Shown here one piece after another: positions 1 through 64,000 of a DNA stretch of 64,000 bases. The stretch lies in the NCBI RefSeq assembly GCF_009759685.1, contig NZ_CP046654.1:1116001-1180000 (forward strand). Reading direction: 5' to 3'. The stretch's first letter is position 1. Each line of letters starts with the position of its first letter. Made by a program: the position numbers and the translations under genes. The notes under the pieces were generated by a model. It saw only the letters and a list, made by a program, of their open reading frames with translations, was not told the origin of the DNA and searched no databases. The stretch is from Acinetobacter baumannii. GTDB taxonomy: Bacteria > Pseudomonadota > Gammaproteobacteria > Pseudomonadales > Moraxellaceae.

Positions 1-574
1 CGGTCAACACCACAATCAAAGTAAAGTAATTGTTAATTTGGCTATCTTTACTTTTTAACTGTAGCATCAAATTTTGTAAAACTTCTCGGCAGCTATCCCA
101 AGCTCCAAACATAGCCAAAATTGCATTATCGAATTGTATAGAGCTTCTCGCTTGTTCAGGAGTTGCAACATAATAGTCAACTACAGCGCGAGCTTGTTTT
201 AAATCATCTCTAAATTTAGTATCTAAAGTATTTGCTAAATCGGTATAACCTTCTTCTTTTAAAATATGAATAGTTTCATTAAGTTGGCGATCAACAGAAA
301 GGCGATATTCTTTTAAGTTTTTTTGATTTTTTAAAAAGTCGGCAGCGTTACTCGACATTAATTTATTTGCGGGCGCACGTTCTTTAGATACTTTATTTGC
401 AACTTCAGCAATTGATCTTAAGCTTTTAATTTCAACCAAAGCCTGTTTAGTTTTTAAGTACTCTTGATAACTGCTGACAATAAGCGGAACCGCCATAAAC
501 AGTAAGGACAAAATAATGACCAACATGAAGAAAAACAGTCGATTACTGATATGTTCTGAACGTAATCCTGACAT
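1..574 (-). CDS. Membrane sensor protein, N-terminal part (runs off the left edge)
   Basis: An open frame begins at ATG 574 on the minus strand (first residues MSGLRSEHISNR) and is still open at position 1, giving about 191 residues. A short cytoplasmic head is followed by one strong membrane segment near residues 13-32 and then a long charged, mostly helical stretch that looks like a periplasmic four-helix sensor region (many K, E, Q, N). This layout is typical of transmembrane signalling proteins such as chemoreceptors, histidine kinases and diguanylate cyclases. The output domain lies outside the window, so the class cannot be told. It is transcribed away from the omp33 region. Confidence 0.75.
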   Translation of the reverse strand, partial: MSGLRSEHISNRLFFFMLVIILSLLFMAVPLIVSSYQEYLKTKQALVEIKSLRSIAEVANKVSKERAPANKLMSSNAADFLKNQKNLKEYRLSVDRQLNETIHILKEEGYTDLANTLDTKFRDDLKQARAVVDYYVATPEQARSSIQFDNAILAMFGAWDSCREVLQNLMLQLKSKDSQINNYFTLIVVLT

Positions 575-792
575 TTCTAGCTGGTACTCCGTAAATGTCC
601 TACCATGATCACTACTATTGAATGAAGTAATTAATCCGCATCCTAGCACTTTACTGAACAGAAGTTCAGCAACAAAGTTCGATTAACGCAATATACGCTT
701 TCATCTTTTCTATTTCTTAAAAATTTGATCGAAAGAGCAAATGATGGCTATAGCAAAACTCCATTTTACAGATGATGTAAATTTCGCAATCC

Positions 793-867
793 TATAATTA
801 GCTTCTTTTTCCTCTTGGATGTTTCTCCCAGCATCCTAAACCCAGCCCTCAGCTGGGTTCTTTTTTA
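793..867 (+). ncRNA. Candidate short small RNA with rho-independent terminator
   Basis: A perfect -10 hexamer TATAAT is at 793-798. About 7-40 bases further on come a small hairpin (GGATG 817-821 with CATCC 832-836) and a strong terminator (AACCCAGC 839-846 pairing GCTGGGTT 852-859, followed by C and six T). No reading frame lies between promoter and terminator. A transcript of about 60 nt is therefore plausible. I see no good -35 hexamer at 16-18 bases, so the promoter would be weak or activator-dependent. The terminator could instead end some longer transcript. Confidence 0.4.
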
Positions 868-930
868 TACACACTCAATAGAAGAAATTTCATGTATTTT
901 TTAATAAATATTAATGTTTTCTTATAGATA

Positions 931-1020
931 AAAAAAAGCTCAACCTTGGGGAAAGCTGAGCTCGTAAAGTCTGATGTGATAACACATCGTATCTGGGAAA
1001 GCACTTCCAACTCTAAAAAT
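931..1020 (-). ncRNA. Candidate small RNA with three hairpins and a terminator
   Basis: Read on the minus strand, three hairpins follow one another: GGAA/TTCC (plus-strand 996-999 and 1005-1008), a perfect GATGTG-ATAA-CACATC (973-988), and a terminator stem AGCTCA/TGAGCT (937-942 and 957-962) followed by a seven-base T run (931-937 on the plus strand as A). No minus-strand reading frame of any size precedes it and the nearest gene, omp33, points the other way, so the terminator has no coding transcript to end. A possible -10 (TATCTA) lies near 1022-1027 on the minus strand. Confidence 0.45.
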
Positions 1021-1498
1021 GTTAGATAGTGAACTTTGCAATTGAATTGTGTGACTTATCTCTAATTTTGTAAAGTTGATTAAATTGATCAGAATTAATT
1101 TTTTAATCGTTTTTTTAGTTTAAAAACATGTTTTCTTTGCTTTATTCAATTATATAATAATTCAAAATAGATAGATTATTTAGATGAACTTATCAAAATA
1201 GTGTTAACTATTACTCAAAATACAGCAAAATTGAAAAAAGAATAATGTTTGAGTGGCTATTTATTAGACAAGTCGACAAATAAATTAACGTTAAAACCGA
1301 TTAATAAAATCGCTTTTTCCAATTGTAAATGTAATTATTTTTAAACTATTTAGTGTCAATTCCCTATGAAACTTAAGGTTTAGACTCTTGTTAATGTTCA
1401 TTTTTTTAGCAGGTTGACATAATACACTTCAATTGTTGTTTTTTTAACCATTTTTAACATAAGTGTCAAATTTCCTTAACATTACGTTTCATCTATTA

Positions 1499-1526
1499 TT
1501 GACTTCATAAATTGTTACAATACAAT
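1499..1526 (+). promoter_or_regulatory. Sigma70-type promoter of omp33
   Basis: TTGACT (1499-1504) and TACAAT (1521-1526) are separated by 16 bases, both one or two changes from consensus, and sit about 40 bases before the porin start. Transcription would begin near 1533. Confidence 0.6.
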
Positions 1527-1564
1527 GACCCCAGCTTTATCTCTTGTTAATGCTGGAAATGATT

Positions 1565-2464
1565 ATGAAAAAACTTGGTTTAGCCACTGCTGTATTATTA
1601 GCCATGACCGGTGCTCATGCTTATCAATTTGAAGTTCAAGGTCAATCTGAATATGTTGACACAACTGCAAATGATAAAAACTTCACTGGTGACGTTGCTG
1701 GTACATTCTATTTGAAAAATGTTGATACAGCTAAGGGTCCTTTAGCTGAAGCAGCTTTCTTAAACCAAGCTTCTAGCGTGTCTTTAGGTTATAGCTATCA
1801 ACAATATGACCAAAACAACGTAAACTACCACATTGGTACATACGGTGTTAAAGGTGAGGCATACGTTCCAACTCCTTACCTTCCTGTATATGCTAGCGCA
1901 ACTTACAACCACACTGATGTTGATGGTAAAAACAACTTCTCTAAAGATGACAACGGTGACCGTTATGCATTAGAAGTTGGTGCTATGTTGTTACCTAACT
2001 TCTTAATGACTGTTGGTTATACAAGTGTTGCTAACCAATTCGCTTTAGATAACTTCGGTATCATCGGTAACGGTATCTACTCTGCTGTTAACCAAACTGC
2101 TGCTATCCAAAACGACCAAGATGCTGTTACAGCACGTGCTAAATATGTTGGTCCAATCGATGGAACTAACATGGCAATCGGTTTTGAAGCTGCTGGTGCA
2201 TTCGGTCAAGAAAACCAATACGGTTTAAAAACTGACCTTTACTTAACTCCTAAGTTAAGTGTTGGTGCTACTTTCGTTGGTAACGATGGCGAAGCTGACA
2301 TCAAAGGTAATGACCTTGGTGAATTCCGCCAAGCTTGGGGTGGTAACGTAAACTACTTCATCACTCCTGCTTTAGCAGTTGGTGCATCTTACATGAAAGC
2401 TGACGTTAAAAAGTCTAGCTACGATACACAAACTATCGGCTTAAATGCTAAATTCCGTTTCTAA
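1565..2464 (+). CDS. omp33: Outer membrane porin of the Omp33-36 family
   Basis: A 299-residue secreted beta-barrel protein. The start at 1565 gives a classic signal peptide (MKKLGLATAVLLAMTG, cleavage after AHA, mature end YQFEVQGQ); upstream in-frame ATGs would spoil it. The mature part is rich in alternating strands with G, Y, N and D turns and ends in KFRF, whose terminal Phe is the usual Bam recognition signal. I recognise the N-terminus and the PLAEAAFLNQASS motif as the Acinetobacter 33-36 kDa porin, a water/solute channel whose loss accompanies carbapenem resistance and which acts on host cells in A. baumannii. The middle of the barrel differs from the A. baumannii form I remember, so this is another allele or a sister species. 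It has its own promoter and terminator. Confidence 0.9.
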   Translation: MKKLGLATAVLLAMTGAHAYQFEVQGQSEYVDTTANDKNFTGDVAGTFYLKNVDTAKGPLAEAAFLNQASSVSLGYSYQQYDQNNVNYHIGTYGVKGEAYVPTPYLPVYASATYNHTDVDGKNNFSKDDNGDRYALEVGAMLLPNFLMTVGYTSVANQFALDNFGIIGNGIYSAVNQTAAIQNDQDAVTARAKYVGPIDGTNMAIGFEAAGAFGQENQYGLKTDLYLTPKLSVGATFVGNDGEADIKGNDLGEFRQAWGGNVNYFITPALAVGASYMKADVKKSSYDTQTIGLNAKFRF

Positions 2465-2484
2465 TTTAATTTAGAAATTGAATT

Positions 2485-2514
2485 AAAAAAAGGACTCAAT
2501 TGAGTCCTTTTTTT
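2485..2514. terminator. Bidirectional terminator between omp33 and betT
   Basis: A perfect palindromic stem AGGACTCA/TGAGTCCT is flanked by A and T runs, so it can work for both convergent genes. Confidence 0.85.
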
Positions 2515-2521
2515 ATGGCTA

Positions 2522-4489
2522 TTAACTGCGTACGATATTTAAGAAATGTAAATGACGTTCGTACTGATCAATAATATCCTGAATCAAATCTTCCTGAGTC
2601 CAGTCCATTACATCATAGTTTTGTCCGCCTTCTCTCAAAAATACCTCAGCTTGAAAATATTGACCGTCTTCTGCTTCTGTACGACCAATTAAAAAACTTG
2701 GAGGTACTGTTTCACGTGAAACAACTTTATAAATAAAATTAATTTCATGATGATGATCGACTCGAAGCTGCATACCATCTTCCACTTCACTAATCGACAC
2801 CTCAAGATGACGGCGTCTAAACTCATGCTGAATATTTTCAAAAGCACGTGAAACCTGCTTTTCAATATATTTCTTCACCTCTTCTTCACTATGAGGATAA
2901 TGCATGATTAAACCAAGACGCTGCTGCCAGCTTCTAGGGTTATGAATGGCGCGTGGTGTAATGCGAGCCTCTTGAATTGCTATCATTTTAGTGACATCAA
3001 GATGTAAGGCTTTTATTAGGCCCCAACTCATTAACAGCATGACTACGGTAAAAGGCAACGCACTCATAATGATTGAAGACTGAAGCGCCGCAAGACCGCC
3101 CACCAAGAGTAGAATAATAGCCAGCACCGCCATAAGTACTGTCCAGAACAGGCGCTGCCAAGTAGGTGAATTTTCAGTTTTTGCAGTTAAGTAGTCTGTA
3201 ACGAGTGCCCCTGAGTCCGCCGAAGTCACGAAGAATAAAACCACCAAAATAGTCGCCAGAATATTCATGACACCAGACCATGGCAAGTGTCCTAAAAACT
3301 CAAATAGAGCAACTGACGAGTCTTGCTGAACAGCCTGAATTAAAGTGGTTTGATGCTCATGGATAATGCTAAATAACGCGGCATTTCCTAAAAATCCCAT
3401 CCAGATAATGGTAAAGCCTGTTGGAATGAGGAGTACCCCGACAATAAATTCTCGAATAGTACGACCACGTGAAACCCTTGCGATAAACATACCTACAAAT
3501 GGCGACCAAGAAATCCACCAAGCCCAATATAAAATCGTCCATCCCCCAATCCATCCATTCGGCTGATAAGCATATAAATTGAATGTCATGGTAAAAAGGT
3601 TAGAGATATACTGCCCAGTGTTTTGAATAGTGGTCTGAAGTAAATAAATACTAGGGCCAGCGATAAAAACGAATACTAATAATATTAAAGCTAATACTAA
3701 GTTTAGCTCTGATAAACGTTTGACCCCTTTATCTAGTCCTAAGAACACAGATAATGAAGCGAGAATACTCACAAAAATAATGAGTAAAACCTGAGTAGTG
3801 GTGCTTTGCTCAATACCAAATAGATAATGTAAACCAGAGTTAATCTGGGTAACACCAAATCCGAGAGAAGTCGCTACACCAAATACCGTACCAATGGTCG
3901 CAAATATATCGATGCTGTCACCCCACGGTCCATAAATCTTTTTACCAATCAGTGGATACAGTGCTGAACGGGTTTTTAGCGGTAAATTATGCCGATAAGC
4001 AAAATAAGCTAATGCTAAACCGACCACGGCGTAAATTGCCCATGCATGTAAGCCCCAGTGAAAAAAGGTTACACGTAAAGCTTGTTGTGCTGCCTCAATT
4101 GTCTGTGGCTCACCACTTGGTGGGTTGACATAGTGCATGACAGGTTCAGCCACACCAAAGAACATTAAGCCAATACCCATACCCGCAGTAAACAACATGG
4201 CAAACCATGATCCGTTACTATATTCGGGCTGGCTATGGTCAGGGCCTAATTTAATACGTCCAATCGCAGAACAGGCAATATAAATGAGTAGGATAAGAAA
4301 GAAGGCAACCGATAAGACATAGAACCAACTAAAAGAATCAGTGATCCACTGCTTTAACTGTTGCGTGAGAAGTTCAAAAGAACTCGGAGCGATCACAACA
4401 ACTGCTAAGAACAAAGCAATAATAATGACCGTACCCAAAAAGACATTGGGATTAACATTTGCGAACCAACTCGCTTGTTTGGAAGGCAT
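2522..4489 (-). CDS. betT: BCCT-family choline/betaine transporter (BetT-like)
   Basis: 655 residues. About twelve membrane segments cover residues 15-490. The BCCT signature GWTILYWAWW lies at 316-325, and the glycine-rich MGIGLMFFGVAEP stretch at 104-116. A hydrophilic C-terminal tail of about 150 residues, rich in charged residues, matches the BetT type, where the tail senses osmolarity. BetT uses the proton or sodium gradient to import choline for glycine betaine synthesis. No betAB or betI lies nearby, so the exact substrate (choline, betaine or carnitine) is inferred. The start is fixed by a strong GGAGG six bases before ATG 4489. It converges on omp33. Confidence 0.82.
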   Translation of the reverse strand: MPSKQASWFANVNPNVFLGTVIIIALFLAVVVIAPSSFELLTQQLKQWITDSFSWFYVLSVAFFLILLIYIACSAIGRIKLGPDHSQPEYSNGSWFAMLFTAGMGIGLMFFGVAEPVMHYVNPPSGEPQTIEAAQQALRVTFFHWGLHAWAIYAVVGLALAYFAYRHNLPLKTRSALYPLIGKKIYGPWGDSIDIFATIGTVFGVATSLGFGVTQINSGLHYLFGIEQSTTTQVLLIIFVSILASLSVFLGLDKGVKRLSELNLVLALILLVFVFIAGPSIYLLQTTIQNTGQYISNLFTMTFNLYAYQPNGWIGGWTILYWAWWISWSPFVGMFIARVSRGRTIREFIVGVLLIPTGFTIIWMGFLGNAALFSIIHEHQTTLIQAVQQDSSVALFEFLGHLPWSGVMNILATILVVLFFVTSADSGALVTDYLTAKTENSPTWQRLFWTVLMAVLAIILLLVGGLAALQSSIIMSALPFTVVMLLMSWGLIKALHLDVTKMIAIQEARITPRAIHNPRSWQQRLGLIMHYPHSEEEVKKYIEKQVSRAFENIQHEFRRRHLEVSISEVEDGMQLRVDHHHEINFIYKVVSRETVPPSFLIGRTEAEDGQYFQAEVFLREGGQNYDVMDWTQEDLIQDIIDQYERHLHFLNIVRS

Positions 4490-4654
4490 AAATCCTCCAT
4501 GTTATTTTAATGAAAATGACAGGCTTAAAGCCAATAAAGACATTCAGGAATGAACAAAGTTTTATCTTTCAATAGAGAAAGCCGATAATACTTTAAATAA
4601 ACTTAAATAATATTGCAGTTACAAAGGTGTAAATAAATTAAAACACCTCCTTCT

Positions 4655-5347
4655 TTATTTATCAGAATTCTTTTTAGGCGTGTGCTTGATATATTGTAAA
4701 GCGATTAAACGCGTAACTATTAGGGCCAAATACATCACACCACAAAACATCTGTAACATCGCTAAAACACGTGCTGGTGGACTAAGGGGCATTAAATCAG
4801 ACAGTCCCGTAGCTGACTGCAAACTAAAGCTTAAAAACAGTAAATCTAACCAAGTTTGTAAGTGATGGATGTGGTTTGGATTTTGAAAGCTATTAGGAAT
4901 GAGTAACTGACAAATGTTATATAAAAATGCAAATCCCCAAGCCAGCAAGGTAAAAACTGCGGCAGCTGCAAACAACTCATCGCGGGTTAAATATCGGTCA
5001 GCAAACATATAGCGAAATAAACCATAAGCAGCCGAAAAGTAAGCTAAGGCTTCACAGCTATGGGCAAAAATCTGGATGGTTAAATTGCTATAGCCTAATA
5101 AAATAAAGACCGAAGCTATAATTGCCCCACTGACAAATGCGAGACCGAGAAAAGTGAACATGGGTGTTTGGCGAATAACTTTGGCAATAATGAGTAATGC
5201 AAGTACCCCTAGCGCCCAAGTTAAGGTCCTGTAAGCCTCATTATCAAAAGTCAGCATAGCCAGAATAAGTAAAATGAATTGCACCAACAGCAGCCATGCA
5301 GAAGGCAACAATCGAAAGCTCGACCAGAATTCAATGATAGATCGCAT
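4655..5347 (-). CDS. Ion-channel-like membrane protein
   Basis: 230 residues with about six hydrophobic segments. The C-terminal pair of helices (about residues 165-220) frames a short re-entrant segment, SFSLQSATGLSDLMP, that sits where two-TM potassium channels have the filter TVGYGD and the following P. The GYG core is not present (TGLSD instead), so potassium selectivity cannot be assumed. The rest resembles the ion_trans_2 fold of small bacterial channels. A GGAAAA site lies nine bases before ATG 5347. It stands alone between the BCCT gene and actP. Function is uncertain. Confidence 0.6.
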   Translation of the reverse strand: MRSIIEFWSSFRLLPSAWLLLVQFILLILAMLTFDNEAYRTLTWALGVLALLIIAKVIRQTPMFTFLGLAFVSGAIIASVFILLGYSNLTIQIFAHSCEALAYFSAAYGLFRYMFADRYLTRDELFAAAAVFTLLAWGFAFLYNICQLLIPNSFQNPNHIHHLQTWLDLLFLSFSLQSATGLSDLMPLSPPARVLAMLQMFCGVMYLALIVTRLIALQYIKHTPKKNSDK

Positions 5348-5470
5348 TTAATTATTTTCCATTTTTTCATTATGTTTTGGATTATAGAAAATCATACTGT
5401 ACAAAAAATAGGATAAACAAGTTGTTCTTTATTAAGGAGCTTCTTTCAATACACTTTATGAGATAAATAA

Positions 5471-5493
5471 AAAAAGCCCCGTAGGGCTTTTTT
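5471..5493 (-). terminator. Terminator of the DUF485-actP operon
   Basis: Stem AAAAAGCCC/GGGCTTTTT with a short loop just after the actP stop codon, ending in a T run on the minus strand. Confidence 0.8.
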
Positions 5494-5514
5494 GAGATGT
5501 TCAATATATTTTGA

Positions 5515-7230
5515 TTAGTGATCTGATGCGCCAGAAGCACCAATACCTGTCATTGAACGAACATATTGAGCGTCGAAAGAAGCGCGTTCTTTTTTCGCAC
5601 GTGCTGAGCTGTCAGTTACCGAGAAGAACCAGCAGCAAAGGAACGACAAAGGCATTGCAAATAATGCAGGACCATTGAACGGGTTAATTGGGGTATCAGA
5701 GATTTTTAAAGTATCTACCCATACTGCTTTAGACAGAATAATGAGTACAACCGCTGTTACAAGACCAACTACGCCACCAGTGACCGCACCACGAGTTGTT
5801 AAACCTTTCCAGAACATTGAAAGAACAAGAATTGGGAAGTTTGCACAACACGCTACAGAGAATGCTAAACCTACCATGAATGCTACGTTTTGCTTTTCAA
5901 ACAAAATACCTAAAATCATGGCAAAGATTGCTAAACCAAGCGTCGCGATTTTTGACATGCGAAGCTCTGAAGCTGGCGTGGTTTGACCTTTTTTAAATAC
6001 GTTAGCGTATAAATCGTGTGAGATCGCAGATGCACCTGAAAGTGTTAAACCAGCAACAACTGCAAGAATCGTTGCGAACGCTACTGCTGAAATGAAGCCC
6101 ATGAATAAGTCACCGCCTAAAGCGTCACTTAAATGCACGGCTGCCATATTGTTACCACCAACAAGCTCAAGTTTGCCGGTCATTGCCATTTTCGCAACAT
6201 CAAGGAATTGCGGGTTGTTTGATACGAAAAGGATCGCACCGAAACCAATAATAAAAGTCAAAAGATAGAAGTAACCAATAAAACCTGTTGCAACGACAAC
6301 TGATTTACGCGCTTCTTTTGCGTCTTTTACCGTGAAGAAACGCATAAGAATGTGTGGAAGACCTGCTGTACCAAACATGAGTGCCAAGCCAAGAGATAAG
6401 GCATCAATCGGGTTTGCGGCAAGTTTACCTGGTCCCATAATTTTTGCAGCATCTTCAAAGCTTACGTCGTGAACTTTACTGAACACTTCAATTGATTGGG
6501 TGAACATATTACTAAAGCTGAAACCAACCGCTTTCATCACCATAAAGGCCATGAACGTTGCACCACTTAATAACATCACTGCTTTAATGATTTGTACCCA
6601 TGTGGTTGCTAGCATGCCGCCGAAAATAACGTATGCCATCATGAGCAAGCCGACAATCACAACTGCAATGTTATAGTTCAAACCAAATAATAGTTTGATG
6701 AGCTGACCTGCCCCTACCATTTGTGCAATCAAATAGAACGCGACTACAACAAGCGAGCTGAAAGCAGCTAAAGTACGAACTGGTTTTTCTTCAAGACGGA
6801 ATGACACTACATCTGAAAGGTTATATTTACCAAGGTTACGTAAGCGTTCTGCCACCAAGAATAAAACGATTGGCCAACCGACCATGAACCCGAGTGAATA
6901 GAGCAAGCCGTCAAAACCTGAGCTAAACACCATTGCAGAAATACCAAGAAATGACGCTGCTGACATATAGTCACCCGCAATCGCCAAACCGTTTTGGAAA
7001 CCACTGATCCCACCACCAGCAGTATAGAAGTCTTGCGCCGATTGAGTTTGTTTAGCCGCCCATTTGGTAATAAACAAGGTAAAGCCAACAAAGATGATAA
7101 ACATGATAATGGCATGCCAGTTGGTGGCTTGCTGTTCTGCTTCACCTAAGTCCGGGCTTGCCATAGCAACAGTTGAATATAGCGATGCTGCTGCCAATAA
7201 GGCTTTCGCTTTGAATGAATTCCATTTCAT
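5515..7230 (-). CDS. actP: Cation/acetate symporter ActP
   Basis: 571 residues. A cleavable or signal-like N-terminus ([24 protein letters not shown]) is followed by about 13 membrane segments of the sodium:solute symporter (SSS) family. Highly ActP-like stretches include [34 protein letters not shown] and [16 protein letters not shown]. ActP imports acetate and other short carboxylates with sodium. I chose ATG 7230: it follows the DUF485 stop codon by one base and has AAGGA upstream, whereas starts further upstream would overlap DUF485. The DUF485-ActP pair is the standard yjcH-actP operon. It is divergent from the sensor kinase at 7748. Confidence 0.95.
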
Positions 7231-7231
7231 A

Positions 7232-7564
7232 TTAGTGTAGTCCTTTCTCATGCGTGATGGCTTCAACTTCCTTCAACGCTTCTTCACTCAATTGGTCAAG
7301 GGTATTATTTGCGATATAGGAATACACACCACAAAGTAGGAAAGATAAAACAATAATTCCTAAACCTAGCGGGATCCCCCATGTCGTTACACCACCACTA
7401 AAGGAACTCATCAAAAATTCTTTGTTGTAGCCCACAAGTAGCATAAAGCCCACATAAAGCACTAACATGATGATTGTGAGCGTCCAGCTTAATGCACTTT
7501 TTTTCTTGACCATTTTTTGAAACTTTGGATTACGTAGAATCTGTTCTACTTGGCTTTGATCCAT
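7232..7564 (-). CDS. DUF485 membrane protein (YjcH-like)
   Basis: 110 residues from ATG 7564, which has an excellent AGGAG seven bases upstream. Two membrane segments (about residues 26-48 and 62-85) are flanked by charged ends, with a hydrophilic C-terminus; this is the DUF485/YjcH fold. DUF485 genes are almost always directly in front of an SSS acetate transporter, as here, where the stop codon is one base from the actP start, so translational coupling is likely. Its molecular role is unknown; an accessory subunit or stabiliser of ActP is the usual suggestion. Confidence 0.9.
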
Positions 7565-7650
7565 AACCAAACTCCTTACATAGTGCCCAACCTTGGTCAC
7601 TTTTTTTTAATGTATTTTTTCATTATTAAAGTTAGCAAGATTCCAGCTCA

Positions 7651-7676
7651 GTCGTAACTTAGACTTTGGTCGTTAA
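7651..7676. promoter_or_regulatory. Candidate acetate-regulator site in the actP/crbS divergent promoter
   Basis: GACTTTGGTC (7662-7671) lies 98 bases before the DUF485 start and 77 before the kinase start. The same ten bases occur upstream of acs (18633-18642), and a near-identical fully palindromic version precedes the gene at 11639. It is flanked by GTCGTAA (7651) and GTCGTTA (7670) as partial repeats. Confidence 0.5.
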
Positions 7677-7747
7677 AATTTAATCAATTTATAGCTTTGT
7701 TTCGGCTTGGGTTATGATAGGCATAAGGTTTCACTTATGTAGGTCAT

Positions 7748-10700
7748 ATGAACAGCTGGCTGATTATTGGGGTGCTCACTCTTTATATTGCGCTTTTATT
7801 TGTCTGTGCTTTTTTTGGTGAGAAGCATGCCAGTCGTCTTAGCACGCGTGGCCGTATGTTTTTATTTAGCTTAACTTTAGGTGTCTATTGTTCCTCTTGG
7901 ACATTCTATGGCGCAACTGGGGCTGCCGTACGTGAAGGTGTCATCTTTTTACCTATTTATTTAGGTCCACTGTTATTTGTCTGGTTTGGTTATGACATCT
8001 GGCGGCGTCTAGGTCGAGTTCGTCAGCATCATGCGATTTCGTCAATCGCTGACTTTGTCGCGGCACGCTATGGTAAAAGTGGTGTACTCGCATCGTTGGT
8101 GACTATTCTTGCAGTTATTGCGATTATCCCCTACCTCGCGTTACAGCTGCGTGCGATTGCGTTAAGTACCTCGGTCATTATGGAGCAAAGCTCGCATATT
8201 CATACGACGACCAACAGTGTGTTATTGCTCACCAGTGTGCTTGCAATTTTGGCCATGATTTTTGGTACACGGCAGATTGCAAACACTGAGCAGCATGGTG
8301 GCCTCATGCTTGCGGTTGCATTTGAATCATTTGTGAAGTTATTTGCCTTACTTTGTGTCGCTTTATTTTTTATTTTTGAATCACCGGCCAACTTGAGCCA
8401 AATGACCTCTGATGTAAACCAGACTTTTCAGGAAGTTCAGCTCTTTGGTGTACCCGAAACTTTCTGGATTCAAACATTATTGGCAGGTTTAGCCATTATT
8501 TGCTTACCACGTCAGTTCCACGTGGCTGTGGTCGAACTCCGCGATGAGAAGCATATTCGCGGTGCTCGTAAATGGTTCGCGGTTTATCTCATTTTAACTA
8601 TTCTTGCCATTATTCCGATTGCAAGCTGGGCTTTACATGCCGCACCGAAGTTTCTGACTGTGCCTGATGTGGCTGTGCTGTCATTGCCTTTAAGTTATAA
8701 CCAAGAGTGGCTGGCATTACTGGCCTTTTTAGGCGGGTTCTCTGCATCAACAGGTATGTTACTGGTGTCATCAGTAGCATTGTCTATTATGCTCAGTAAC
8801 GACTTGATTATGCCTGCTCTATGGCGATTTAAGTTGCTGTCACGTCACGATAAGCATTTACCTAAAGTTCTTAAATTTAGCCGCCGTATCAGTATTGTTG
8901 CGGTGATGCTGCTTGGCTTTTTATTCTTCCATTTCTTTAATGACATTAACCAACTTTCAGTTTTCGGCTTATTGGCTTTTAGTGCTGTAGCACAGTTTGC
9001 ACCTGCACTGATTGGTGGTTTGTATTGGCGTGGCGGAAGCCGTCAAGGCGTCTATGCAGGACTTATTATTGGATTTTTAATGTGGAGTTATACATTATTA
9101 TTTCCAACTATTTTGCGTAGCTTGCCTGAAGCCTATCAGGAAACGGCTCAAAGTATTTTACTTTTCGGTCCTTTCGGCATTAATGCCCTACGCCCGGAAT
9201 CTTTATTTGGTTTTGAGTCATTTGCACCTTTAACTCACGGTGTTATTTGGTCACTCGGTTTAAATATTGTTTTATATATCTGGATTTCAAAAATTTATCG
9301 GCCAAGCGTCGCTGAGCAAATTCAGGCAGAAAGCTTCTTTTATTATGAAACAAAGCCTTTACCATCACCGCACACCTCTACTGATTTAACCTATCTTCCT
9401 CATGATGCGGCCCGCTTAAAAGTGGGTGATTTATTTGCCCTAGCCAAAAGAATTACGGGTGAGCAACCCACTACGCAAGCGTTCGAAAATTTTTGTGAGC
9501 AAAATCACCTCACCCTCAACCCAAATAGTATTGCCAATGGCATGTGGTGGCGTTTTACCGAGCAATATCTGGCCGGTATTATCGGTGCCGCTTCTGCACG
9601 TACGTTGCTCACAACAGCAATGATTAATAACGGCCTCGCTTTAGGACAAGTGGCTAATATTTTAGACCAAGCATCGCAGTGGCAACGTTTTAATCAGAAC
9701 CTTCTTATGACCATGATTGACCACATGACCCAAGGGGTAAGCGTGGTTGATAAAAATATGTGTTTGGTCGCATGGAACAACCAATATTTAAAACTGTTTG
9801 GTTACCCAAAAGACCTCGTTTATGTAGGCTGCCCAATTGCCGACCTCATCCGTTATAACGCCGAACGCGGTGAATGTGGCCCCGGTTCAGTTGAAGAACA
9901 TGTGCGTAAACGTCTTCACTGGATGAAAGTGGGAAGTGCTCACGAATTTGAACGTATTCGTAAAGATGGCCGTGTAATTCAAATGCGAGGAAATCCGATT
10001 GCAGGTGGAGGCTTTGTAACGACATTTGCAGATATTACGGCCTTCCGTGCGAACGAAGCCGTGCTTGAAGCCCGCGTAAAAGATAGAACACAACAGCTTG
10101 CCGATGCCTTAACTGAACAACAGCTTGCACGTGAACAAGCTGATATGGCCAATATGTCAAAAAGTCGATTTATTGCCGCGGCAAGTCACGATCTATTACA
10201 GCCTATGCATGCTGCTCGTCTGTTTAGTACTGTTCTTGAGCAAAGTATTTCGACCGAAGAAGACCGCCAGACCCTACAACAGCTTGACCGAGCACTCTAT
10301 GGTGCAGAAAGTATGCTCTCTGCCCTACTCGATATTGCACGTTTGGAAGGCGGTACCATACAGCCAAAAAGACAACCTTATCCGTTGCATGATTTGCTCA
10401 GTGATCTTGAGTTGCAGTTTAAATCGATCGCTGCTCAGCGAAATATCTCACTGAAAGTCCACGATGTGTCTTTCTGGATCGATACCGACCCGCAGTGGAT
10501 TCGTCGTATTATTCAGAACTTTGTCAGTAATGCTTTGCGTTATACCGCTAAAGGTCGAGTTGTGGTAGGTGTACTCCGCTCTGCGCAGCAGTCTGGACAT
10601 ATTCGAATTGGGGTTTGGGATACTGGACCAGGTATTGCCGAAGAACAACGGATTAAGCTATTCCAAGAGTTTGAGCGCTGTGGGCATTTATCACCTTGGG

Positions 10701-11245
10701 GTGAACAAGGTTTAGGGCTAGGACTTGCCATCGTACAACGTATGACAGGTTTGCTAAATTACCCTGTTCATGTTTACTCAGAGTTGGGCAAAGGCTCATG
10801 CTTTATGATTGAAGTACCTATTGTCGAGCCACCAAAAGTTGCAACACCAGCTGTACAAGCCGTACCTTTAAAAACTAAAGCCTACCGTATTTTGTGCCTA
10901 GACAATGATGAAACTATTCTTGAAGGAATGAGTAGTTTATTAGGAAGATGGGGTTATCAAGTTTTCAAAGCGACTGAGCCTGAACAGGCACTAGAAATTA
11001 TTCAAAAAGAGAATATTCAGGTTTGGCTCATTGACCAGCATTTAAACCACAATCAACTTGGGGTTGATTTTATTACTCAAAATCGTCAAGAAGATGTTCC
11101 TGTTGCCTTAATTACAGCGGACTCGCACCCTGAATTACCGCAGCAATTAAAAGAACTGAATATTGTTTTACTCAAAAAGCCATTAAAACCAGCTTCATTA
11201 AGAGCATGGTTATCTGGGCTTAAAATTGCCAGCACGACAGACTAA
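7748..11245 (+). CDS. crbS: Hybrid sensor histidine kinase with transporter-like N-terminus (CrbS/MxtR type)
   Basis: 1165 residues. Domain order: an SSS/SLC5-like membrane region with about 13 segments (1-510), a linker, a PAS domain (about 650-765), a short coiled coil, HisKA with the phospho-acceptor at H814 (AAASHDLLQPMHAARLF), HATPase_c with N box NFVSNALRY and G box DTGPGI followed by GLGLGLAIV, and a C-terminal receiver with phospho-acceptor D1096 (WLIDQHLN). This matches Vibrio CrbS and Pseudomonas MxtR, which with the CrbR/ErdR regulator induce acs and actP (the acetate switch). Here actP is divergent, the regulator is at 12449 and acs at 16571, which supports the same role. Whether the transporter-like part moves or senses a ligand is not known from sequence. 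Confidence 0.9.
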   Translation: MNSWLIIGVLTLYIALLFVCAFFGEKHASRLSTRGRMFLFSLTLGVYCSSWTFYGATGAAVREGVIFLPIYLGPLLFVWFGYDIWRRLGRVRQHHAISSIADFVAARYGKSGVLASLVTILAVIAIIPYLALQLRAIALSTSVIMEQSSHIHTTTNSVLLLTSVLAILAMIFGTRQIANTEQHGGLMLAVAFESFVKLFALLCVALFFIFESPANLSQMTSDVNQTFQEVQLFGVPETFWIQTLLAGLAIICLPRQFHVAVVELRDEKHIRGARKWFAVYLILTILAIIPIASWALHAAPKFLTVPDVAVLSLPLSYNQEWLALLAFLGGFSASTGMLLVSSVALSIMLSNDLIMPALWRFKLLSRHDKHLPKVLKFSRRISIVAVMLLGFLFFHFFNDINQLSVFGLLAFSAVAQFAPALIGGLYWRGGSRQGVYAGLIIGFLMWSYTLLFPTILRSLPEAYQETAQSILLFGPFGINALRPESLFGFESFAPLTHGVIWSLGLNIVLYIWISKIYRPSVAEQIQAESFFYYETKPLPSPHTSTDLTYLPHDAARLKVGDLFALAKRITGEQPTTQAFENFCEQNHLTLNPNSIANGMWWRFTEQYLAGIIGAASARTLLTTAMINNGLALGQVANILDQASQWQRFNQNLLMTMIDHMTQGVSVVDKNMCLVAWNNQYLKLFGYPKDLVYVGCPIADLIRYNAERGECGPGSVEEHVRKRLHWMKVGSAHEFERIRKDGRVIQMRGNPIAGGGFVTTFADITAFRANEAVLEARVKDRTQQLADALTEQQLAREQADMANMSKSRFIAAASHDLLQPMHAARLFSTVLEQSISTEEDRQTLQQLDRALYGAESMLSALLDIARLEGGTIQPKRQPYPLHDLLSDLELQFKSIAAQRNISLKVHDVSFWIDTDPQWIRRIIQNFVSNALRYTAKGRVVVGVLRSAQQSGHIRIGVWDTGPGIAEEQRIKLFQEFERCGHLSPWGEQGLGLGLAIVQRMTGLLNYPVHVYSELGKGSCFMIEVPIVEPPKVATPAVQAVPLKTKAYRILCLDNDETILEGMSSLLGRWGYQVFKATEPEQALEIIQKENIQVWLIDQHLNHNQLGVDFITQNRQEDVPVALITADSHPELPQQLKELNIVLLKKPLKPASLRAWLSGLKIASTTD

Positions 11246-11638
11246 TCATTTATCGCTTCCCAACCTTTGATAAGTTTGGGGAGCGGTTCTTGGCAAAAAT
11301 GTTTGACTGAATTTAAGCCAATAGGCAGAACTGCTCAAAAAGTCTACTTTTACCCGGTAAATCATTGACCAAAATTTCCAATGCCTTTTTTTCTATGGCA
11401 AAGCCCACCTTTTTTGTAAGTGAACACTTGTATACTTAGTTACAATTTAATAATTAATTGTTTTTATTATAGATTATTTGCGAAAAATCACCTTATACGA
11501 CTTTAGTCGTATTCTACTTGCATTCTTCATGACACATAAATATTCAAAACGAATTTTTAAATTGTATAACGAATTATCAAATCGATTTCCAATCTATATA
11601 GCTTCACTGCTCTAGAATGAATGCAAAGGATAACTGCC
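11246..11638. other. Non-coding region between crbS and the gene at 11639
   Basis: A 14-pair imperfect hairpin (11254-11285, arms starting CGCTTCCC and ending GGGGAGCG) follows the kinase stop codon. It has no T run, so it is a weak terminator candidate. The second half is AT-rich and holds the palindrome at 11496-11511. Confidence 0.5.
11496..11511. promoter_or_regulatory. Perfect palindrome related to the acs/actP motif
   Basis: TACGACTTTAGTCGTA has six-base arms (TACGAC/GTCGTA) around TTTA. Its core GACTTTAGTC differs by one base from the GACTTTGGTC sites in front of actP and acs. It lies 128 bases before ATG 11639. Confidence 0.5.
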
Positions 11639-12406
11639 ATGAATATTTCTGATAACACCCCCCAAGGGCAACTCTCGTCTCAACAATTTTATCGTCAATA
11701 CAGTGCCAATGCCTTACTTCCTGAGTTAGATTGGCAAAGTATTTTTCCGCATAGCAAGCTTAGCGAAGCACATATCAAAGCACTCAATACTATTTATCAG
11801 TGTGCTGTACCTCTCGCACTCAATGTATTTCATGATCTAAATTTTGATGTATTTGCGCCTGCTGCTTATCATCCGCAAGGCTTGGGTTTATTTGATAAAT
11901 TAGCCCAACAAGAAGAGAACTTCTTAAAAGTTCTTACTGCTGAAAGTGAAAACCTTGACCATGAAACACGCCATCAAATCTGGAGTATGCTTCTACGCGG
12001 TGGTGCTGTTCTGGTTTTCAAGGCTTGGCTTGGTCATGTCAAACTTGGAGAAAACCAGTTAGATATGACTCAATTCGATGAGCTTTCTGACTTGCTGTTT
12101 ATTAAGACACCTCCACATCAACTTGCTGAACGTTTGCATGTAGATGAAAAAGCAAAACTTGACCATATCTTCTTAATGTATGGCAATGATATTTTCCTTG
12201 ATCGGTTCAATAGCCTAGAAACCGCAGCTCTCTTTGTTGATTTAGGTGTTTATGATGCGGCTTTCTTAAGCTTGCGTGATGACCGCGTGGCTGAATATTT
12301 AAAAAGCAAAGGCTATGTGACCCAAGAACAAATTGATGATTTGCAATGTGCGCTTAACCCACTGTACTGCGACAGCCTAACACCTAAGCAAGATTGCCTT
12401 GCCTAA
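11639..12406 (+). CDS. Unrecognised 255-residue cytoplasmic protein in the acetate locus
   Basis: I do not recognise this protein. The start at 11639 is set by AAAGGA eight bases upstream. It has no signal peptide or membrane segment, is mildly acidic and looks all-helical. It carries recurring leucine-rich helices, the stretch NVFHDLNFDVFAPAAYHP near residues 65-85 and two C-terminal Cys (NPLYCDSL, KQDCLA). It lies between the acetate sensor kinase and its convergent regulator and has a version of the motif found before acs and actP. That hints at a role in acetate or C2 metabolism, but this is inference from position only. It shares a bidirectional terminator with the regulator gene. Confidence 0.75.
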   Translation: MNISDNTPQGQLSSQQFYRQYSANALLPELDWQSIFPHSKLSEAHIKALNTIYQCAVPLALNVFHDLNFDVFAPAAYHPQGLGLFDKLAQQEENFLKVLTAESENLDHETRHQIWSMLLRGGAVLVFKAWLGHVKLGENQLDMTQFDELSDLLFIKTPPHQLAERLHVDEKAKLDHIFLMYGNDIFLDRFNSLETAALFVDLGVYDAAFLSLRDDRVAEYLKSKGYVTQEQIDDLQCALNPLYCDSLTPKQDCLA

Positions 12407-12417
12407 GTGGAACATAT

Positions 12418-12445
12418 AAAAAAGACCTCAATTGAGGTCTTTTTT
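12418..12445. terminator. Bidirectional terminator
   Basis: A perfect stem GACCTCA/TGAGGTC is flanked by A6 and T6 between convergent genes. Confidence 0.85.
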
Positions 12446-12448
12446 ATT

Positions 12449-13099
12449 TTAGATTTTTTTATCTTCAATATTTAATGCACTAATTGCCAATACAGCCTGT
12501 GTACGATTTTGTACGCCTAGTTTTCTAAAAATAGCGGTTACATGCGCTTTAATGGTAGCCTCTGAAACATCGAGTTCATAAGCGATTTGTTTATTTAATA
12601 AACCTTCTGCAACCATCATCAAAACTCGGAATTGCTGAGGCGTTAACGACTGAATACGTTCAGCCAAAGCAGTTTCATCTGCCGCTCTCGGGTCAAGATT
12701 AATATTTGATGGCAAGTTTGGCGGTAACCAGATTTCCCCATCTAACACTTGACGGATTGCTTCGCCAATATGACTTGGATGAGCCGATTTAGGAATATAA
12801 CCCATTGCACCATGCGCAATTGCACGTTGAATAATTGACGCTTCTTCGTGTGCAGAAACCACAATAATAGGAATAGATGGATATTGTGCTCTTACATAGA
12901 CCAGAGCCGAAAAGCCTGAAGCACCCGGTAAGTTTAAATCAAGTAATACCAGATCAGGTTCTGCCCCATTTTCCAAACGCTCATAAAACTCATCAACCGA
13001 AGCTGTTTCATGAATTTGTGCCTGCGGCAGGCTATAACGTACTGCTTGAATCAAAGCATGACGAAACAAAGGATGATCATCAACGATTAAAATATTCAT
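12449..13099 (-). CDS. crbR: LuxR-type response regulator, CrbR/ErdR family
   Basis: 216 residues. An N-terminal receiver domain (1-120) has the acidic pair D7-D8, phospho-acceptor D54 (LVLLDLNLPG), the conserved S/T at the IIVVSAH strand and K at the PKSA motif. The C-terminal LuxR/GerE helix-turn-helix (about 150-210) has the recognition segment NKQIAYELDVSEATIKAHV. The size and sequence fit CrbR of Vibrio and ErdR/AgmR of Pseudomonas, the partner of the CrbS/MxtR kinase. It is the only response regulator in this locus, so pairing with the kinase at 7748 is the simplest reading. Known targets in relatives are acs and actP, both present here. Confidence 0.85.
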   Translation of the reverse strand: MNILIVDDHPLFRHALIQAVRYSLPQAQIHETASVDEFYERLENGAEPDLVLLDLNLPGASGFSALVYVRAQYPSIPIIVVSAHEEASIIQRAIAHGAMGYIPKSAHPSHIGEAIRQVLDGEIWLPPNLPSNINLDPRAADETALAERIQSLTPQQFRVLMMVAEGLLNKQIAYELDVSEATIKAHVTAIFRKLGVQNRTQAVLAISALNIEDKKI

Positions 13100-13475
13100 A
13101 AGCGATTAAAGTAATCTTGAGCATAAGTATGGCCTATTGTAACCCTACTATTTAGATGAAAGATATGCTCATCTTATCCATTTTTATGCAAAATGTTGTT
13201 AAATACAGACCTTTGCTTCGATTTTCGGATGTTTTTTACCTTTTAATCAAAATTAATCTGTTTTTTATATAAGCTTTATTTTTATTCTAAAAAATATATC
13301 ATAAATAATTATATAAAATAAAAACAGTTATTTAACTCACTATTAAATAATAAAAATCAACTATTCGGGTTTTATATTTAAAACTGATAAGGTTGACCAA
13401 TTTCGTTATTTTACAGTTCGCCAGCATTGTTGATTAATAAGTCCAATCTTCTTTTTTAGGCTTAGGAACCAAATC
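13100..13475. other. Divergent intergenic region crbR / msuE
   Basis: 376 bases, very AT-rich from 13240 to 13370. I looked for a sigma54 -24/-12 promoter for the sulfone genes (TGGCAC-N5-TTGC) and found no convincing one. I also found no copy of the GACTTT(A/G)GTC motif in front of crbR. No other element stands out. Confidence 0.5.
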
Positions 13476-14213
13476 ATGACTGGTATCGCATCATCAAAAC
13501 CCTTAAATATTGTTGCTGTTTCTGGTGGTTTGAATACGCCATCTAAAACCGAAAGTCTGGTTCAGGCCATTCTTGATGAGTTATCTGAAGCAATTGATAT
13601 TAAAGTTCAATTTATTAAATTGAGTGAAATCGGGCCCTTATTAGGCGGCGCATTTTATCGCAACCAGCTTCCACAGCGCGTACAAGATGACCTTGCAGCG
13701 GTTGAAGCAGCAGATGCCTTAATTGTTGGTACGCCTGTTTACCGTGCTTCTTTTACAGGTCTTTTTAAACACTTTTTTGACTTCGTTGAACAAACTGCAT
13801 TAGTAGATGTACCTGTACTTTTAGCTGCATCAGGTGGTAGTGATCGTCATGCACTCGTACTAGAGCATCAGCTTCGCCCATTGTTTAGCTTCTTTCAGGC
13901 GCAAACTTTACCAATTGGCGTATACGCAACAGATCGCGACTTTACTCCTGAATATACGGTGAAAAGTGAACAGTTATCTGACCGTATTACGCTAGCAGTA
14001 GCACGCGCATTGCCAATTTTAGAATGGGCACCAGCGAAAGGTAAACGTGCTGAAGTGGTTAAACCTAAATCTCAGCAAGCAAATCAAGAGCTTGGTATTA
14101 ACAAGCAAATTGAGCAAGAAGAAGTATTGCCTTCAGCAGCTGTACCAAATCTCGATGCAGCAGAATCTCGTTTGCATCATAAGTCCGGTAAATCATTAAC
14201 GCATGTTGCCTAA
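13476..14213 (+). CDS. msuE: NADPH-dependent FMN reductase (MsuE/SfnE type)
   Basis: 245 residues with a flavodoxin-like FMN reductase fold. The N-terminal strand and phosphate-binding loop are NIVAVSGGLNTPSKTESL (about 10-27), and the GTPVYRASFTGLFKHFFDF segment (about 88-106) is typical of MsuE/SsuE. The enzyme supplies reduced FMN to a two-component flavin monooxygenase. The very next gene, 46 bases on, is the sulfone monooxygenase SfnG, so this is its reductase partner. The C-terminal 50 residues are a low-complexity, charged tail beyond the usual MsuE length. AGGA lies nine bases before the ATG. Confidence 0.87.
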   Translation: MTGIASSKPLNIVAVSGGLNTPSKTESLVQAILDELSEAIDIKVQFIKLSEIGPLLGGAFYRNQLPQRVQDDLAAVEAADALIVGTPVYRASFTGLFKHFFDFVEQTALVDVPVLLAASGGSDRHALVLEHQLRPLFSFFQAQTLPIGVYATDRDFTPEYTVKSEQLSDRITLAVARALPILEWAPAKGKRAEVVKPKSQQANQELGINKQIEQEEVLPSAAVPNLDAAESRLHHKSGKSLTHVA

Positions 14214-14258
14214 ATGCAATATAGCTAAATAAAAATAACGAAATTGGGAGAGAGCACC

Positions 14259-15371
14259 ATGACGCAATTACAACAACCAATTAAATTTGCTTATTGGGTA
14301 CCAAATGTAAGCGGTGGCCTTGTCGTAAGTAACATCGAACAGCGTACAGACTGGAGTTATGACTACAATGTTCGACTTGCACAGGCTGCCGAAAACAATG
14401 GTTTTGAATATGCGCTCACCCAAATTCGTTTTACGGCAGGGTACGGGGCAGAAAACCAGCATGAGTCTGTGAGTTTCAGTCATGCATTACTTGCAAAAAC
14501 TGAGAAACTCAAAGTGATTGCGGCTATTCTGCCCGGCCCTTGGAAACCGGCACTTGCAGCTAAACAACTCGCAACGATTGATTATCTAACTCAAGGCCGT
14601 ATTGCCATTAATGTGGTAAGTGGCTGGTTCAGAGGTGAGTTTGATGCTATTGGCGAAGAATGGCCTGAGCATGATGAACGTTATGTCCGCTCTGAAGAGT
14701 TTATTCGCACGCTAAAAGGAATCTGGACCACAGATAACTATAGTTTCGATGGTAAGTATTACCAATTCCAGAACTACACACTTAAGCCAAAACCTCTGCA
14801 AAAACCACATATTGAAGTCTTTCAAGGTGGTAGTTCACGTGCCGCACGTGACATGGCCTCTCGAGTGTCTGACTGGTATTTCACCAACGGCAATACCGTC
14901 GAAGAAATTCAAAAACAGGTCGAAGATATCCGAGCCAAAGCAAAAGCCAATAACCATCAAGTTAAAATTGGGGTAAATGCTTTTATTATTGCTCGAGATA
15001 CCGAAGAAGAAGCAAAAGCAGTACTTCAAGAAATTATTGATAAAGCCAACACTGAAGCAGTAAATGCGTTTGGCGATGCAACTCGTGAAGCGGGTGCTGC
15101 TTCACCAGAACAAGAAGGCAACTGGGCAAAATCAACTTTTGAAGATTTAGTTCAATATAACGATGGCTTTAAAACCAATTTAATTGGTACACCTCAGCAA
15201 ATTGCGGAGCGGATTGTGGCGCTTAAAAATGTAGGTGTCGACTTGGTTCTTTCAGGTTTCTTACACTTTATTGAAGAGGTGGAATACTTTGGTGAAAAAG
15301 TTCTGCCGCTCGTTCGTCAGTTAGAACTACAACAGGAAAAGGAGGTAGAAATTCAAGCTAAATCAGCCTAA
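14259..15371 (+). CDS. sfnG: FMNH2-dependent dimethyl sulfone monooxygenase SfnG
   Basis: 370 residues, a luciferase-like TIM barrel. Diagnostic stretches are IKFAYWVPNVSGGLVVS at the start, YALTQIRFTAGYG, AILPGPWKPALAAKQLATID, NVVSGWFRGEF, and EVFQGGSSRAARDMAS in the FMN-binding region. SfnG converts dimethyl sulfone to methanesulfinate with FMNH2, letting cells use organosulfur compounds when sulfate is scarce. The start at 14259 follows GGGAGAG by seven bases. It forms an operon with the FMN reductase upstream. No sfnR regulator or msuDC lies in this window, so the rest of the pathway must be elsewhere. Confidence 0.9.
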   Translation: MTQLQQPIKFAYWVPNVSGGLVVSNIEQRTDWSYDYNVRLAQAAENNGFEYALTQIRFTAGYGAENQHESVSFSHALLAKTEKLKVIAAILPGPWKPALAAKQLATIDYLTQGRIAINVVSGWFRGEFDAIGEEWPEHDERYVRSEEFIRTLKGIWTTDNYSFDGKYYQFQNYTLKPKPLQKPHIEVFQGGSSRAARDMASRVSDWYFTNGNTVEEIQKQVEDIRAKAKANNHQVKIGVNAFIIARDTEEEAKAVLQEIIDKANTEAVNAFGDATREAGAASPEQEGNWAKSTFEDLVQYNDGFKTNLIGTPQQIAERIVALKNVGVDLVLSGFLHFIEEVEYFGEKVLPLVRQLELQQEKEVEIQAKSA

Positions 15372-15431
15372 AACCTCCAGTTAAAACAGCGCAAGACAAT
15401 AAAAACAATAAATAAAAATAAAGACATATTG

Positions 15432-15464
15432 GCTCCAAGACTCGGCTTGGAGCTTTTATTTTTT
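15432..15464 (+). terminator. Terminator of msuE-sfnG
   Basis: Stem GCTCCAAG (15433-15440) pairs CTTGGAGC (15447-15454), then TTTTATTTTTT. Confidence 0.85.
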
Positions 15465-15876
15465 AAGCTTTCTCTACTTCTCGAATAACAGTTTCAACTG
15501 AGTAACGACACCATTTTGAGAGGACTTCAATAAAAGCATTGAGTTCTGCTGGTTCGAAATGACTAACGATCATATAACACGCATTACCCATAACCTTAAA
15601 GCACTCATCGATTTGTTCATATTGCTTTACTAAATTTTCAATTTCTTCAAAGGAGCGCAGTTCATTTAAATGCAAATGAATAAATTGTTTATGCCTGTAT
15701 TGCACGGCAATGGTGTAATTTTTAATAACACCTGCATCCATTAACTGAGCAATTCGAGCACCTACTGCCTGCCCTGTCCGATGAACACGCTGCCCAATTT
15801 CTTTATTTGTTAAGCGAGAATCTTGCTTGAGCAATGCAATAATTTTTAGATCAATAGGGTCTAATTCAATATTCAT
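15463..15876 (-). CDS. Lrp/AsnC-family transcriptional regulator
   Basis: 137 residues. An N-terminal winged helix (about 1-60: LDPIDLKIIALLKQDSRLTN, then a recognition helix around RTGQAVGARIAQL) is followed by a RAM/AsnC ligand-binding domain (about 65-137). It is shorter than typical Lrp (about 150-160). The divergent neighbour is an isochorismatase-family hydrolase starting 106 bases away, which is the usual kind of target for such a local regulator. The effector cannot be read from the sequence. No strong ribosome site precedes ATG 15876. Confidence 0.8.
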   Translation of the reverse strand: MNIELDPIDLKIIALLKQDSRLTNKEIGQRVHRTGQAVGARIAQLMDAGVIKNYTIAVQYRHKQFIHLHLNELRSFEEIENLVKQYEQIDECFKVMGNACYMIVSHFEPAELNAFIEVLSKWCRYSVETVIREVEKA

Positions 15877-15981
15877 TTTTCATAACGAAAGAAAACTGGC
15901 GATAATGCTTTCATAGGACTATAGCCGATTTTGCGGGCAGAGAATAACCTTGTTTTATCTTATACCAACAAGAGTATTCTC

Positions 15982-16524
15982 ATGAAACAAGCACTATTAG
16001 TTATCGATGTACAAAATGATTATTTTAAAAATGGCAAAATGGAATTGGTTGGACCAGATCAAGCGCTCGATAAAATAAAACAGCTCGAGCAATATTTTAA
16101 TGAAAAAGATTTACCAATTATTTATGTGCAACATATTAACCCGCCACAAGCCAGCTTCTTTCAAGAAAATACTGAAGGTGTTTTACTTCATCCAGAACTT
16201 AGTGCTGGCGGTGATTCATTAATCGTGACAAAGCATTATCCAAACAGTTTTTTAGAAACCAATTTAGAAGAACTTTTAAAAGCACATCAAATTGAACAAC
16301 TCGTGATCACAGGCATGATGACACATATTTGTATTGATTCTGGCACACGTGCAGCCAAAGAGTTAGGTTATCAACCCATCTTAATTGGAGATGCCACTGC
16401 GACCCGTGATTTAAGCCATAACGGAAAAACTGTTAAAGCCGAAGATGTACAAACTGCTTTTTTAGCTGCTCTTGGTATGTTTGCAAGCGTACAAAATACT
16501 GCTGACTTTCTAGCAAAATCTTAA
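15982..16524 (+). CDS. Isochorismatase-family cysteine hydrolase
   Basis: 180 residues from ATG 15982 (MKQALLVIDVQND). The Asp-Lys-Cys triad of the family is visible: D in VIDVQND near residue 10, K in VTKHYPNSF near residue 87, and C in MMTHICIDSGTRAAKELG near residue 118, next to the usual cis-peptide region. Family members hydrolyse isochorismate, nicotinamide, ureidoacrylate or N-carbamoyl substrates. This one has the nicotinamidase-like compact form, but its substrate is not determined. It is divergent from the Lrp-type regulator and shares a terminator with acs. Confidence 0.82.
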   Translation: MKQALLVIDVQNDYFKNGKMELVGPDQALDKIKQLEQYFNEKDLPIIYVQHINPPQASFFQENTEGVLLHPELSAGGDSLIVTKHYPNSFLETNLEELLKAHQIEQLVITGMMTHICIDSGTRAAKELGYQPILIGDATATRDLSHNGKTVKAEDVQTAFLAALGMFASVQNTADFLAKS

Positions 16525-16535
16525 ACAGGCTTAAT

Positions 16536-16561
16536 AAAAAAGCCCCTATCGGGGCTTTTTT
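16536..16561. terminator. Bidirectional terminator between the hydrolase gene and acs
   Basis: Stem AAAAAGCCCC/GGGGCTTTTT with loop TATC. Confidence 0.85.
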
Positions 16562-16570
16562 ATAAAAACG

Positions 16571-18520
16571 TTATTTTTGTCTATCGGGATAAACTGTTGC
16601 AATCAGTTGATCCACCACTGCCGGTTCAGCTAGGGTTGAGGTATCGCCCAAACTATCCAGTTCATTCGCTGCAATTTTTCTTAAAATACGGCGCATGATT
16701 TTACCCGAACGGGTTTTAGGTAATGCAGGTGCCCAGTGCAGTGCATCTGGTGAAGCCACTGGTCCAAGTACTTTACGTACCCAGCTAATTAACTCTTTTC
16801 GCAGTTCTTCCGACTCCGGAACACCCGCCTGCAAGGTCACAAAAGTACAAATACCCTGCCCTTTAATATCATGCGGCATACCCACAACAGCAGCTTCTGC
16901 CACCGCTTCATGCGATACAAGAGCACTTTCAATTTCAGCCGTACCTAGACGATGGCCTGAAACGTTTAAGACATCGTCAACACGGCCTGTGATCCAGTAA
17001 TAGCCATCTTCATCACGGCGGGCGCCATCACCTGTAAAATAAGTATTTTTAAAGGTCGAGAAGTAAGCTTCAATAAAGCGATCTGGGTCACCCCAAATGG
17101 TACGCATCTGGCCCGGCCATGAATCTTTAATCACAAGGTTACCTTCGGCAGCGCCTTCTAGTTCATTGCCTTCACCATCGACAATCGCTGGTTGAATACC
17201 AAATAAAGGACGCGTTGCCGAACCGGGTTTTAAAGCTGTTGCCCCCGGTAATGGCGCAATCAAAATACCACCTGTTTCGGTTTGCCACCATGTATCAACA
17301 ATTGGACAGCGGCCTTCACCAACAACGTTGTAGTACCAGTTCCAAGCCTCTGGGTTAATAGGTTCACCCACTGAACCTAACAAACGCAAACTACTACGGT
17401 TACTTTCGCGTACATACGAATCACCTTCTCGCATCATGGCACGAATCGCGGTTGGCGCTGTATATAAAATAGAGACTTTATGTTTATCGACCACATGACC
17501 AAGACGTGCCCATGTTGGATACTGAGGCACACCTTCGAACATTAAGGTCGTCGTACCATTTGCCAGTGGCCCATAGATTAGATAACTATGACCTGTAATC
17601 CAGCCGACATCAGCGGTACACCAGTACACATCATCTTGTTTTAAATCAAAAACTTCTTTAAAGGTACTCGCCACATACACCAGATAACCACCTGTAGTAT
17701 GCAACACTCCTTTAGGTTTACCTGTCGAGCCAGAGGTATAAAGAATAAATAAAGGGTCTTCGGCCTTCATTGGTTCTGGAGGACAGTTTGCATCCACCTC
17801 CATAATAATAAGGTGATACCACAAATCACGACCCGGCTTCATCTCGATTGGGTTTGCATTACGGTAAACCACAATCACATTTTCAACGCACTCTGTGCCC
17901 GGCAATGCTAGAGCCAAATCAACATTTTCTTTAAGTGGTAACAACTTACCGGCACGTAGGCTTGAGTCAGCCGTAATCACAAGTTTAGCTTGGCTATCTT
18001 CAATACGACTTGCCAACGAGTCTGGTGAGAAGCCACCAAATACCACGCAGTGCACCGCACCAATACGGGCACAGGCTAACATGGCAATTGCAGCCTCAGT
18101 CACCATTGGCATATACAGCACAACGCGGTCACCTTTACCAATGCCATATTTCTTTAAAACGTTGGCGAAACGGCAGACTTCGTCGTGTAATTCTTTATAA
18201 GAAACGATTTTATGACGAGAAGGATGGTCACCTTCCCAAATAATTGCAGGTTTGTGAGGGTGTTCTTTAAGATGCCTGTCCAAGCAGTTTGCTGATACGT
18301 TCAACTCACCATCAGCAAACCATTCAATCTTGAAATTGTCTTTGTCAAAACTGGTATTTTTAACTTGGGTAAATGGCTTTATCCAATCGACAATTTTAGC
18401 TTGCTCTGCCCAGAATTCATCTGGGTTCTCGATAGAGTGTTGATAACGTTTAAAGTAGTCTGCTTCAACAGTACGAGCAGTTTTTTTAAATTCCTCTGGT
18501 ACTGGATAGATCTCATTCAT
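16571..18520 (-). CDS. acs: Acetyl-CoA synthetase
   Basis: 649 residues, the normal Acs length. ATG 18520 is preceded by AAGGAAG at six bases; a longer form would start with an unrelated basic stretch. The N-terminal ACAS_N region ([17 protein letters not shown]) is followed by the AMP-binding P-loop [11 protein letters not shown] near residue 264, WWQTETGG near 415, the hinge [18 protein letters not shown], and the C-terminal catalytic lysine in [11 protein letters not shown] near residue 608, which is acetylated by Pat-type enzymes. It makes acetyl-CoA from acetate, CoA and ATP for growth on acetate or ethanol. It is the expected main target of the CrbS/CrbR-type system encoded in this window. 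Confidence 0.97.
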
Positions 18521-18632
18521 ACGCAACTTCCTTGATCTTGTGCATCCCATCTCGAGACTGTGGCTATTATTTTACTGGATCTTATTTGTTTGCCTTTTCA
18601 GTATGATGACTCTTTCAAAGCCTAGACAATGC

Positions 18633-18642
18633 GACTTTGGTC
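18633..18642. promoter_or_regulatory. Candidate acetate-regulator site upstream of acs
   Basis: GACTTTGGTC, identical over ten bases to the site in the actP/crbS promoter, lies 113 bases before the acs start codon. The flanking G before it and AT after it partly extend the palindrome seen at 11496-11511. Confidence 0.5.
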
Positions 18643-18814
18643 ATATATTAATCACTTACTCAAGCATACGAAATTGTGAACATTTTTATAAAATTAAGTT
18701 GATTTAAAACATTTGTCTATAGCTTTTACTTTTATAATTTTTTTAAGTTTTGATGGTTTTGACCATCAACAAAGTTTATTTTAGCTTTTAGAAGCAGTGC
18801 AGGAATAAAATAAG

Positions 18815-19392
18815 ATGTTTGCCGAAACTCCCTCTTCACGTCCACCTCAACTCCCGTTTAAAGACAGCCCTTTTTCAATTCATGGCCGCTTTAACCGAAT
18901 GAGTTATTTGGGTGGATATGGCCTCTGATTTATTTAGTCACAATCGTGGGCTATTTTATACTGGCTTCGTTTCTTGGAAGTTTTCAGCTTTCAAGTGATC
19001 TATTTAATTTTGAGTTTTACAGCTCTCTCTCCGGTATAAGTGCTTTAATGGTCTGGGCTTTCTGGCTATTTCTGATCTATCTCAACATTATTTTGGTCGT
19101 TCGACGCCTACATGATTTAAATAAAAGTGGCTGGATGGGACTACTGTTATTTATTCCAGTCGTTCAGTTCTTTTTTATGCTTTATTTACTGCTTGCTTCT
19201 GGTACAGTGGGCACTAATCAATATGGTCCTGTTCGGCCTTCAACGTTTATAGAAAAACTGATGGCTTGGCTTATTTTAATCGCTATTTTAATTAGCCTTA
19301 TTTCTACAGCAGGCTTTTTTTACTACTTCTCTGGTACCGATACTATTCAAACCCCGACACAAATCTTACAAAAAGGAACGGAATACTTTTAA
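18815..19392 (+). pseudogene. DUF805 membrane protein gene broken by a one-base frameshift
   Basis: From ATG 18815, with AGGA ten bases upstream, the frame reads MFAETPSSRPPQLPF and on to NRMSYLGGYGL, then a TGA at about 18926. A second frame, offset by one base, begins near 18910 and runs to 19392. It reads WIWPLIYLVTIVGYFILASF and then the typical DUF805 core with RRLHDLNKSGWMGLLLFIPVVQF. Restoring one base in the GGGTGG run at 18910-18915 would join the parts as SYLGWIWPLIYLV, which fits the family. Either the gene is dead, or the base is a sequencing error in a G run. DUF805 proteins are small inner membrane proteins of unknown role. The downstream frame alone could only start at GTG 18946. 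Confidence 0.75.
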
Positions 19393-19504
19393 TTAAAAAA
19401 CACTTTATTATTTAGATGAACTCATTATAGTAGGCGCACATTTTATCTCCTACTATGATGGAAGCTGAAAAGGCTTTCTGAATTTATTCAATTAGAGACT
19501 TGTC

Positions 19505-20485
19505 GTGGCTGATGAACAAAAATCCTTAACGGATGTTGCAAAAAATACAGGCGAACTTTTGCAAGAAGCAGGTACTAAAACCACTCAAACAGTTTTAGCG
19601 CATACCGAGAAATACCATGATGCCTATACCACTATCGACAAAATCGTAGATAGTTTTTGGGAACGTGTACCTTATATCTGCATTGCGATTGTTGTTTTTC
19701 TTATTTTTTGGCTACTGACCAAATTATTCAAGTTCTTTGTTCGTAAGACTTTAGAAAATCGCTCTTATACTCGTCAAAATCTTGTTTTAGTTTTAAACCG
19801 TGTCGGTAGTACAGCGATCTTATTCTTTGGTTTCTTAATAGCTCTCGTCATTATGATTCCGGGGTTCACACCAGGCCAGCTTATGAGTGCGCTAGGTATC
19901 GGTTCGGTCGCCATTGGTTTTGCATTTAAAGATATTTTCCAAAACCTACTTTCAGGTATTTTGATTTTATTGAGCGAGCCATTCCGTATTGGCGATTCAA
20001 TTGTGGTGAATTCACTTGAAGGAACTGTAGAAGACATCCAGATCCGTGCAACCTTCCTACGCTCACCGGATGGTCGCCGTATTGTTATTCCAAATGCAAC
20101 GGTTTATACAAGTGCCTTAACTGTTAATACTGCTTATCAACAACGACGCTGCGAGTTTGTAGTCGGAATTGGCTATGACGATGATGAGCAAAAAGCAAAA
20201 CAGATTATTTTAGATATTCTCAACAATGACCGAAATGTACTGAGTCAGCCTGCGTTTTCGGTTAATGTCACAGCTTTAGCAGATTTCTCGGTTAACCTGA
20301 CTGTACGCTGGTGGGTTGATACCACTGAAACTGATATTTCTTCATCTATTAGTAATATTCAAGCTCAAGTAAAACAAGCTTTCAATGAAAATGATATTGA
20401 TATTCCTTACCCAATTCAGGAATTAAAAATGGTATCTAATCCACCAGCTTTAAACCCTGAAACATCAGCTAAACAAACGACCTAA
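19505..20485 (+). CDS. Small-conductance mechanosensitive channel (MscS family)
   Basis: 326 residues. The start is a GTG at 19505 (MADEQKSLTDVAKN); the ATG seven bases later is out of frame. An amphipathic N-terminal region of about 50 residues is followed by three membrane segments (about 58-80, 98-120, 128-155). The last is the glycine/alanine-rich pore helix LMSALGIGSVAIGFAFKDIF, then the beta domain SGILILLSEPFRIGDSIVV and the alpha/beta C-terminal part. It opens on hypo-osmotic shock to release solutes. Its 3' end overlaps the convergent rsmE gene by 21 bases. Confidence 0.9.
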   Translation: MADEQKSLTDVAKNTGELLQEAGTKTTQTVLAHTEKYHDAYTTIDKIVDSFWERVPYICIAIVVFLIFWLLTKLFKFFVRKTLENRSYTRQNLVLVLNRVGSTAILFFGFLIALVIMIPGFTPGQLMSALGIGSVAIGFAFKDIFQNLLSGILILLSEPFRIGDSIVVNSLEGTVEDIQIRATFLRSPDGRRIVIPNATVYTSALTVNTAYQQRRCEFVVGIGYDDDEQKAKQIILDILNNDRNVLSQPAFSVNVTALADFSVNLTVRWWVDTTETDISSSISNIQAQVKQAFNENDIDIPYPIQELKMVSNPPALNPETSAKQTT

Positions 20486-21172
20486 AATATAAGAAATAGA
20501 CGTTTCGGTTCTTAAAATACGGTTGCCTAAGCTCATAGCTTGGCAGCCGTTTTTTATGAGCAAATCTACTTCGTAAGGAATAAATCCCCCTTCCGGTCCG
20601 ACCACTACACTACAAGCATGGCTAATATTAATTGGCATACGTTGCTCAGCATAAGGATGAGCCACATAGGCAGGTGTTTCCTGCGTAATTAAATTTGGCA
20701 AGACGTCTTCAACAAAAGGTTTAAAGCGTTTATAGAGTTGAATTTCAGGAACAATTGTATCGCCTGCTTGCTCAAGTCCCAGCGTAACGTAGTTGTCTAT
20801 TTGCTGTAAAAAAGGAGTTTGCCAATAGCTTTTATCAACACGATAACTATGAATCAGGCTTATCCTTTCAACACCTAAAGTCACACTGTCCATAATTAGA
20901 CGGCGTAAAACTTTAGGTCTTGGTAAAGCTACAATTAAATGAACCGGAAGTTTTGCTGGTAGTAGTTCTTCACGAATAGGCCGTATACGGACTTCATGCT
21001 CATTCATCGAAACAATTTCAGTGATATAACGGGCGCCGTTACGAATACCAACTTTTAGATTCTGGCCGACTGTAATATCAAGATGTTCACGCAAATGTTG
21101 TAATTGACGTTTTGAATGGATAGACCATGTATCCGACTGAACATCTTCAGGCTCTAGTAAAACAATATTCAT
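20465..21172 (-). CDS. rsmE: 16S rRNA m3U1498 methyltransferase
   Basis: 235 residues. An N-terminal PUA-like RNA-binding region (about 1-70) is followed by a SPOUT methyltransferase domain with the knot motifs VVVGPEGGFIPYEVDLL and LGNRILRTETSISYIL, which bind SAM. The enzyme methylates U1498 in the decoding region of 16S rRNA. Its ATG overlaps the stop of waaA in an ATGA arrangement (21169-21172), so the two are one operon with likely translational coupling. Its end overlaps the convergent MscS gene. Confidence 0.93.
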   Translation of the reverse strand: MNIVLLEPEDVQSDTWSIHSKRQLQHLREHLDITVGQNLKVGIRNGARYITEIVSMNEHEVRIRPIREELLPAKLPVHLIVALPRPKVLRRLIMDSVTLGVERISLIHSYRVDKSYWQTPFLQQIDNYVTLGLEQAGDTIVPEIQLYKRFKPFVEDVLPNLITQETPAYVAHPYAEQRMPINISHACSVVVGPEGGFIPYEVDLLIKNGCQAMSLGNRILRTETSISYILGRLFS

Positions 21173-22461
21173 GATTTTTCGGCCAGATAGCGATTAATCA
21201 CCCCGATATGTTTTTGTAAGGAACCTTGATTACGTTGCAACACTTTATGCGCCTGTATCACTAACTGTTCAGTCGCCTCAAGTTCTGCCAGACATGCTAA
21301 CCAGATATCAACGACCTGCTGCGCATCTTGAGCAATAAGCACAGCATTTTCATCAATGAACTCATCGACAATCGTTTGAAAGTTAAAATAACGCGGTCCA
21401 ACTACAGTAGGTACATTTAAAACCATAGGTTCTAAAATATTATGCCCCCCACCCGGCTCATTTAAAGAACCGCCTACAAAACACACCTGACTTAAGGCAT
21501 ACCATAACCAGAGCTCACCCATACTGTCAGCGAGATAAACTTGCGTGCTGGCATGAATACTTTGGCCCATACTTCTACGATGCGTAATTAAATTTAAATT
21601 TTGGCAAATTTCAAATACTTCATCGAAACGCTCAGGATGACGAGGCACCACAATACACACCAACTCACGATCTGAATTTAAATAAGGTGCGAGTGCTTCC
21701 AAAATTTGTTGTTCTTCGGGTGCATGTGTACTGGCAATCGTCACAACCTGCCGATTTTCCAGATACCATTGCTGATGCAATTGGGCAGCTTGTTTAATAA
21801 AAGCCTCTGGCGCATGAATATCAAACTTAATATTACCAACGACCTGACTTTTGTGTTCGTCTAAACCAAGCTCAACATAACGCTGACGAGTTGCACTATC
21901 TTGAGCTAACACCCAGTCCAGCTGTTTTAACATACCTGCGGTTAAACCCGAGACTTTGCCATATCCTTTTGCAGATTTTTCTGACAACCGAGCATTAAGC
22001 AGCAAACAAGGTACATGCTGTAATTTGGCTTGATCGATTAAATTTGGCCAGAGTTCAGTTTCAACCAGTGCTAAAAGCTTTGGCTGATATAACTCAAAAA
22101 ATTTTTTTAAAAGAGGCTTCTGGTCTACAGGCAAATAAACGGCTTGAAATAAATCTAAATATGGTTCTTTTAGAAAAAGTGACTTGGCACGAGCCTGACC
22201 TGTTTTCGTGGTATTGGTCACTAAGACTGGCTGCCCAAGTTTTAGGTAATATTCAATTAAGGGCTGTGCAGCATTGGTTTCCCCGACTGAAACAGCATGA
22301 AACCAGATCGCTTTTACATTCTTCGGTGCTTCAAATGGCCCAAATCTTTCCAGACATTCCTGCTGATATAATTCTAGACTTTCTGCACGTCTTTTTATCC
22401 GCCAACGATAAAACGGTTTTAATAAATGAAGTGCGGTGTTGTACCAAAATGGGGTCGCCAA
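21169..22461 (-). CDS. waaA: 3-deoxy-D-manno-octulosonic acid (Kdo) transferase
   Basis: 430 residues. An N-terminal membrane anchor region is followed by the GT30 glycosyltransferase halves. Family motifs are WFHAVSVGETNAAQPLI with the catalytic Glu of VGE, LVTNTTKTGQARA, LALVETELWPNLI, and the C-terminal FVGGSLNEPGGGHNILEP for CMP-Kdo binding. WaaA adds Kdo from CMP-Kdo to lipid IVA in the inner leaflet, an early step of lipooligosaccharide synthesis. It is followed directly by rsmE. Confidence 0.95.
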   Translation of the reverse strand: MATPFWYNTALHLLKPFYRWRIKRRAESLELYQQECLERFGPFEAPKNVKAIWFHAVSVGETNAAQPLIEYYLKLGQPVLVTNTTKTGQARAKSLFLKEPYLDLFQAVYLPVDQKPLLKKFFELYQPKLLALVETELWPNLIDQAKLQHVPCLLLNARLSEKSAKGYGKVSGLTAGMLKQLDWVLAQDSATRQRYVELGLDEHKSQVVGNIKFDIHAPEAFIKQAAQLHQQWYLENRQVVTIASTHAPEEQQILEALAPYLNSDRELVCIVVPRHPERFDEVFEICQNLNLITHRRSMGQSIHASTQVYLADSMGELWLWYALSQVCFVGGSLNEPGGGHNILEPMVLNVPTVVGPRYFNFQTIVDEFIDENAVLIAQDAQQVVDIWLACLAELEATEQLVIQAHKVLQRNQGSLQKHIGVINRYLAEKS

Positions 22462-22515
22462 GCGGTTTGCCTCAAATAGTCAAAATTCAAAAACTGCGGA
22501 AAATATAACATAGAT

Positions 22516-22553
22516 AAAAAAAATGGCAGAGTTTCGATACCTAAACTCTACCA
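22516..22553 (-). terminator. Terminator of arsR-nemA
   Basis: On the minus strand a stem of about ten pairs (AGAGTTT 22527-22533 with AAACTCT 22543-22549, extended by TGG/CCA) is followed by an eight-base T run (22516-22523). Confidence 0.8.
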
Positions 22554-22629
22554 TATACAAGAAAAGTCATTTACTGAACTCACGAAAGAGCAAGTTCAGC
22601 ATATAGTAAATTTAAATAATATTATGAAC

Positions 22630-23688
22630 TTATGAAGCTTCTAAAGCCGGATAGTCTGTATATCCTTCAGCGCCTTTAGCATATAAAGTCGTTGGTTGAA
22701 GTTCATTTAATGGTAAGCCTTGTTCTAAACGCTGTAATAGATCTGGGTTAGCGATATATGCTTTACCAAAAGATACAGCATCTGCCTGACCTTCACGCAA
22801 GATACGTTTTGCTGACTCTGGTGTCAGATTTTCATTGGCAATCCATACACCATTAAATTTTTTACGTAATTGTGGGCTAATACTATCAGCTGCTTCATAT
22901 TCACGAGAGAAAATGAAAGCCACATTACGTTGGCTGAGTTGTTCAACCACATAACCAAATGTCGCTAGCGGGTTTTCATCACCCATATCATGCGAGTCGC
23001 CACGCGGTGCAATATGCACACCTACTCGGCCAGCGCCCCACACTTCAATAAAGGCATCAACTACTTCTAATAACAAGCGAGCGCGGTTTTCAACCGGACC
23101 ACCATACTCATCATCACGCTGGTTAGTATTACTTTGAAGGAACTGGTCAATTAAATAACCATTTGCTGCATGTAGCTCAACGCCATCAAAACCTGCTGCT
23201 TTAGCCAATTCAGCTGAATGCTTATATTGAGCAACAATTTCCTGAATTTCTTCAATTGAAAGCGCACGTGGCGTTACATATGGACGTTTAGGGCGTAATA
23301 AACTTACTTCACCCGCAGGTTGAATCGCACTCGGTGCAACAGGAATATCGCCATCTAAAAGCTCTGGATGTGAAATACGACCCACATGCCACAGTTGAAC
23401 TACAATTTTTGAACCTTGAGCATGAACTGCTTCAATAATCTTATTCCATGCTTGTGCTTGCTCTTGTGACCATAGTCCCGGAGTATCTGCATAACCTACG
23501 GTTTTTGAACCAATCACTGTTGCTTCAGTGAGAATGAGACCGGCATTTGCACGTTGCTGATAATATTCCACCATTAAATCGTTTGGAACACGGCTTTCGC
23601 CACTACGCGCACGTGTTAATGGGGCCATTACCAGTCGATTTTTAATTTCAAAATCACCAACTGTTAAGGGAGTATTGAGTTCAGCCAT
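22630..23688 (-). CDS. nemA: Old yellow enzyme-family alkene/N-ethylmaleimide reductase
   Basis: 352 residues, an FMN-binding TIM barrel. Motifs include NRLVMAPLTRARSG near the N-terminus, VQLWHVGRISHP, the catalytic-site region FDGVELHAANGYLIDQFLQ with the conserved His/Asn pair (HAAN), and RVGVHIAPRG. NemA-type enzymes reduce activated alkenes, maleimides, quinones and nitrate esters with NADPH, and protect against electrophiles. A strong GAGG precedes ATG 23688. The ArsR-type gene 28 bases upstream is its likely regulator, in place of the TetR-type NemR of E. coli. Confidence 0.9.
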   Translation of the reverse strand: MAELNTPLTVGDFEIKNRLVMAPLTRARSGESRVPNDLMVEYYQQRANAGLILTEATVIGSKTVGYADTPGLWSQEQAQAWNKIIEAVHAQGSKIVVQLWHVGRISHPELLDGDIPVAPSAIQPAGEVSLLRPKRPYVTPRALSIEEIQEIVAQYKHSAELAKAAGFDGVELHAANGYLIDQFLQSNTNQRDDEYGGPVENRARLLLEVVDAFIEVWGAGRVGVHIAPRGDSHDMGDENPLATFGYVVEQLSQRNVAFIFSREYEAADSISPQLRKKFNGVWIANENLTPESAKRILREGQADAVSFGKAYIANPDLLQRLEQGLPLNELQPTTLYAKGAEGYTDYPALEAS

Positions 23689-23716
23689 GATCGCCTCGAC
23701 TTACACTTTATTTGTT

Positions 23717-24019
23717 TTAAAGTGTTTGTTTTAAATGTTCGATATATTGCTGAATCAAAGCTTCGTTACGTGAAAAATAAGACCATTGTCCATATTTTTG
23801 GACCTGAATGAGACCCGCCTGCTGTAATACAGACAAATGATTGGACATTGTAGACTGAGCTACTTTACCCAAACGTTCAATATGACCTGCGCAAACCCCT
23901 TTTTCAAAACTACCACCACACTCTTCTACCGGTAAATAATGCTCCGGTTCTTTTAACCATTGCAGAATCTGCCGACGCAGAGGATTGGCTAGGGCTTTGC
24001 TAATTGCATCAATATCCAT
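23717..24019 (-). CDS. ArsR-family repressor with a cysteine-bearing insert
   Basis: 100 residues. The ArsR winged helix covers most of it, with the recognition helix in VAQSTMSNHLSVLQQAGLI (about 53-71) followed by the wing VQKYGQWSYFSRN. Two cysteines and a histidine lie in a loop between helices (VEECGGSFEKGVCAGH, about 31-46). In an operon with an electrophile reductase, they suggest a thiol-based sensor for electrophiles or quinones rather than a metal sensor. This is inference. The intergenic region upstream carries several perfect inverted repeats, as expected for autoregulation. Confidence 0.85.
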   Translation of the reverse strand: MDIDAISKALANPLRRQILQWLKEPEHYLPVEECGGSFEKGVCAGHIERLGKVAQSTMSNHLSVLQQAGLIQVQKYGQWSYFSRNEALIQQYIEHLKQTL

Positions 24020-24041
24020 AGGCTCAACACGTCTTGTAAAC

Positions 24042-24057
24042 GAACAAAGCTTTGTTC
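24042..24057. promoter_or_regulatory. Perfect 16-base palindrome upstream of arsR-nemA
   Basis: GAACAAAGCTTTGTTC is its own reverse complement and lies 23 bases before the ArsR start codon, where a repressor would block transcription. Confidence 0.55.
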
Positions 24058-24074
24058 AGCATTTCGAAAACATA

Positions 24075-24124
24075 ATATCGTATTTTGACGATATTCATAT
24101 CTATTTTTATCGATATTCATATCG
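24075..24124. promoter_or_regulatory. Repeated CGATATTCATATC elements upstream of arsR-nemA
   Basis: CGATATTCATATC occurs at 24089-24101 and again at 24111-24123, exactly 22 bases apart (two helical turns). The second copy is part of a perfect inverted repeat, CGATAT-TC-ATATCG. A third half-site, ATATCG at 24075-24080, forms an inverted repeat with the first CGATAT. Confidence 0.5.
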
Positions 24125-24218
24125 TGTTTTTCCGATTAACTTCCAAACACTGAACTGCTTTGCCGTTTTAATCGCTAAAAATTTAAGAGTTATACAGAAT
24201 TAAAAGTTCAAAAGACTC

Positions 24219-25314
24219 TTATAACCCCTGTTTCAAACTCGCTTCAATAAAACGATCAAGGTCACCATCAAGAACCGCACCAGTATTTGAATTTTCAACA
24301 CCCGTACGCAAATCCTTGATTCGAGAGTCATCAAGTACATAAGAACGAATTTGGCTACCCCAACCAATATCAGACTTCGAGTCTTCAAGTGCTTGAGCGG
24401 CTTCATTACGTTTTTGCATTTCTAATTCATACAATTTTGCACGTAACTGTTTCCATGCATGATCACGGTTCGCATGCTGTGAACGTTGGTTCTGACATGC
24501 CACTACAATACCAGTCGGAATATGCGTCAAACGCACAGCCGAGTCGGTTTTGTTAATGTGCTGACCACCTGCACCAGATGCACGGTAAGTATCAGTACGA
24601 ACATCTGAAGGATTAATATCAATTTCGATATTGTCATCAACTTCTGGAGAAATAAATACCGCAGAGAAAGAAGTATGACGACGGTTACCACTGTCAAATG
24701 GTGATTTACGTACTAAACGGTGTACACCAGATTCTGTACGTAACCAACCATACGCATATTCACCTTCAACACGAATCGTAGCAGATTTGATACCTGCGAC
24801 GTCACCGTCAGAGACTTCCATAAGTTCTGCTTTAAAACCATGACGTTCAATCCAGCGCATATACATACGTAATAGCATTGAAGCCCAATCTTGTGCTTCT
24901 GTACCACCTGAACCCGCCTGAATCTCGACATAGCAAGGATTCGGGTCCATTGGATTGCTAAACATACGGCGGAATTCAAGTTTTGCTAATTCTTCTTCAG
25001 CAGTACTCAGTTCAGACTGAACATCTTCAAGCAAGCTTTCATCATCAGCTTCTACAGCCAAATCCAACATTGCTTTTGCATCTTCAAGCTGTGTAGATAA
25101 GCCATCTAATACATTAATAACGTTTTCTAGTTCGCCCTTTTCTTTCGCCATTGCCTGAGCACGGTTTTGATCATTCCAGATCGCAGGGTCTTCTAACTCA
25201 CGTAAAACTTCTTCTAAACGTTCTTTTTTTAGATCGTAGTCAAAGATACCCCCGTAGTGTTTGGCTACGATCAGTTAAGTCTTTCAATTGGTTTAGATAA
25301 GGATTAATTTCCAC
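24219..25314 (-). CDS. prfB: Peptide chain release factor 2, with programmed +1 frameshift
   Basis: The first frame starts at GTG 25314 ([13 protein letters not shown]) and reaches LRGYL before an in-frame TGA at 25242-25240. A +1 shift at CTT-TGA-C (25245-25239), helped by the Shine-Dalgarno-like GGGGG three bases upstream, continues as [11 protein letters not shown] and on through the second frame to 24219. The joined product is 364 residues. It has the RF2 tripeptide SPF (RKSPFDSG) that reads UGA/UAA stops and the GGQ peptide-release motif ([12 protein letters not shown]). Shortage of RF2 slows reading of the UGA and raises frameshifting, so the gene autoregulates. The in-frame part alone starts at ATG 25151. 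Confidence 0.97.
25239..25252 (-). promoter_or_regulatory. prfB: prfB +1 recoding site
   Basis: On the minus strand GGGGG-TAT-CTT-TGA-C matches the near-universal RF2 frameshift site. The slippery CTT (Leu) is followed by TGA and C, with the internal Shine-Dalgarno at the right distance. Confidence 0.95.
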
Positions 25315-25706
25315 GCGAGTGTTCCCATAAAAGCAGATAAACAGTCGAATATTTTATCATAGCTACGGTTATCTTCGAACCTGCTTTAATCGCTAACTCT
25401 TATTTCATTGAATAAGTTTGCTAATTTTCTTTCAGTAGATTTTAAGCTTAACTTGTAACATCCCCATACAAAATTGGGTACTTTTCCAGCATTTTTAAGT
25501 TTCTACACAAAATCTCCTCATTTTTAATAAAATAAAACATTGTTTTTTTATTATTTAAAATCAATATATTAAATTAAATATAGTTACATAAAAAGCACAT
25601 GGTTACAGTCCAGTTACTTGGACAAGATTGACGATGAATGATTTTGCTCTAGACTGAAAGTTGTAACAAAACATTTATAAAATCGTTTTTAGAGGGGAGA
25701 GATTCC
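25315..25706. other. Divergent intergenic region prfB / porin, with porin promoter
   Basis: An AT-rich stretch (25500-25600) precedes a good sigma70 promoter for the porin gene: TTGACG (25628-25633), 16 bases, TAGACT (25650-25655). A strong GAGGGGAGAG lies before ATG 25707. Nothing else is evident. Confidence 0.6.
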
Positions 25707-26474
25707 ATGAAAAAACTAGCAATTGCATCAGCTCTTTTATCTGCTCTTGCAGTAAGTGGCGCAGCAAACGCTTACCAAGCTGAAGTTGGTGGTTCTTACA
25801 ATTATCTTGATCCAGATAACGGCAGCAGCGTAAGCAAATTCGGTGTTGATGGGACTTATTATTTCAACCCTGTTCAAACACGTAATGCACCGCTTGCAGA
25901 AGCAGCATTCTTAAACCGTGCAAGTAACGTTAACGCACATGTTAACTATGGCGATAACAGCGGTACAAAAGACACTCAATATGGCGTAGGCGTTGAGTAC
26001 TTCGTTCCTAACTCTGACTTTTACCTTAGCGGTGATGTAGGCAGAAACGAACGTGAAATCGACAACACTAATATCGACAGTAAAGTGACTACTTATGCTG
26101 CAGAAGTAGGTTATTTACCAGCTCCTGGTTTATTACTTGCTCTAGGTGTTAAAGGTTACGACGAGAAAGACGGTAAAGACGGTGCAGATCCTACCGTTCG
26201 TGCTAAGTATGTAACCCAAGTTGGTCAACATGACGTAAACCTTGAAGCTTATGGTGCGTTTGGTGACCTTGACGAATATAAAGTTCGTGGTGACTACTAC
26301 ATCGATAAAACTTTAAGTTTAGGTGTGGACTACTACAACAACGACTTAACTGATAAAGATGAATTTGGTATCAATGCTAAAAAATTCTTAAATCAGCAAG
26401 TAAGTGTTGAAGGTCGTGTTGGATTCGGTGATAACGACAACACTTATGGTGTTCGTGCAGCATACCGCTTCTAA
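25707..26474 (+). CDS. Second Omp33-36-like outer membrane porin
   Basis: 255 residues. The signal peptide MKKLAIASALLSALAVSGAANA is followed by YQAEVGGSYNYLD. The mature protein is an alternating beta-barrel ending in RAAYRF with a C-terminal Phe. It shares with the porin at 1565 the secreted start (A-Y-Q), the PLAEAAFLNRAS motif near residue 62, the EVGYLPAPGLLLALGV strand and the general order, but is about 44 residues shorter. The two are paralogues in one outer membrane family. Substrate unknown. It has its own promoter and terminator. Confidence 0.85.
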   Translation: MKKLAIASALLSALAVSGAANAYQAEVGGSYNYLDPDNGSSVSKFGVDGTYYFNPVQTRNAPLAEAAFLNRASNVNAHVNYGDNSGTKDTQYGVGVEYFVPNSDFYLSGDVGRNEREIDNTNIDSKVTTYAAEVGYLPAPGLLLALGVKGYDEKDGKDGADPTVRAKYVTQVGQHDVNLEAYGAFGDLDEYKVRGDYYIDKTLSLGVDYYNNDLTDKDEFGINAKKFLNQQVSVEGRVGFGDNDNTYGVRAAYRF

Positions 26475-26487
26475 TCTAACCTAGATT

Positions 26488-26520
26488 AAAAAAAATCCGC
26501 TCAATTGAGCGGATTTTTTT
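26488..26520. terminator. Bidirectional terminator between porin gene and recJ
   Basis: Stem ATCCGCTCA/TGAGCGGAT is flanked by A and T runs. Confidence 0.85.
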
Positions 26521-28219
26521 ATTGATTTAAATGCACAATGCGTAGCTGTAAGCTCACATTACCATTAAAGACATTACGGTCTATTTCATAAACCAAATGC
26601 ACATGGTCACGCATCGGATCAAACTCGAAACGACCTGCCGCATTAAAAGCAATAGCATCGAAACTATATTGGTCTATCGCTAATCTAAGCTTTAAATGTG
26701 TCTCTTTGAGCCAACGAAAATCGATAACTTTAAAATGTCCTTCAAATTGAGGCAGTGGAAATTTTTGTCCCCACGGACCTAATTGCTCAATCCAGTTTAA
26801 GGTATCTAATTGCAAAGCAGAGAGAGGTAGCTCACCATCGGTCCATAAAGTCGCTTGAAAGACTGATTCATCCATAGCAGCTACACAATCATTAAATAGG
26901 TTTTTAAAAGCTTCAAAGTTTTCTTTACGAATCGTTAAGCCTGCCGCTGCCGCATGTCCACCAAAATGACTCACCAGCTCAGGATGTTGTTCGGCAACTT
27001 GTTCAATGGTATCTCGAATATGCACCCCATCAATGGAACGTGCTGAGCCTTTAATATGAATACCATCTTCATCTGGGGCAAACACAATCGTTGGACGATG
27101 AAACTGTTCTTTTAAACGTCCCGCGACAATCCCGATTACACCTTGGTGCCAGTTTTCTTCAAACAGAACAAGCGCCGCGGGAATATCTTGTTGTGAGAGT
27201 TGTAAACTGTCTAAAGCAGATAAAGCTTGTTGCTTCATCTCCCCTTCAATTTGACGGCGATCGATATTTAACTGATTTAATTGCTGAGCAATGGGGTATG
27301 CAGTTTCCATCGTGTCAGCTAATAAACACTCGATCCCAATACGCATACTCTCCATACGTCCAGCAGCATTAATGCGCGGTCCGAGCACAAAACCTAAATC
27401 TTGAGCACGTATTGAAGTAGCTTCCCGACCAGCGATATCGAGTAAGGCTAAGATTCCCACTCGACACTGATGTTGCTGAATACGTTTTACACCGGCATCA
27501 ACCAAAATACGGTTGTTATAATCCAAAACAGCAACATCGGCATAAGTTCCCAAAGCGACTAAATCTAAATATTGAGTCACTTTACTTGTGCTTTTACCCT
27601 GTCTATTGCGTAGACTCGCCAAATTGGCAAGTACATAAAAAGCAACGCCAACACCGGCAAGTGCCTTACTTGGAAACTCACATCCTAATTGGTTTGGATT
27701 AACAACTGCTTCTGCAAGTGGTGTTTCTTTGGTCGTTAAGTGATGATCAGTAATAATCACTTGCATGCCTAGAGCATGTGCTGCATCAACACCAGCATGG
27801 CTAGAAATTCCATTATCTACTGTAATTAATAGATCGGGTTGATAGGTGTGATGAGCAAGCTCAGCAATGGCAGGAGTAAGACCATAGCCATATTTGAAAC
27901 GGTCCGGTACCAGATAGTCGACTTGTGCTCCCATATCGCGAAGCACGAGCATCATTAAAGCAGTGCTGGTTGCGCCATCAGCATCATAGTCCCCCACAAT
28001 AACTATTTTTTTCTGCTCATCGATGGCTTGATCCATTAATGCTACAGCAGCGTCCAGCCCCTTGAGTTCAGGAGCCAATAAATTCTTAAGCTTTAACTCT
28101 AGTTCTTGCTCGGATTGTACGCCCCGTCTTGCCAAAATTTCGGCAATAAACGGAGGCACGCCCTGAAACTGTTCAGGACGTGTCAATAAAGGTCTTTGTT
28201 TAATTTGTATTTTTGTCAT
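26519..28219 (-). CDS. recJ: Single-stranded-DNA-specific exonuclease RecJ
   Basis: 566 residues. DHH phosphoesterase motifs are visible: VGDYDADGAT (about 75-84), ITVDNGIS, ITDHHLT, ALGTYADV and the DHHA1 part with GSARSIDGVHIRD and SHFGGHAAAAGLTI. RecJ degrades single-stranded DNA 5' to 3' in RecF-pathway recombination, mismatch and base excision repair. Its ATG directly abuts the TAA of pdxH, so the two are translationally linked. Confidence 0.95.
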   Translation of the reverse strand: MTKIQIKQRPLLTRPEQFQGVPPFIAEILARRGVQSEQELELKLKNLLAPELKGLDAAVALMDQAIDEQKKIVIVGDYDADGATSTALMMLVLRDMGAQVDYLVPDRFKYGYGLTPAIAELAHHTYQPDLLITVDNGISSHAGVDAAHALGMQVIITDHHLTTKETPLAEAVVNPNQLGCEFPSKALAGVGVAFYVLANLASLRNRQGKSTSKVTQYLDLVALGTYADVAVLDYNNRILVDAGVKRIQQHQCRVGILALLDIAGREATSIRAQDLGFVLGPRINAAGRMESMRIGIECLLADTMETAYPIAQQLNQLNIDRRQIEGEMKQQALSALDSLQLSQQDIPAALVLFEENWHQGVIGIVAGRLKEQFHRPTIVFAPDEDGIHIKGSARSIDGVHIRDTIEQVAEQHPELVSHFGGHAAAAGLTIRKENFEAFKNLFNDCVAAMDESVFQATLWTDGELPLSALQLDTLNWIEQLGPWGQKFPLPQFEGHFKVIDFRWLKETHLKLRLAIDQYSFDAIAFNAAGRFEFDPMRDHVHLVYEIDRNVFNGNVSLQLRIVHLNQ

Positions 28220-28876
28220 TTAAGGCATCAGTCGGTGCAACGTCCATTGACCGTCGATTTTTTCATAACTCAAGCGGTCATGTAAACGATTTGGTCGCCC
28301 TTGCCAGAATTCATAATAATCCGGCTGTAGACGGTATCCACCCCAGAACTCCGGCTTATCGAGTACTTCGTGGCTTTGAACTTGTTGTTGCAAGTCTTGA
28401 AAACGCTGTTGTAACAATTCGCGACTTTCAATTTTGCCACTTTGGGGGGTACTGATATGAGCTGCGATCTGGCTATCACGTGGACGTTTATGATAGTAGT
28501 CTGTAGATTCCTGTTCAGGAATTTTTACAACATGCCCACCTACTCGTACCTGACGCTCTAGACTTGGCCAATAAAATAACAATTCAGCATATGGATTTTC
28601 TGCCAAATCTATACCTTTCTGGCTGTCATAGTTGGTATAGAAATCATAACCTGCTTCTGTCGCACCGCGTAACAACACAGTTCTGACATGCGGACGACCA
28701 CTAGCACTCGCAGTTGCTAATGACATTGCATACGGTTCATGCAAATTAGCAGCTAAAGCATGATTAAACCAACCTAGAAATTGCTCGTGGGGATTGCTAG
28801 CAACTTGAGTCTCGTACAACTCACCTTGTTCATAGCTTAAGCGCAATTCACTTAAGTCTTTAATGACATCACTCAT
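28220..28876 (-). CDS. pdxH: Pyridoxamine 5'-phosphate oxidase
   Basis: 218 residues from ATG 28876, the family's normal size; a longer in-frame start would overlap glmM. FMN- and PLP-binding stretches include RTVLLRGATEAGYDFYTNYDSQKG, ELLFYWPSLERQVRVGG, and the C-terminal signature FWQGRPNRLHDRLSYE. PdxH oxidises pyridoxine or pyridoxamine phosphate to PLP with FMN and oxygen. It lies 10 bases after glmM and abuts recJ, forming glmM-pdxH-recJ. Confidence 0.96.
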   Translation of the reverse strand: MSDVIKDLSELRLSYEQGELYETQVASNPHEQFLGWFNHALAANLHEPYAMSLATASASGRPHVRTVLLRGATEAGYDFYTNYDSQKGIDLAENPYAELLFYWPSLERQVRVGGHVVKIPEQESTDYYHKRPRDSQIAAHISTPQSGKIESRELLQQRFQDLQQQVQSHEVLDKPEFWGGYRLQPDYYEFWQGRPNRLHDRLSYEKIDGQWTLHRLMP

Positions 28877-28886
28877 GCCATACACC

Positions 28887-30224
28887 TTATGCGACTTGTG
28901 CCTGTGAACGAACTGCATTTGCTAAATGTTCAGCTAAAGTTTTCACTTCTTGCTCGTTATCACTTTCAACCATGACACGAATGACTGGCTCAGTTCCAGA
29001 CTTACGAATTAAAATACGTCCACGTCCTTTGAGCTGCTCTTCAGCTTTATTGAACTCAGCAACTAATGCAGGAATAGAATATGGATCAAGCATTTGTTCC
29101 AAACGTACATTTACAAGAACTTGTGGGTACAGTTTAAAGCCGTTAACCAATTCGTGCAGCGCTTTGTTCTGCTCAACCATCACGGTTAACACTTGTAATG
29201 CTGCAATAATCGCATCACCTGTTGTGCTCTTGTCTAAAGTCAGAATATGACCAGAAGGCTCACCACCTGTTACCCATCCGTTTTCTTCTAGGGCTTGTAA
29301 CACATAACGGTCACCGACTTTTGCACGGACAAAGCCAACATTTGCTTTTTCAAGTGCCACTTCAAGTGCCATGTTACTCATTACCGTACCAACAACACCT
29401 GCTGGCTTGTTTTTTGCCTGAGTCGCTAAAATATATAAGATGTGGTCACCGTCAATTAAGTTACCGAACTTATCAACCATCACTACACGGTCAGCATCAC
29501 CATCAAAGGCAATACCTAAGTCAGCCCCATGTTCCACAACCGCTTTTTGTAAGCTCTCTGGATGAGTTGAACCACAGTTTTCATTAATATTTAAACCATC
29601 TGGCTCATTGTATAAAGCGACAACTTTAGCGCCGAGTTCACGGAAAACTGAAGGGCCAACGCTGTAAGCAGCGCCGTGAGCACAATCCACAACAATTTTT
29701 AAATTATTTAAATCAAAATGATATGGGAATGTAGATTTACAAAATTCGATATAACGACCATTTGCATCGGTCACACGAACACTTTTACCTAAGTTTGCAG
29801 TGTCTTCGATAAATAAATCTTTTTCTAATTCTTTATTAATTTCTTCCTGCAATGAATCTGGTAATTTTTTACCTTCACTTGAGAAGAACTTAATCCCGTT
29901 ATCAAAATATGGGTTATGTGATGCAGAAATAACAATCCCTGCATGTGCATGTAAGGCACGGGTAAGATGTGCAATTGCTGGTGTCGGTAATGGTCCAAGT
30001 AAGTGAACATATACACCAGCAGCATTTAATCCCGCCTGCAAAGCAGACTCTAAAATATAACCGGATAAACGAGTATCTTTTCCTAATACAACAAGTGGTT
30101 TATTTTTCGGACTCGTTCGTTTTAATACCTTCCCTGCAGCAAAACCGAGTTTTAAAGCAAACTCTGGCGTAATCGGCATTTGCCCAAATTTTCCACGAAT
30201 ACCATCCGTTCCAAAATAACTCAT
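28887..30224 (-). CDS. glmM: Phosphoglucosamine mutase
   Basis: 445 residues. The phosphoserine active-site loop is ISASHNP with S102, the metal-binding loop is DGDADR (about 240-245), the sugar-binding loop is GGEPSGH, and the phosphate-binding loop [12 protein letters not shown] is near the C-terminus. It converts glucosamine-6-phosphate to glucosamine-1-phosphate for UDP-GlcNAc, feeding peptidoglycan and lipid A. It is the first gene of the unit with pdxH and recJ. Confidence 0.97.
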
Positions 30225-30321
30225 AGCTTATCTCATTTTTACGCCACTTCAGCCGTGGCTCATTTCATATATGGCTATTCCGCCATATCTCTTTTCATCG
30301 GATTTACTTTACACCAAAAAC

Positions 30322-30349
30322 AAAAAGCCGTCAGTGTACTGACGGCTTT
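30322..30349 (-). terminator. Terminator of guaB
   Basis: A perfect eight-pair stem GCCGTCAG/CTGACGGC (30327-30334, 30339-30346) with a T run on the minus-strand side. Confidence 0.85.
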
Positions 30350-30373
30350 CTTGATTGTTTTGGTTACCAAAAT

Positions 30374-31867
<1,494 letters not shown>

Positions 31868-31975
31868 CTATTATAAACAAATTTCGATGCAATTTTCATA
31901 TTATCTTTGCCTTTTTCAGCAATAGATATTCGCCTACTCTAAATATTTCCCACTTATTATTGTGTTAGCTTATAT

Positions 31976-32341
31976 TTAACTCACCTGATCATAGTCGTGA
32001 TCATTCTCTGAATCTGCCGGGCTAACTTGAATAAGAGGAATAAGCTGGTGCGCTAAACGAGCTTTATTACACTGCTCATCCGCAATCTGCACTTCTCTAC
32101 AGGTAGAACTACGCACCGTATAGATGGAACAACCCACCTCTTTACCAATTTCACCCGTCAAAGCCTGACATCGGGGCTCAGGCTGATTAGTTCCACGCAT
32201 ACATGAATAGACAGGTGTCAAAGGTTCAACTAGATGTTCTTCCATTAACTCGGCCTCAGCCCAGTAAAATGAAACCCGAAAATGTGCACAACATGCCCCA
32301 CAGCGTAGGCATTCATCTGGAGCCGCAACTTGAGATAACAT
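31976..32341 (-). CDS. YkgJ-type cysteine cluster protein
   Basis: 121 residues with eight conserved-looking Cys, beginning CLRCGACC (residues 16-23) and continuing with SCMRG, PRCQAL, GCSIY and STCRE. This is the CxxCGxCC zinc/iron-sulfur-cluster binding fold (YkgJ, formerly UPF0153). The molecular function of the family is unknown. It is followed by a short gap and lies next to an ODP-type metallo-hydrolase on the same strand. Confidence 0.82.
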   Translation of the reverse strand: MLSQVAAPDECLRCGACCAHFRVSFYWAEAELMEEHLVEPLTPVYSCMRGTNQPEPRCQALTGEIGKEVGCSIYTVRSSTCREVQIADEQCNKARLAHQLIPLIQVSPADSENDHDYDQVS

Positions 32342-32432
32342 TTTTATTCAAATTCTCGTCATCAAAAATTTTTCTGCGACGCGAAATCCTAAAAAAATTT
32401 CAAATTGGACTCAATATGTCGAACATTATTTT

Positions 32433-33230
32433 TTATGTTGGACAGCTAAAAATTTGTTCTGTCATTAAATCTACACCGCATGGCAATGTTTCAATCCAGT
32501 CTAAAAACTGATTAATCATCTCTTTACCAATAAATGGACTACCGTGCTGAGGGACAATCATTTCAATATCCATCTGACGAACCATGTTGACCCATAAGCG
32601 AATGACTTTATTTGAACACATATAACGTTGATGAAAAGCTTTCATTTTCATCACATGGCTATCAAAATCTTTTAGAGGCTGACTTGCATCATCTACAATG
32701 GATGCTCCCATATCGCCCGAAAACAAAATTTTAGCAACGGGATCATAAAACTGAAAATTACCCACCGAATGTAGGAAATGCGCTGGAACGATTACAAGTT
32801 TCGATTCACCTAATTGAATCACTTGACCACGATCAGGCAGCTCAATCAAACGGTCTTCCCAATTCCCTTTCATACGCTCACTCATAAATGATGAATTTAA
32901 GTGAGGTAAAAACCGTGCCCATAATTTTGAGGCCACCACTTTAGCATCGGTATAAACCAACCAGCGGGGCATTGAGGTGATAATGTCTGGATCCTGATGC
33001 GAAGCCATCACATAATCAAGATTTTTAAGGCGCGTATATTTATTAAGTTCCATTGTCAGCGGAACATAGGTCAAATCACCACCCGGGTCGATCACGGCAG
33101 CACGCTCATGATCAATAATTAAAAATTGATTGGCTTGTATGCCTTCCCCTTTGACCAAACTGGTAAAACTAATACATTTGTGTACGCCATTATCAAATAA
33201 TATCTGTGATGTTGTTTTTTCAAACCCCAT
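32433..33230 (-). CDS. Metallo-beta-lactamase-fold hydrolase, ODP (flavodiiron-like) type
   Basis: 265 residues from ATG 33230, which has GGGGA eight bases upstream. The fold signatures are DPGGDLTYVP, the metal motif SHQDPDIITS (about 77-86) in place of the usual HxExDH, VPAHFLHSVGNF (third His region), FSGDMGAS (bridging Asp) and VPQHGSPF (last His). These match the oxygen-binding di-iron domain of flavodiiron proteins, but there is no flavodoxin domain. The Glu of HxExDH is Asp and the final His is Ile, so metal content may differ. The electron partner and substrate are unknown. Confidence 0.8.
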   Translation of the reverse strand: MGFEKTTSQILFDNGVHKCISFTSLVKGEGIQANQFLIIDHERAAVIDPGGDLTYVPLTMELNKYTRLKNLDYVMASHQDPDIITSMPRWLVYTDAKVVASKLWARFLPHLNSSFMSERMKGNWEDRLIELPDRGQVIQLGESKLVIVPAHFLHSVGNFQFYDPVAKILFSGDMGASIVDDASQPLKDFDSHVMKMKAFHQRYMCSNKVIRLWVNMVRQMDIEMIVPQHGSPFIGKEMINQFLDWIETLPCGVDLMTEQIFSCPT

Positions 33231-33412
33231 AAAATTCCCCAAAAAAACTTTAAATATTAGATATTTTTATTTCCATAATAAAATAATGGGATTCAATAAC
33301 TCATGCAATGAATTACTTTATTTTTCTCATAATATTTTAAAATTGATTTTGGTTTTCTTATTTTATAAATGAATCATAATGTTATTTAAAATTAAACTGC
33401 AATAAATTAAAA

Positions 33413-33427
33413 TAATTCTCATTATCA
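33413..33427. promoter_or_regulatory. Fur-like site before TonB receptor gene
   Basis: TAATTCTCATTATCA: the right half ATTATCA matches the 7-1-7 Fur consensus exactly and the left half partly. It lies 31 bases before the start codon of the TonB receptor. Confidence 0.55.
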
Positions 33428-33457
33428 AATTTACTTTTTGCGCTGTTTAGGCCTCCC

Positions 33458-35614
33458 ATGACTCAACGCTTTGCTTTTTCAACTTCAAAAACTTTGTTAG
33501 CAGTTGCTATTTTTACTTCAATGACAACAAGTCATGCTGAAGAACCGGCAGAACAGCAAAATTCAACCAATGTGTTACCCACTATTTCTATTCAAGCACA
33601 AAAAGAAAATCCCACTTCTTATGTCGCAACAAAAGCAAACTCAGCTTTAAAATCAGATGCACCTCTATTTAAAACTGCTCAATCAGTTTCTGTCGTCACC
33701 CGTGAACAACTTGACCAAAAACAAGCAAGAACTTTAGCAGATGCACTTGAAGGTGTTGCAGGCGTAGAAGCTGGGAAACTTGGTCGTCGTGGTTGGGACG
33801 ACTTTATTATTCGAGGCCAAACTTCTTCTGATTCGGTCTATGTCGATGGTTTAAGGGTAGGCCAAAATACTTATGTTGCCACCGAACTATCTGGTATGGA
33901 TCAGGTACAAATTTTAAAAGGTCCTGCTTCTATTAATTTCGGTTTAGTTGCTCCGGGTGGTATGGTCAATTTAGTGACTAAAAGACCAGAAGCAGAAAGC
34001 TTTGCACGTGCTAGCATGACTTATGGTAGTTACAGCCTTAAAGAAGGAACATTCGATTTAAACTACAGCCCAAACAATAGCGAAAAAGGTGCTTTCCGTT
34101 TAAATGGACGTATCTCTGATCAAGATGATCCGACCGATTATGTTTATTTTAAAAATTTTTATATCTCGCCTTCTTATAATTTTGACCTCGGTGATAACAC
34201 CGACCTCTCTATAATCGCAAGCTATCAACACCGCGAATATATTCGTCAGCAAGGTTTACCTGTAATTGGGACATTAAAAGACAACCCTAACGGACGTATA
34301 GATCGTAGTTTATATATTGGCGATCCTAATTTCGGTAAATATGAGGCAGATGTTTATCGCACTGGTTATACGTTTAAACATACTTTTGATAATGGCTGGA
34401 ACTTTAACCAGAATTTTGCCGTACAAAAAACTGAAATGGATGGCAAAGCAGTCTTTGCTCGTACAGGTAGTAACTTTTGGGCAAAAGATAAACAAGGTGA
34501 AATTGATTACACGACTATCAGCCGTAGAAATAACAGCCGACACCAAGTTATTGATAACCTAAGCTTCGCCATCGATAACCGTTTAAATAAACAGTTTGAT
34601 CTATATGGCATGCAGCACGACATTAATATTGGAGTCGATGCTTTTCAGGAAAAAAGTGATTACACCAATGATAAATATGATATTGGTGATTTAAATATCT
34701 ATAACCCTGTCTATGGTCAGAACGTGACATTGAAGCAAAATGTACGTGATATCAACCGTCTCAAATATCTGGGGCTTTATTTACGCGACCGTATTCAGCT
34801 TAATGATCAATTACTTTTAAGCTTATCAGGACGTCAAGATTGGGCACAAACCCAAACTACAAGTTTAGTAACTGGCAATGCGAGTAAACAATCAGATAAT
34901 GCATTTACGGGCAGTGCTTCTGTCATGTATACCCTCAATGACATTGTGGCACCTTATGTGAGCTACGCTACTTCATTTACCCCAAATAGTGGTACTGATG
35001 TAAATAGCAACCCATTTAAGCCAGAAAAAGGAAAACAGGTTGAGGTCGGGATGAAATTACAAAGTCCGGTTCAACGAATTCAAGGTGCTATCGCTTGGTA
35101 TGATCTAAAACGTCAGAATGTTTTGGTTACTGATACTGCGAATAGTGGCTATAAAGTACAACGTGGTGAACAGTTAACTCGCGGTATTGAAACTGAACTT
35201 AGTGCAGAAATTTTAGAAGGTTTAAAATTAACGGCTGCATATACCTACACAATTGATGCAGAAATTAGTAAAGATGCAAATGCAAGCAATGTAGGGAAAG
35301 CGCTCGACAATATTCCTGAACACGCTTATAGCTTGTCAGCTCGTTACAAATTTGATCCATCATCAAAACTTGGTTGGTATGTAGGTGGTGGTTTCCGAGG
35401 TGAAACTTATAAAACCGTTGATGGTTTAGATGTGCATGTTCCAGGCTATACAGTATTCGATACCGAAGCGGGTTATGATGCTGAGCGTTGGGGTGCCCAA
35501 CTTGTGATCCGTAATCTATTTGATAAAGATTACTATGCGGGAGCTCTCAACGAAAATTTGGTAACACTCGGCAACCCACGCCAAATTAACTTTACCGTGA
35601 AATTTAATTATTAA
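33458..35614 (+). CDS. TonB-dependent siderophore receptor
   Basis: 718 residues. The signal peptide MTQRFAFSTSKTLLAVAIFTSMTTSHA is followed by a TonB-box-like VLPTISIQAQ (about 38-47). The plug domain (about 65-170) has AQSVSVVTREQLDQ, RGWDDFIIRGQ and MDQVQILKGPASINFG. The 22-stranded barrel ends in INFTVKFNY with a C-terminal aromatic. The family imports ferric siderophores using TonB-ExbBD energy. The fold variety resembles hydroxamate receptors of the FhuE/FpvA type, but the ligand is not determinable. A Fur-like site lies just upstream and a terminator follows. Confidence 0.9.
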   Translation: MTQRFAFSTSKTLLAVAIFTSMTTSHAEEPAEQQNSTNVLPTISIQAQKENPTSYVATKANSALKSDAPLFKTAQSVSVVTREQLDQKQARTLADALEGVAGVEAGKLGRRGWDDFIIRGQTSSDSVYVDGLRVGQNTYVATELSGMDQVQILKGPASINFGLVAPGGMVNLVTKRPEAESFARASMTYGSYSLKEGTFDLNYSPNNSEKGAFRLNGRISDQDDPTDYVYFKNFYISPSYNFDLGDNTDLSIIASYQHREYIRQQGLPVIGTLKDNPNGRIDRSLYIGDPNFGKYEADVYRTGYTFKHTFDNGWNFNQNFAVQKTEMDGKAVFARTGSNFWAKDKQGEIDYTTISRRNNSRHQVIDNLSFAIDNRLNKQFDLYGMQHDINIGVDAFQEKSDYTNDKYDIGDLNIYNPVYGQNVTLKQNVRDINRLKYLGLYLRDRIQLNDQLLLSLSGRQDWAQTQTTSLVTGNASKQSDNAFTGSASVMYTLNDIVAPYVSYATSFTPNSGTDVNSNPFKPEKGKQVEVGMKLQSPVQRIQGAIAWYDLKRQNVLVTDTANSGYKVQRGEQLTRGIETELSAEILEGLKLTAAYTYTIDAEISKDANASNVGKALDNIPEHAYSLSARYKFDPSSKLGWYVGGGFRGETYKTVDGLDVHVPGYTVFDTEAGYDAERWGAQLVIRNLFDKDYYAGALNENLVTLGNPRQINFTVKFNY

Positions 35615-35625
35615 TACTCGTTAGA

Positions 35626-35656
35626 AAAAACGCACTCTTAATGAGTGCGTTTTTTT
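35626..35656. terminator. Terminator of the TonB receptor gene
   Basis: Stem CGCACTC (35631-35637) with GAGTGCG (35643-35649), then a T run; A residues on the other side may also serve the convergent gene. Confidence 0.85.
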
Positions 35657-35672
35657 GGTAGCTTTAAATGCG

Positions 35673-36248
35673 TTAGAAGAAGTAATGCTGTACGAGCGTA
35701 GAAACACCTACAATGAAGAAAATAGCAGCGCCAATTTTATGAATGAGCGAGATAGATAAACGTTCAGCCAATTTGTTGCCAATAAATACAGCTGGTGCGT
35801 TGGCAATCATCATTCCTAAAGTTGTGCCTAACATTACCCAGAAAATGCTGTCATAACGTGCAGCTAAAGCGACTGTTGCAATTTGGGTCTTATCGCCAAT
35901 TTCCGCCAAGAAAAATAAAATAAAGGTTGCGCCAAAAACGCCAAACTTTTGCCATTTATTAATACTCGCTGTTTCATCATCAAGCTCATCCGGAATAAGC
36001 ATCCAGAACGCCATACCAATGAAACCAACTGCAAGTACCCAGACTAAAATTTCAGGGCTTAAAACTGTTGTAATCCACTGCCCAAGCACAGCAGAAATAC
36101 CATGGTTAATTAAAGTTGCTAAAAGAATCGCGATTAAAATAGGGATTGGCTTACGAAAACGAGCAGATAATAAAAGTGCCAACAATTGAGTTTTATCGCC
36201 CATTTCAGCGAGGGCAACAATCGAGGTAGAAATCAGAAATTCTTGCAT
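35673..36248 (-). CDS. GDT1/UPF0016 (TMEM165-like) manganese exporter
   Basis: 191 residues with six or seven membrane segments and the family's duplicated signature E-x-G-D-K-T, seen as EMGDKTQLLALLLSARF (about 15-31) and EIGDKTQIATVALAARY (about 117-133). UPF0016 proteins move manganese or calcium out of the cytoplasm (MneA in Vibrio). The manganese assignment is strongly supported by a yybP-ykoY-type riboswitch in the leader, since this RNA senses Mn2+. The start at 36248 gives the first signature at its usual place. Confidence 0.92.
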   Translation of the reverse strand: MQEFLISTSIVALAEMGDKTQLLALLLSARFRKPIPILIAILLATLINHGISAVLGQWITTVLSPEILVWVLAVGFIGMAFWMLIPDELDDETASINKWQKFGVFGATFILFFLAEIGDKTQIATVALAARYDSIFWVMLGTTLGMMIANAPAVFIGNKLAERLSISLIHKIGAAIFFIVGVSTLVQHYFF

Positions 36249-36259
36249 GTCGGTTCTCT

Positions 36260-36299
36260 GGCTAGCATAAATGCCTATGACCTACCCCTCCTGCTAGCC
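36260..36299 (-). promoter_or_regulatory. Leader hairpin with a Shine-Dalgarno sequence in its loop
   Basis: Perfect eight-base arms GGCTAGCA (minus-strand 36299-36292) and TGCTAGCC (36267-36260) enclose a loop that starts with GGAGGGG. The exporter ATG lies 11 bases beyond the second arm. The loop also contains a short out-of-frame ATG (CTA GCC AGA follows). This may be the expression platform of the riboswitch. Confidence 0.5.
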
Positions 36300-36313
36300 A
36301 AATATCATAAAAT

Positions 36314-36456
36314 GATTGCAGAGTGGTAAATCAAAGGTCTTGCCAACTCAGGAACGATGAGACGTTTAAGCTATGATGACCATGTTCTGTTGAACAATTA
36401 TGTTGACCATCACCTATTCACATTTGCTGTGAATAGCGGCTACTCCCCAATGAAGT
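36314..36456 (-). ncRNA. yybP-ykoY manganese riboswitch
   Basis: On the minus strand the leader contains the conserved TTGGGGAGTAGCC (about 36451-36438), a hairpin (CTATTCACA with TGTGAATAG), GGTCAACAT, and later AAGACCTTTGAT and CCACTCTGCAA. The two ends pair (TTG-GGAGT with ACTCT-GCAA) to form P1, and the GTCAACA and GACCTTTG segments correspond to the two loops that bind Mn2+ in this class. The element precedes a manganese exporter gene, its known partner in other bacteria. High Mn2+ should switch the gene on. Confidence 0.85.
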
Positions 36457-36496
36457 ATGGGCTTATTATATTCGACTAAATCTATTTTTCAAATAT

Positions 36497-36769
36497 TCAG
36501 GCAAAAAATTTTACCCATGTCCACACGAATAAACGGGCTATTCCTAACAGCACTGCAAAACAAGCACTTATACTGATAAAACCAATATGGCTGCTACTTG
36601 TTCCAGTTTGATAATCAAGGGGTAAAATCAGAGTAGCGACAAACACTTCAATCCCCATGACAACATAAGTCATCCACTCCCAAGGGAAGTGCAAAATACT
36701 GACCCATATTCCCATCAATAAAAATACAACCAACAACAAGGGCAACATAATTTTCAGAAAACCCAACAT
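36497..36769 (-). CDS. Small hypothetical membrane protein
   Basis: 90 residues, mostly hydrophobic, with three predicted membrane segments (about 4-28, 33-52, 62-88) and a short polar stretch DYQTGTSSSH between the last two. A strong AAGGAGA lies nine bases before ATG 36769. I do not recognise a family. It is located just upstream of the manganese riboswitch on the same strand, with only 40 bases between its stop and the riboswitch. Link to manganese is not shown. Confidence 0.7.
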   Translation of the reverse strand: MLGFLKIMLPLLLVVFLLMGIWVSILHFPWEWMTYVVMGIEVFVATLILPLDYQTGTSSSHIGFISISACFAVLLGIARLFVWTWVKFFA

Positions 36770-36875
36770 TTACTATTTCTCCTTTACGTAATAACGAGAA
36801 ATGTCTCCTCACTCTCGATAAGTCCTGCTTAATCTGTAGATTAACCTAAAATTAAGTCAAATAGACATTAAAACA

Positions 36876-36898
36876 AAACCCCGCCGAAGCGAGGTTTT
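36876..36898 (-). terminator. Terminator of aceE-aceF
   Basis: On the minus strand a GC-rich stem is closed by a TTCG tetraloop (CGC-TTCG-GCG) and followed by TTTTGTTTT. Confidence 0.8.
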
Positions 36899-36917
36899 AG
36901 TATGTTCTTTCAAAGCA

Positions 36918-38900
36918 TTAGATTAATAAAGTACGAATATCTTTAAGAAGTTTCGTAAGTTTATTTGTAAAGCGCGCTGCATCCGCACCATTAATTACAC
37001 GGTGGTCATAAGACAATGACAACGGCAACATTAAGCGTGGATCAAAGTCTTTACCATTCCATACAGGCTGCATCGTTGCAGGTGAAATACCCAAAATTGC
37101 AACTTGTGGCCAGTTAACTAGTGGCGTAAATACTGTACCGCCAATTGAGCCCAAGCTTGTGATCGTGAAGTTAGCACCTTGTAAATCTTTCGGCGTTAAT
37201 TTCTTATCACGCGCTTTTTTACTCAACTCACCTAATTCAACAGCAATTTGCTTAATTGATTTTTGGTCAGGATTACGTAGTACAGGCACGGTCAAACCAT
37301 CTGGAGTTGCAACCGCAATACCCATATGGATTTCATTACGGAGCAATACAGATTTCTGATCATCTGCTAAGTGACCCGCGAAATAAGGCTCTTCTTTCAA
37401 CAAGTGTGCTACTGCTTTTGCAATAAATGCCAAAATTGTTAGGCTCACACCTTGTTTCTTAAAGCCGTCTTTCAGCTCACCACGCCAAGCTTCTAGCTCA
37501 GTAATATCCGCAAGGTCAAACTGAGTTACTTGTGGAATGTAGTTATTTAAAGACAACTGCGGTACAGAAACTTGCTGTAAACGCGTCATTGGTTTCACTT
37601 CACCGCCACCAAAAGCAGTAAAGTCAGGTAATGACGGCAATCCAGCCGGAGCAGCAGTAGCTTGAGCCACTGGTGCAGCTTGCGGCGCAGTTAAACGGCT
37701 CTTCACATAAGCAAAGATATCTTCTTTAACAACACGGCCATGCTCACCAGAAGTTTTAACTTGTGACAAGATCACACCAAGTTCACGAGCCAGCTTACGA
37801 ACAGCAGGACCAGCATACACTTTAGCGTTTTCTGCTTCTTGCTCTTTCGTTAACTTATCAGTACCAGATGTAGGCGCCGCAGGTGCAGACTGAGTTGCAA
37901 CAGGAGCGGCTGCTTTAGGTGCTACTGCCTGTGGAGCTGGGGCTGCTTCTGCTTTTGCCGCTGGTGCAGCAGCAGGTGCTTGACCTTCAGCTTCAATTGT
38001 TGCAAGCAATACACCTTGTGAAACTTGTTGACCTGCTTGCAAGTGAATTGCTTTTACAACACCAGCAACGGTACTTGGAACTTCCACAGTTGCTTTATCT
38101 GACTCAACAACAACAAGGCTTTGGTCTACATCAACTTTATCGCCAACTTGAACCAAGATTTCAGCAACAATAGCTTTGTCTACACCCAAGTCAGGAACAT
38201 TGATATCAACTGAACCAGACTGAGCTGGAGCCGCTGCCACAGTTTCTTGCTTTGCAGCAACCGGTTCTGCTACCGCAGCTGGAGCTGGTGTAGTAGCAGG
38301 AGCTTCTGCTTGCGCATTAGATGCAGCTGCTGTTTTCACTTGAATAAGAACAACACCTTCTTTAACGGTATCGCCTTCTTTTACTTGAATACTTTCTACA
38401 GTACCAGCAACGCTACTTGGAACTTCTACAGTCGCTTTATCCGACTCTACAACCACAATACTTTGTTCAACATCGATCTGGTCACCCACTTTAACGAGGA
38501 TTTCACCAACCAATGCTTTTTCAACACCGATGTCAGGTACAGTCACTTCAACAGTTGCACTTGATGTAGCAGCAGAAGGTTGAGCTGAAGCTTGAGTTTG
38601 TTGCGCAGGTGCTGGAGCAGCTGGCTTTTCAGCCGCAGGAGCTGGTGTTGGTTCCGGAGCTGCTTGTGCCGCACCTTCTGCTTCGATCTCAATCAAAGCA
38701 ACACCTTCGGTCACATCATCACCTTGATTAATCAAGATACTTTTTACGACGCCTGCTGAAGTGCTAGGCACTTCAACAGTTGCTTTATCAGACTCAAGCA
38801 CAACGATACTGTCGTCAACTTCAACACGGTCGCCAACTTTTACTAAAATTTCAGCGACGTTTGCTTTATCTACACCAATATCAGGGGTCTTAATTTGCAT
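36918..38900 (-). CDS. aceF: Pyruvate dehydrogenase E2, dihydrolipoamide acetyltransferase with three lipoyl domains
   Basis: 660 residues. Three lipoyl domains each carry ESDKATVEVPS with the lipoylated lysine at K39, K155 and K269, and are joined by Ala/Pro-rich flexible linkers. A peripheral subunit-binding domain (about 358-402: VYAGPAVRKLARELGV) follows, then the catalytic core with LSYDHRVINGADAAR (catalytic His/Asp) near the C-terminus. The core transfers acetyl groups from lipoate to CoA. It follows aceE by two bases in the same operon. The lipoyl repeats are also visible as three similar DNA segments at about 38040-38190, 38390-38550 and 38740-38890. Confidence 0.96.
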   Translation of the reverse strand: MQIKTPDIGVDKANVAEILVKVGDRVEVDDSIVVLESDKATVEVPSTSAGVVKSILINQGDDVTEGVALIEIEAEGAAQAAPEPTPAPAAEKPAAPAPAQQTQASAQPSAATSSATVEVTVPDIGVEKALVGEILVKVGDQIDVEQSIVVVESDKATVEVPSSVAGTVESIQVKEGDTVKEGVVLIQVKTAAASNAQAEAPATTPAPAAVAEPVAAKQETVAAAPAQSGSVDINVPDLGVDKAIVAEILVQVGDKVDVDQSLVVVESDKATVEVPSTVAGVVKAIHLQAGQQVSQGVLLATIEAEGQAPAAAPAAKAEAAPAPQAVAPKAAAPVATQSAPAAPTSGTDKLTKEQEAENAKVYAGPAVRKLARELGVILSQVKTSGEHGRVVKEDIFAYVKSRLTAPQAAPVAQATAAPAGLPSLPDFTAFGGGEVKPMTRLQQVSVPQLSLNNYIPQVTQFDLADITELEAWRGELKDGFKKQGVSLTILAFIAKAVAHLLKEEPYFAGHLADDQKSVLLRNEIHMGIAVATPDGLTVPVLRNPDQKSIKQIAVELGELSKKARDKKLTPKDLQGANFTITSLGSIGGTVFTPLVNWPQVAILGISPATMQPVWNGKDFDPRLMLPLSLSYDHRVINGADAARFTNKLTKLLKDIRTLLI

Positions 38901-38902
38901 GC

Positions 38903-41620
38903 TTAGTTCCCCTCACCTGTTTGCGTTTCATTGTATTCAGCAACTGGCTGAACTTCCGGATGTGCTTGCGGCGCCCATGCAACCGGACGGTCAGTATCTA
39001 GCTCAAAGTTAGAAATTGCGTCTTTCACTAAACGTGCGTCTACTTCACCTTCGTCAGCTAATTTTTTCAAGGTAGCAACAACGATGTGTGCAGCATCAAC
39101 ACCAAAGAAACTACGTAAGTTCGCACGTGTATCTGAACGGCCGTAACCATCTGTACCCAATGCAACAAATGGGCGACCATCTGGAAGATAAGCACGGATT
39201 TGCTCACTGTAAGCACGCATATGGTCGGTAGCAGAAACTACGATACCTTCCGTACCACGTAATTGTTTAGATACCCAAGATTCTTTAACTTCTTCAGCAA
39301 GCGGGTGTAGGCGGTTGTATTCTTCACATGCCATACCATCACGTGCCAATTCATTGAAGCTTGTTACACTCCAAACGTTTGAATGGATTTGGTATTCATC
39401 ACGTAAGATTTTCGCAGCTTTAATCACTTCACGAAGAATTACACCTGAACCAAGTAACTGAACAGTTGCTTTTTCATCTTTCTCGAATAAATACATACCA
39501 CGTTTAATGCCTTCTTCAACGCCTTCTGGCATTGCAGGATGCTCGTAGTTTTCATTCATTACAGTTAAGTAATAGAACACACGTTCTTGGTTCACATACA
39601 TACGTTGTAAACCGTCATGTACGATGACAGCTAACTCATAACCAAAACATGGGTCATAAGATACGCAGTTTGGAATCGTATTCGCCAAGATGTGAGAATG
39701 ACCGTCTTGGTGCTGTAAGCCTTCACCGTTCAATGTTGTACGACCCGCAGTCGCACCTAACAAGAAACCTTGAGCTTGTGCGTCACCCGCAGCCCATGCA
39801 ATATCACCAATACGTTGGAAACCAAACATTGAGTAGTACATGTACATTGGAATCATTGGCAAGTTATTGGTTGAATAACTTGTCGCTAACGCAGCCCATG
39901 CACTCATCGCACCTGCTTCGTTAATCCCTTCTTGTAACATGTGACCGTCTTTTGCTTCACGGTAATGCATTAACTGTTCTTGGTCTTCCGGTGTATATTT
40001 TTGACCATGAGCGGCATAAATACCAAGCTGACGGAACATACCTTCTAAACCAAAAGTACGTGCTTCATCTGGAACGATTGGCACTACGCGGTCTTTAATT
40101 GCTTTTTCTTTAAGTAAAGCAGCAATTAAACGAACCATCACCATAGTGGTTGATTGCTCTTTGCCACCCGAACCTTTCAACACTGCATCAAATACAGATA
40201 AATCAGGAATCGCTAAAGATTCACTCTCACGACGACGTGCAGGTAAGTAACCACCTAACGCTTCACGACGCGCTTTCATATATTTCATTTCTGGAGAGTT
40301 TTCACTTGGGCGATAGAATGGAAGCTCTTCTAATTGCTCATCTGTGAATGGAAGATTGAAACGGTCACGTACATATCTTAAAGAGTCAATTTGCATCTTT
40401 TTGATTTGGTGAGTTTTGTTCACCGCTTCAATTTCTTCAGATAAACCGTAACCTTTAATGGTTTTCGCCAAGATTACTGTTGGTTGACCTTTTGCCTTCA
40501 TCGCTTCTGCATATGCAGCAAAAACCTTGTAAGGGTCATGACCACCACGGTTAAGATTATCGATATCTTCATCGCTTAAATCTTTTACAAGTTCCGCAGC
40601 TTCAGGGTATTTACCAAAGAATTTTTCGCGTGTATATGCGCCGCCTTTTACTTGATAACGCTGATAGTCACCATCAACAGCTTCTTCCATACGTGCTTTT
40701 AATGCGCCGCTTGTGTCTTTAGCTAGTAATGGATCCCAATGACGACCCCATACTACTTTAATGACACGCCAGCCTGCGCCACGGAAGATTGATTCAAGTT
40801 CTTGAATAATTTTACCGTTACCACGTACAGGACCATCTAGACGCTGTAAGTTACAGTTAACTACCCAAATTAAGTTATCAAGCTTCTCACGACCAGCAAG
40901 TGAGATCGCGCCTAAGCTTTCTGGCTCATCCATCTCGCCATCACCGAGATATGCCCAAACTTTACGATCTTCTTCTTTGATCAAGCCACGGTTCATCAAA
41001 TATTTTTGAATGTGCGCTTGATAAATCGACATGATTGGACCAAGACCCATTGATACAGTTGGGAATTGCCAATAGTCTGGCATTAAATATGGATGTGGAT
41101 AGCTTGGTAAACCGTTACCGCCAACTTCACGGCGGAAATTACTTAACTGTTCTTCAGTTAAACGTCCTTCAAGGAATGAACGTGCATAAATACCAGGAGC
41201 ACAGTGTCCTTGATAATAAATCATATCTCCGCCAAAGTTATCACTGTTAGCGCGGAAGAAATGGTTAAAACCTACGTCATATAATGTTGCACTTGATGCG
41301 AAGCTCGCCAAGTGACCACCTAAATCATCACCTGTTTTATTCGCGCGAAGTACCATTGCTAAGGCATTCCAACGAATCAATGCACGAATACGGCGTTCCA
41401 TATCTTGGTCGCCTGGCATTGCAGGTTGCTCTTCAACAGAAATTGTATTTAAGTAAGGTGTATTGAGACGTTGAATTGGAACATGCTTAGCAATTGCTTG
41501 TTGGTAAAGTTTTTCCAACAAGAATGCCGCTCGCTCAGTTCCCATGTGTTGTAAAACTGAATCGAATGCATCTTGCCATTCTTGGGTTTCTTGTGCGTCG
41601 GAGTCACCGTAAAACGCCAT
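38903..41620 (-). CDS. aceE: Pyruvate dehydrogenase E1 component (homodimeric)
   Basis: 905 residues, the length of the single-chain E1 found in gammaproteobacteria. The N-terminus (DAQETQEWQDAFDSVLQH) is typical. The thiamine diphosphate motif begins GDGEMDEPESLGAISLAG (about 231-248) and includes NCNLQRLDGPVRGN. The enzyme decarboxylates pyruvate and passes the acetyl group to lipoyl lysines of AceF. It is the first gene of aceEF; no pdhR regulator or lpd gene lies next to it. An eight-base G tract lies 83-91 bases upstream of its start. Confidence 0.97.
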   Translation of the reverse strand: MAFYGDSDAQETQEWQDAFDSVLQHMGTERAAFLLEKLYQQAIAKHVPIQRLNTPYLNTISVEEQPAMPGDQDMERRIRALIRWNALAMVLRANKTGDDLGGHLASFASSATLYDVGFNHFFRANSDNFGGDMIYYQGHCAPGIYARSFLEGRLTEEQLSNFRREVGGNGLPSYPHPYLMPDYWQFPTVSMGLGPIMSIYQAHIQKYLMNRGLIKEEDRKVWAYLGDGEMDEPESLGAISLAGREKLDNLIWVVNCNLQRLDGPVRGNGKIIQELESIFRGAGWRVIKVVWGRHWDPLLAKDTSGALKARMEEAVDGDYQRYQVKGGAYTREKFFGKYPEAAELVKDLSDEDIDNLNRGGHDPYKVFAAYAEAMKAKGQPTVILAKTIKGYGLSEEIEAVNKTHQIKKMQIDSLRYVRDRFNLPFTDEQLEELPFYRPSENSPEMKYMKARREALGGYLPARRRESESLAIPDLSVFDAVLKGSGGKEQSTTMVMVRLIAALLKEKAIKDRVVPIVPDEARTFGLEGMFRQLGIYAAHGQKYTPEDQEQLMHYREAKDGHMLQEGINEAGAMSAWAALATSYSTNNLPMIPMYMYYSMFGFQRIGDIAWAAGDAQAQGFLLGATAGRTTLNGEGLQHQDGHSHILANTIPNCVSYDPCFGYELAVIVHDGLQRMYVNQERVFYYLTVMNENYEHPAMPEGVEEGIKRGMYLFEKDEKATVQLLGSGVILREVIKAAKILRDEYQIHSNVWSVTSFNELARDGMACEEYNRLHPLAEEVKESWVSKQLRGTEGIVVSATDHMRAYSEQIRAYLPDGRPFVALGTDGYGRSDTRANLRSFFGVDAAHIVVATLKKLADEGEVDARLVKDAISNFELDTDRPVAWAPQAHPEVQPVAEYNETQTGEGN

Positions 41621-41870
41621 AATTCACCTGTTCCTTGTTCTCTAATCTACTTTGTATTTTTACCACGTTTTACCCCTTTCAAGTTATTGCCACGGGTGAA
41701 TGTGGGGGGGGCCTATTATTTTCTGAATGAATAGTCATTGACCGAGCAGTAAACAAAATAACAAAAAAACGCCAATAAAGGCGTTTTTTTATACAATCAT
41801 TACGTTAAAAAAGGTTTAAGTTAATTTCAAATTCATAAATTTAATAACCTTGACCTTTGAGGCAATGCAA
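41621..41870. other. Intergenic region upstream of aceE with M23-gene terminator
   Basis: Holds the homopolymer G8 at 41704-41711 and a terminator stem AACGCC/GGCGTT with a minus-strand T run at about 41763-41785, which ends transcription of the M23 peptidase gene. Confidence 0.7.
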
Positions 41871-42563
41871 TTAAGGCAACATTGCCAAGTAAGTTGATGG
41901 ATTCTTACGTTGACCATCTTTAACTACTTCGTAATGTAAATGTGGACCAGTACAACGACCTGTACAACCAACATTAGCAATATGGTCACCAGCAGAAACC
42001 TGATCACCTACTCGAACCATTAAGCGTGAAGCATGCGCGTAACGTGTTAAATAACCATTACCATGGTTAATTTCAACATATTGGCCATAACCTGTGCCCC
42101 AGCCTGATTTAGTCACAATACCCGGGCCAGTCGCATAGATTGGCGTACCACTTGGTGCAGCCATATCTAAACCACCATGATGCTCTGCACGACCACCCAT
42201 GGTACGACCACCAAAGTTAGAAGAAACACGTACTGTATCAGGAAGAGGATGAGAAACTAACCAAGAATAAGGATTTGAAGAAGAGGTTTTAAATGAGTTT
42301 TTAGCTGTCGTAGTGCCGTATTTCTTTGCCAGTGAATCATTGTTGAGTTCAACTGTTTTCTCACGTAAAGTCACTGAAACTTTTGCACTCGCCGGAAGAT
42401 CTAAATCATCAGGATGAGTATATGAGCCTTGAGATAGTGTTTTTGATAACTGTTCCAATCGATCTGAATCAGTAGATTGGTTAATATTTTGATAATCTGC
42501 AAAAGCAACCGATGCTGCCGAAGCGGCAAGTGAAAACGCTAATAAAATACGACGCGTGTGCAT
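41871..42563 (-). CDS. Secreted M23-family (LytM-type) peptidase
   Basis: 230 residues. A signal peptide (MHTRRILLAFSLAASAASVAFA) is followed by a linker of about 80 residues and the M23/LytM domain (about 125-225). Zinc ligands are visible: H and D in EHHGGLDMAAPSG and the HxH of TGPHLHYEV. Also typical are GYGQYVEINHGNGYLTRYAH and VGDQVSAGDHIANVG. Such proteins cut peptide cross-links in peptidoglycan or, when degenerate, activate amidases; here the ligands appear intact. It lies beside the division and lipid A genes. Monocistronic with its own terminator. Confidence 0.88.
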   Translation of the reverse strand: MHTRRILLAFSLAASAASVAFADYQNINQSTDSDRLEQLSKTLSQGSYTHPDDLDLPASAKVSVTLREKTVELNNDSLAKKYGTTTAKNSFKTSSSNPYSWLVSHPLPDTVRVSSNFGGRTMGGRAEHHGGLDMAAPSGTPIYATGPGIVTKSGWGTGYGQYVEINHGNGYLTRYAHASRLMVRVGDQVSAGDHIANVGCTGRCTGPHLHYEVVKDGQRKNPSTYLAMLP

Positions 42564-42670
42564 AAAAACCTCTTGAAACTGTTCTTACTCAAGTTCCTTA
42601 TGATCTCTTCCTTGATATCGGTTGAAATGAACGCTTAAGATTAGGACAAGAAACCATTTGAGAATGATCA

Positions 42671-43111
42671 ATGTCTAAACCCGATAACGTTTTTCAACAA
42701 ACCGGAAAACACATAAAAACAGGAAACCTTACGTTTCTAACAACGCAAGTCGCGCAATGGCAAAGACTTACGAAAATAATCCAACCCTTATTGCCCCAAC
42801 CGGAACAATGGCAAGTCGTGTGTTATCAAAATGGCTCTTTAATTATTACTGGTGAAAATCAGGCAATGATTAGTCAACTCAGCTATTTACAGAGCCAATA
42901 TGTATCTAAATTATCTCAACTTGAAGGATTAAAAGACTTACAAAGAATTCAAGTTCGCTTAAGAAATAAAACTATTCCTGTAACGACCTCATCTGAGCCT
43001 TCTAAATCCATCCCCCCGGAAACACAAGAAATGTTACGTAGTGCCGCCGACTTCGTGAGCGACCCTAAGCTTAGCCAAGCTTTACTACGTTTGGCAAGCA
43101 ATAAAAAATGA
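42671..43111 (+). CDS. dciA: DciA (DUF721), replicative helicase loader/operator
   Basis: 146 residues. The DUF721 domain (about 15-100) reads LTFLTTQVAQWQRLTKIIQPLLP, then GSLIITGENQAMISQLSYLQSQYVSKL and IQVRLRN. DciA is the ancestral partner of the replicative helicase DnaB in bacteria that lack the phage-derived DnaC. A gene for it beside lpxC or secA is common in gammaproteobacteria such as Pseudomonas. The C-terminal third is low-complexity and probably disordered. It is divergent from the M23 gene and convergent with lpxC. Confidence 0.85.
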   Translation: MSKPDNVFQQTGKHIKTGNLTFLTTQVAQWQRLTKIIQPLLPQPEQWQVVCYQNGSLIITGENQAMISQLSYLQSQYVSKLSQLEGLKDLQRIQVRLRNKTIPVTTSSEPSKSIPPETQEMLRSAADFVSDPKLSQALLRLASNKK

Positions 43112-43208
43112 TGAGCTTTCTATTTCTTAATTAGAATCGTTCTTAATATGTGATAAAAATCACACTTACTAATGTTACATTATAACATAGCCAAATAAAG
43201 ACAATGAC

Positions 43209-44111
43209 TTATGTCACACTCACGTATGGAATTGGACAGTCTTTCTCGTCATTAAATGTTACAATTTCATAATTACTCGGATCGCTTTGAACATTGCGTA
43301 ATAGCTGATTATTTAAGGCATGTCCTGATTTATAGCCATCAAACTTGGCAATAATTTGATGACCAAGTAAATACAAATCACCAACTGCATCTAAAATTTT
43401 GTGACGAACAAACTCATCGGCAAATCGTAAACCTTCTTCGTTCACAACACCCGTATCATCTACGCCAATTGCATTATCTAGACTTGCTCCTAAAGCTAAA
43501 TTATTTGCTTTAAGGTAATCCAAGTCTTTCATAAAACCAAAAGTTCGTGCCTCACTGACTTCATACACAAACGTTTCAGTAGAAAAATCGATAGTTGCAG
43601 ACTGATATTCTTTGGCAAATGCAGGATGATCAAAATCAATCGTAAAGTTAAGCTGAAAGCCATTATGCGGGCTGAATATTGCTTTTTTATCATCAATTAA
43701 AGCCTCAACTGGCTTTAATATTTTTATAAATTTCTTAGGAGCATCTTGTTCACGCAGGCCACCTTGCATGAGCAAATAAATAAATGGACCAGCACTACCA
43801 TCCATAATTGGAACTTCAGAAGCAGACACTTCCACAATTAAGTTATCGATTCCTAAACCTGCAATCGCACTCATCACATGTTCGATTGTCCCGACTTTAA
43901 TATCGCCAGTGACAAGATTTGAACACATAAATGCTTCTTGAATCAGCAATGCATTAGCAGGAATATCGACAGGTGGATCCAAATCGATACGGCGAAATAC
44001 AATACCTCCATCCACGGTATGTGGAATGAAATTGATCATCACTTTTTGACCGCTATGAAGACCTATTCCACTCGCTTTTACCACACGATTGAGAGTACGC
44101 TGTTTCACCAT
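43209..44111 (-). CDS. lpxC: UDP-3-O-acyl-N-acetylglucosamine deacetylase
   Basis: 300 residues. Zinc ligands are H78 ([10 protein letters not shown]) and the His/Asp of the downstream [18 protein letters not shown] region. The general acid-base region [18 protein letters not shown] is intact. LpxC does the first committed step of lipid A synthesis. In A. baumannii, loss of lpxA, lpxC or lpxD abolishes lipooligosaccharide and gives colistin resistance, so the intact frame here is informative. A terminator separates it from ftsZ, so it is a separate transcription unit. Confidence 0.97.
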
Positions 44112-44171
44112 GCTTTGTAACTTCTTTTTTAAAACCGCTATACGTTAGCATATTTAGTCATTGATCAAAAA

Positions 44172-44204
44172 TAAAAAAAGGCAGTGTTTATACACTGCCT
44201 TTCA
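44172..44204 (-). terminator. Terminator of ftsZ
   Basis: Stem GGCAGTGT/ACACTGCC with a T7 run on the minus strand, between ftsZ and lpxC. Confidence 0.85.
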
Positions 44205-44221
44205 ATAGATTGTACGCTAAA

Positions 44222-45397
44222 TTACTTACGTTGCTGATTTTTCAAGTAATCTTGAATACTCATTGGCGAAGAACGCGGTGTTGAACTTGGCGCATTATTC
44301 ACGTCATTTTCAGCATTTTGGCGTTTATTAATTGCAGGAACGTCATCTTCATCTACAGATTGTGCAGATTGAGTTGATGTATGGCTAACTGTATTACGCT
44401 TTCTTGGCTCTGCATCAGCTGCATTACGTGTTAAACCAGTTGCAATCACAGTTACGCGTAATTCATCACGTGCATCTGGGTCAAATACTGTACCGTAGAA
44501 GATTTCACCTTCATCGAGGTCAACAATCTGGTTAACAACGTCAGTAATGATTTCTGTTTCACGCAATGTGATGTCATCGCCACCAGTAATGTTAATTAAC
44601 ACGCCTTTCGCATTAATAATGTTTACATTATCAAGCAATGGGCTACGGATAGCTTGTTCAGCTGCTTGACGCGCACGGTCTTCACCACGGCCCAAACCAG
44701 CACCCATCATTGCGTAACCACGAGTACTCATTGCAGTTTTCAAGTCCGCGAAGTCAAGGTTAATATGACCACGGTTAACTACAAGGTCAAAAATACTGCG
44801 TACAGCGTTTAACAATACGTCATCTGCCTTTTTATAGGCATCTTTCATTGAAATATCACCATAAACGCTTAATAAACGTTGGTTAGGAATAATAATCAAT
44901 GAATCAACATGAGCTTCCAGCGCTTCAATACCACGCTCAGCAGACTTTTGACGACGACGGCCTTCAAAGTTAAATGGAGTTGTTACAACACCAACAGTCA
45001 AAATCCCCATTTCTTTAGCAACTTCGGCAACAACCGGAGCTGCACCAGTACCTGTACCACCACCCATACCAGCGGTTACAAACACCATGTCAGTCCCTTC
45101 AAGGTGCTGACGAATAATTTCACGGCTTTCTTCTGCTGCTACCTGGCCTACTTCAGGGTTAGCACCTGCACCTAGACCACGTGTACTTTGCTCACCTAAC
45201 TGAATTTTGAAAGGGGCATTCATACAGTCAAGTGCTTGTTTATCTGTATTAGCACAAACGAATTTAACACCCTGAATATCAGACTGTACCATGTGCTGAA
45301 CGGCATTACCGCCACCGCCACCTACACCAAATACAGTGAAACGGGCTTGACCGTTGCCATCGTTTAGTTCATCTTCTATAAATTCAAATGAGGCCAT
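44222..45397 (-). CDS. ftsZ: Cell division GTPase FtsZ
   Basis: 391 residues. The tubulin signature GGGTGTG is at 112-118. Also typical are [12 protein letters not shown] near 25-36, the T7 loop [11 protein letters not shown] near 207, a variable linker rich in S, N and R from about 325, and the C-terminal peptide [12 protein letters not shown] that binds FtsA and ZipA. FtsZ polymerises into the division ring. A 164-base gap before it (45398-45561) leaves room for its own promoter. Confidence 0.98.
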
Positions 45398-45561
45398 GAC
45401 CTTTAGGGTTCCTAATACATTATGGCAGTCACTTCAGCCCGTATACTGCCTTGATTTTCAAAAATAACTAATTTTAAGAATGCTGTGCAATACCAACCTT
45501 GTCAAGTACAGTGGTTTTCTCTTACAACTTCCTAACAATTCTACCAATAAATACATACATC

Positions 45562-46824
45562 CTAAAAAATGGCTTTAAGTTTGCTATTAAAAGCATTCCA
45601 GCCATTCACCATTCGTTCCCATACCGAACGGTCATTTCCCTCTTCAGGCTCCTCAACAGCTTCTTGTAATTCACTTTGGCTAAACATAAGTAAACCAGCT
45701 GCTGTTGCATACATTGAGCGGCGTAATGCAGCTTGATGCTGATCATCAGCATACACCTGTAATGGCGGATTACCTAGATGGGCAGACACACCTAACATAC
45801 GACGCGCCAAACTTACCATACCTTCAATCTGGCAAGCATCACCAGTCAATACAACACCATGATATAGACCATGGATTGCACCGCTTTGTTCGAGTTCTTC
45901 GCGAATCTGGCTGAAAATCTCTTCATAACGAGCAATAATAATTTCCGCTAACTCAATTCGGCTAATCGTTTGCGGACCATCAATACCCTGTACTTGAATC
46001 ATATGGTCAGGCTTAACAGCACTTAGATCAACGCAGCCATGCAGAATCTTAATACGTTCAGCTTCTTCAGTGGTTGTTTGTAACACGGCAGCAATATCAC
46101 GTGTCACATGCTCACCACCACGCTGTAAGGTGCGTGCTAAAGCCAAACGGCCATCTAAATAAACTGCCAGATTGGTAATACCTGCACCAATATCGACAAG
46201 ACAGACACCATATTCTTTTTCATCTTTAAGCAAACTTGCCTCAGCCGTAGCCAAGCAAGAAACCACCATTTTCTCAACTCCAATGTTCGCGCCTTTCATG
46301 GCACGATCAAGGTTTTGCATAGTGGCAATCGGCATCATCATAAGCTGATAATGACCAGTCATGCTGTGAGCGGTCATATTGATTGGGTTTTGAACCCATT
46401 CAGATGAGTCGCCTAATTCAAATCCTAATGGGACTGCACTCGCTAGATAATAGTCAGAAGTCACATGGCTTGCTTTTGCCAACTCTAATGCACGTACAAC
46501 TTCATTGGTTGTAATCACATGTGCCGGGTTAGCAACAGGTGTGCGTCCAGAAGCATAGAAACTTTGTAGCTCGGTACTCGGAATAGATACCCACGCACTA
46601 TGAATGCGACATTCGGCCATATTTTCCGCTTCAGCAACAGCGTTTTTAATCGCAGCAATGACTTTATCGAGACTTACAATTTTTCCTTTGTTCATGCCTC
46701 GATTGCGAGCAGTTGCCATACCGATAACCTGAATGTTATCCGGCGCATGAATTTTTCCAATCAAAACTGAAACTTTATGCGTCCCAATGTCAATCGCAAC
46801 AACTGAGGGAACAGCTTCACTCAT
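45562..46824 (-). CDS. ftsA: Cell division protein FtsA
   Basis: 420 residues from ATG 46824; a GTG one codon upstream is possible. Actin-like fold: phosphate 1 AIDIGTHKVSVLIG, phosphate 2 VDIGAGITNLAVY and the adenosine motif VVLTGDACQIEGM. The C-terminal amphipathic membrane-targeting helix (WERMVNGWNAFNSKLKAIF) anchors the Z ring to the membrane. It follows ftsQ by about 60 bases. Confidence 0.97.
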   Translation of the reverse strand: MSEAVPSVVAIDIGTHKVSVLIGKIHAPDNIQVIGMATARNRGMNKGKIVSLDKVIAAIKNAVAEAENMAECRIHSAWVSIPSTELQSFYASGRTPVANPAHVITTNEVVRALELAKASHVTSDYYLASAVPLGFELGDSSEWVQNPINMTAHSMTGHYQLMMMPIATMQNLDRAMKGANIGVEKMVVSCLATAEASLLKDEKEYGVCLVDIGAGITNLAVYLDGRLALARTLQRGGEHVTRDIAAVLQTTTEEAERIKILHGCVDLSAVKPDHMIQVQGIDGPQTISRIELAEIIIARYEEIFSQIREELEQSGAIHGLYHGVVLTGDACQIEGMVSLARRMLGVSAHLGNPPLQVYADDQHQAALRRSMYATAAGLLMFSQSELQEAVEEPEEGNDRSVWERMVNGWNAFNSKLKAIF

Positions 46825-46884
46825 CACTCATACCATTTCTTTGTTGTCTAATACCAGGCAAATTGCCTATTTTAAAGCCACGTA

Positions 46885-47739
46885 TTATGGCTTTGCTTTT
46901 GTACCACCTGCAATGCTTGTGTCATCACTCGTTACAACAAACTGACCATTCACGATTTTAGGTGGGGTTGCATTCTTCCATTGAATAGATAATCCATTAC
47001 GATATCGCAAATCAATGGCTGAGATTTTCGTCCACACAGGTTTTAGGTCAGATTGTGCCAAATGACTTAAACGTTGCAATTTATTCATTGTTTGATCTTG
47101 GTCAACAATAATTCGTAAACCAGAGTCAAACTGCATAAACCAAGTCATTCGCTCTGTTAGATATAACTCTTTTAAACGCAAATTAACAGGATGGAATAAC
47201 TGATTAATTTCATTATAGCGTCGCATCATCATTTTAGACTGACTTACCGGACCGTGTAGTAACGGAAGCTCAGGATGAAGCCTCGGCTCTGCTTCACTAA
47301 ATACATCGCCACCATCGCTCAATAAGCGACCTGTTCCCCAACGGGCGATAGCATGTCGAGGCATAACACGAACGCGAATACCATTGGGCCAAGCACGAGA
47401 TACGACGACTCGGTCTACCCAAGAAATTTCTAATGCTTTATCACGAATCTGCTCTAAATCAGATGTAAAGTAGTTATCTTTTACAATCGGCTGCACATAT
47501 CGCATCACTTGCTGAGTCTCAACTGGAGTTGTTGAACCTACAACTTCAAGTTTTGCAACAGTTGCATCAGTAATAACTTTATATAGTCCGTAAATTCCGA
47601 CCGCCAAGACTAAAAAGGCAATAACCAGCAACACCCATCCGCCAGCATTGGCAAGTTTTTGCTTGCGCGTAGGCGGTTTTTCATGAATGGAGGTAATTGC
47701 CGCACGTTTACGGCGCATGGATGCCGGAAGTTGTGCCAT
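46885..47739 (-). CDS. ftsQ: Cell division protein FtsQ
   Basis: 284 residues. A basic cytoplasmic head (MAQLPASMRRKRAAIT) is followed by one membrane segment (about 32-54), a POTRA domain (about 57-130: VAKLEVVGSTTPVETQQV) and the FtsQ beta domain (VSRAWPNGIRVRVMPRHAIARW). FtsQ connects early division proteins to FtsL and FtsB. Two bases separate it from ddl, so they are one operon. Confidence 0.93.
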   Translation of the reverse strand: MAQLPASMRRKRAAITSIHEKPPTRKQKLANAGGWVLLVIAFLVLAVGIYGLYKVITDATVAKLEVVGSTTPVETQQVMRYVQPIVKDNYFTSDLEQIRDKALEISWVDRVVVSRAWPNGIRVRVMPRHAIARWGTGRLLSDGGDVFSEAEPRLHPELPLLHGPVSQSKMMMRRYNEINQLFHPVNLRLKELYLTERMTWFMQFDSGLRIIVDQDQTMNKLQRLSHLAQSDLKPVWTKISAIDLRYRNGLSIQWKNATPPKIVNGQFVVTSDDTSIAGGTKAKP

Positions 47740-47741
47740 AT

Positions 47742-48668
47742 TTAAGCCGTACCTTCCAATGTTTGCTCAAGAATTGCAACACACAATTCATCAAAGCTAT
47801 AACCTACTGCTTTAGCAGCCTTTGGTACAAGCGAATGACTGGTCATGCCTGGCACAGTATTTACTTCTAAAAGCCAGAAGTTACCTTGCTCATCCTGCAT
47901 TGCATCAATACGTCCCCAGCCTTCTGCACCTACAGCCTGGAAAGCGCGTAAACATAGAGCTTGTAGTTTTTTCTCTTCAGTTTCGCTAAGACCACAAGGA
48001 ATGCCATACTCAACATCATTACGTTGATATTTTGCTTCGTAGTCATAGAAAGCAACATCTGCTGGTGGCTGCAAACGAATAACTGGTAAAGGCTGACCAT
48101 TTAAGAATGAAATCGTAAATTCGCGTCCTGTAATCCATTTTTCTGCCATAACTACAGCATCGTGCTGAGTTGCCTTTTCAATTGCTGCCGCAAAATCTTC
48201 AGCTTTCTCAACTTTACTCATGCCTACACTTGAACCTTCATGTACAGGCTTGATAATGACAGGCAACCCCAATTCAGCAATCACTGAATCCAAGTCAGTT
48301 TCTTTAGTAATAATGCGATACGGTGCAGTTGGTAAATCACTTCCTTGCCAGATTTGCTTGGTTTTGACTTTATCCATACCAATGGCAGAACCTTGTACAC
48401 CCGTTCCTGTATAAGGGATGTTCAACCACTCAAGCACACCTTGGATTTGACCGTCTTCGCCACCACGACCATGCAATACAATAAATGCACGATCATAGTT
48501 TACAAGTTCAGTTACGCTACGGTCTTGCGGATCAAATGCCTCAGCCTGAACACCTGAACGTAACAAAGCGTCCAAAACTGCCTGACCACTATCTAAAGAC
48601 ACAGCACGCTCAGCCGATTTCCCACCAAGTAACACGGCAACTTTGCCGAATTTTGTAGCATTTGACAC
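47742..48668 (-). CDS. ddl: D-alanine--D-alanine ligase (DdlB type)
   Basis: 308 residues from GTG 48668, which has AAGGA seven bases upstream; a TTG start 27 bases earlier lacks one and would exceed the family length. ATP-grasp motifs: VAVLLGGKSAER at the start, HGRGGEDGQIQGVLE, VIIKPVHEGSSVGMSKV, and the Mg-binding end EVNTVPGMTSHSLVPK. It makes the D-Ala-D-Ala dipeptide. The position between murC and ftsQ is the normal place for ddlB. Confidence 0.95.
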   Translation of the reverse strand: MSNATKFGKVAVLLGGKSAERAVSLDSGQAVLDALLRSGVQAEAFDPQDRSVTELVNYDRAFIVLHGRGGEDGQIQGVLEWLNIPYTGTGVQGSAIGMDKVKTKQIWQGSDLPTAPYRIITKETDLDSVIAELGLPVIIKPVHEGSSVGMSKVEKAEDFAAAIEKATQHDAVVMAEKWITGREFTISFLNGQPLPVIRLQPPADVAFYDYEAKYQRNDVEYGIPCGLSETEEKKLQALCLRAFQAVGAEGWGRIDAMQDEQGNFWLLEVNTVPGMTSHSLVPKAAKAVGYSFDELCVAILEQTLEGTA

Positions 48669-48705
48669 GTTTAAATCCTTAACCCGATAATTCAATACTT
48701 TTTGT

Positions 48706-50154
48706 TTATTTCACATACAAATGGTGCTGTGCAAGTTCTACTGAAATTGCTCCCACGTTACCTGCACCTTGCGTTAATAACAAGTCATTTGGTTGTAACA
48801 CATTTTGCATGATGTTTTGCAAATTACCTTCAACCGGATCAATCAAAATCGGTTCAACCTGACCACGCAAGCGAATACTACGCGCCAAAGTACGGCTATC
48901 TGCGCCAACAATTGGTTTTTCCCCAGCCGGATAAACTTCTAGTAATAATAATTGGTCGACTTGAGATAAAACCTCAATAAAGTCATCATAACAATCACGT
49001 GTACGAGAGTAACGGTGTGGTTGGAAAAGCATAACTAAACGACGATCAGGATGGCTCTGACGAGCAGCTTTAATCGTAGCTTCCACTTCTTTAGGATGGT
49101 GTCCATAGTCATCGACTAATTTTACATTCCCTTCACCAAGTTCAAATTCACCTTGTACTTGGAAGCGACGTCCAACACCACTAAAACCTTTTAATGCACG
49201 GCTAATTGCTTCATCTGAAACGCCTTCATCAGTTGCAACACCAATTGCAGCCAAAGCATTTAAAACGTTATGTAAACCCGGTTGATTAATAGTTAGACGT
49301 AACGGCTCACGTCCTTTACGTAATACCGTAAAGTGCGAACGCATACCATCTTGCTCTACATCAATCGCACGGATGTCATTATCTTCATTAAAACCATAAG
49401 TAATAACCGGACGGCCTACACGTGGCAAAATCTCGCGGATGTTCGCATCATCGCCACAAACCACAGCCAAGCCGTAGAATGGTAAGTTATGAAGGAACTG
49501 TACGAAGGTATCTTTTAATTTATCGAAACTGCCTTCATAGGTATCCATATGGTCAGCATCGATATTGGTTACAATCGCTGCCATTGGCTGTAAATAAAGG
49601 AAAGATGCGTCCGATTCGTCAGCTTCAGCAACAATAAAGCGGCTTTCACCAAGCGCTGCATTTACACCTGTACTGTTAAGTAAACCACCGATCACATAAG
49701 TTGGGTCGAGGTTTTCTTCCGCCAACATTGTCGTCAAAAGACTTGTGGTTGTAGTTTTACCATGTGTACCTGCCACAGCAATACCATGACGGTAACGCAT
49801 AAGTTCACCGAGCATTTCTGCACGACGTACAATCGGAATACGTTGTTCAATGGCAGCTTTAACTTCCGGATTTTCCGGGTCAATTGCTGTTGACACGACA
49901 AGCACATTTGCATTTTTAATATTTTCTGCTTCGTGTCCGATATAGACCTTAATGCCATTTTCTTCTAATTGTTGTGTGGTTTTTGATGCCTTAATATCTG
50001 AACCGGAAATTTTATATCCTTGGTTAGCTAACACCTCAGCAATACCACACATACCTGCACCGCCAATTCCCACAAAATGAATGTGTTTGATACGGCGCAT
50101 TTCAGGCACTTTAATCAGTTTTTTTGCTTGGTTCGCAGCTGTTGTTGGAGACAT
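48706..50154 (-). CDS. murC: UDP-N-acetylmuramate--L-alanine ligase
   Basis: 482 residues with the three Mur ligase domains. The UDP-binding motif is [17 protein letters not shown], the ATP P-loop is [14 protein letters not shown] (about 124-137), the central-domain motif is [10 protein letters not shown], and the C-terminal domain is [15 protein letters not shown]. It adds L-Ala to UDP-MurNAc. The gap to murG is 11 bases, so murG-murC-ddl-ftsQ form one unit. Confidence 0.97.
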
Positions 50155-50165
50155 AGTAAATCCGA

Positions 50166-51263
50166 TTACATTTTTTGGATAAGATCAACCACATGCTGAG
50201 TTGCATTTGGTTGGGCATGTTGACGCGCTTTCACTGCCATTTCTGTAAGTAATTGGCGATTCATCAGCGTAGTAAACAATTGATTTAAAACTTCTGGTGT
50301 CATAGTCGATTGCTGGCAAATTTTTGCAGCACCGACATCAGCCAGAAATTTGGCATTTGCAGTTTGGTGGTCATCCACCGCAATAGGAAGCGGTACAAAA
50401 ACTGCTGCAACACCAGCTGTTGCTACTTCTGTCACAGTTAAAGCGCCAGCACGGCAAATAATCAGGTCTGCTTCGCTATAAGCTTTCGCCATATCTTCAA
50501 TAAACGGCAAAACCTGTACGGTCAAATTTGCTGGCGCATCTGCGTACAAAGCTTGAGTTGCTTCAACCTGTTGCTGACCACATTGATGGAAAATATTCAG
50601 TGGAACTTCAAGTTGTTTTAATGCCGGAGGTAAGCGTTCATTCAGTGCTTTTGCACCTAAAGATCCGCCCACAATTAAAATATTTAACGGCTTACCCGCT
50701 TGCTCGCGTTCATCATAGCGCCACTTTGGACTTAAGATATCAGTGATTTCACGACGTACCGGATTGCCGGTTGTCACTACTTTTTCGCTAGCAGGAAATG
50801 TATTTGGAAACGCTTCACATACCACTTTAGCAACACGGGATAACTGTGCATTGGTAAATCCTGCAACCGCATTTTGCTCGTGGATGAGAACAGGAATACC
50901 TAATAAACGCGCTGCTAGCCCACCCGGGCCTGCCACATATCCCCCAAAGCCTGCAACAGCATCCACTTTAAGCTGTTTCATATAGCGCATTGCACTAAAA
51001 GTTGCTTTTAAAATTTTAAAAGGTGCAGCAAGTTTACGGATCACTCCGTTTCCACGCACACCTTGAATATCAATTTGATAAATTGGAATATTTTGATCTT
51101 TTAATAAACGATTTTCCATACCTGTTGGCGTGGCTAACCATGAAACTTGACAACCTTGTTGTTGAAGTTGTTTGGCTACGGCGAGGGCTGGAAAAACATG
51201 TCCACCAGTACCGGCAGCCATCATCATGACATGTTTAGGTTTGCTTTGCTGTGAATCGGTCAC
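50166..51263 (-). CDS. murG: UDP-N-acetylglucosamine--lipid I GlcNAc transferase MurG
   Basis: 365 residues, GT28 fold. The glycine-rich loop [17 protein letters not shown] is near the start; [21 protein letters not shown] and VTTGNPVR follow. The C-terminal UDP-GlcNAc site is [11 protein letters not shown], with [24 protein letters not shown]. It makes lipid II on the inner face of the membrane. It is the first gene of this split dcw segment; no ftsW or murD precedes it. Confidence 0.97.
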
Positions 51264-51500
51264 GGTCTAATTCTTCAACTCAAAAAACAATGGAAATTGT
51301 CATCTATTTTTGTAGCCGTTTATTTTAATCCTAAAGCTTCATTAACGAAAAGCGAATTTCACTCGTTTATAACAGAAAGATGTGCTTTTTTGAAAATATG
51401 CCTACAAAGCTATGGTGTATTTGGTATTGTGATTTTATTAATTCATATATTTTCGGGTGATTTCCAATAATAAGCTTAGAAAACCACCCTAACTAGACCC

Positions 51501-52445
51501 TTATGCTGGACGACCAGCTTCTAATACATCAAATAGATCATCGGCAATTGAAGTACCAAATTGCGCATCAATTTCACGAATACAGGTTGGACTTGTCACA
51601 TTAATTTCAGTGACATAATTCCCAATTACATCAAGACCTACAAATACCAAACCTTTTTCACGTAAGAAAGGACCAACTTTAGCAGCAATGAGTTTGTCAT
51701 TTTCTGTGAGTGGACGCGCTTGACCTAAGCCACCAGCTGCTAAATTCCCGCGCACTTCACCATTTTGCGGAATACGTGCCAGACAATAAGGAATAGGCTC
51801 GCCATTTACCATTAAAATACGCTTATCCCCTTCTACAATTTCAGGAATGTAGCGCTGAGCCATAATTGGGCGGGTGCCTAATTCTGTAAGCATTTCTAAG
51901 GTAGAACCAATATTTACACCGTCTTGGTATAAACGGAAAATACCCATACCACCCATACCATCAAGTGGCTTAACGATCACATCACCGTGCTCGGTAATAA
52001 ATTCGCGAATCAAGCTCTGCTGCGATGTTACTAGTGTCGGCACCTGTAATTCAGGAAATTGCGTAGCAAACAATTTTTCATTGCAGTCACGCAGTGATTG
52101 AGGCTTATTAATAATCCATGAACCTTCACGCTCAGCTTGTTCGAGCACGTAAGTTGTGTAGACAAAGTTCATGTCAAAAGGCGGATCTTTACGCATCAGT
52201 ACAACATCATAAGCCGCGATTGATTCTTTTTTCTTTTCGCCTAACTCATAATAATGGTTGTAATCTTCGAAAACTTTTAACGGAGAGATGAGACCGTAAG
52301 CCTTACCTTGATCGATATATAAATCTTGTTGTAATGCATAACCTAACTCATGTCCACGACGGCTCGCCGCCCACAACATTGCCATGGTTGAATCCTTTTT
52401 CAGATTTACGGTTTCAATCGGATCCATGACGACAAGTACACGCAT
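51501..52445 (-). CDS. gshB: Glutathione synthetase
   Basis: 314 residues from ATG 52445, matching the normal 315. The N-terminal domain reads MRVLVVMDPIETVNLKKDST. The ATP-grasp domain has VVLMRKDPPFDMNFVYTTYVLE, VIVKPLDGMGGMGIFRL, and the Mg/glutathione region VTEINVTSPTCIREI. It joins gamma-glutamylcysteine and glycine. It stands alone, 237 bases from murG. Confidence 0.96.
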   Translation of the reverse strand: MRVLVVMDPIETVNLKKDSTMAMLWAASRRGHELGYALQQDLYIDQGKAYGLISPLKVFEDYNHYYELGEKKKESIAAYDVVLMRKDPPFDMNFVYTTYVLEQAEREGSWIINKPQSLRDCNEKLFATQFPELQVPTLVTSQQSLIREFITEHGDVIVKPLDGMGGMGIFRLYQDGVNIGSTLEMLTELGTRPIMAQRYIPEIVEGDKRILMVNGEPIPYCLARIPQNGEVRGNLAAGGLGQARPLTENDKLIAAKVGPFLREKGLVFVGLDVIGNYVTEINVTSPTCIREIDAQFGTSIADDLFDVLEAGRPA

Positions 52446-52605
52446 GCTCAAGCTCTTCTTAAAATTTAAATTAGCATGAGTATAGCTGAGATTTTTCACT
52501 CGTTTTTCTTAATTTTAGTAAAACCTTATCGGTTATTTCTTTATCTTGAATTAAGGTAAATTCAGTTAAACTATGATCATAAAATATTATTTTTAAAGGC
52601 TAAAG

Positions 52606-52818
52606 ATGAAACTTTATCGCTATTTAACCGGACCTGATGACTCTGCTTTTTGTGCACGAGTGACTAAAGCACTTAATCATGGTTGGGAGCTCTATGAAGC
52701 ACCTACTATGACTTTTAATGGCTCTCAAGTCATTGTAGGCCAAGCGATTTGCAAAACAATTGACGAAAATTATGATCCAGAAATGGATATTTTAGATGTT
52801 CTCAAAAATAATGCGTGA
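52606..52818 (+). CDS. DUF1737 small protein
   Basis: 70 residues. MKLYRYLTGPDDSAFCARVTKAL, then LNHGWELYEAPTMTFNG, fit the DUF1737 domain, a small alpha/beta unit of unknown function common in proteobacteria. Divergent from gshB; AAAGG lies nine bases before the ATG. The C-terminal part (EMDILDVLKNNA) is acidic. A large hairpin follows the stop codon. Confidence 0.8.
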   Translation: MKLYRYLTGPDDSAFCARVTKALNHGWELYEAPTMTFNGSQVIVGQAICKTIDENYDPEMDILDVLKNNA

Positions 52819-52860
52819 TTTTAGAGGGGCATTTTTATCAATAAAAAGCCCCCTCTAAAA
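52819..52860. repeat. Long inverted repeat after the DUF1737 gene
   Basis: TTTTAGAGGGGC (52819-52830) pairs GCCCCCTCTAAAA (52848-52860) with one extra C. The loop ATTTTTAT/ATAAAAA can pair further. No T run follows on either strand, so it may be a terminator of unusual form or an RNA stability element. Confidence 0.5.
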
Positions 52861-52995
52861 CCTAATTAACAAGAAAAACTAATGAGTCAACTCAATAAGT
52901 CCTTTAATTTGCTAATTAACTTCCTAAAAATCAGTTAATAAAAAATAAATATGCCATTTTTTAAGTTAATAGTTCTTTTATTCTAAACAATTAAA

Positions 52996-53010
52996 TGATT
53001 ATAATTATCA
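52996..53010. promoter_or_regulatory. Fur box before TonB receptor gene
   Basis: TGATTATAATTATCA matches the 7-1-7 Fur consensus (TGATAAT-N-ATTATCA) at 14 of 15 positions. It ends 36 bases before the receptor ATG. Confidence 0.75.
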
Positions 53011-53046
53011 TTTATACTTTTATTTTTGTTAATTGATTTTATTTTT

Positions 53047-55236
53047 ATGTTAAGAATTTCTATATCATCTCCCCAAATTAAGGGTTCATTCCCGCTCAGC
53101 TTACTCAGTTTAATGATTTTAAATATTCAAGGTGCTAACGCCGAGGAATTGATTGACTCCTCATCAAAAGCCGCAGCCACTATGCCAACCATAAAAATCG
53201 AGGCCATGAGTGAGCTCGACCCGATTAAAAGCTATATCGATTATGACAAAGCCAATGTCACTCGTAATGGTTTAGATAAAAAAGATATCCCTCAAACCGT
53301 TGATACCATTGATGTTCAGAAATATAAAATTTATGGATCGAATGATTTAAGCGTCATGCTGCAAGGTACACCAGGTGTATCAACCAGTTACGATATGCGT
53401 GGTGATGGGATCACGATTCGTGGTTTTGGTGCCGACACAGGCGATATTTACCGTGATGGCATACGTGAAAGCGGGCAAGTACGCCGCAGTACAGCCAATA
53501 TCGAACGTATAGAAATTTTAAAAGGCCCTGCTTCGGTTTTATATGGCCGTAGTGCTGGCGGCGGGGTTGTAAATATGGTGAGTAAATTCGCCAATTTTGA
53601 CTCTAAAAGTTCAGTTGGCGCATATGCGGGTTCATACGATAACTACGGAACAACCGCTGACATCAACCAAGTACTTAATGACAATTTAGCAGTGCGTTTG
53701 ACTGGAGAATATGGCGAGGCAGGCAGCTTCCGCTCTGGTATTGAAAATAAGATTGAGATGTTTTCCCCAAGCTTTACCTATAAGAATGACGATGGAAAGC
53801 TGACCTGGACCACACAATATACCTATGACAAATTGAATCGAGTTCCTGACCGTGGGCCAACACGTGACAACTTGCCTGCGGGAACTTCAATTAAAATGGG
53901 ATTTGCCCAAGACGGCGATTATGTTGATGATATTTTGCAAGTCGTTCGCTCCGATGTGAATTATGAATATGCGCCTGATTGGAACTTCCACTGGGCGGCG
54001 AGTTACCGACAAGCAGAACAGAACTTTGACCACTTTTATTTTGGAACTTATTGTGGTTTAGATGGAAAAAACTCAAAGAATGAGGCGTGTACAAAAAAAG
54101 GTTACATCGATCAAATTTACTACTGGCAACAAACCAGCAACAAGACCACAACCAATACATTCGATATTAAAGGAAAGTTCAAGACAGGCCAGCTTGAACA
54201 CCAAATTATGGTCGGTACAGACTGGACTTATGAACAACGAGAACCACGTCTAGCCAATAAAACTCAAAATGGGTCAGCTATTTATGGTTACGTTAATCCA
54301 ATCACTGGTGAACGAGAGTACAGTCGTGGCAATGGCCCATTAAAGATTAGTCAGCATAACTATAATGAAGGCACAACTTACGGCGTATTTATGCAAGATT
54401 TAATTGGTCTAAATGACCAACTTAAACTTATGATGGGACTCCGCTACGATTACTTCGACTTTTCAACTACTAACAAAATTAAGAATGAACATCGTAATGT
54501 AAAAGACAGTACTTTTAGCCCAAATGTTGGCTTGGTATGGCAACCAGTTCCTGAACATAGCTTTTATACGTCTTACTCTAAAAGCTTCGCACCGTTTGGT
54601 GGACAAATGGGTGTCAACCAAGTTACTGGAAGTACCGATGTCGCGAAAATGGATAAAGAGCCTCAATATAACGAGCAATATGAAGTTGGGGTAAAAAGTG
54701 AATGGCTCGATAATCGTTTAAATACTCAATTTTCTGTCTTTGATATCCGTAAAAATAATATTCGCTATAAACCGAACCCTGACAGTGAACCAGAGGTATG
54801 GGCAACTGCTGGTCAACATCAATCTCGTGGTCTCGAATTTAGTTTTATTGGCCGTGTACTTGATAATGTCTTTGTTCGCGGTGGGTATGGCTATACCGAT
54901 GCCAAAGTTAAAGAAGACAATCAAAACCCTGAGCGAGAAGGCAATTATTTAGCCAACACTTCTAAAAATACGGGTAATTTATTTGTTCGCTATTTACCAA
55001 CTGAACAGTGGTATACCGAAGTGGGCGTGACCTATGTCGGGTCTTATTATCCAAATATTAATAATCAAGTAAAAATGGAAGGCTTCAATCGTGTCGATGC
55101 AGCAATTGGCTACAGTGCCGACCCTTGGAATGTCACACTTGCGGTAAATAACCTAACCAATAAAGAGTACTGGCGTTCGGACAGCATGCCAGGCACACCA
55201 CGTAATGTGTTATTACGTTTGAATTATCAGTTTTAA
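53047..55236 (+). CDS. TonB-dependent siderophore receptor, second of the window
   Basis: 729 residues from ATG 53047 (MLRISISSPQ), with a signal-like start ending near GANA-EEL. A TonB-box-like MPTIKIEAMSE follows, then the plug (about 75-190: IPQTVDTIDVQKYK, GITIRGFGADTGDIYRDGI, ERIEILKGPASVLYGRSAGGGVVNMV) and a barrel ending in LLRLNYQF. RSAGGGVVNMV is typical of catecholate/xenosiderophore receptors (PirA/PiuA/FiuA-like), but the ligand is not certain. A near-perfect Fur box precedes it; the ribosome site is poor. Confidence 0.9.
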   Translation: MLRISISSPQIKGSFPLSLLSLMILNIQGANAEELIDSSSKAAATMPTIKIEAMSELDPIKSYIDYDKANVTRNGLDKKDIPQTVDTIDVQKYKIYGSNDLSVMLQGTPGVSTSYDMRGDGITIRGFGADTGDIYRDGIRESGQVRRSTANIERIEILKGPASVLYGRSAGGGVVNMVSKFANFDSKSSVGAYAGSYDNYGTTADINQVLNDNLAVRLTGEYGEAGSFRSGIENKIEMFSPSFTYKNDDGKLTWTTQYTYDKLNRVPDRGPTRDNLPAGTSIKMGFAQDGDYVDDILQVVRSDVNYEYAPDWNFHWAASYRQAEQNFDHFYFGTYCGLDGKNSKNEACTKKGYIDQIYYWQQTSNKTTTNTFDIKGKFKTGQLEHQIMVGTDWTYEQREPRLANKTQNGSAIYGYVNPITGEREYSRGNGPLKISQHNYNEGTTYGVFMQDLIGLNDQLKLMMGLRYDYFDFSTTNKIKNEHRNVKDSTFSPNVGLVWQPVPEHSFYTSYSKSFAPFGGQMGVNQVTGSTDVAKMDKEPQYNEQYEVGVKSEWLDNRLNTQFSVFDIRKNNIRYKPNPDSEPEVWATAGQHQSRGLEFSFIGRVLDNVFVRGGYGYTDAKVKEDNQNPEREGNYLANTSKNTGNLFVRYLPTEQWYTEVGVTYVGSYYPNINNQVKMEGFNRVDAAIGYSADPWNVTLAVNNLTNKEYWRSDSMPGTPRNVLLRLNYQF

Positions 55237-55245
55237 GTAAATATT

Positions 55246-55287
55246 AAAAAGGCATACCCTATTTTAGAGGTATGCCTTTTTATTTTT
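55246..55287. terminator. Terminator between TonB receptor gene and pyrE
   Basis: Stem AAAAAGGCATACC/GGTATGCCTTTTT with T-rich 3' end; A run on the other side, so usable by both convergent genes. Confidence 0.85.
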
Positions 55288-55936
55288 AGATACCGTATTT
55301 TTCACGGTAAGCTTGCATGTTTGCTAGCGCTTCTTTTTCGCCTTTCGCTTCTAAATAATCCATTAAATCTTTCATGGTAATCAATGCGTGCACAGGAATT
55401 TCTAATTCTTTTTGAACTTCTTGAATTGCAGAAAGTTCACCTTGCCCACGTTCTTGACGATCTAGCGCAACCAACACACCCGCAATAGTTGCACCGGCAT
55501 TTTTCAAAATCGTTACCACTTCGCGAATCGCTGTGCCTGCGGTAATCACGTCATCAATGATCCAGACTTTTTTACCTTCAACTGCAGCACCGACTAAAAC
55601 ACCGCCTTCACCATGATCTTTCGCTTCTTTACGGTTAAAGCCCCATGGCACACTTTTGTTATGTGTCTGCGACAAAGCAACAGCAGTCGCTGCTACAAAC
55701 GGAATACCTTTGTAAGCTGGTCCAAAAATCACATCAACATTTTCACATTGTGTTAATTTATCGGCATAGCCTTGTGCTAAAAGAGATAAAGCTTCACCAT
55801 CGTTGAGTAGGCCTGCATTAAAAAAATAAGGACTCACGCGTCCAGATTTTAAAGTAAACTCACCAAATTTAAGCACACCGCGTGATAATGCGAGTTCGAT
55901 AAATGCTTGCGGGTGAAATGACACAGGCGTTGTCAT
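55286..55936 (-). CDS. pyrE: Orotate phosphoribosyltransferase
   Basis: 216 residues from ATG 55936. The PRPP-binding motif [16 protein letters not shown] (about 123-138) and the [10 protein letters not shown] segment, with [14 protein letters not shown], define the family. It makes OMP from orotate and PRPP in pyrimidine synthesis. GGAG lies eight bases before the ATG. The divergent neighbour is an exonuclease III-like gene, the same pairing as pyrE-crc in Pseudomonas. Confidence 0.96.
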
Positions 55937-55974
55937 GAGGTGCTCCAAATTCACAATTGAGGTTAAATTTTCGC

Positions 55975-56799
55975 ATGATACCAAAGGATCAGTATCCAAG
56001 TGATGTAAAAATTCTTCGAGTCGTTTCCATTAACGTAAATGGCTTACGTTCTTCAGTGACGAAAGGCTTACTTGAATGGTTAGAACAATCAGATGCCGAT
56101 GTCGTATGCATGCAGGAAAGCCGCATTACCCATGAACAATGGACTGAGAAATTTAGACCCGAGGGATGGCATACCCATCTCTTTCCAGCAGAGCGTGCAG
56201 GCTACGCAGGTACTGCAATTTATAGCCGCTTACCCTTTGTCTCTATTAAAGATGGTTTAGGGTTTGAATTGGCCGATAGCCAAGGCCGCTTCATTTCTGC
56301 CGAATTCGATTTAGGTTTGTCACATCCCGTACATATTGCATCATTATACTTACCTTCAGGCTCAAGTGGTGAAGAAGCGCAAGCACGTAAAGATTTATTT
56401 TTAGGTGAATACGCCAAAATCTTGAAACAATGGCGTGATGAGAATAAGTCCATCATTATTTGTGGCGATTACAACATTGTTCATAAACGAATTGATATTA
56501 AAAACTGGTCTGGCAACCAAAAGTCTTCTGGCTGTTTACCACATGAGCGTGCTTGGCTTGATCATATTTATGATGAACTTGGCTATGTAGACACCTTCCG
56601 TGTTGTAAGAACAGAAGCGGAATTGTATTCATGGTGGTCAAATCGCGGACAAGCGCGTGCGAAAAATGTAGGTTGGCGTATTGACTACCACGCATGTTCA
56701 CCAGACTGGAAAGCGCGCACTGTAAATGCATGGGTCTATAAAGATCAATGGTTTAGTGACCATGCTCCAGTTATTATCGACTATAAAATTCAAGAATAA
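55975..56799 (+). CDS. xth: Exonuclease III-family protein (Crc position, catalytic residues kept)
   Basis: 274 residues from ATG 55975. EEP-fold motifs: SINVNGLRS (Asn), CMQESRI (metal-binding Glu), [24 protein letters not shown] (Asp and Asn), and [10 protein letters not shown] (catalytic Asp-His). In Pseudomonas the gene beside pyrE is crc, a homologue that has lost several of these residues and acts in Hfq-dependent catabolite repression. Acinetobacter baylyi also has a crc gene reported here. This protein still has a full set of nuclease residues and Crc-like family stretches ([28 protein letters not shown]). So it may be an active exonuclease III, a moonlighting Crc, or both. Confidence 0.82.
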
Positions 56800-56892
56800 G
56801 TGAACACATGTTCACTTACATTGTCGTTTTTGCTTACAACACATGTCGCTTTTGAGTATTTTTCTTACACATGTTTAACGGCATTATAGCCC
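56800..56892 (+). promoter_or_regulatory. Upstream region of the GGA-rich RNA, with palindrome and CTTACA repeats
   Basis: TAAGTGAAC and GTTCACTTA (nine-base perfect arms, four-base spacer, 56797-56818) overlap the xth stop codon. CTTACA occurs three times (56815, 56833, 56864). The last could also be a -35 region, with TATAGC near 56885 as a weak -10. Confidence 0.4.
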
Positions 56893-57048
56893 CACGGCAC
56901 AGGGAAGCAGTCAGGATGACGCAAAAGGATAGGACGCCGTAGGAAGATAAAATAAACTTAAGATAAGTTTATTTGCAAGGATGTGACAATGGACGTTGAA
57001 ATGAGACCCGCATGATCAGGATGATTAAATGCGGGTTTTCTCTTTTCT
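56890..57048 (+). ncRNA. Candidate CsrA/RsmA-sequestering small RNA
   Basis: No reading frame covers this stretch. It holds eight GGA triplets in 119 bases (56903, 56914, 56927, 56932, 56942, 56979, 56991, 57019). Two are in CAGGATG, the CsrB repeat sequence. GGA motifs lie in hairpin loops: GTC-AGGAT-GAC (56910-56920) and the terminator loop. The terminator has CCCGCAT (57007-57013) paired with ATGCGGG (57029-57035), then TTTTCTCTTTT. ACGGC (56894) pairs GCCGT (56936), enclosing the first GGA cluster, and a perfect ten-base stem AATAAACTTA/TAAGTTTATT (56951-56973) separates two domains. This is the architecture of RsmX/Y/Z and CsrB/C RNAs. Acinetobacter has GacS/GacA and CsrA, but I know of no described RsmZ homologue at this place. 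Confidence 0.6.
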
Positions 57049-57254
57049 ATCTCTTATTTTTTGCGCTACGTTCTTTTAGTTTTTAATTTATTCTTATTAA
57101 GCTCATTATTACCTTGTCTTATGACAATAACATGACATTCTTTATTGTTTTAATCATTATTTTTCATTTGTTTTAAAAGTATCTGTATAAAGTAGTGCTC
57201 AAATGCATTTTGGGTTAGGCTGTGTGTTCTTTCTTTTTGACATGGTCCGATAAA

Positions 57255-57605
57255 ATGTTAAAAATTTATGGTATTAAAAACTGTAACTCGATGAAAAAAG
57301 CATTTGATGCTTTACAAGCAAAAGGTTTGAGCTACGAATTTCACGATTATAAAAAACAAGGGATCGATGCTGATACTCTAAAAATCTGGCTAAAAGAAAT
57401 TGGACAAGATACGGTGCTCAACAAGAAAGGTACTACGTGGAAAAAACTATCTGAAGAAGAACAAACGCGTGCTTTAAGCAGTGAAGATCATCTTATTGAG
57501 GCGCTAATTGCTCAGCCAAGCTTAATCAAGCGACCAGTTCTACAGACCTCTAAAGGGTTTCTTGTGGGCTTTGATGAAACGGCCTATCAAAACTTAAGCG
57601 CATAA
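57255..57605 (+). CDS. ArsC/Spx-family protein (YffB-like)
   Basis: 116 residues from ATG 57255. A thioredoxin-like fold of the ArsC family: MLKIYGIKNCNSMKKAFDAL with a single Cys at position 10, DYKKQGIDADTLKIWLKEIG, NKKGTTWKKLSEEE, and PSLIKRPVLQTSKGFLVGFDE near the end. This matches YffB-type proteins, which are not true arsenate reductases. The function is unknown, perhaps glutathione-dependent thiol reduction. It is far from any ars genes. Confidence 0.85.
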   Translation: MLKIYGIKNCNSMKKAFDALQAKGLSYEFHDYKKQGIDADTLKIWLKEIGQDTVLNKKGTTWKKLSEEEQTRALSSEDHLIEALIAQPSLIKRPVLQTSKGFLVGFDETAYQNLSA

Positions 57606-57632
57606 AAAAACGAGCCCAATGGCTCGTTTTTT
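57604..57632. terminator. Bidirectional terminator
   Basis: Stem AAAACGAGCC/GGCTCGTTTT with loop CAAT between convergent genes. Confidence 0.85.
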
Positions 57633-57642
57633 ATTTAGGCTT

Positions 57643-58080
57643 TTAGTTCGCACGAATCCAAGTTTGGTTACGGCCCAATGCTGAAACGCCAATATAACCA
57701 CGTAATTTAAGCTTCTTACCGCCCTCAGCCAACTCACCTTTTAATTTGTAAGTTTTGCCAGATTTAGGGTCTAAAATTGTACCGTTTTCATAACTGTTGC
57801 CACCTACATTTTTTAGATTATGTACAATGGTCACACCTTTAAGCGGTTTGTTTTTATACGGACCTTCACATTTTGTACAAGCGTTTTCTTCACCTGGTGT
57901 CAAAATGTTTTGAATGGTTGCAGTTAAGGTTCCATCCTTCTGTTCCGTAAATTTTACTACGGCTTTGGGCTTATTGGTTTGGTCATCAATCGTTTTCCAT
58001 ACCGTTCCGTTTAGTGGGTCAGCCGCATTGGCAAATGCAGCCATACCAACAAGTCCTAAAGCTAAAGCAATCTTTTTCAT
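57643..58080 (-). CDS. DUF2147 secreted protein
   Basis: 145 residues. Signal peptide MKKIALALGLVGMAAFANA, mature start ADPLNGTVWKTIDDQTNKPKAVVKF. The DUF2147 domain (beta-rich, lipocalin-like in appearance) has the motif EENACTKCEGPYKNKPLKGVTIVHNL, with a conserved pair of Cys that probably forms a disulfide, and ends LRGYIGVSALGRNQTWIRAN. Periplasmic or outer membrane-associated; function unknown. Alone on the minus strand with a shared terminator downstream. Confidence 0.88.
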   Translation of the reverse strand: MKKIALALGLVGMAAFANAADPLNGTVWKTIDDQTNKPKAVVKFTEQKDGTLTATIQNILTPGEENACTKCEGPYKNKPLKGVTIVHNLKNVGGNSYENGTILDPKSGKTYKLKGELAEGGKKLKLRGYIGVSALGRNQTWIRAN

Positions 58081-58229
58081 TTTTGTAATATCCTTGGGTC
58101 TTCCAAGACTTCAGTATTCAAAACTCGCAACGATATTGCAATTTTTGAATGTGACTGTTTCGTGTAACCTTGTAACCTTGAAAAATAAAATTTATAGGGA
58201 AACAAGTAATTAACATAAGCGGATACTAT

Positions 58230-59141
58230 ATGAATATACCTAATGTTTTAAAATATTATTTCACAGAAACATTTCTTAAAACAGCAATTCGCAAACCAAG
58301 TCAGTTGAATTTACCTCCAACTGCTCTGCGCCCTATGCTTGAACAACTTTGCCGAGCCTTTCCAAAACAAAAAAATGTAACCGTTCGACCAATCCGTCTG
58401 GCTGGTATTAAGGGTGAAGAAATTAAAGCCCAAGATTCAGCGACCCAGCTTATTTTTCATATTCACGGCGGCGCCTTTTTTTTAGGAAGTTTAAAAACAC
58501 ATCATGCGTTTATGACAGATTTGGCTGCTCGTACCCAAATGCAAATTATTCATGTGGACTATCCACTTGCACCCGAGCATCCATATCCTGAAGCAACTGA
58601 GGCCTTATATGACGTCTATCAATCGTTATTAGTTCAAGGTATCCAGCCTAAAGATATTATTTTATCTGGTGACTCTTGTGGAGCTAATTTAGCTTTGGCA
58701 CTTTGCTTACGTTTAAAAGAACAACCCGAACTTATGCCAAGTGGCCTGATTTTATTGTCACCTTTTCTAGATTTAACCCTAACCAGTGAGTCTTTAAGAT
58801 TTAACCAAAAACATGATGCCCTACTTTCTCTTGAAGCTCTTCAGATCGGTATTCAACATTATATTGGCAATCATATTGCGGCAGACGACCCGCGTGTTTC
58901 ACCTATTTTCGACAACTTAGAAGGTTTACCACCAACATTAGTTCAGGTCGGTTCAAAAGAAATTTTATTAGACGATGCCAAACGTTTTAGAGAGAAAGCT
59001 GAAGAAGCAGGTGTCAAAGTACACTTTAAACTTTACACAGGCATGTGGCATAACTTCCAAATGTTTAATGCTTGGTTCGAAGAAGCAAAACAGGCGATGG
59101 CGGATATTGCTGAGTTTGCTCATGAACTTGATAAGACGTAA
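58230..59141 (+). CDS. Alpha/beta hydrolase, hormone-sensitive-lipase (family IV esterase) type
   Basis: 303 residues. The oxyanion motif HGGAF (79-83) and nucleophile elbow GDSCG with S149 are visible. Further on come the acid residue in ADDPRVSPIFDNLEGLPP and catalytic His in GMWHNFQMF. Usual family members have GDSAG; Cys after the Ser is less common. Predicted to hydrolyse short- to medium-chain esters in the cytoplasm. No signal peptide. No partner genes. Confidence 0.88.
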   Translation: MNIPNVLKYYFTETFLKTAIRKPSQLNLPPTALRPMLEQLCRAFPKQKNVTVRPIRLAGIKGEEIKAQDSATQLIFHIHGGAFFLGSLKTHHAFMTDLAARTQMQIIHVDYPLAPEHPYPEATEALYDVYQSLLVQGIQPKDIILSGDSCGANLALALCLRLKEQPELMPSGLILLSPFLDLTLTSESLRFNQKHDALLSLEALQIGIQHYIGNHIAADDPRVSPIFDNLEGLPPTLVQVGSKEILLDDAKRFREKAEEAGVKVHFKLYTGMWHNFQMFNAWFEEAKQAMADIAEFAHELDKT

Positions 59142-59149
59142 TCAAAATG

Positions 59150-59190
59150 AAGAAGTGACAAATTTAAAATTTGTCACTTCTTCTTATTTT
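59150..59190 (+). terminator. Terminator of the esterase gene
   Basis: Arms of 16 bases (AAGAAGTGACAAATTT 59150-59165 and AAATTTGTCACTTCTT 59167-59182), then CTTATTTTT; an unusually long perfect stem. Confidence 0.75.
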
Positions 59191-59316
59191 TCACAATCCA
59201 AATCATGAGGTTTAATTTATGAATCATGGTATGTTTAGGTTATGAATCCTTCAAACTCTCCCTCTTTAGGATGATCTGACGAAGAGACATCTCTATTTAG
59301 GAGCTCCTTTATTATT

Positions 59317-60510
59317 ATGAAAATTCGTTTAATCACTCGTCCTATAAATAAAATAAAACAGGTGATTCTCGATTTCATCCATCACAATCACATTATTAAC
59401 TGGACCCCATTACAAAAAAGCGCACTAATGCTTACCCTCGCCTGCGCAATGAATTTCAGTTGGATTTTATGGAAAGGCTATATTTTAATTACTCCTAGTG
59501 TTTGGCAATGGGCAAACCTATCTTTAGTTGAATCACAAATCTGGCTGAATTTACTGACCTTATTTTTATTAGCTGTACTCATTATTCCTTGTTATCGCTA
59601 CAAAGACCAAGCTTGGGCGCAAAAAATTGTGCCTTTAATTAGTGTACAAGCCTTTATGTTGATGTTGTGCCACGATGGATATTTAATTGGTAGTATCAGC
59701 CCTGCCACAATGGTGGGTTACGTAGGCACTATTGGCGTAGGTTTGGTTTTATTTGAAAGAAAAATTGTTTATAGCGCTTTTATACCTGCAACTATTATTC
59801 TAGCGGTATGTACATATTTAAGTATGAGCGGTACTGTGCCTTATGCCCCTCTATTTAATTTTAAGGCTATGGAACATGCTCAAACCAATCCATTTTGGCT
59901 AGGAAGTATGCTGTTTTTTATTATGCCCATTTTAGTGGCGTGTTTTATTTTATTTGAAATATTGCTAACCCAATGGCGTCAACGAGAAACCTATATTCAA
60001 CGTTTAAGCCAAATCGACCCGTTAACTAATGTCTTAAATAGACGAAGCTTAAATACCCATCTTGAAGCACTTCATGAGCAACGATTTGATTATGCAGTGA
60101 TACTTCTTGATATCGATCATTTTAAAAAAATTAATGATATATACGGACATCACCAAGGTGATCAGGTTTTGATTGAAATTGCTCGATGTCTTTCTGAAAA
60201 CTTACGTAATGAAGATATTATTGGACGTTTTGGTGGAGAAGAATTTATTTTATTACTTCCTCATACCGATATTATTCAAGCAGAAAAAATTGCTGAACGT
60301 TGCCGACAAGCTTTACAAGAATTGACTATCTTCAATAATCAAAATATCCAAATTCATGTAAGTGCCAGCTTTGGCATCAGCAGTTCTGCTTTTGCAAATG
60401 ACCCCTATCTTGTGATTAGACAAGCCGATCAAGCCCTCTATGCGGTAAAGGCCTCTGGGCGTAATCAAGTACGCACTTTTCACCAACTACCTCAGATCAA
60501 ATCAATTTGA
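59317..60510 (+). CDS. Membrane-bound diguanylate cyclase (GGDEF)
   Basis: 397 residues. The N-terminal half has about six membrane segments (36-215) of a MASE-like sensor type that I do not name further. The GGDEF domain (about 232-390) has the active site GGEEF at 306-310, the metal-binding LLDIDHFKKIND, and an RxxD inhibitory site (RNED 297-300) exactly five residues before GGEEF. Predicted active enzyme making c-di-GMP with product inhibition. No EAL domain. Its 3' end overlaps dsbD by nine bases, in convergent orientation. Confidence 0.92.
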   Translation: MKIRLITRPINKIKQVILDFIHHNHIINWTPLQKSALMLTLACAMNFSWILWKGYILITPSVWQWANLSLVESQIWLNLLTLFLLAVLIIPCYRYKDQAWAQKIVPLISVQAFMLMLCHDGYLIGSISPATMVGYVGTIGVGLVLFERKIVYSAFIPATIILAVCTYLSMSGTVPYAPLFNFKAMEHAQTNPFWLGSMLFFIMPILVACFILFEILLTQWRQRETYIQRLSQIDPLTNVLNRRSLNTHLEALHEQRFDYAVILLDIDHFKKINDIYGHHQGDQVLIEIARCLSENLRNEDIIGRFGGEEFILLLPHTDIIQAEKIAERCRQALQELTIFNNQNIQIHVSASFGISSSAFANDPYLVIRQADQALYAVKASGRNQVRTFHQLPQIKSI

Positions 60511-62316
60511 ATCTTTAACTTTTGATAAGCTTGCCAGTTGTTGTAAAAGCTCTTGCTGACTAAATGCACCTGTTAAACGTAAAGAACGAATTTCTTGCTG
60601 TTGCTTGTTTAAAAAGAGATATGTAGGTGGCCCAAGAATATTCCACTGCTTGAGTAGAGCTTCATGTGATTGATCATAATGGCTCAAATCAAGTTTAATG
60701 AGATAGTAAGGTGCAAGAGCCGTCTGAACCTCAGATGCTTTTAAAATACGATGTTCAATAGGCTGACAAGCCACACACCAATCGGCATAGACATCAACAA
60801 CAATAGCCCGATCAGCAGGAGCTGCTGCTAAAATCTTTTGAAAGTCTGCTGCCGTGGTCGCCACATGCCACTCAGCCATATGCTCAGAATTTTGTAAGCT
60901 ACGATTTTGAATATGTTGATACTGGTTATAAACCACAAATGGCGTTACCAATAAAAGTAGGAGCGCATAAAGCCACTGTAACTGTCCTTTTTTCCAAAAG
61001 AACTGATACAGCGCATAGATAATAAAAGCCAACCCAAGTACAAAACTAAGTGCTTGCATCCCCCAATCTGGTAATAAAGGACGGATGAAATAAAGGCTTA
61101 ACCCCAACATCAGAAAAGCAAAAATCACTTTAATCTGATGCATCCAGTCGCCCGCTTTAGGTAAGAACTTTGCACCTAAAACACTCGCGATGAGTAAAGG
61201 TATTCCCATGCCAAAACCGAGACAGAATAAAAGCAAAGCACCTTGCCATTGGTTCTGGGTTTGAGAAATAAATAATAAAGTTCCAGCCAAAGGCGCAGTC
61301 ATGCATGGGCCAACCAAGAGCGCAGAAACCACGCCCATAACGCCTGCACCAACTAAAGTGCCGCCTTGTTGCATAGACTGAATACGATCAAGGCGATTTA
61401 ACCAAGTTTGCGGTAACCGAAGCTCAAAAAGCCCAAACAGATTTAGCGCAAAAATCACAAACAACACACTAAACGCAATAAGAGTAGCAGGCTGTTGTAG
61501 CCAGCGTTGGAAATTTAAACCCGCTGAAGAAGCAATCAAGCCTAGACCTGCATAGACCAATGCCATACTACACACAAAAGTAAGTGCAATCGTCCAAGCT
61601 TTTAAACCTTTGTGATCTCGGATAATTAATGAAGTTAAAATCGGCAGCATTGGTAAAGAACATGGCGTAAATGCAAGCAGCATGCCTAAACCTAAAAATA
61701 ATAAAACACCATACCAAAGCGAGTGTTCAATTAACTTTGCTGACCAAACCTGATCTTGGGCAATCTCTGGAGCAGCTCCTTCTGCTTGAGTAGCTGAACT
61801 CTGATTCTCTAAAGACTCCGTAGAGCTTGATGCTTGGGTATTTGCCAAATCTAATAAGCGTTTTGGTGCTGCACTAGCCTGATTTTGCAGACCGACCAGA
61901 CCATCTGCGTCAGTTTGAAACTCAATAGTTTGTGGAGGATAACAAATACGGTCTTTGGCACAGCCTTGCCAAGTTACAGTGTAGTGCTCTGAAGGCTTGG
62001 TTTTAATCTGGAAGTTGACTTGATGGTAATAAACTTGGCTTTGGCCATAGTTCTCATCATATTGAGAAACCGCTTTAGGCAATTTTAAAGTTAAAGGCTG
62101 ATTGCCCTGTTGTACGGTAAATTTATGTTGATATAAATAATAATTCGGCTGAATCTGCCACGATAACTTTGCGGTATGCGATTGTGGCGATTCAACCGAA
62201 AATGAAAAAGCCTGTTCGGGTGACAATAACTTATCTTCTGCAAAGACAAACTGACTCAATACAAAAGTAGCGGCTACTAGAAAATAAATAATTCCCTGAG
62301 AAATAAGCTTTTTCAT
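60502..62316 (-). CDS. dsbD: Thiol:disulfide interchange protein DsbD
   Basis: 604 residues from ATG 62316. The signal-like N-terminus is followed by an alpha (nDsbD) domain with the cysteine pair in WQGCAKDRICYPP. The transmembrane beta domain (about 205-455) has FTPCSLPMLPILTSL and VGPCMTAPLAGTLLF, whose two Cys shuttle electrons. The periplasmic thioredoxin domain has CVAC in DVYADWCVACQPIEH. DsbD carries reducing power from cytoplasmic thioredoxin to DsbC/DsbE. No clear ribosome site precedes the start, but 62334 (TTG) is less likely. It lies 28 bases after the outer membrane protein gene, so they may be co-transcribed. Confidence 0.95.
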   Translation of the reverse strand: MKKLISQGIIYFLVAATFVLSQFVFAEDKLLSPEQAFSFSVESPQSHTAKLSWQIQPNYYLYQHKFTVQQGNQPLTLKLPKAVSQYDENYGQSQVYYHQVNFQIKTKPSEHYTVTWQGCAKDRICYPPQTIEFQTDADGLVGLQNQASAAPKRLLDLANTQASSSTESLENQSSATQAEGAAPEIAQDQVWSAKLIEHSLWYGVLLFLGLGMLLAFTPCSLPMLPILTSLIIRDHKGLKAWTIALTFVCSMALVYAGLGLIASSAGLNFQRWLQQPATLIAFSVLFVIFALNLFGLFELRLPQTWLNRLDRIQSMQQGGTLVGAGVMGVVSALLVGPCMTAPLAGTLLFISQTQNQWQGALLLFCLGFGMGIPLLIASVLGAKFLPKAGDWMHQIKVIFAFLMLGLSLYFIRPLLPDWGMQALSFVLGLAFIIYALYQFFWKKGQLQWLYALLLLLVTPFVVYNQYQHIQNRSLQNSEHMAEWHVATTAADFQKILAAAPADRAIVVDVYADWCVACQPIEHRILKASEVQTALAPYYLIKLDLSHYDQSHEALLKQWNILGPPTYLFLNKQQQEIRSLRLTGAFSQQELLQQLASLSKVKDSN

Positions 62317-62344
62317 CAATAATAATGAGTTCAAGTTAGTCTGA

Positions 62345-63112
62345 TCAGAATAAGAATGCCATGCCTAAGCCACCTTTGTAGCTCTTATCTTGACCTTCTA
62401 AGTCCACACCAATATTTGCATCAAGTTGAGTGCGGTTATTTACTGCGTAAACTAAACCTGTTCCTAAACCATATTGGTAGTCTTGGCTTTCAGCTTTACG
62501 ATAAACAAATTCAGAATATCCTGAGAGTTTGCCCGCAATCTTATAATTGATAGTTGGAATTGCAGTCACTGCCCAGTTACTGTTTTGTACTTCATAACGC
62601 ATGGTAATAGAAGTATCCAACAAATCATTATATTTATAAGCTACTGCTGAACTTAAACTATATATATCGTCATGGGCAGTAAACTCATCATTACCTGTTG
62701 CAATAACAGCTTCAGCCAATACAGCCATTGTTAAATTTTCATCATTTAAATCAATCGCTTTTTTTAAGCCGATGCTTACATCGCCAAAACCTGAGTTATC
62801 CGTTTTTTTACCAGCACGTTTAGTTTGAGTCCATGCCGGACCTTGCCAGCCTAATTGCAATTCCAAACCATCAGCTAAACCTGTACGGAATAACATATCC
62901 TCATTTACAGTAACTGTTTTTTCTTTAACGCCATCAACAGTTGTCTCTGTATAGGTTGCACTTGGTAAGCCTTGTTCCCATGCTAATTTACCAACTGGCG
63001 TAATGCCTGTTCCAAAGCCTGAACCCGGACGATCAAACGAGAACTCTGCGGCAAAAGTACTTCCTGCAGCAACAGCGGTCAGAGCAAAAGTTAAAATTTG
63101 AAATGTTCTCAT
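62345..63112 (-). CDS. Outer membrane beta-barrel protein, Phenol_MetA_deg-like (PF13557)
   Basis: 255 residues from ATG 63112. The signal peptide MRTFQILTFALTAVAAGSTFAA is followed by EFSFDRPGSGFGTGITPVGKLAWEQGLP. The barrel has regular alternating strands (GLELQLGWQGPAWTQTK, GFGDVSIGLKKAI, and YSLSSAVAYKYNDLLDTSITMRYE), ending in GLGMAFLF with a C-terminal Phe. This looks like the transporter-annotated PF13557 family of small outer membrane barrels; the substrate is unknown. It lies between an ankyrin gene and dsbD. Confidence 0.75.
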   Translation of the reverse strand: MRTFQILTFALTAVAAGSTFAAEFSFDRPGSGFGTGITPVGKLAWEQGLPSATYTETTVDGVKEKTVTVNEDMLFRTGLADGLELQLGWQGPAWTQTKRAGKKTDNSGFGDVSIGLKKAIDLNDENLTMAVLAEAVIATGNDEFTAHDDIYSLSSAVAYKYNDLLDTSITMRYEVQNSNWAVTAIPTINYKIAGKLSGYSEFVYRKAESQDYQYGLGTGLVYAVNNRTQLDANIGVDLEGQDKSYKGGLGMAFLF

Positions 63113-63124
63113 TCTATTATCCAA

Positions 63125-63670
63125 TCAAGTAGTTAATTCTTTTGACATTTTTGCTCCGTGACGGCGCAATAACTCTAGTGTTTCACGCTCTTCTTGAAGC
63201 GCTTCTGACCAATCTATTTCATCAAAATCACAATCAAAGAACAACTGACTGATTGAAGATAAAATGGTGAGTCCTTCTTCATCACGTGTGTTTGGATCAA
63301 CTTTTTCATCTAGCAAGCGCTGAACTGCTGGTGCACATGCCGAACTTGCTGCATCCCATAGTGGACCATAAAACTCTTCTGCATCCCAAAGATGAACATT
63401 TGCCTTTGCCTGAATGAGGGCTTCAAGAATATCGAGATAAACTTGCAGGGCTTGCTGTTTTTCTTCTTGTGATAATGGAGTCCCCGCTTCATACGCTTCA
63501 GAGACGTCTTCCCACCATTTAAAAATTCCATCACAAATAATGGACACTGGCGGTCCTTGTTCCGGATCAATGAAATTCGGATCAAGACCCTCAGCAAGTA
63601 ATTTTTGTACTTGCGCGAGTTCTAATTCTTCTATGGCTTTAATTAAAGCCTGCTGTTGGGTGGTTAACAT
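63125..63670 (-). CDS. Ankyrin-repeat protein
   Basis: 181 residues from ATG 63670, which has GAGAG six bases upstream. Ankyrin units are recognisable: LIKAIEELELAQVQKLLAEGLDPNFIDPEQGPP near the N-terminus, AKANVHLWDAEEFYGPLWDAASSACAPAVQRLLDEKVDPNTRDEEGLTIL, and LELLRRHGAKMSKE at the end. The N-terminal repeat and the second unit each have the A-x-x-L-L-D/N-P-N pattern. Acidic and cytoplasmic, a protein-binding scaffold of unknown partner. Twelve bases before the outer membrane protein start. Confidence 0.8.
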   Translation of the reverse strand: MLTTQQQALIKAIEELELAQVQKLLAEGLDPNFIDPEQGPPVSIICDGIFKWWEDVSEAYEAGTPLSQEEKQQALQVYLDILEALIQAKANVHLWDAEEFYGPLWDAASSACAPAVQRLLDEKVDPNTRDEEGLTILSSISQLFFDCDFDEIDWSEALQEERETLELLRRHGAKMSKELTT

Positions 63671-63796
63671 GACCATCTCTCAAAAATATATTAGCGCTAT
63701 TATGCCTAATCTCTACTGAAGATTTTAGAGGTCAACGCTATTGCATTGCAAACCTAAAGTTGTGAAGAGTTTTTATTGGTCTTTTTACGTCTTCAT

Positions 63797-63820
63797 AAAA
63801 AAAGCCCCGAAGGGCTTTTT
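63797..63820 (-). terminator. Terminator of the HPF/RaiA-like gene
   Basis: Stem AAAAAGCCC/GGGCTTTTT just beyond the minus-strand stop at 63829. Confidence 0.75.
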
Positions 63821-63828
63821 AGTGTTTT

Positions 63829-64000
63829 TTAAACTTCATCATCAATGAATTCTGGTTGACCACCTCTCGGGTGTTCTTTTTTCTCAAAGGTATGTTCAAG
63901 GCTACGTTTTAGCTTTTCAATCGCGCCATGAATTGAAGCGTCAATATTTCCTGCTTTATGGTGCACTGCAACTGGTTTTAAGCCAGAAGGACGTGCTTCG
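63829..64000 (-). CDS. HPF/RaiA-like ribosome-associated protein, C-terminal part
   Basis: The frame is open from the right edge to a TAA at 63829-63831 and encodes the last 56 residues: EARPSGLKPVAVHHKAGNID, then ASIHGAIEKLKRSLEHTF and a charged tail ending PEFIDDEV. The VAVHHKAGNIDASIHGAIEKL stretch looks like the C-terminal half of the small ribosome hibernation fold (YfiA/HPF). The N-terminal half is outside the window, so this is tentative. Confidence 0.6.
   Translation of the reverse strand, partial: EARPSGLKPVAVHHKAGNIDASIHGAIEKLKRSLEHTFEKKEHPRGGQPEFIDDEV

Follow-up and report, generated by a model that had tools for sequence, protein, structure and literature searches.

A conserved GGA-rich RNA gene candidate between crc-like and arsC-like genes of Acinetobacter, a probable CsrA-titrating regulator

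The RNA encoded between a Crc-like and an ArsC-like gene of Acinetobacter baumannii is very probably the product of a stand-alone gene for a CsrA-titrating RNA, belonging to a multi-gene set that would be switched on by GacS/GacA. The RsmX/Y/Z functional class, i.e., that of the CsrA-titrating RNAs, is the most likely assignment on the basis of the sequence data presented here. In the proposed mechanism, the eight GGA of the RNA, two in hairpin loops and six mostly open, would bind CsrA; the mRNA targets of CsrA would be freed by this binding, and the set to which the RNA belongs would, as a set, respond to GacS/GacA. We infer the transcription of the RNA, its binding to CsrA, the titration and the control by GacA from the evidence that follows.

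Organization and GGA content of the crc-arsC intergenic locus

The window, that is, the whole 64-kb stretch of DNA that was analysed, corresponds to positions 1116001-1180000 of contig 1 (C1) in a two-contig genome of 3.99 Mb. The two genes flanking the stretch 56890-57048 lie on the same strand, and the features of the locus, in window positions, are the following:

55957..56799, plus strand: upstream ExoIII/Crc-like gene, from the ORF list; start codon uncertain
56797..56818, no strand assigned: TAAGTGAACA-CA-TGTTCACTTA, a conserved inverted repeat that separates the Crc-like gene from the promoter
56821..56838, plus strand: GacA box position, here TTGTCGTTTTTGCTTACA; right half CTTACA retained, left half decayed
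56882..56887, plus strand: -10-like hexamer CATTAT, 43 nt past the box position; GCATTAT columns at least 90%
56894..57041, plus strand: candidate RNA gene of about 148 nt; start estimated; eight GGA; intrinsic terminator at the end
56894..56940, plus strand: 5' domain, with the closing stem ACGGC/GCCGU (56894-56898 with 56936-56940)
56910-56920, plus strand: 5' domain hairpin GUCA-GGA-UGAC inside the closing stem; GGA at 56903, 56927 and 56932 unpaired
56950..56974, plus strand: central hairpin, retained in structure and variable in sequence, without GGA in the window copy
57003..57041, plus strand: intrinsic terminator with an apical hairpin AUCA-GGA-UGAU that resembles a CsrA site
57222..57605, plus strand: downstream ArsC-like ORF, from the ORF list; translation more likely begins at an inner codon near 57258

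The names given to the flanking genes in the original prediction agree with the ORF translations, and its description of an intrinsic terminator with CAGGATG in the loop is accurate, the terminator lying at 57003-57041. The RNA was also said to lack an open reading frame; by a generous test, an open stretch of at least 40 codons occurs in only 1 of 70 loci. A consensus promoter scan gave no promoter in the region of 56882..56887, where a consensus-type -35 element is absent. The inverted repeat at 56797-56818, the halves of which covary in several loci and species (e.g., L027, L037, L039; AGTGTACA/TGTACACT), may be an mRNA-end hairpin or an operator. Elsewhere in the window, a manganese riboswitch of the yybP-ykoY family (RF00080, 57.6 bits) lies on the minus strand at 36264-36460.

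The GGA triplets start at 56903, 56914, 56927, 56932, 56942, 56979, 56991 and 57019. On recounting, eight GGA indeed fall in exactly 119 bases (56903-57021), and the two announced CAGGATG are present with starts at 56912 and 57017. This is the GGA-densest 119-base segment of the 64 kb, eight GGA being found in 1 of 63,882 such segments on the plus strand and in 0 of 63,882 on the minus strand. Shuffling of the 159-base stretch itself reached eight GGA in 83 of 2000 cases when dinucleotides were preserved and in 18 of 2000 when mononucleotides were; two CAGGATG arose in none of 3000 dinucleotide shuffles. Because eight GGA arise this often by local dinucleotide shuffling, GGA density was rejected as proof of function; the count alone is modest evidence, and conservation decides. 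The statement that several GGA lie in hairpin loops holds clearly for two of them (56914 and 57019, unpaired probability 1.0) and was generous for the other six, with unpaired probabilities of 0.57-0.93. As in CsrA-titrating RNAs, multiple exposed GGA are thus present, eight with unpaired probabilities of 0.57-1.0, and they are conserved.

Conservation, secondary structure and synteny

Searched at the DNA level, 70 of 199 genomes from the family were found to contain the RNA locus; the 70 aligned loci comprise 64 from Acinetobacter and six from outside the genus. With the covariance model R1, built from 36 sequences that consequently match by construction, and with stricter filters, a copy was found in 77 of the 199 genomes, namely 65 of the 66 sampled from the same genus and twelve from other genera (g5, g8, g10, g12 and g7, the last with one weak match at E 0.03). 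The single Acinetobacter genome of the 66 with no R1 copy is G028. An exact-pattern scan of named genomes yielded at least 118 stretches, and the 80 of these that were listed belong to Acinetobacter, Alkanindiges and one Pseudomonadota assembly. Four copies occur in one genome (G007) and two, about 580 bp apart, in another (G011). In the genome of the strain itself, an R1 search at E up to 10, in which 150 of 1366 candidates were scored, returned the window copy only.

Seven of the GGA are retained in 69-70 of the 70 aligned loci and the eighth, at 56932, in 64; in a wider set of 58 copies the corresponding values are 56-58 and 44. Identity averages 99.2% in the GGA columns, a value that none of 20,000 permutations equalled, and 84% in the remaining 42 unpaired columns (central hairpin excluded), of which 12 are also invariant. 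The original prediction would have been abandoned had the GGA triplets not been conserved in orthologous regions; the identity of their columns, together with the covariation reported below, is in its favor.

The stretch 56890-57048 folds at -42.5 kcal/mol (z -2.98). In the best fold starting at 56890 the 5' closing stem of the comparative structure is not formed and the 5' domain pairs otherwise, whereas a fold starting at 56894 gives the comparative structure including this stem. For one relative, L069, the fold is no better than that of shuffles (z -1.20; 22 of 200). When the 58 copies were aligned to R1, changes on both sides were observed in 17 of the 23 pairs and 98.5% of the cells were paired; on none of the five measures was the real value reached by any of 500 shuffles, and slid versions were 35-46% paired, all in an alignment that is fitted to R1 and leans towards its structure. 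In an unfitted alignment of 36 sequences, both-side changes occur in 5 of 23 pairs. The central hairpin, which is not part of the R1 structure, was extracted from 69 of the 70 loci (L047 was missed by the pattern) and folds in all 69, with a mean of -7.5 kcal/mol against -2.1 kcal/mol after shuffling; its sequence drifts, and for a few copies taken singly 7-15 of 100 shuffles fold at least as well. The six loci from outside Acinetobacter (L066-L071) carry a GGA in the loop of this hairpin. Both the absence of any shuffle at the level of the R1-fitted alignment and the folding of the central hairpin indicate a secondary structure under selection, and hairpin covariation with retention of the GGA, which the original prediction had proposed as a check, is what was found.

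These data also bear on the possibility of a base-pairing RNA of the Hfq type, in which the GGA would be incidental or would pair with mRNAs. Such an RNA could well end with a terminator and show conserved single strands beyond the GGA, as do the invariant columns mentioned above, but the highest conservation lies on the GGA, these stand in the loops of covarying stems, and the GacA boxes of the relatives together with ten similar RNA candidates (see below) fit the Rsm pattern; we consider this alternative improbable.

With regard to synteny, the RNA is flanked by the Crc-like gene upstream and the ArsC-like gene downstream in 65 of 80 loci, two of which (L001 and L002) are a single place; one of the two neighbours was seen at five loci, and at ten the fetched stretch contains neither of them; the divergent copy of genome G101 is not beside crc. 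The frequent location between two co-directional genes would be in agreement with a cis element, either derived from the 3' UTR of the Crc-like gene or acting as a leader or attenuator of the ArsC-like gene. This explanation is disfavoured because of the ten loci without the neighbours and the multiple copies in G007 and G011, and as a general one it was rejected on synteny; against it stand also a conserved -10-like element and box position proper to the RNA, and a terminator placed about 180 nt ahead of the ArsC-like ORF. It appears slightly less probable still than base pairing of the Hfq type. By sequence and synteny, the locus would rather be a stand-alone non-coding gene with its intrinsic terminator. 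A non-functional intergenic stretch, GGA-rich by composition or chance as the 83 dinucleotide shuffles might suggest, is contradicted by conservation and covariation and is hardly credible.

GacA boxes, protein partners and further candidate RNAs

The CsrA gene presumed by the original prediction was found in one copy; it encodes 84 residues, of which residues 1-57 match solved CsrA with few differences. A GacA-like regulator scores 266.8 bits, the best of 20 matches, under the curated cut-off of 280. Within the family, 191 of the 199 genomes have CsrA and 194 have GacA; because both are nearly universal, co-occurrence with either does not discriminate and was discarded as evidence. On rich media, CsrA is reported to be essential in A. 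baumannii (PMC12802169), and in A. baylyi a phenotype of gacA or gacS loss is described as dependent on csrA, in a model that supposes sequestering non-coding RNAs and leaves them unnamed (PMC12455638).

The GacA/UvrY box is given as TGTAAGN6CTTACA (PMC3171408, PMC11837529). At the box position of the window copy, TTGTCGTTTTTGCTTACA scores 4.7 bits, compared with 21.3-24.9 bits for the ten boxes used for the matrix, and 13 of 63,983 window positions, this one included, score at least as high. A strict GacA box was consequently rejected for this half-site, and GacA control of the window copy is doubtful since half of the box has decayed. Over the 70 loci, the box position exceeds the random 95% level in 24, among them the six outside the genus, and the right half C[TCG]TACA is retained in 62. 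The six copies outside the genus (L066-L071) have the form TGTA-G-N6-C-TACA with 19.1-22.5 bits. Among eleven further copies, seven carry a box 70-71 nt before the R1 start, one with a changed last base; one of the seven, L083, is a divergent RNA in an Acinetobacter genome. No box match was obtained for the other four, among which are the weak L085 and the two G011 copies. Of all 17 copies inspected beyond the main Acinetobacter set, 13 therefore have a GacA box at a fixed spacing, which suggests that the ancestor of the Acinetobacter copy was GacA-driven. Together with the GGA conservation and the covariation, these boxes support the original proposal of a regulator of the RsmX/Y/Z type, as far as sequence can tell.

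In the genome of the strain, the pattern TGTANGN6CNTACA has 13 matches against 2 for the reversed control, a ratio that is partly post hoc, the pattern having been generalised after a two-mismatch list (189 forward against 165 control) without useful enrichment. Ten of the 13 sites lead to GGA-bearing RNA candidates with three to eight GGA each, and a -10-like hexamer is seen by eye about 42-44 nt past the box at these ten sites (unclear at 1747617). The boxes of the ten candidates start at:

C1, minus strand: 1079936, 1466334, 1467514, 1468183, 1572380
C1, plus strand: 1747170, 1747617, 1822665, 2240806
C2, plus strand: 2635

The direction of each candidate was picked by its GGA and terminator. 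A loose terminator scan accepted nine of the ten, the hairpin at 1822665 being present with a poor T run; the strong hairpins in the folds weigh more than this permissive scan, which likewise reported a terminator in 9 of the 16 remaining site-directions, where 0-3 GGA are present. The terminator loops hold CAGGATG in six candidates, CAGGACG in 1822665, GGGA in 1747170 and no such motif in 1747617 and the plasmid copy. Four of the ten, folded apart, gave z values of -4.26 to -6.95; the GGA of the ten are not all exposed in the folds, least so in the plasmid copy. Three of the candidates, near-identical and box-driven, lie within 2 kb at C1:1466146-1468130 (L104, minus strand), with small genes between them. 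The sites 1029, 3223112 and 3394119 do not fit the RNA-candidate pattern; the first is a perfect TGTAAGN6CTTACA (C1:1029-1046) that is followed by no GGA-rich RNA in either direction.

A second model, R2, was made from seven of the ten candidates, three of them near-identical, and shows both-side changes in 9 of 27 pairs. It has matches in all 41 sampled genomes of the genus, one to fourteen each at E up to 0.01; their total of 270 overstates the number of RNAs, and some of the weak matches are to the terminator palindrome read from the opposite strand. Two genomes, G221 and G224, have weak matches only (best E 0.0036 and 0.0024). Over the 41 genomes, boxes number 316 against 113 in the control and are above the control in 39, with fewer in G225 and G185. 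The window RNA had been put forward as the missing piece of the system; it is not a single piece, being one of about eleven candidates in the strain.

The candidate on contig 2 (C2:2635-2836; L105, L252), on a pMAC-like plasmid, has a full box and three GGA, none of them in the terminator loop, and the element is identical to A. baumannii plasmid pMAC over the 251 bp compared. It matches 309 plasmid records, 308 of them from Acinetobacter and 252 covering at least 80%, which were typed as mobilizable (205), non-mobilizable (101) or conjugative (3). The chromosomal-type RNA matches 424 records of the plasmid collection, 78 over at least 80%, some of the records being chromosome-sized. Among four plasmid examples viewed, pMAC, pTS11291 and p5SAAc573 carry box, GGA and terminator, and L251 has an R2 match with no box match in the stretch scanned. 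Toxin-antitoxin genes adjoin the copies of pMAC and pTS11291 (relE/parE-like and higBA, respectively), and mazEF lies about 900 bp from the copy of p5SAAc573. A pMAC-type RNA together with a sulfate permease gene was also seen in an entry (L253, PP799044.1) that bears the label of a partial phage genome and may be plasmid or host DNA.

A wider scheme can be proposed tentatively, and we would give it somewhat less than an even chance. The strain would possess about eleven sponge RNAs with GacA boxes or box-derived sequences, an unusually large array that is partly tandem, with one member carried by a small plasmid whose type is widespread. The crc copy would be the old genus-wide core, slipped from strict GacA control; it could hold CsrA titration at a constant minimum, to which the other and mobile copies would add a signal-dependent part. 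If the plasmid copies are true, mobile elements may act by RNA on the global translation control of the host; a plasmid CsrA homologue acting on this control, RsmQ, is known (PMC9928087).

Relation to known Csr and Rsm RNAs

At the gathering threshold, no Csr or Rsm family of Rfam was found in the window. The top sub-threshold match of the window RNA is rsmX (RF02144; 19.8 of 56 bits, E 0.11), and RsmY was found neither at gathering nor among the matches listed with E of at most 10, a list that omitted one overlapping match from this clan (CL00106, to which RF02144 and RF00195 both belong). Of six relatives searched, L069 matched RsmY (RF00195; 21.8 of 57 bits, E 0.27) and five had no Rsm match. 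By score, the window RNA is not a member of Rfam rsmX or RsmY; this does not speak against the function since Csr RNAs are described as usually without sequence conservation (PMC11882849).

The original prediction knew of no described RNA partner of CsrA in Acinetobacter. This stands for experimental work, no such report of a CsrA-titrating RNA in Acinetobacter being among the literature matches listed from a collection with few preprints and subscription journals, but not for predictions, two RsmA-regulating RNAs having been predicted in A. baylyi ADP1 (Fakhry 2017, Table 2, PMC5568370). These share the genus and the predicted role with the RNAs described here, and the lengths of 119 and 139 nt given by their predicted ends are like those of the box-driven RNAs, but their gene orientations (-><-<- and <--><-) do not fit the window locus, whose A. 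baylyi counterpart runs in the same direction as the genes on either side. The same article mentions that RsmA-regulating RNAs in ADP1 had been predicted earlier still, and this earlier prediction may be the crc-linked locus or another. On the sequence data, the crc-linked RNA is best described as a new, genus-wide representative of a kind already known, with a larger candidate set behind it. One genus-wide core RNA and a box-driven set thus provide candidates with coordinates for the gap between Gac and Csr, and make the Gac-Csr link in Acinetobacter directly testable.

The likeness to Pseudomonas RsmX and RsmY lies in a similar length (the Rfam models have 114 and 121 positions), in GGA placed in loops and open stretches, in the terminator at the end and, for the relatives of the window RNA, in the GacA box upstream. 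In contrast, the scores are far below gathering, the sequence is otherwise different and the box of the Acinetobacter copy is half-decayed. RsmZ is a further Pseudomonas RNA beside RsmX and RsmY. The occurrence of several Rsm RNAs in Pseudomonas is documented (PMC8395346). With CsrB and CsrC of Escherichia coli and the Csr RNAs of Shewanella and Pseudoalteromonas, the window RNA would share the GGA repeats and the logic of titration; CsrB1 and CsrB2 of Shewanella are reported to carry a GacA box (PMC3171408), Pf3 of Pseudoalteromonas to have nine GGA, and CsrB and CsrC 22 and 14 GGA, respectively (PMC11882849), compared with the eight of the window RNA.
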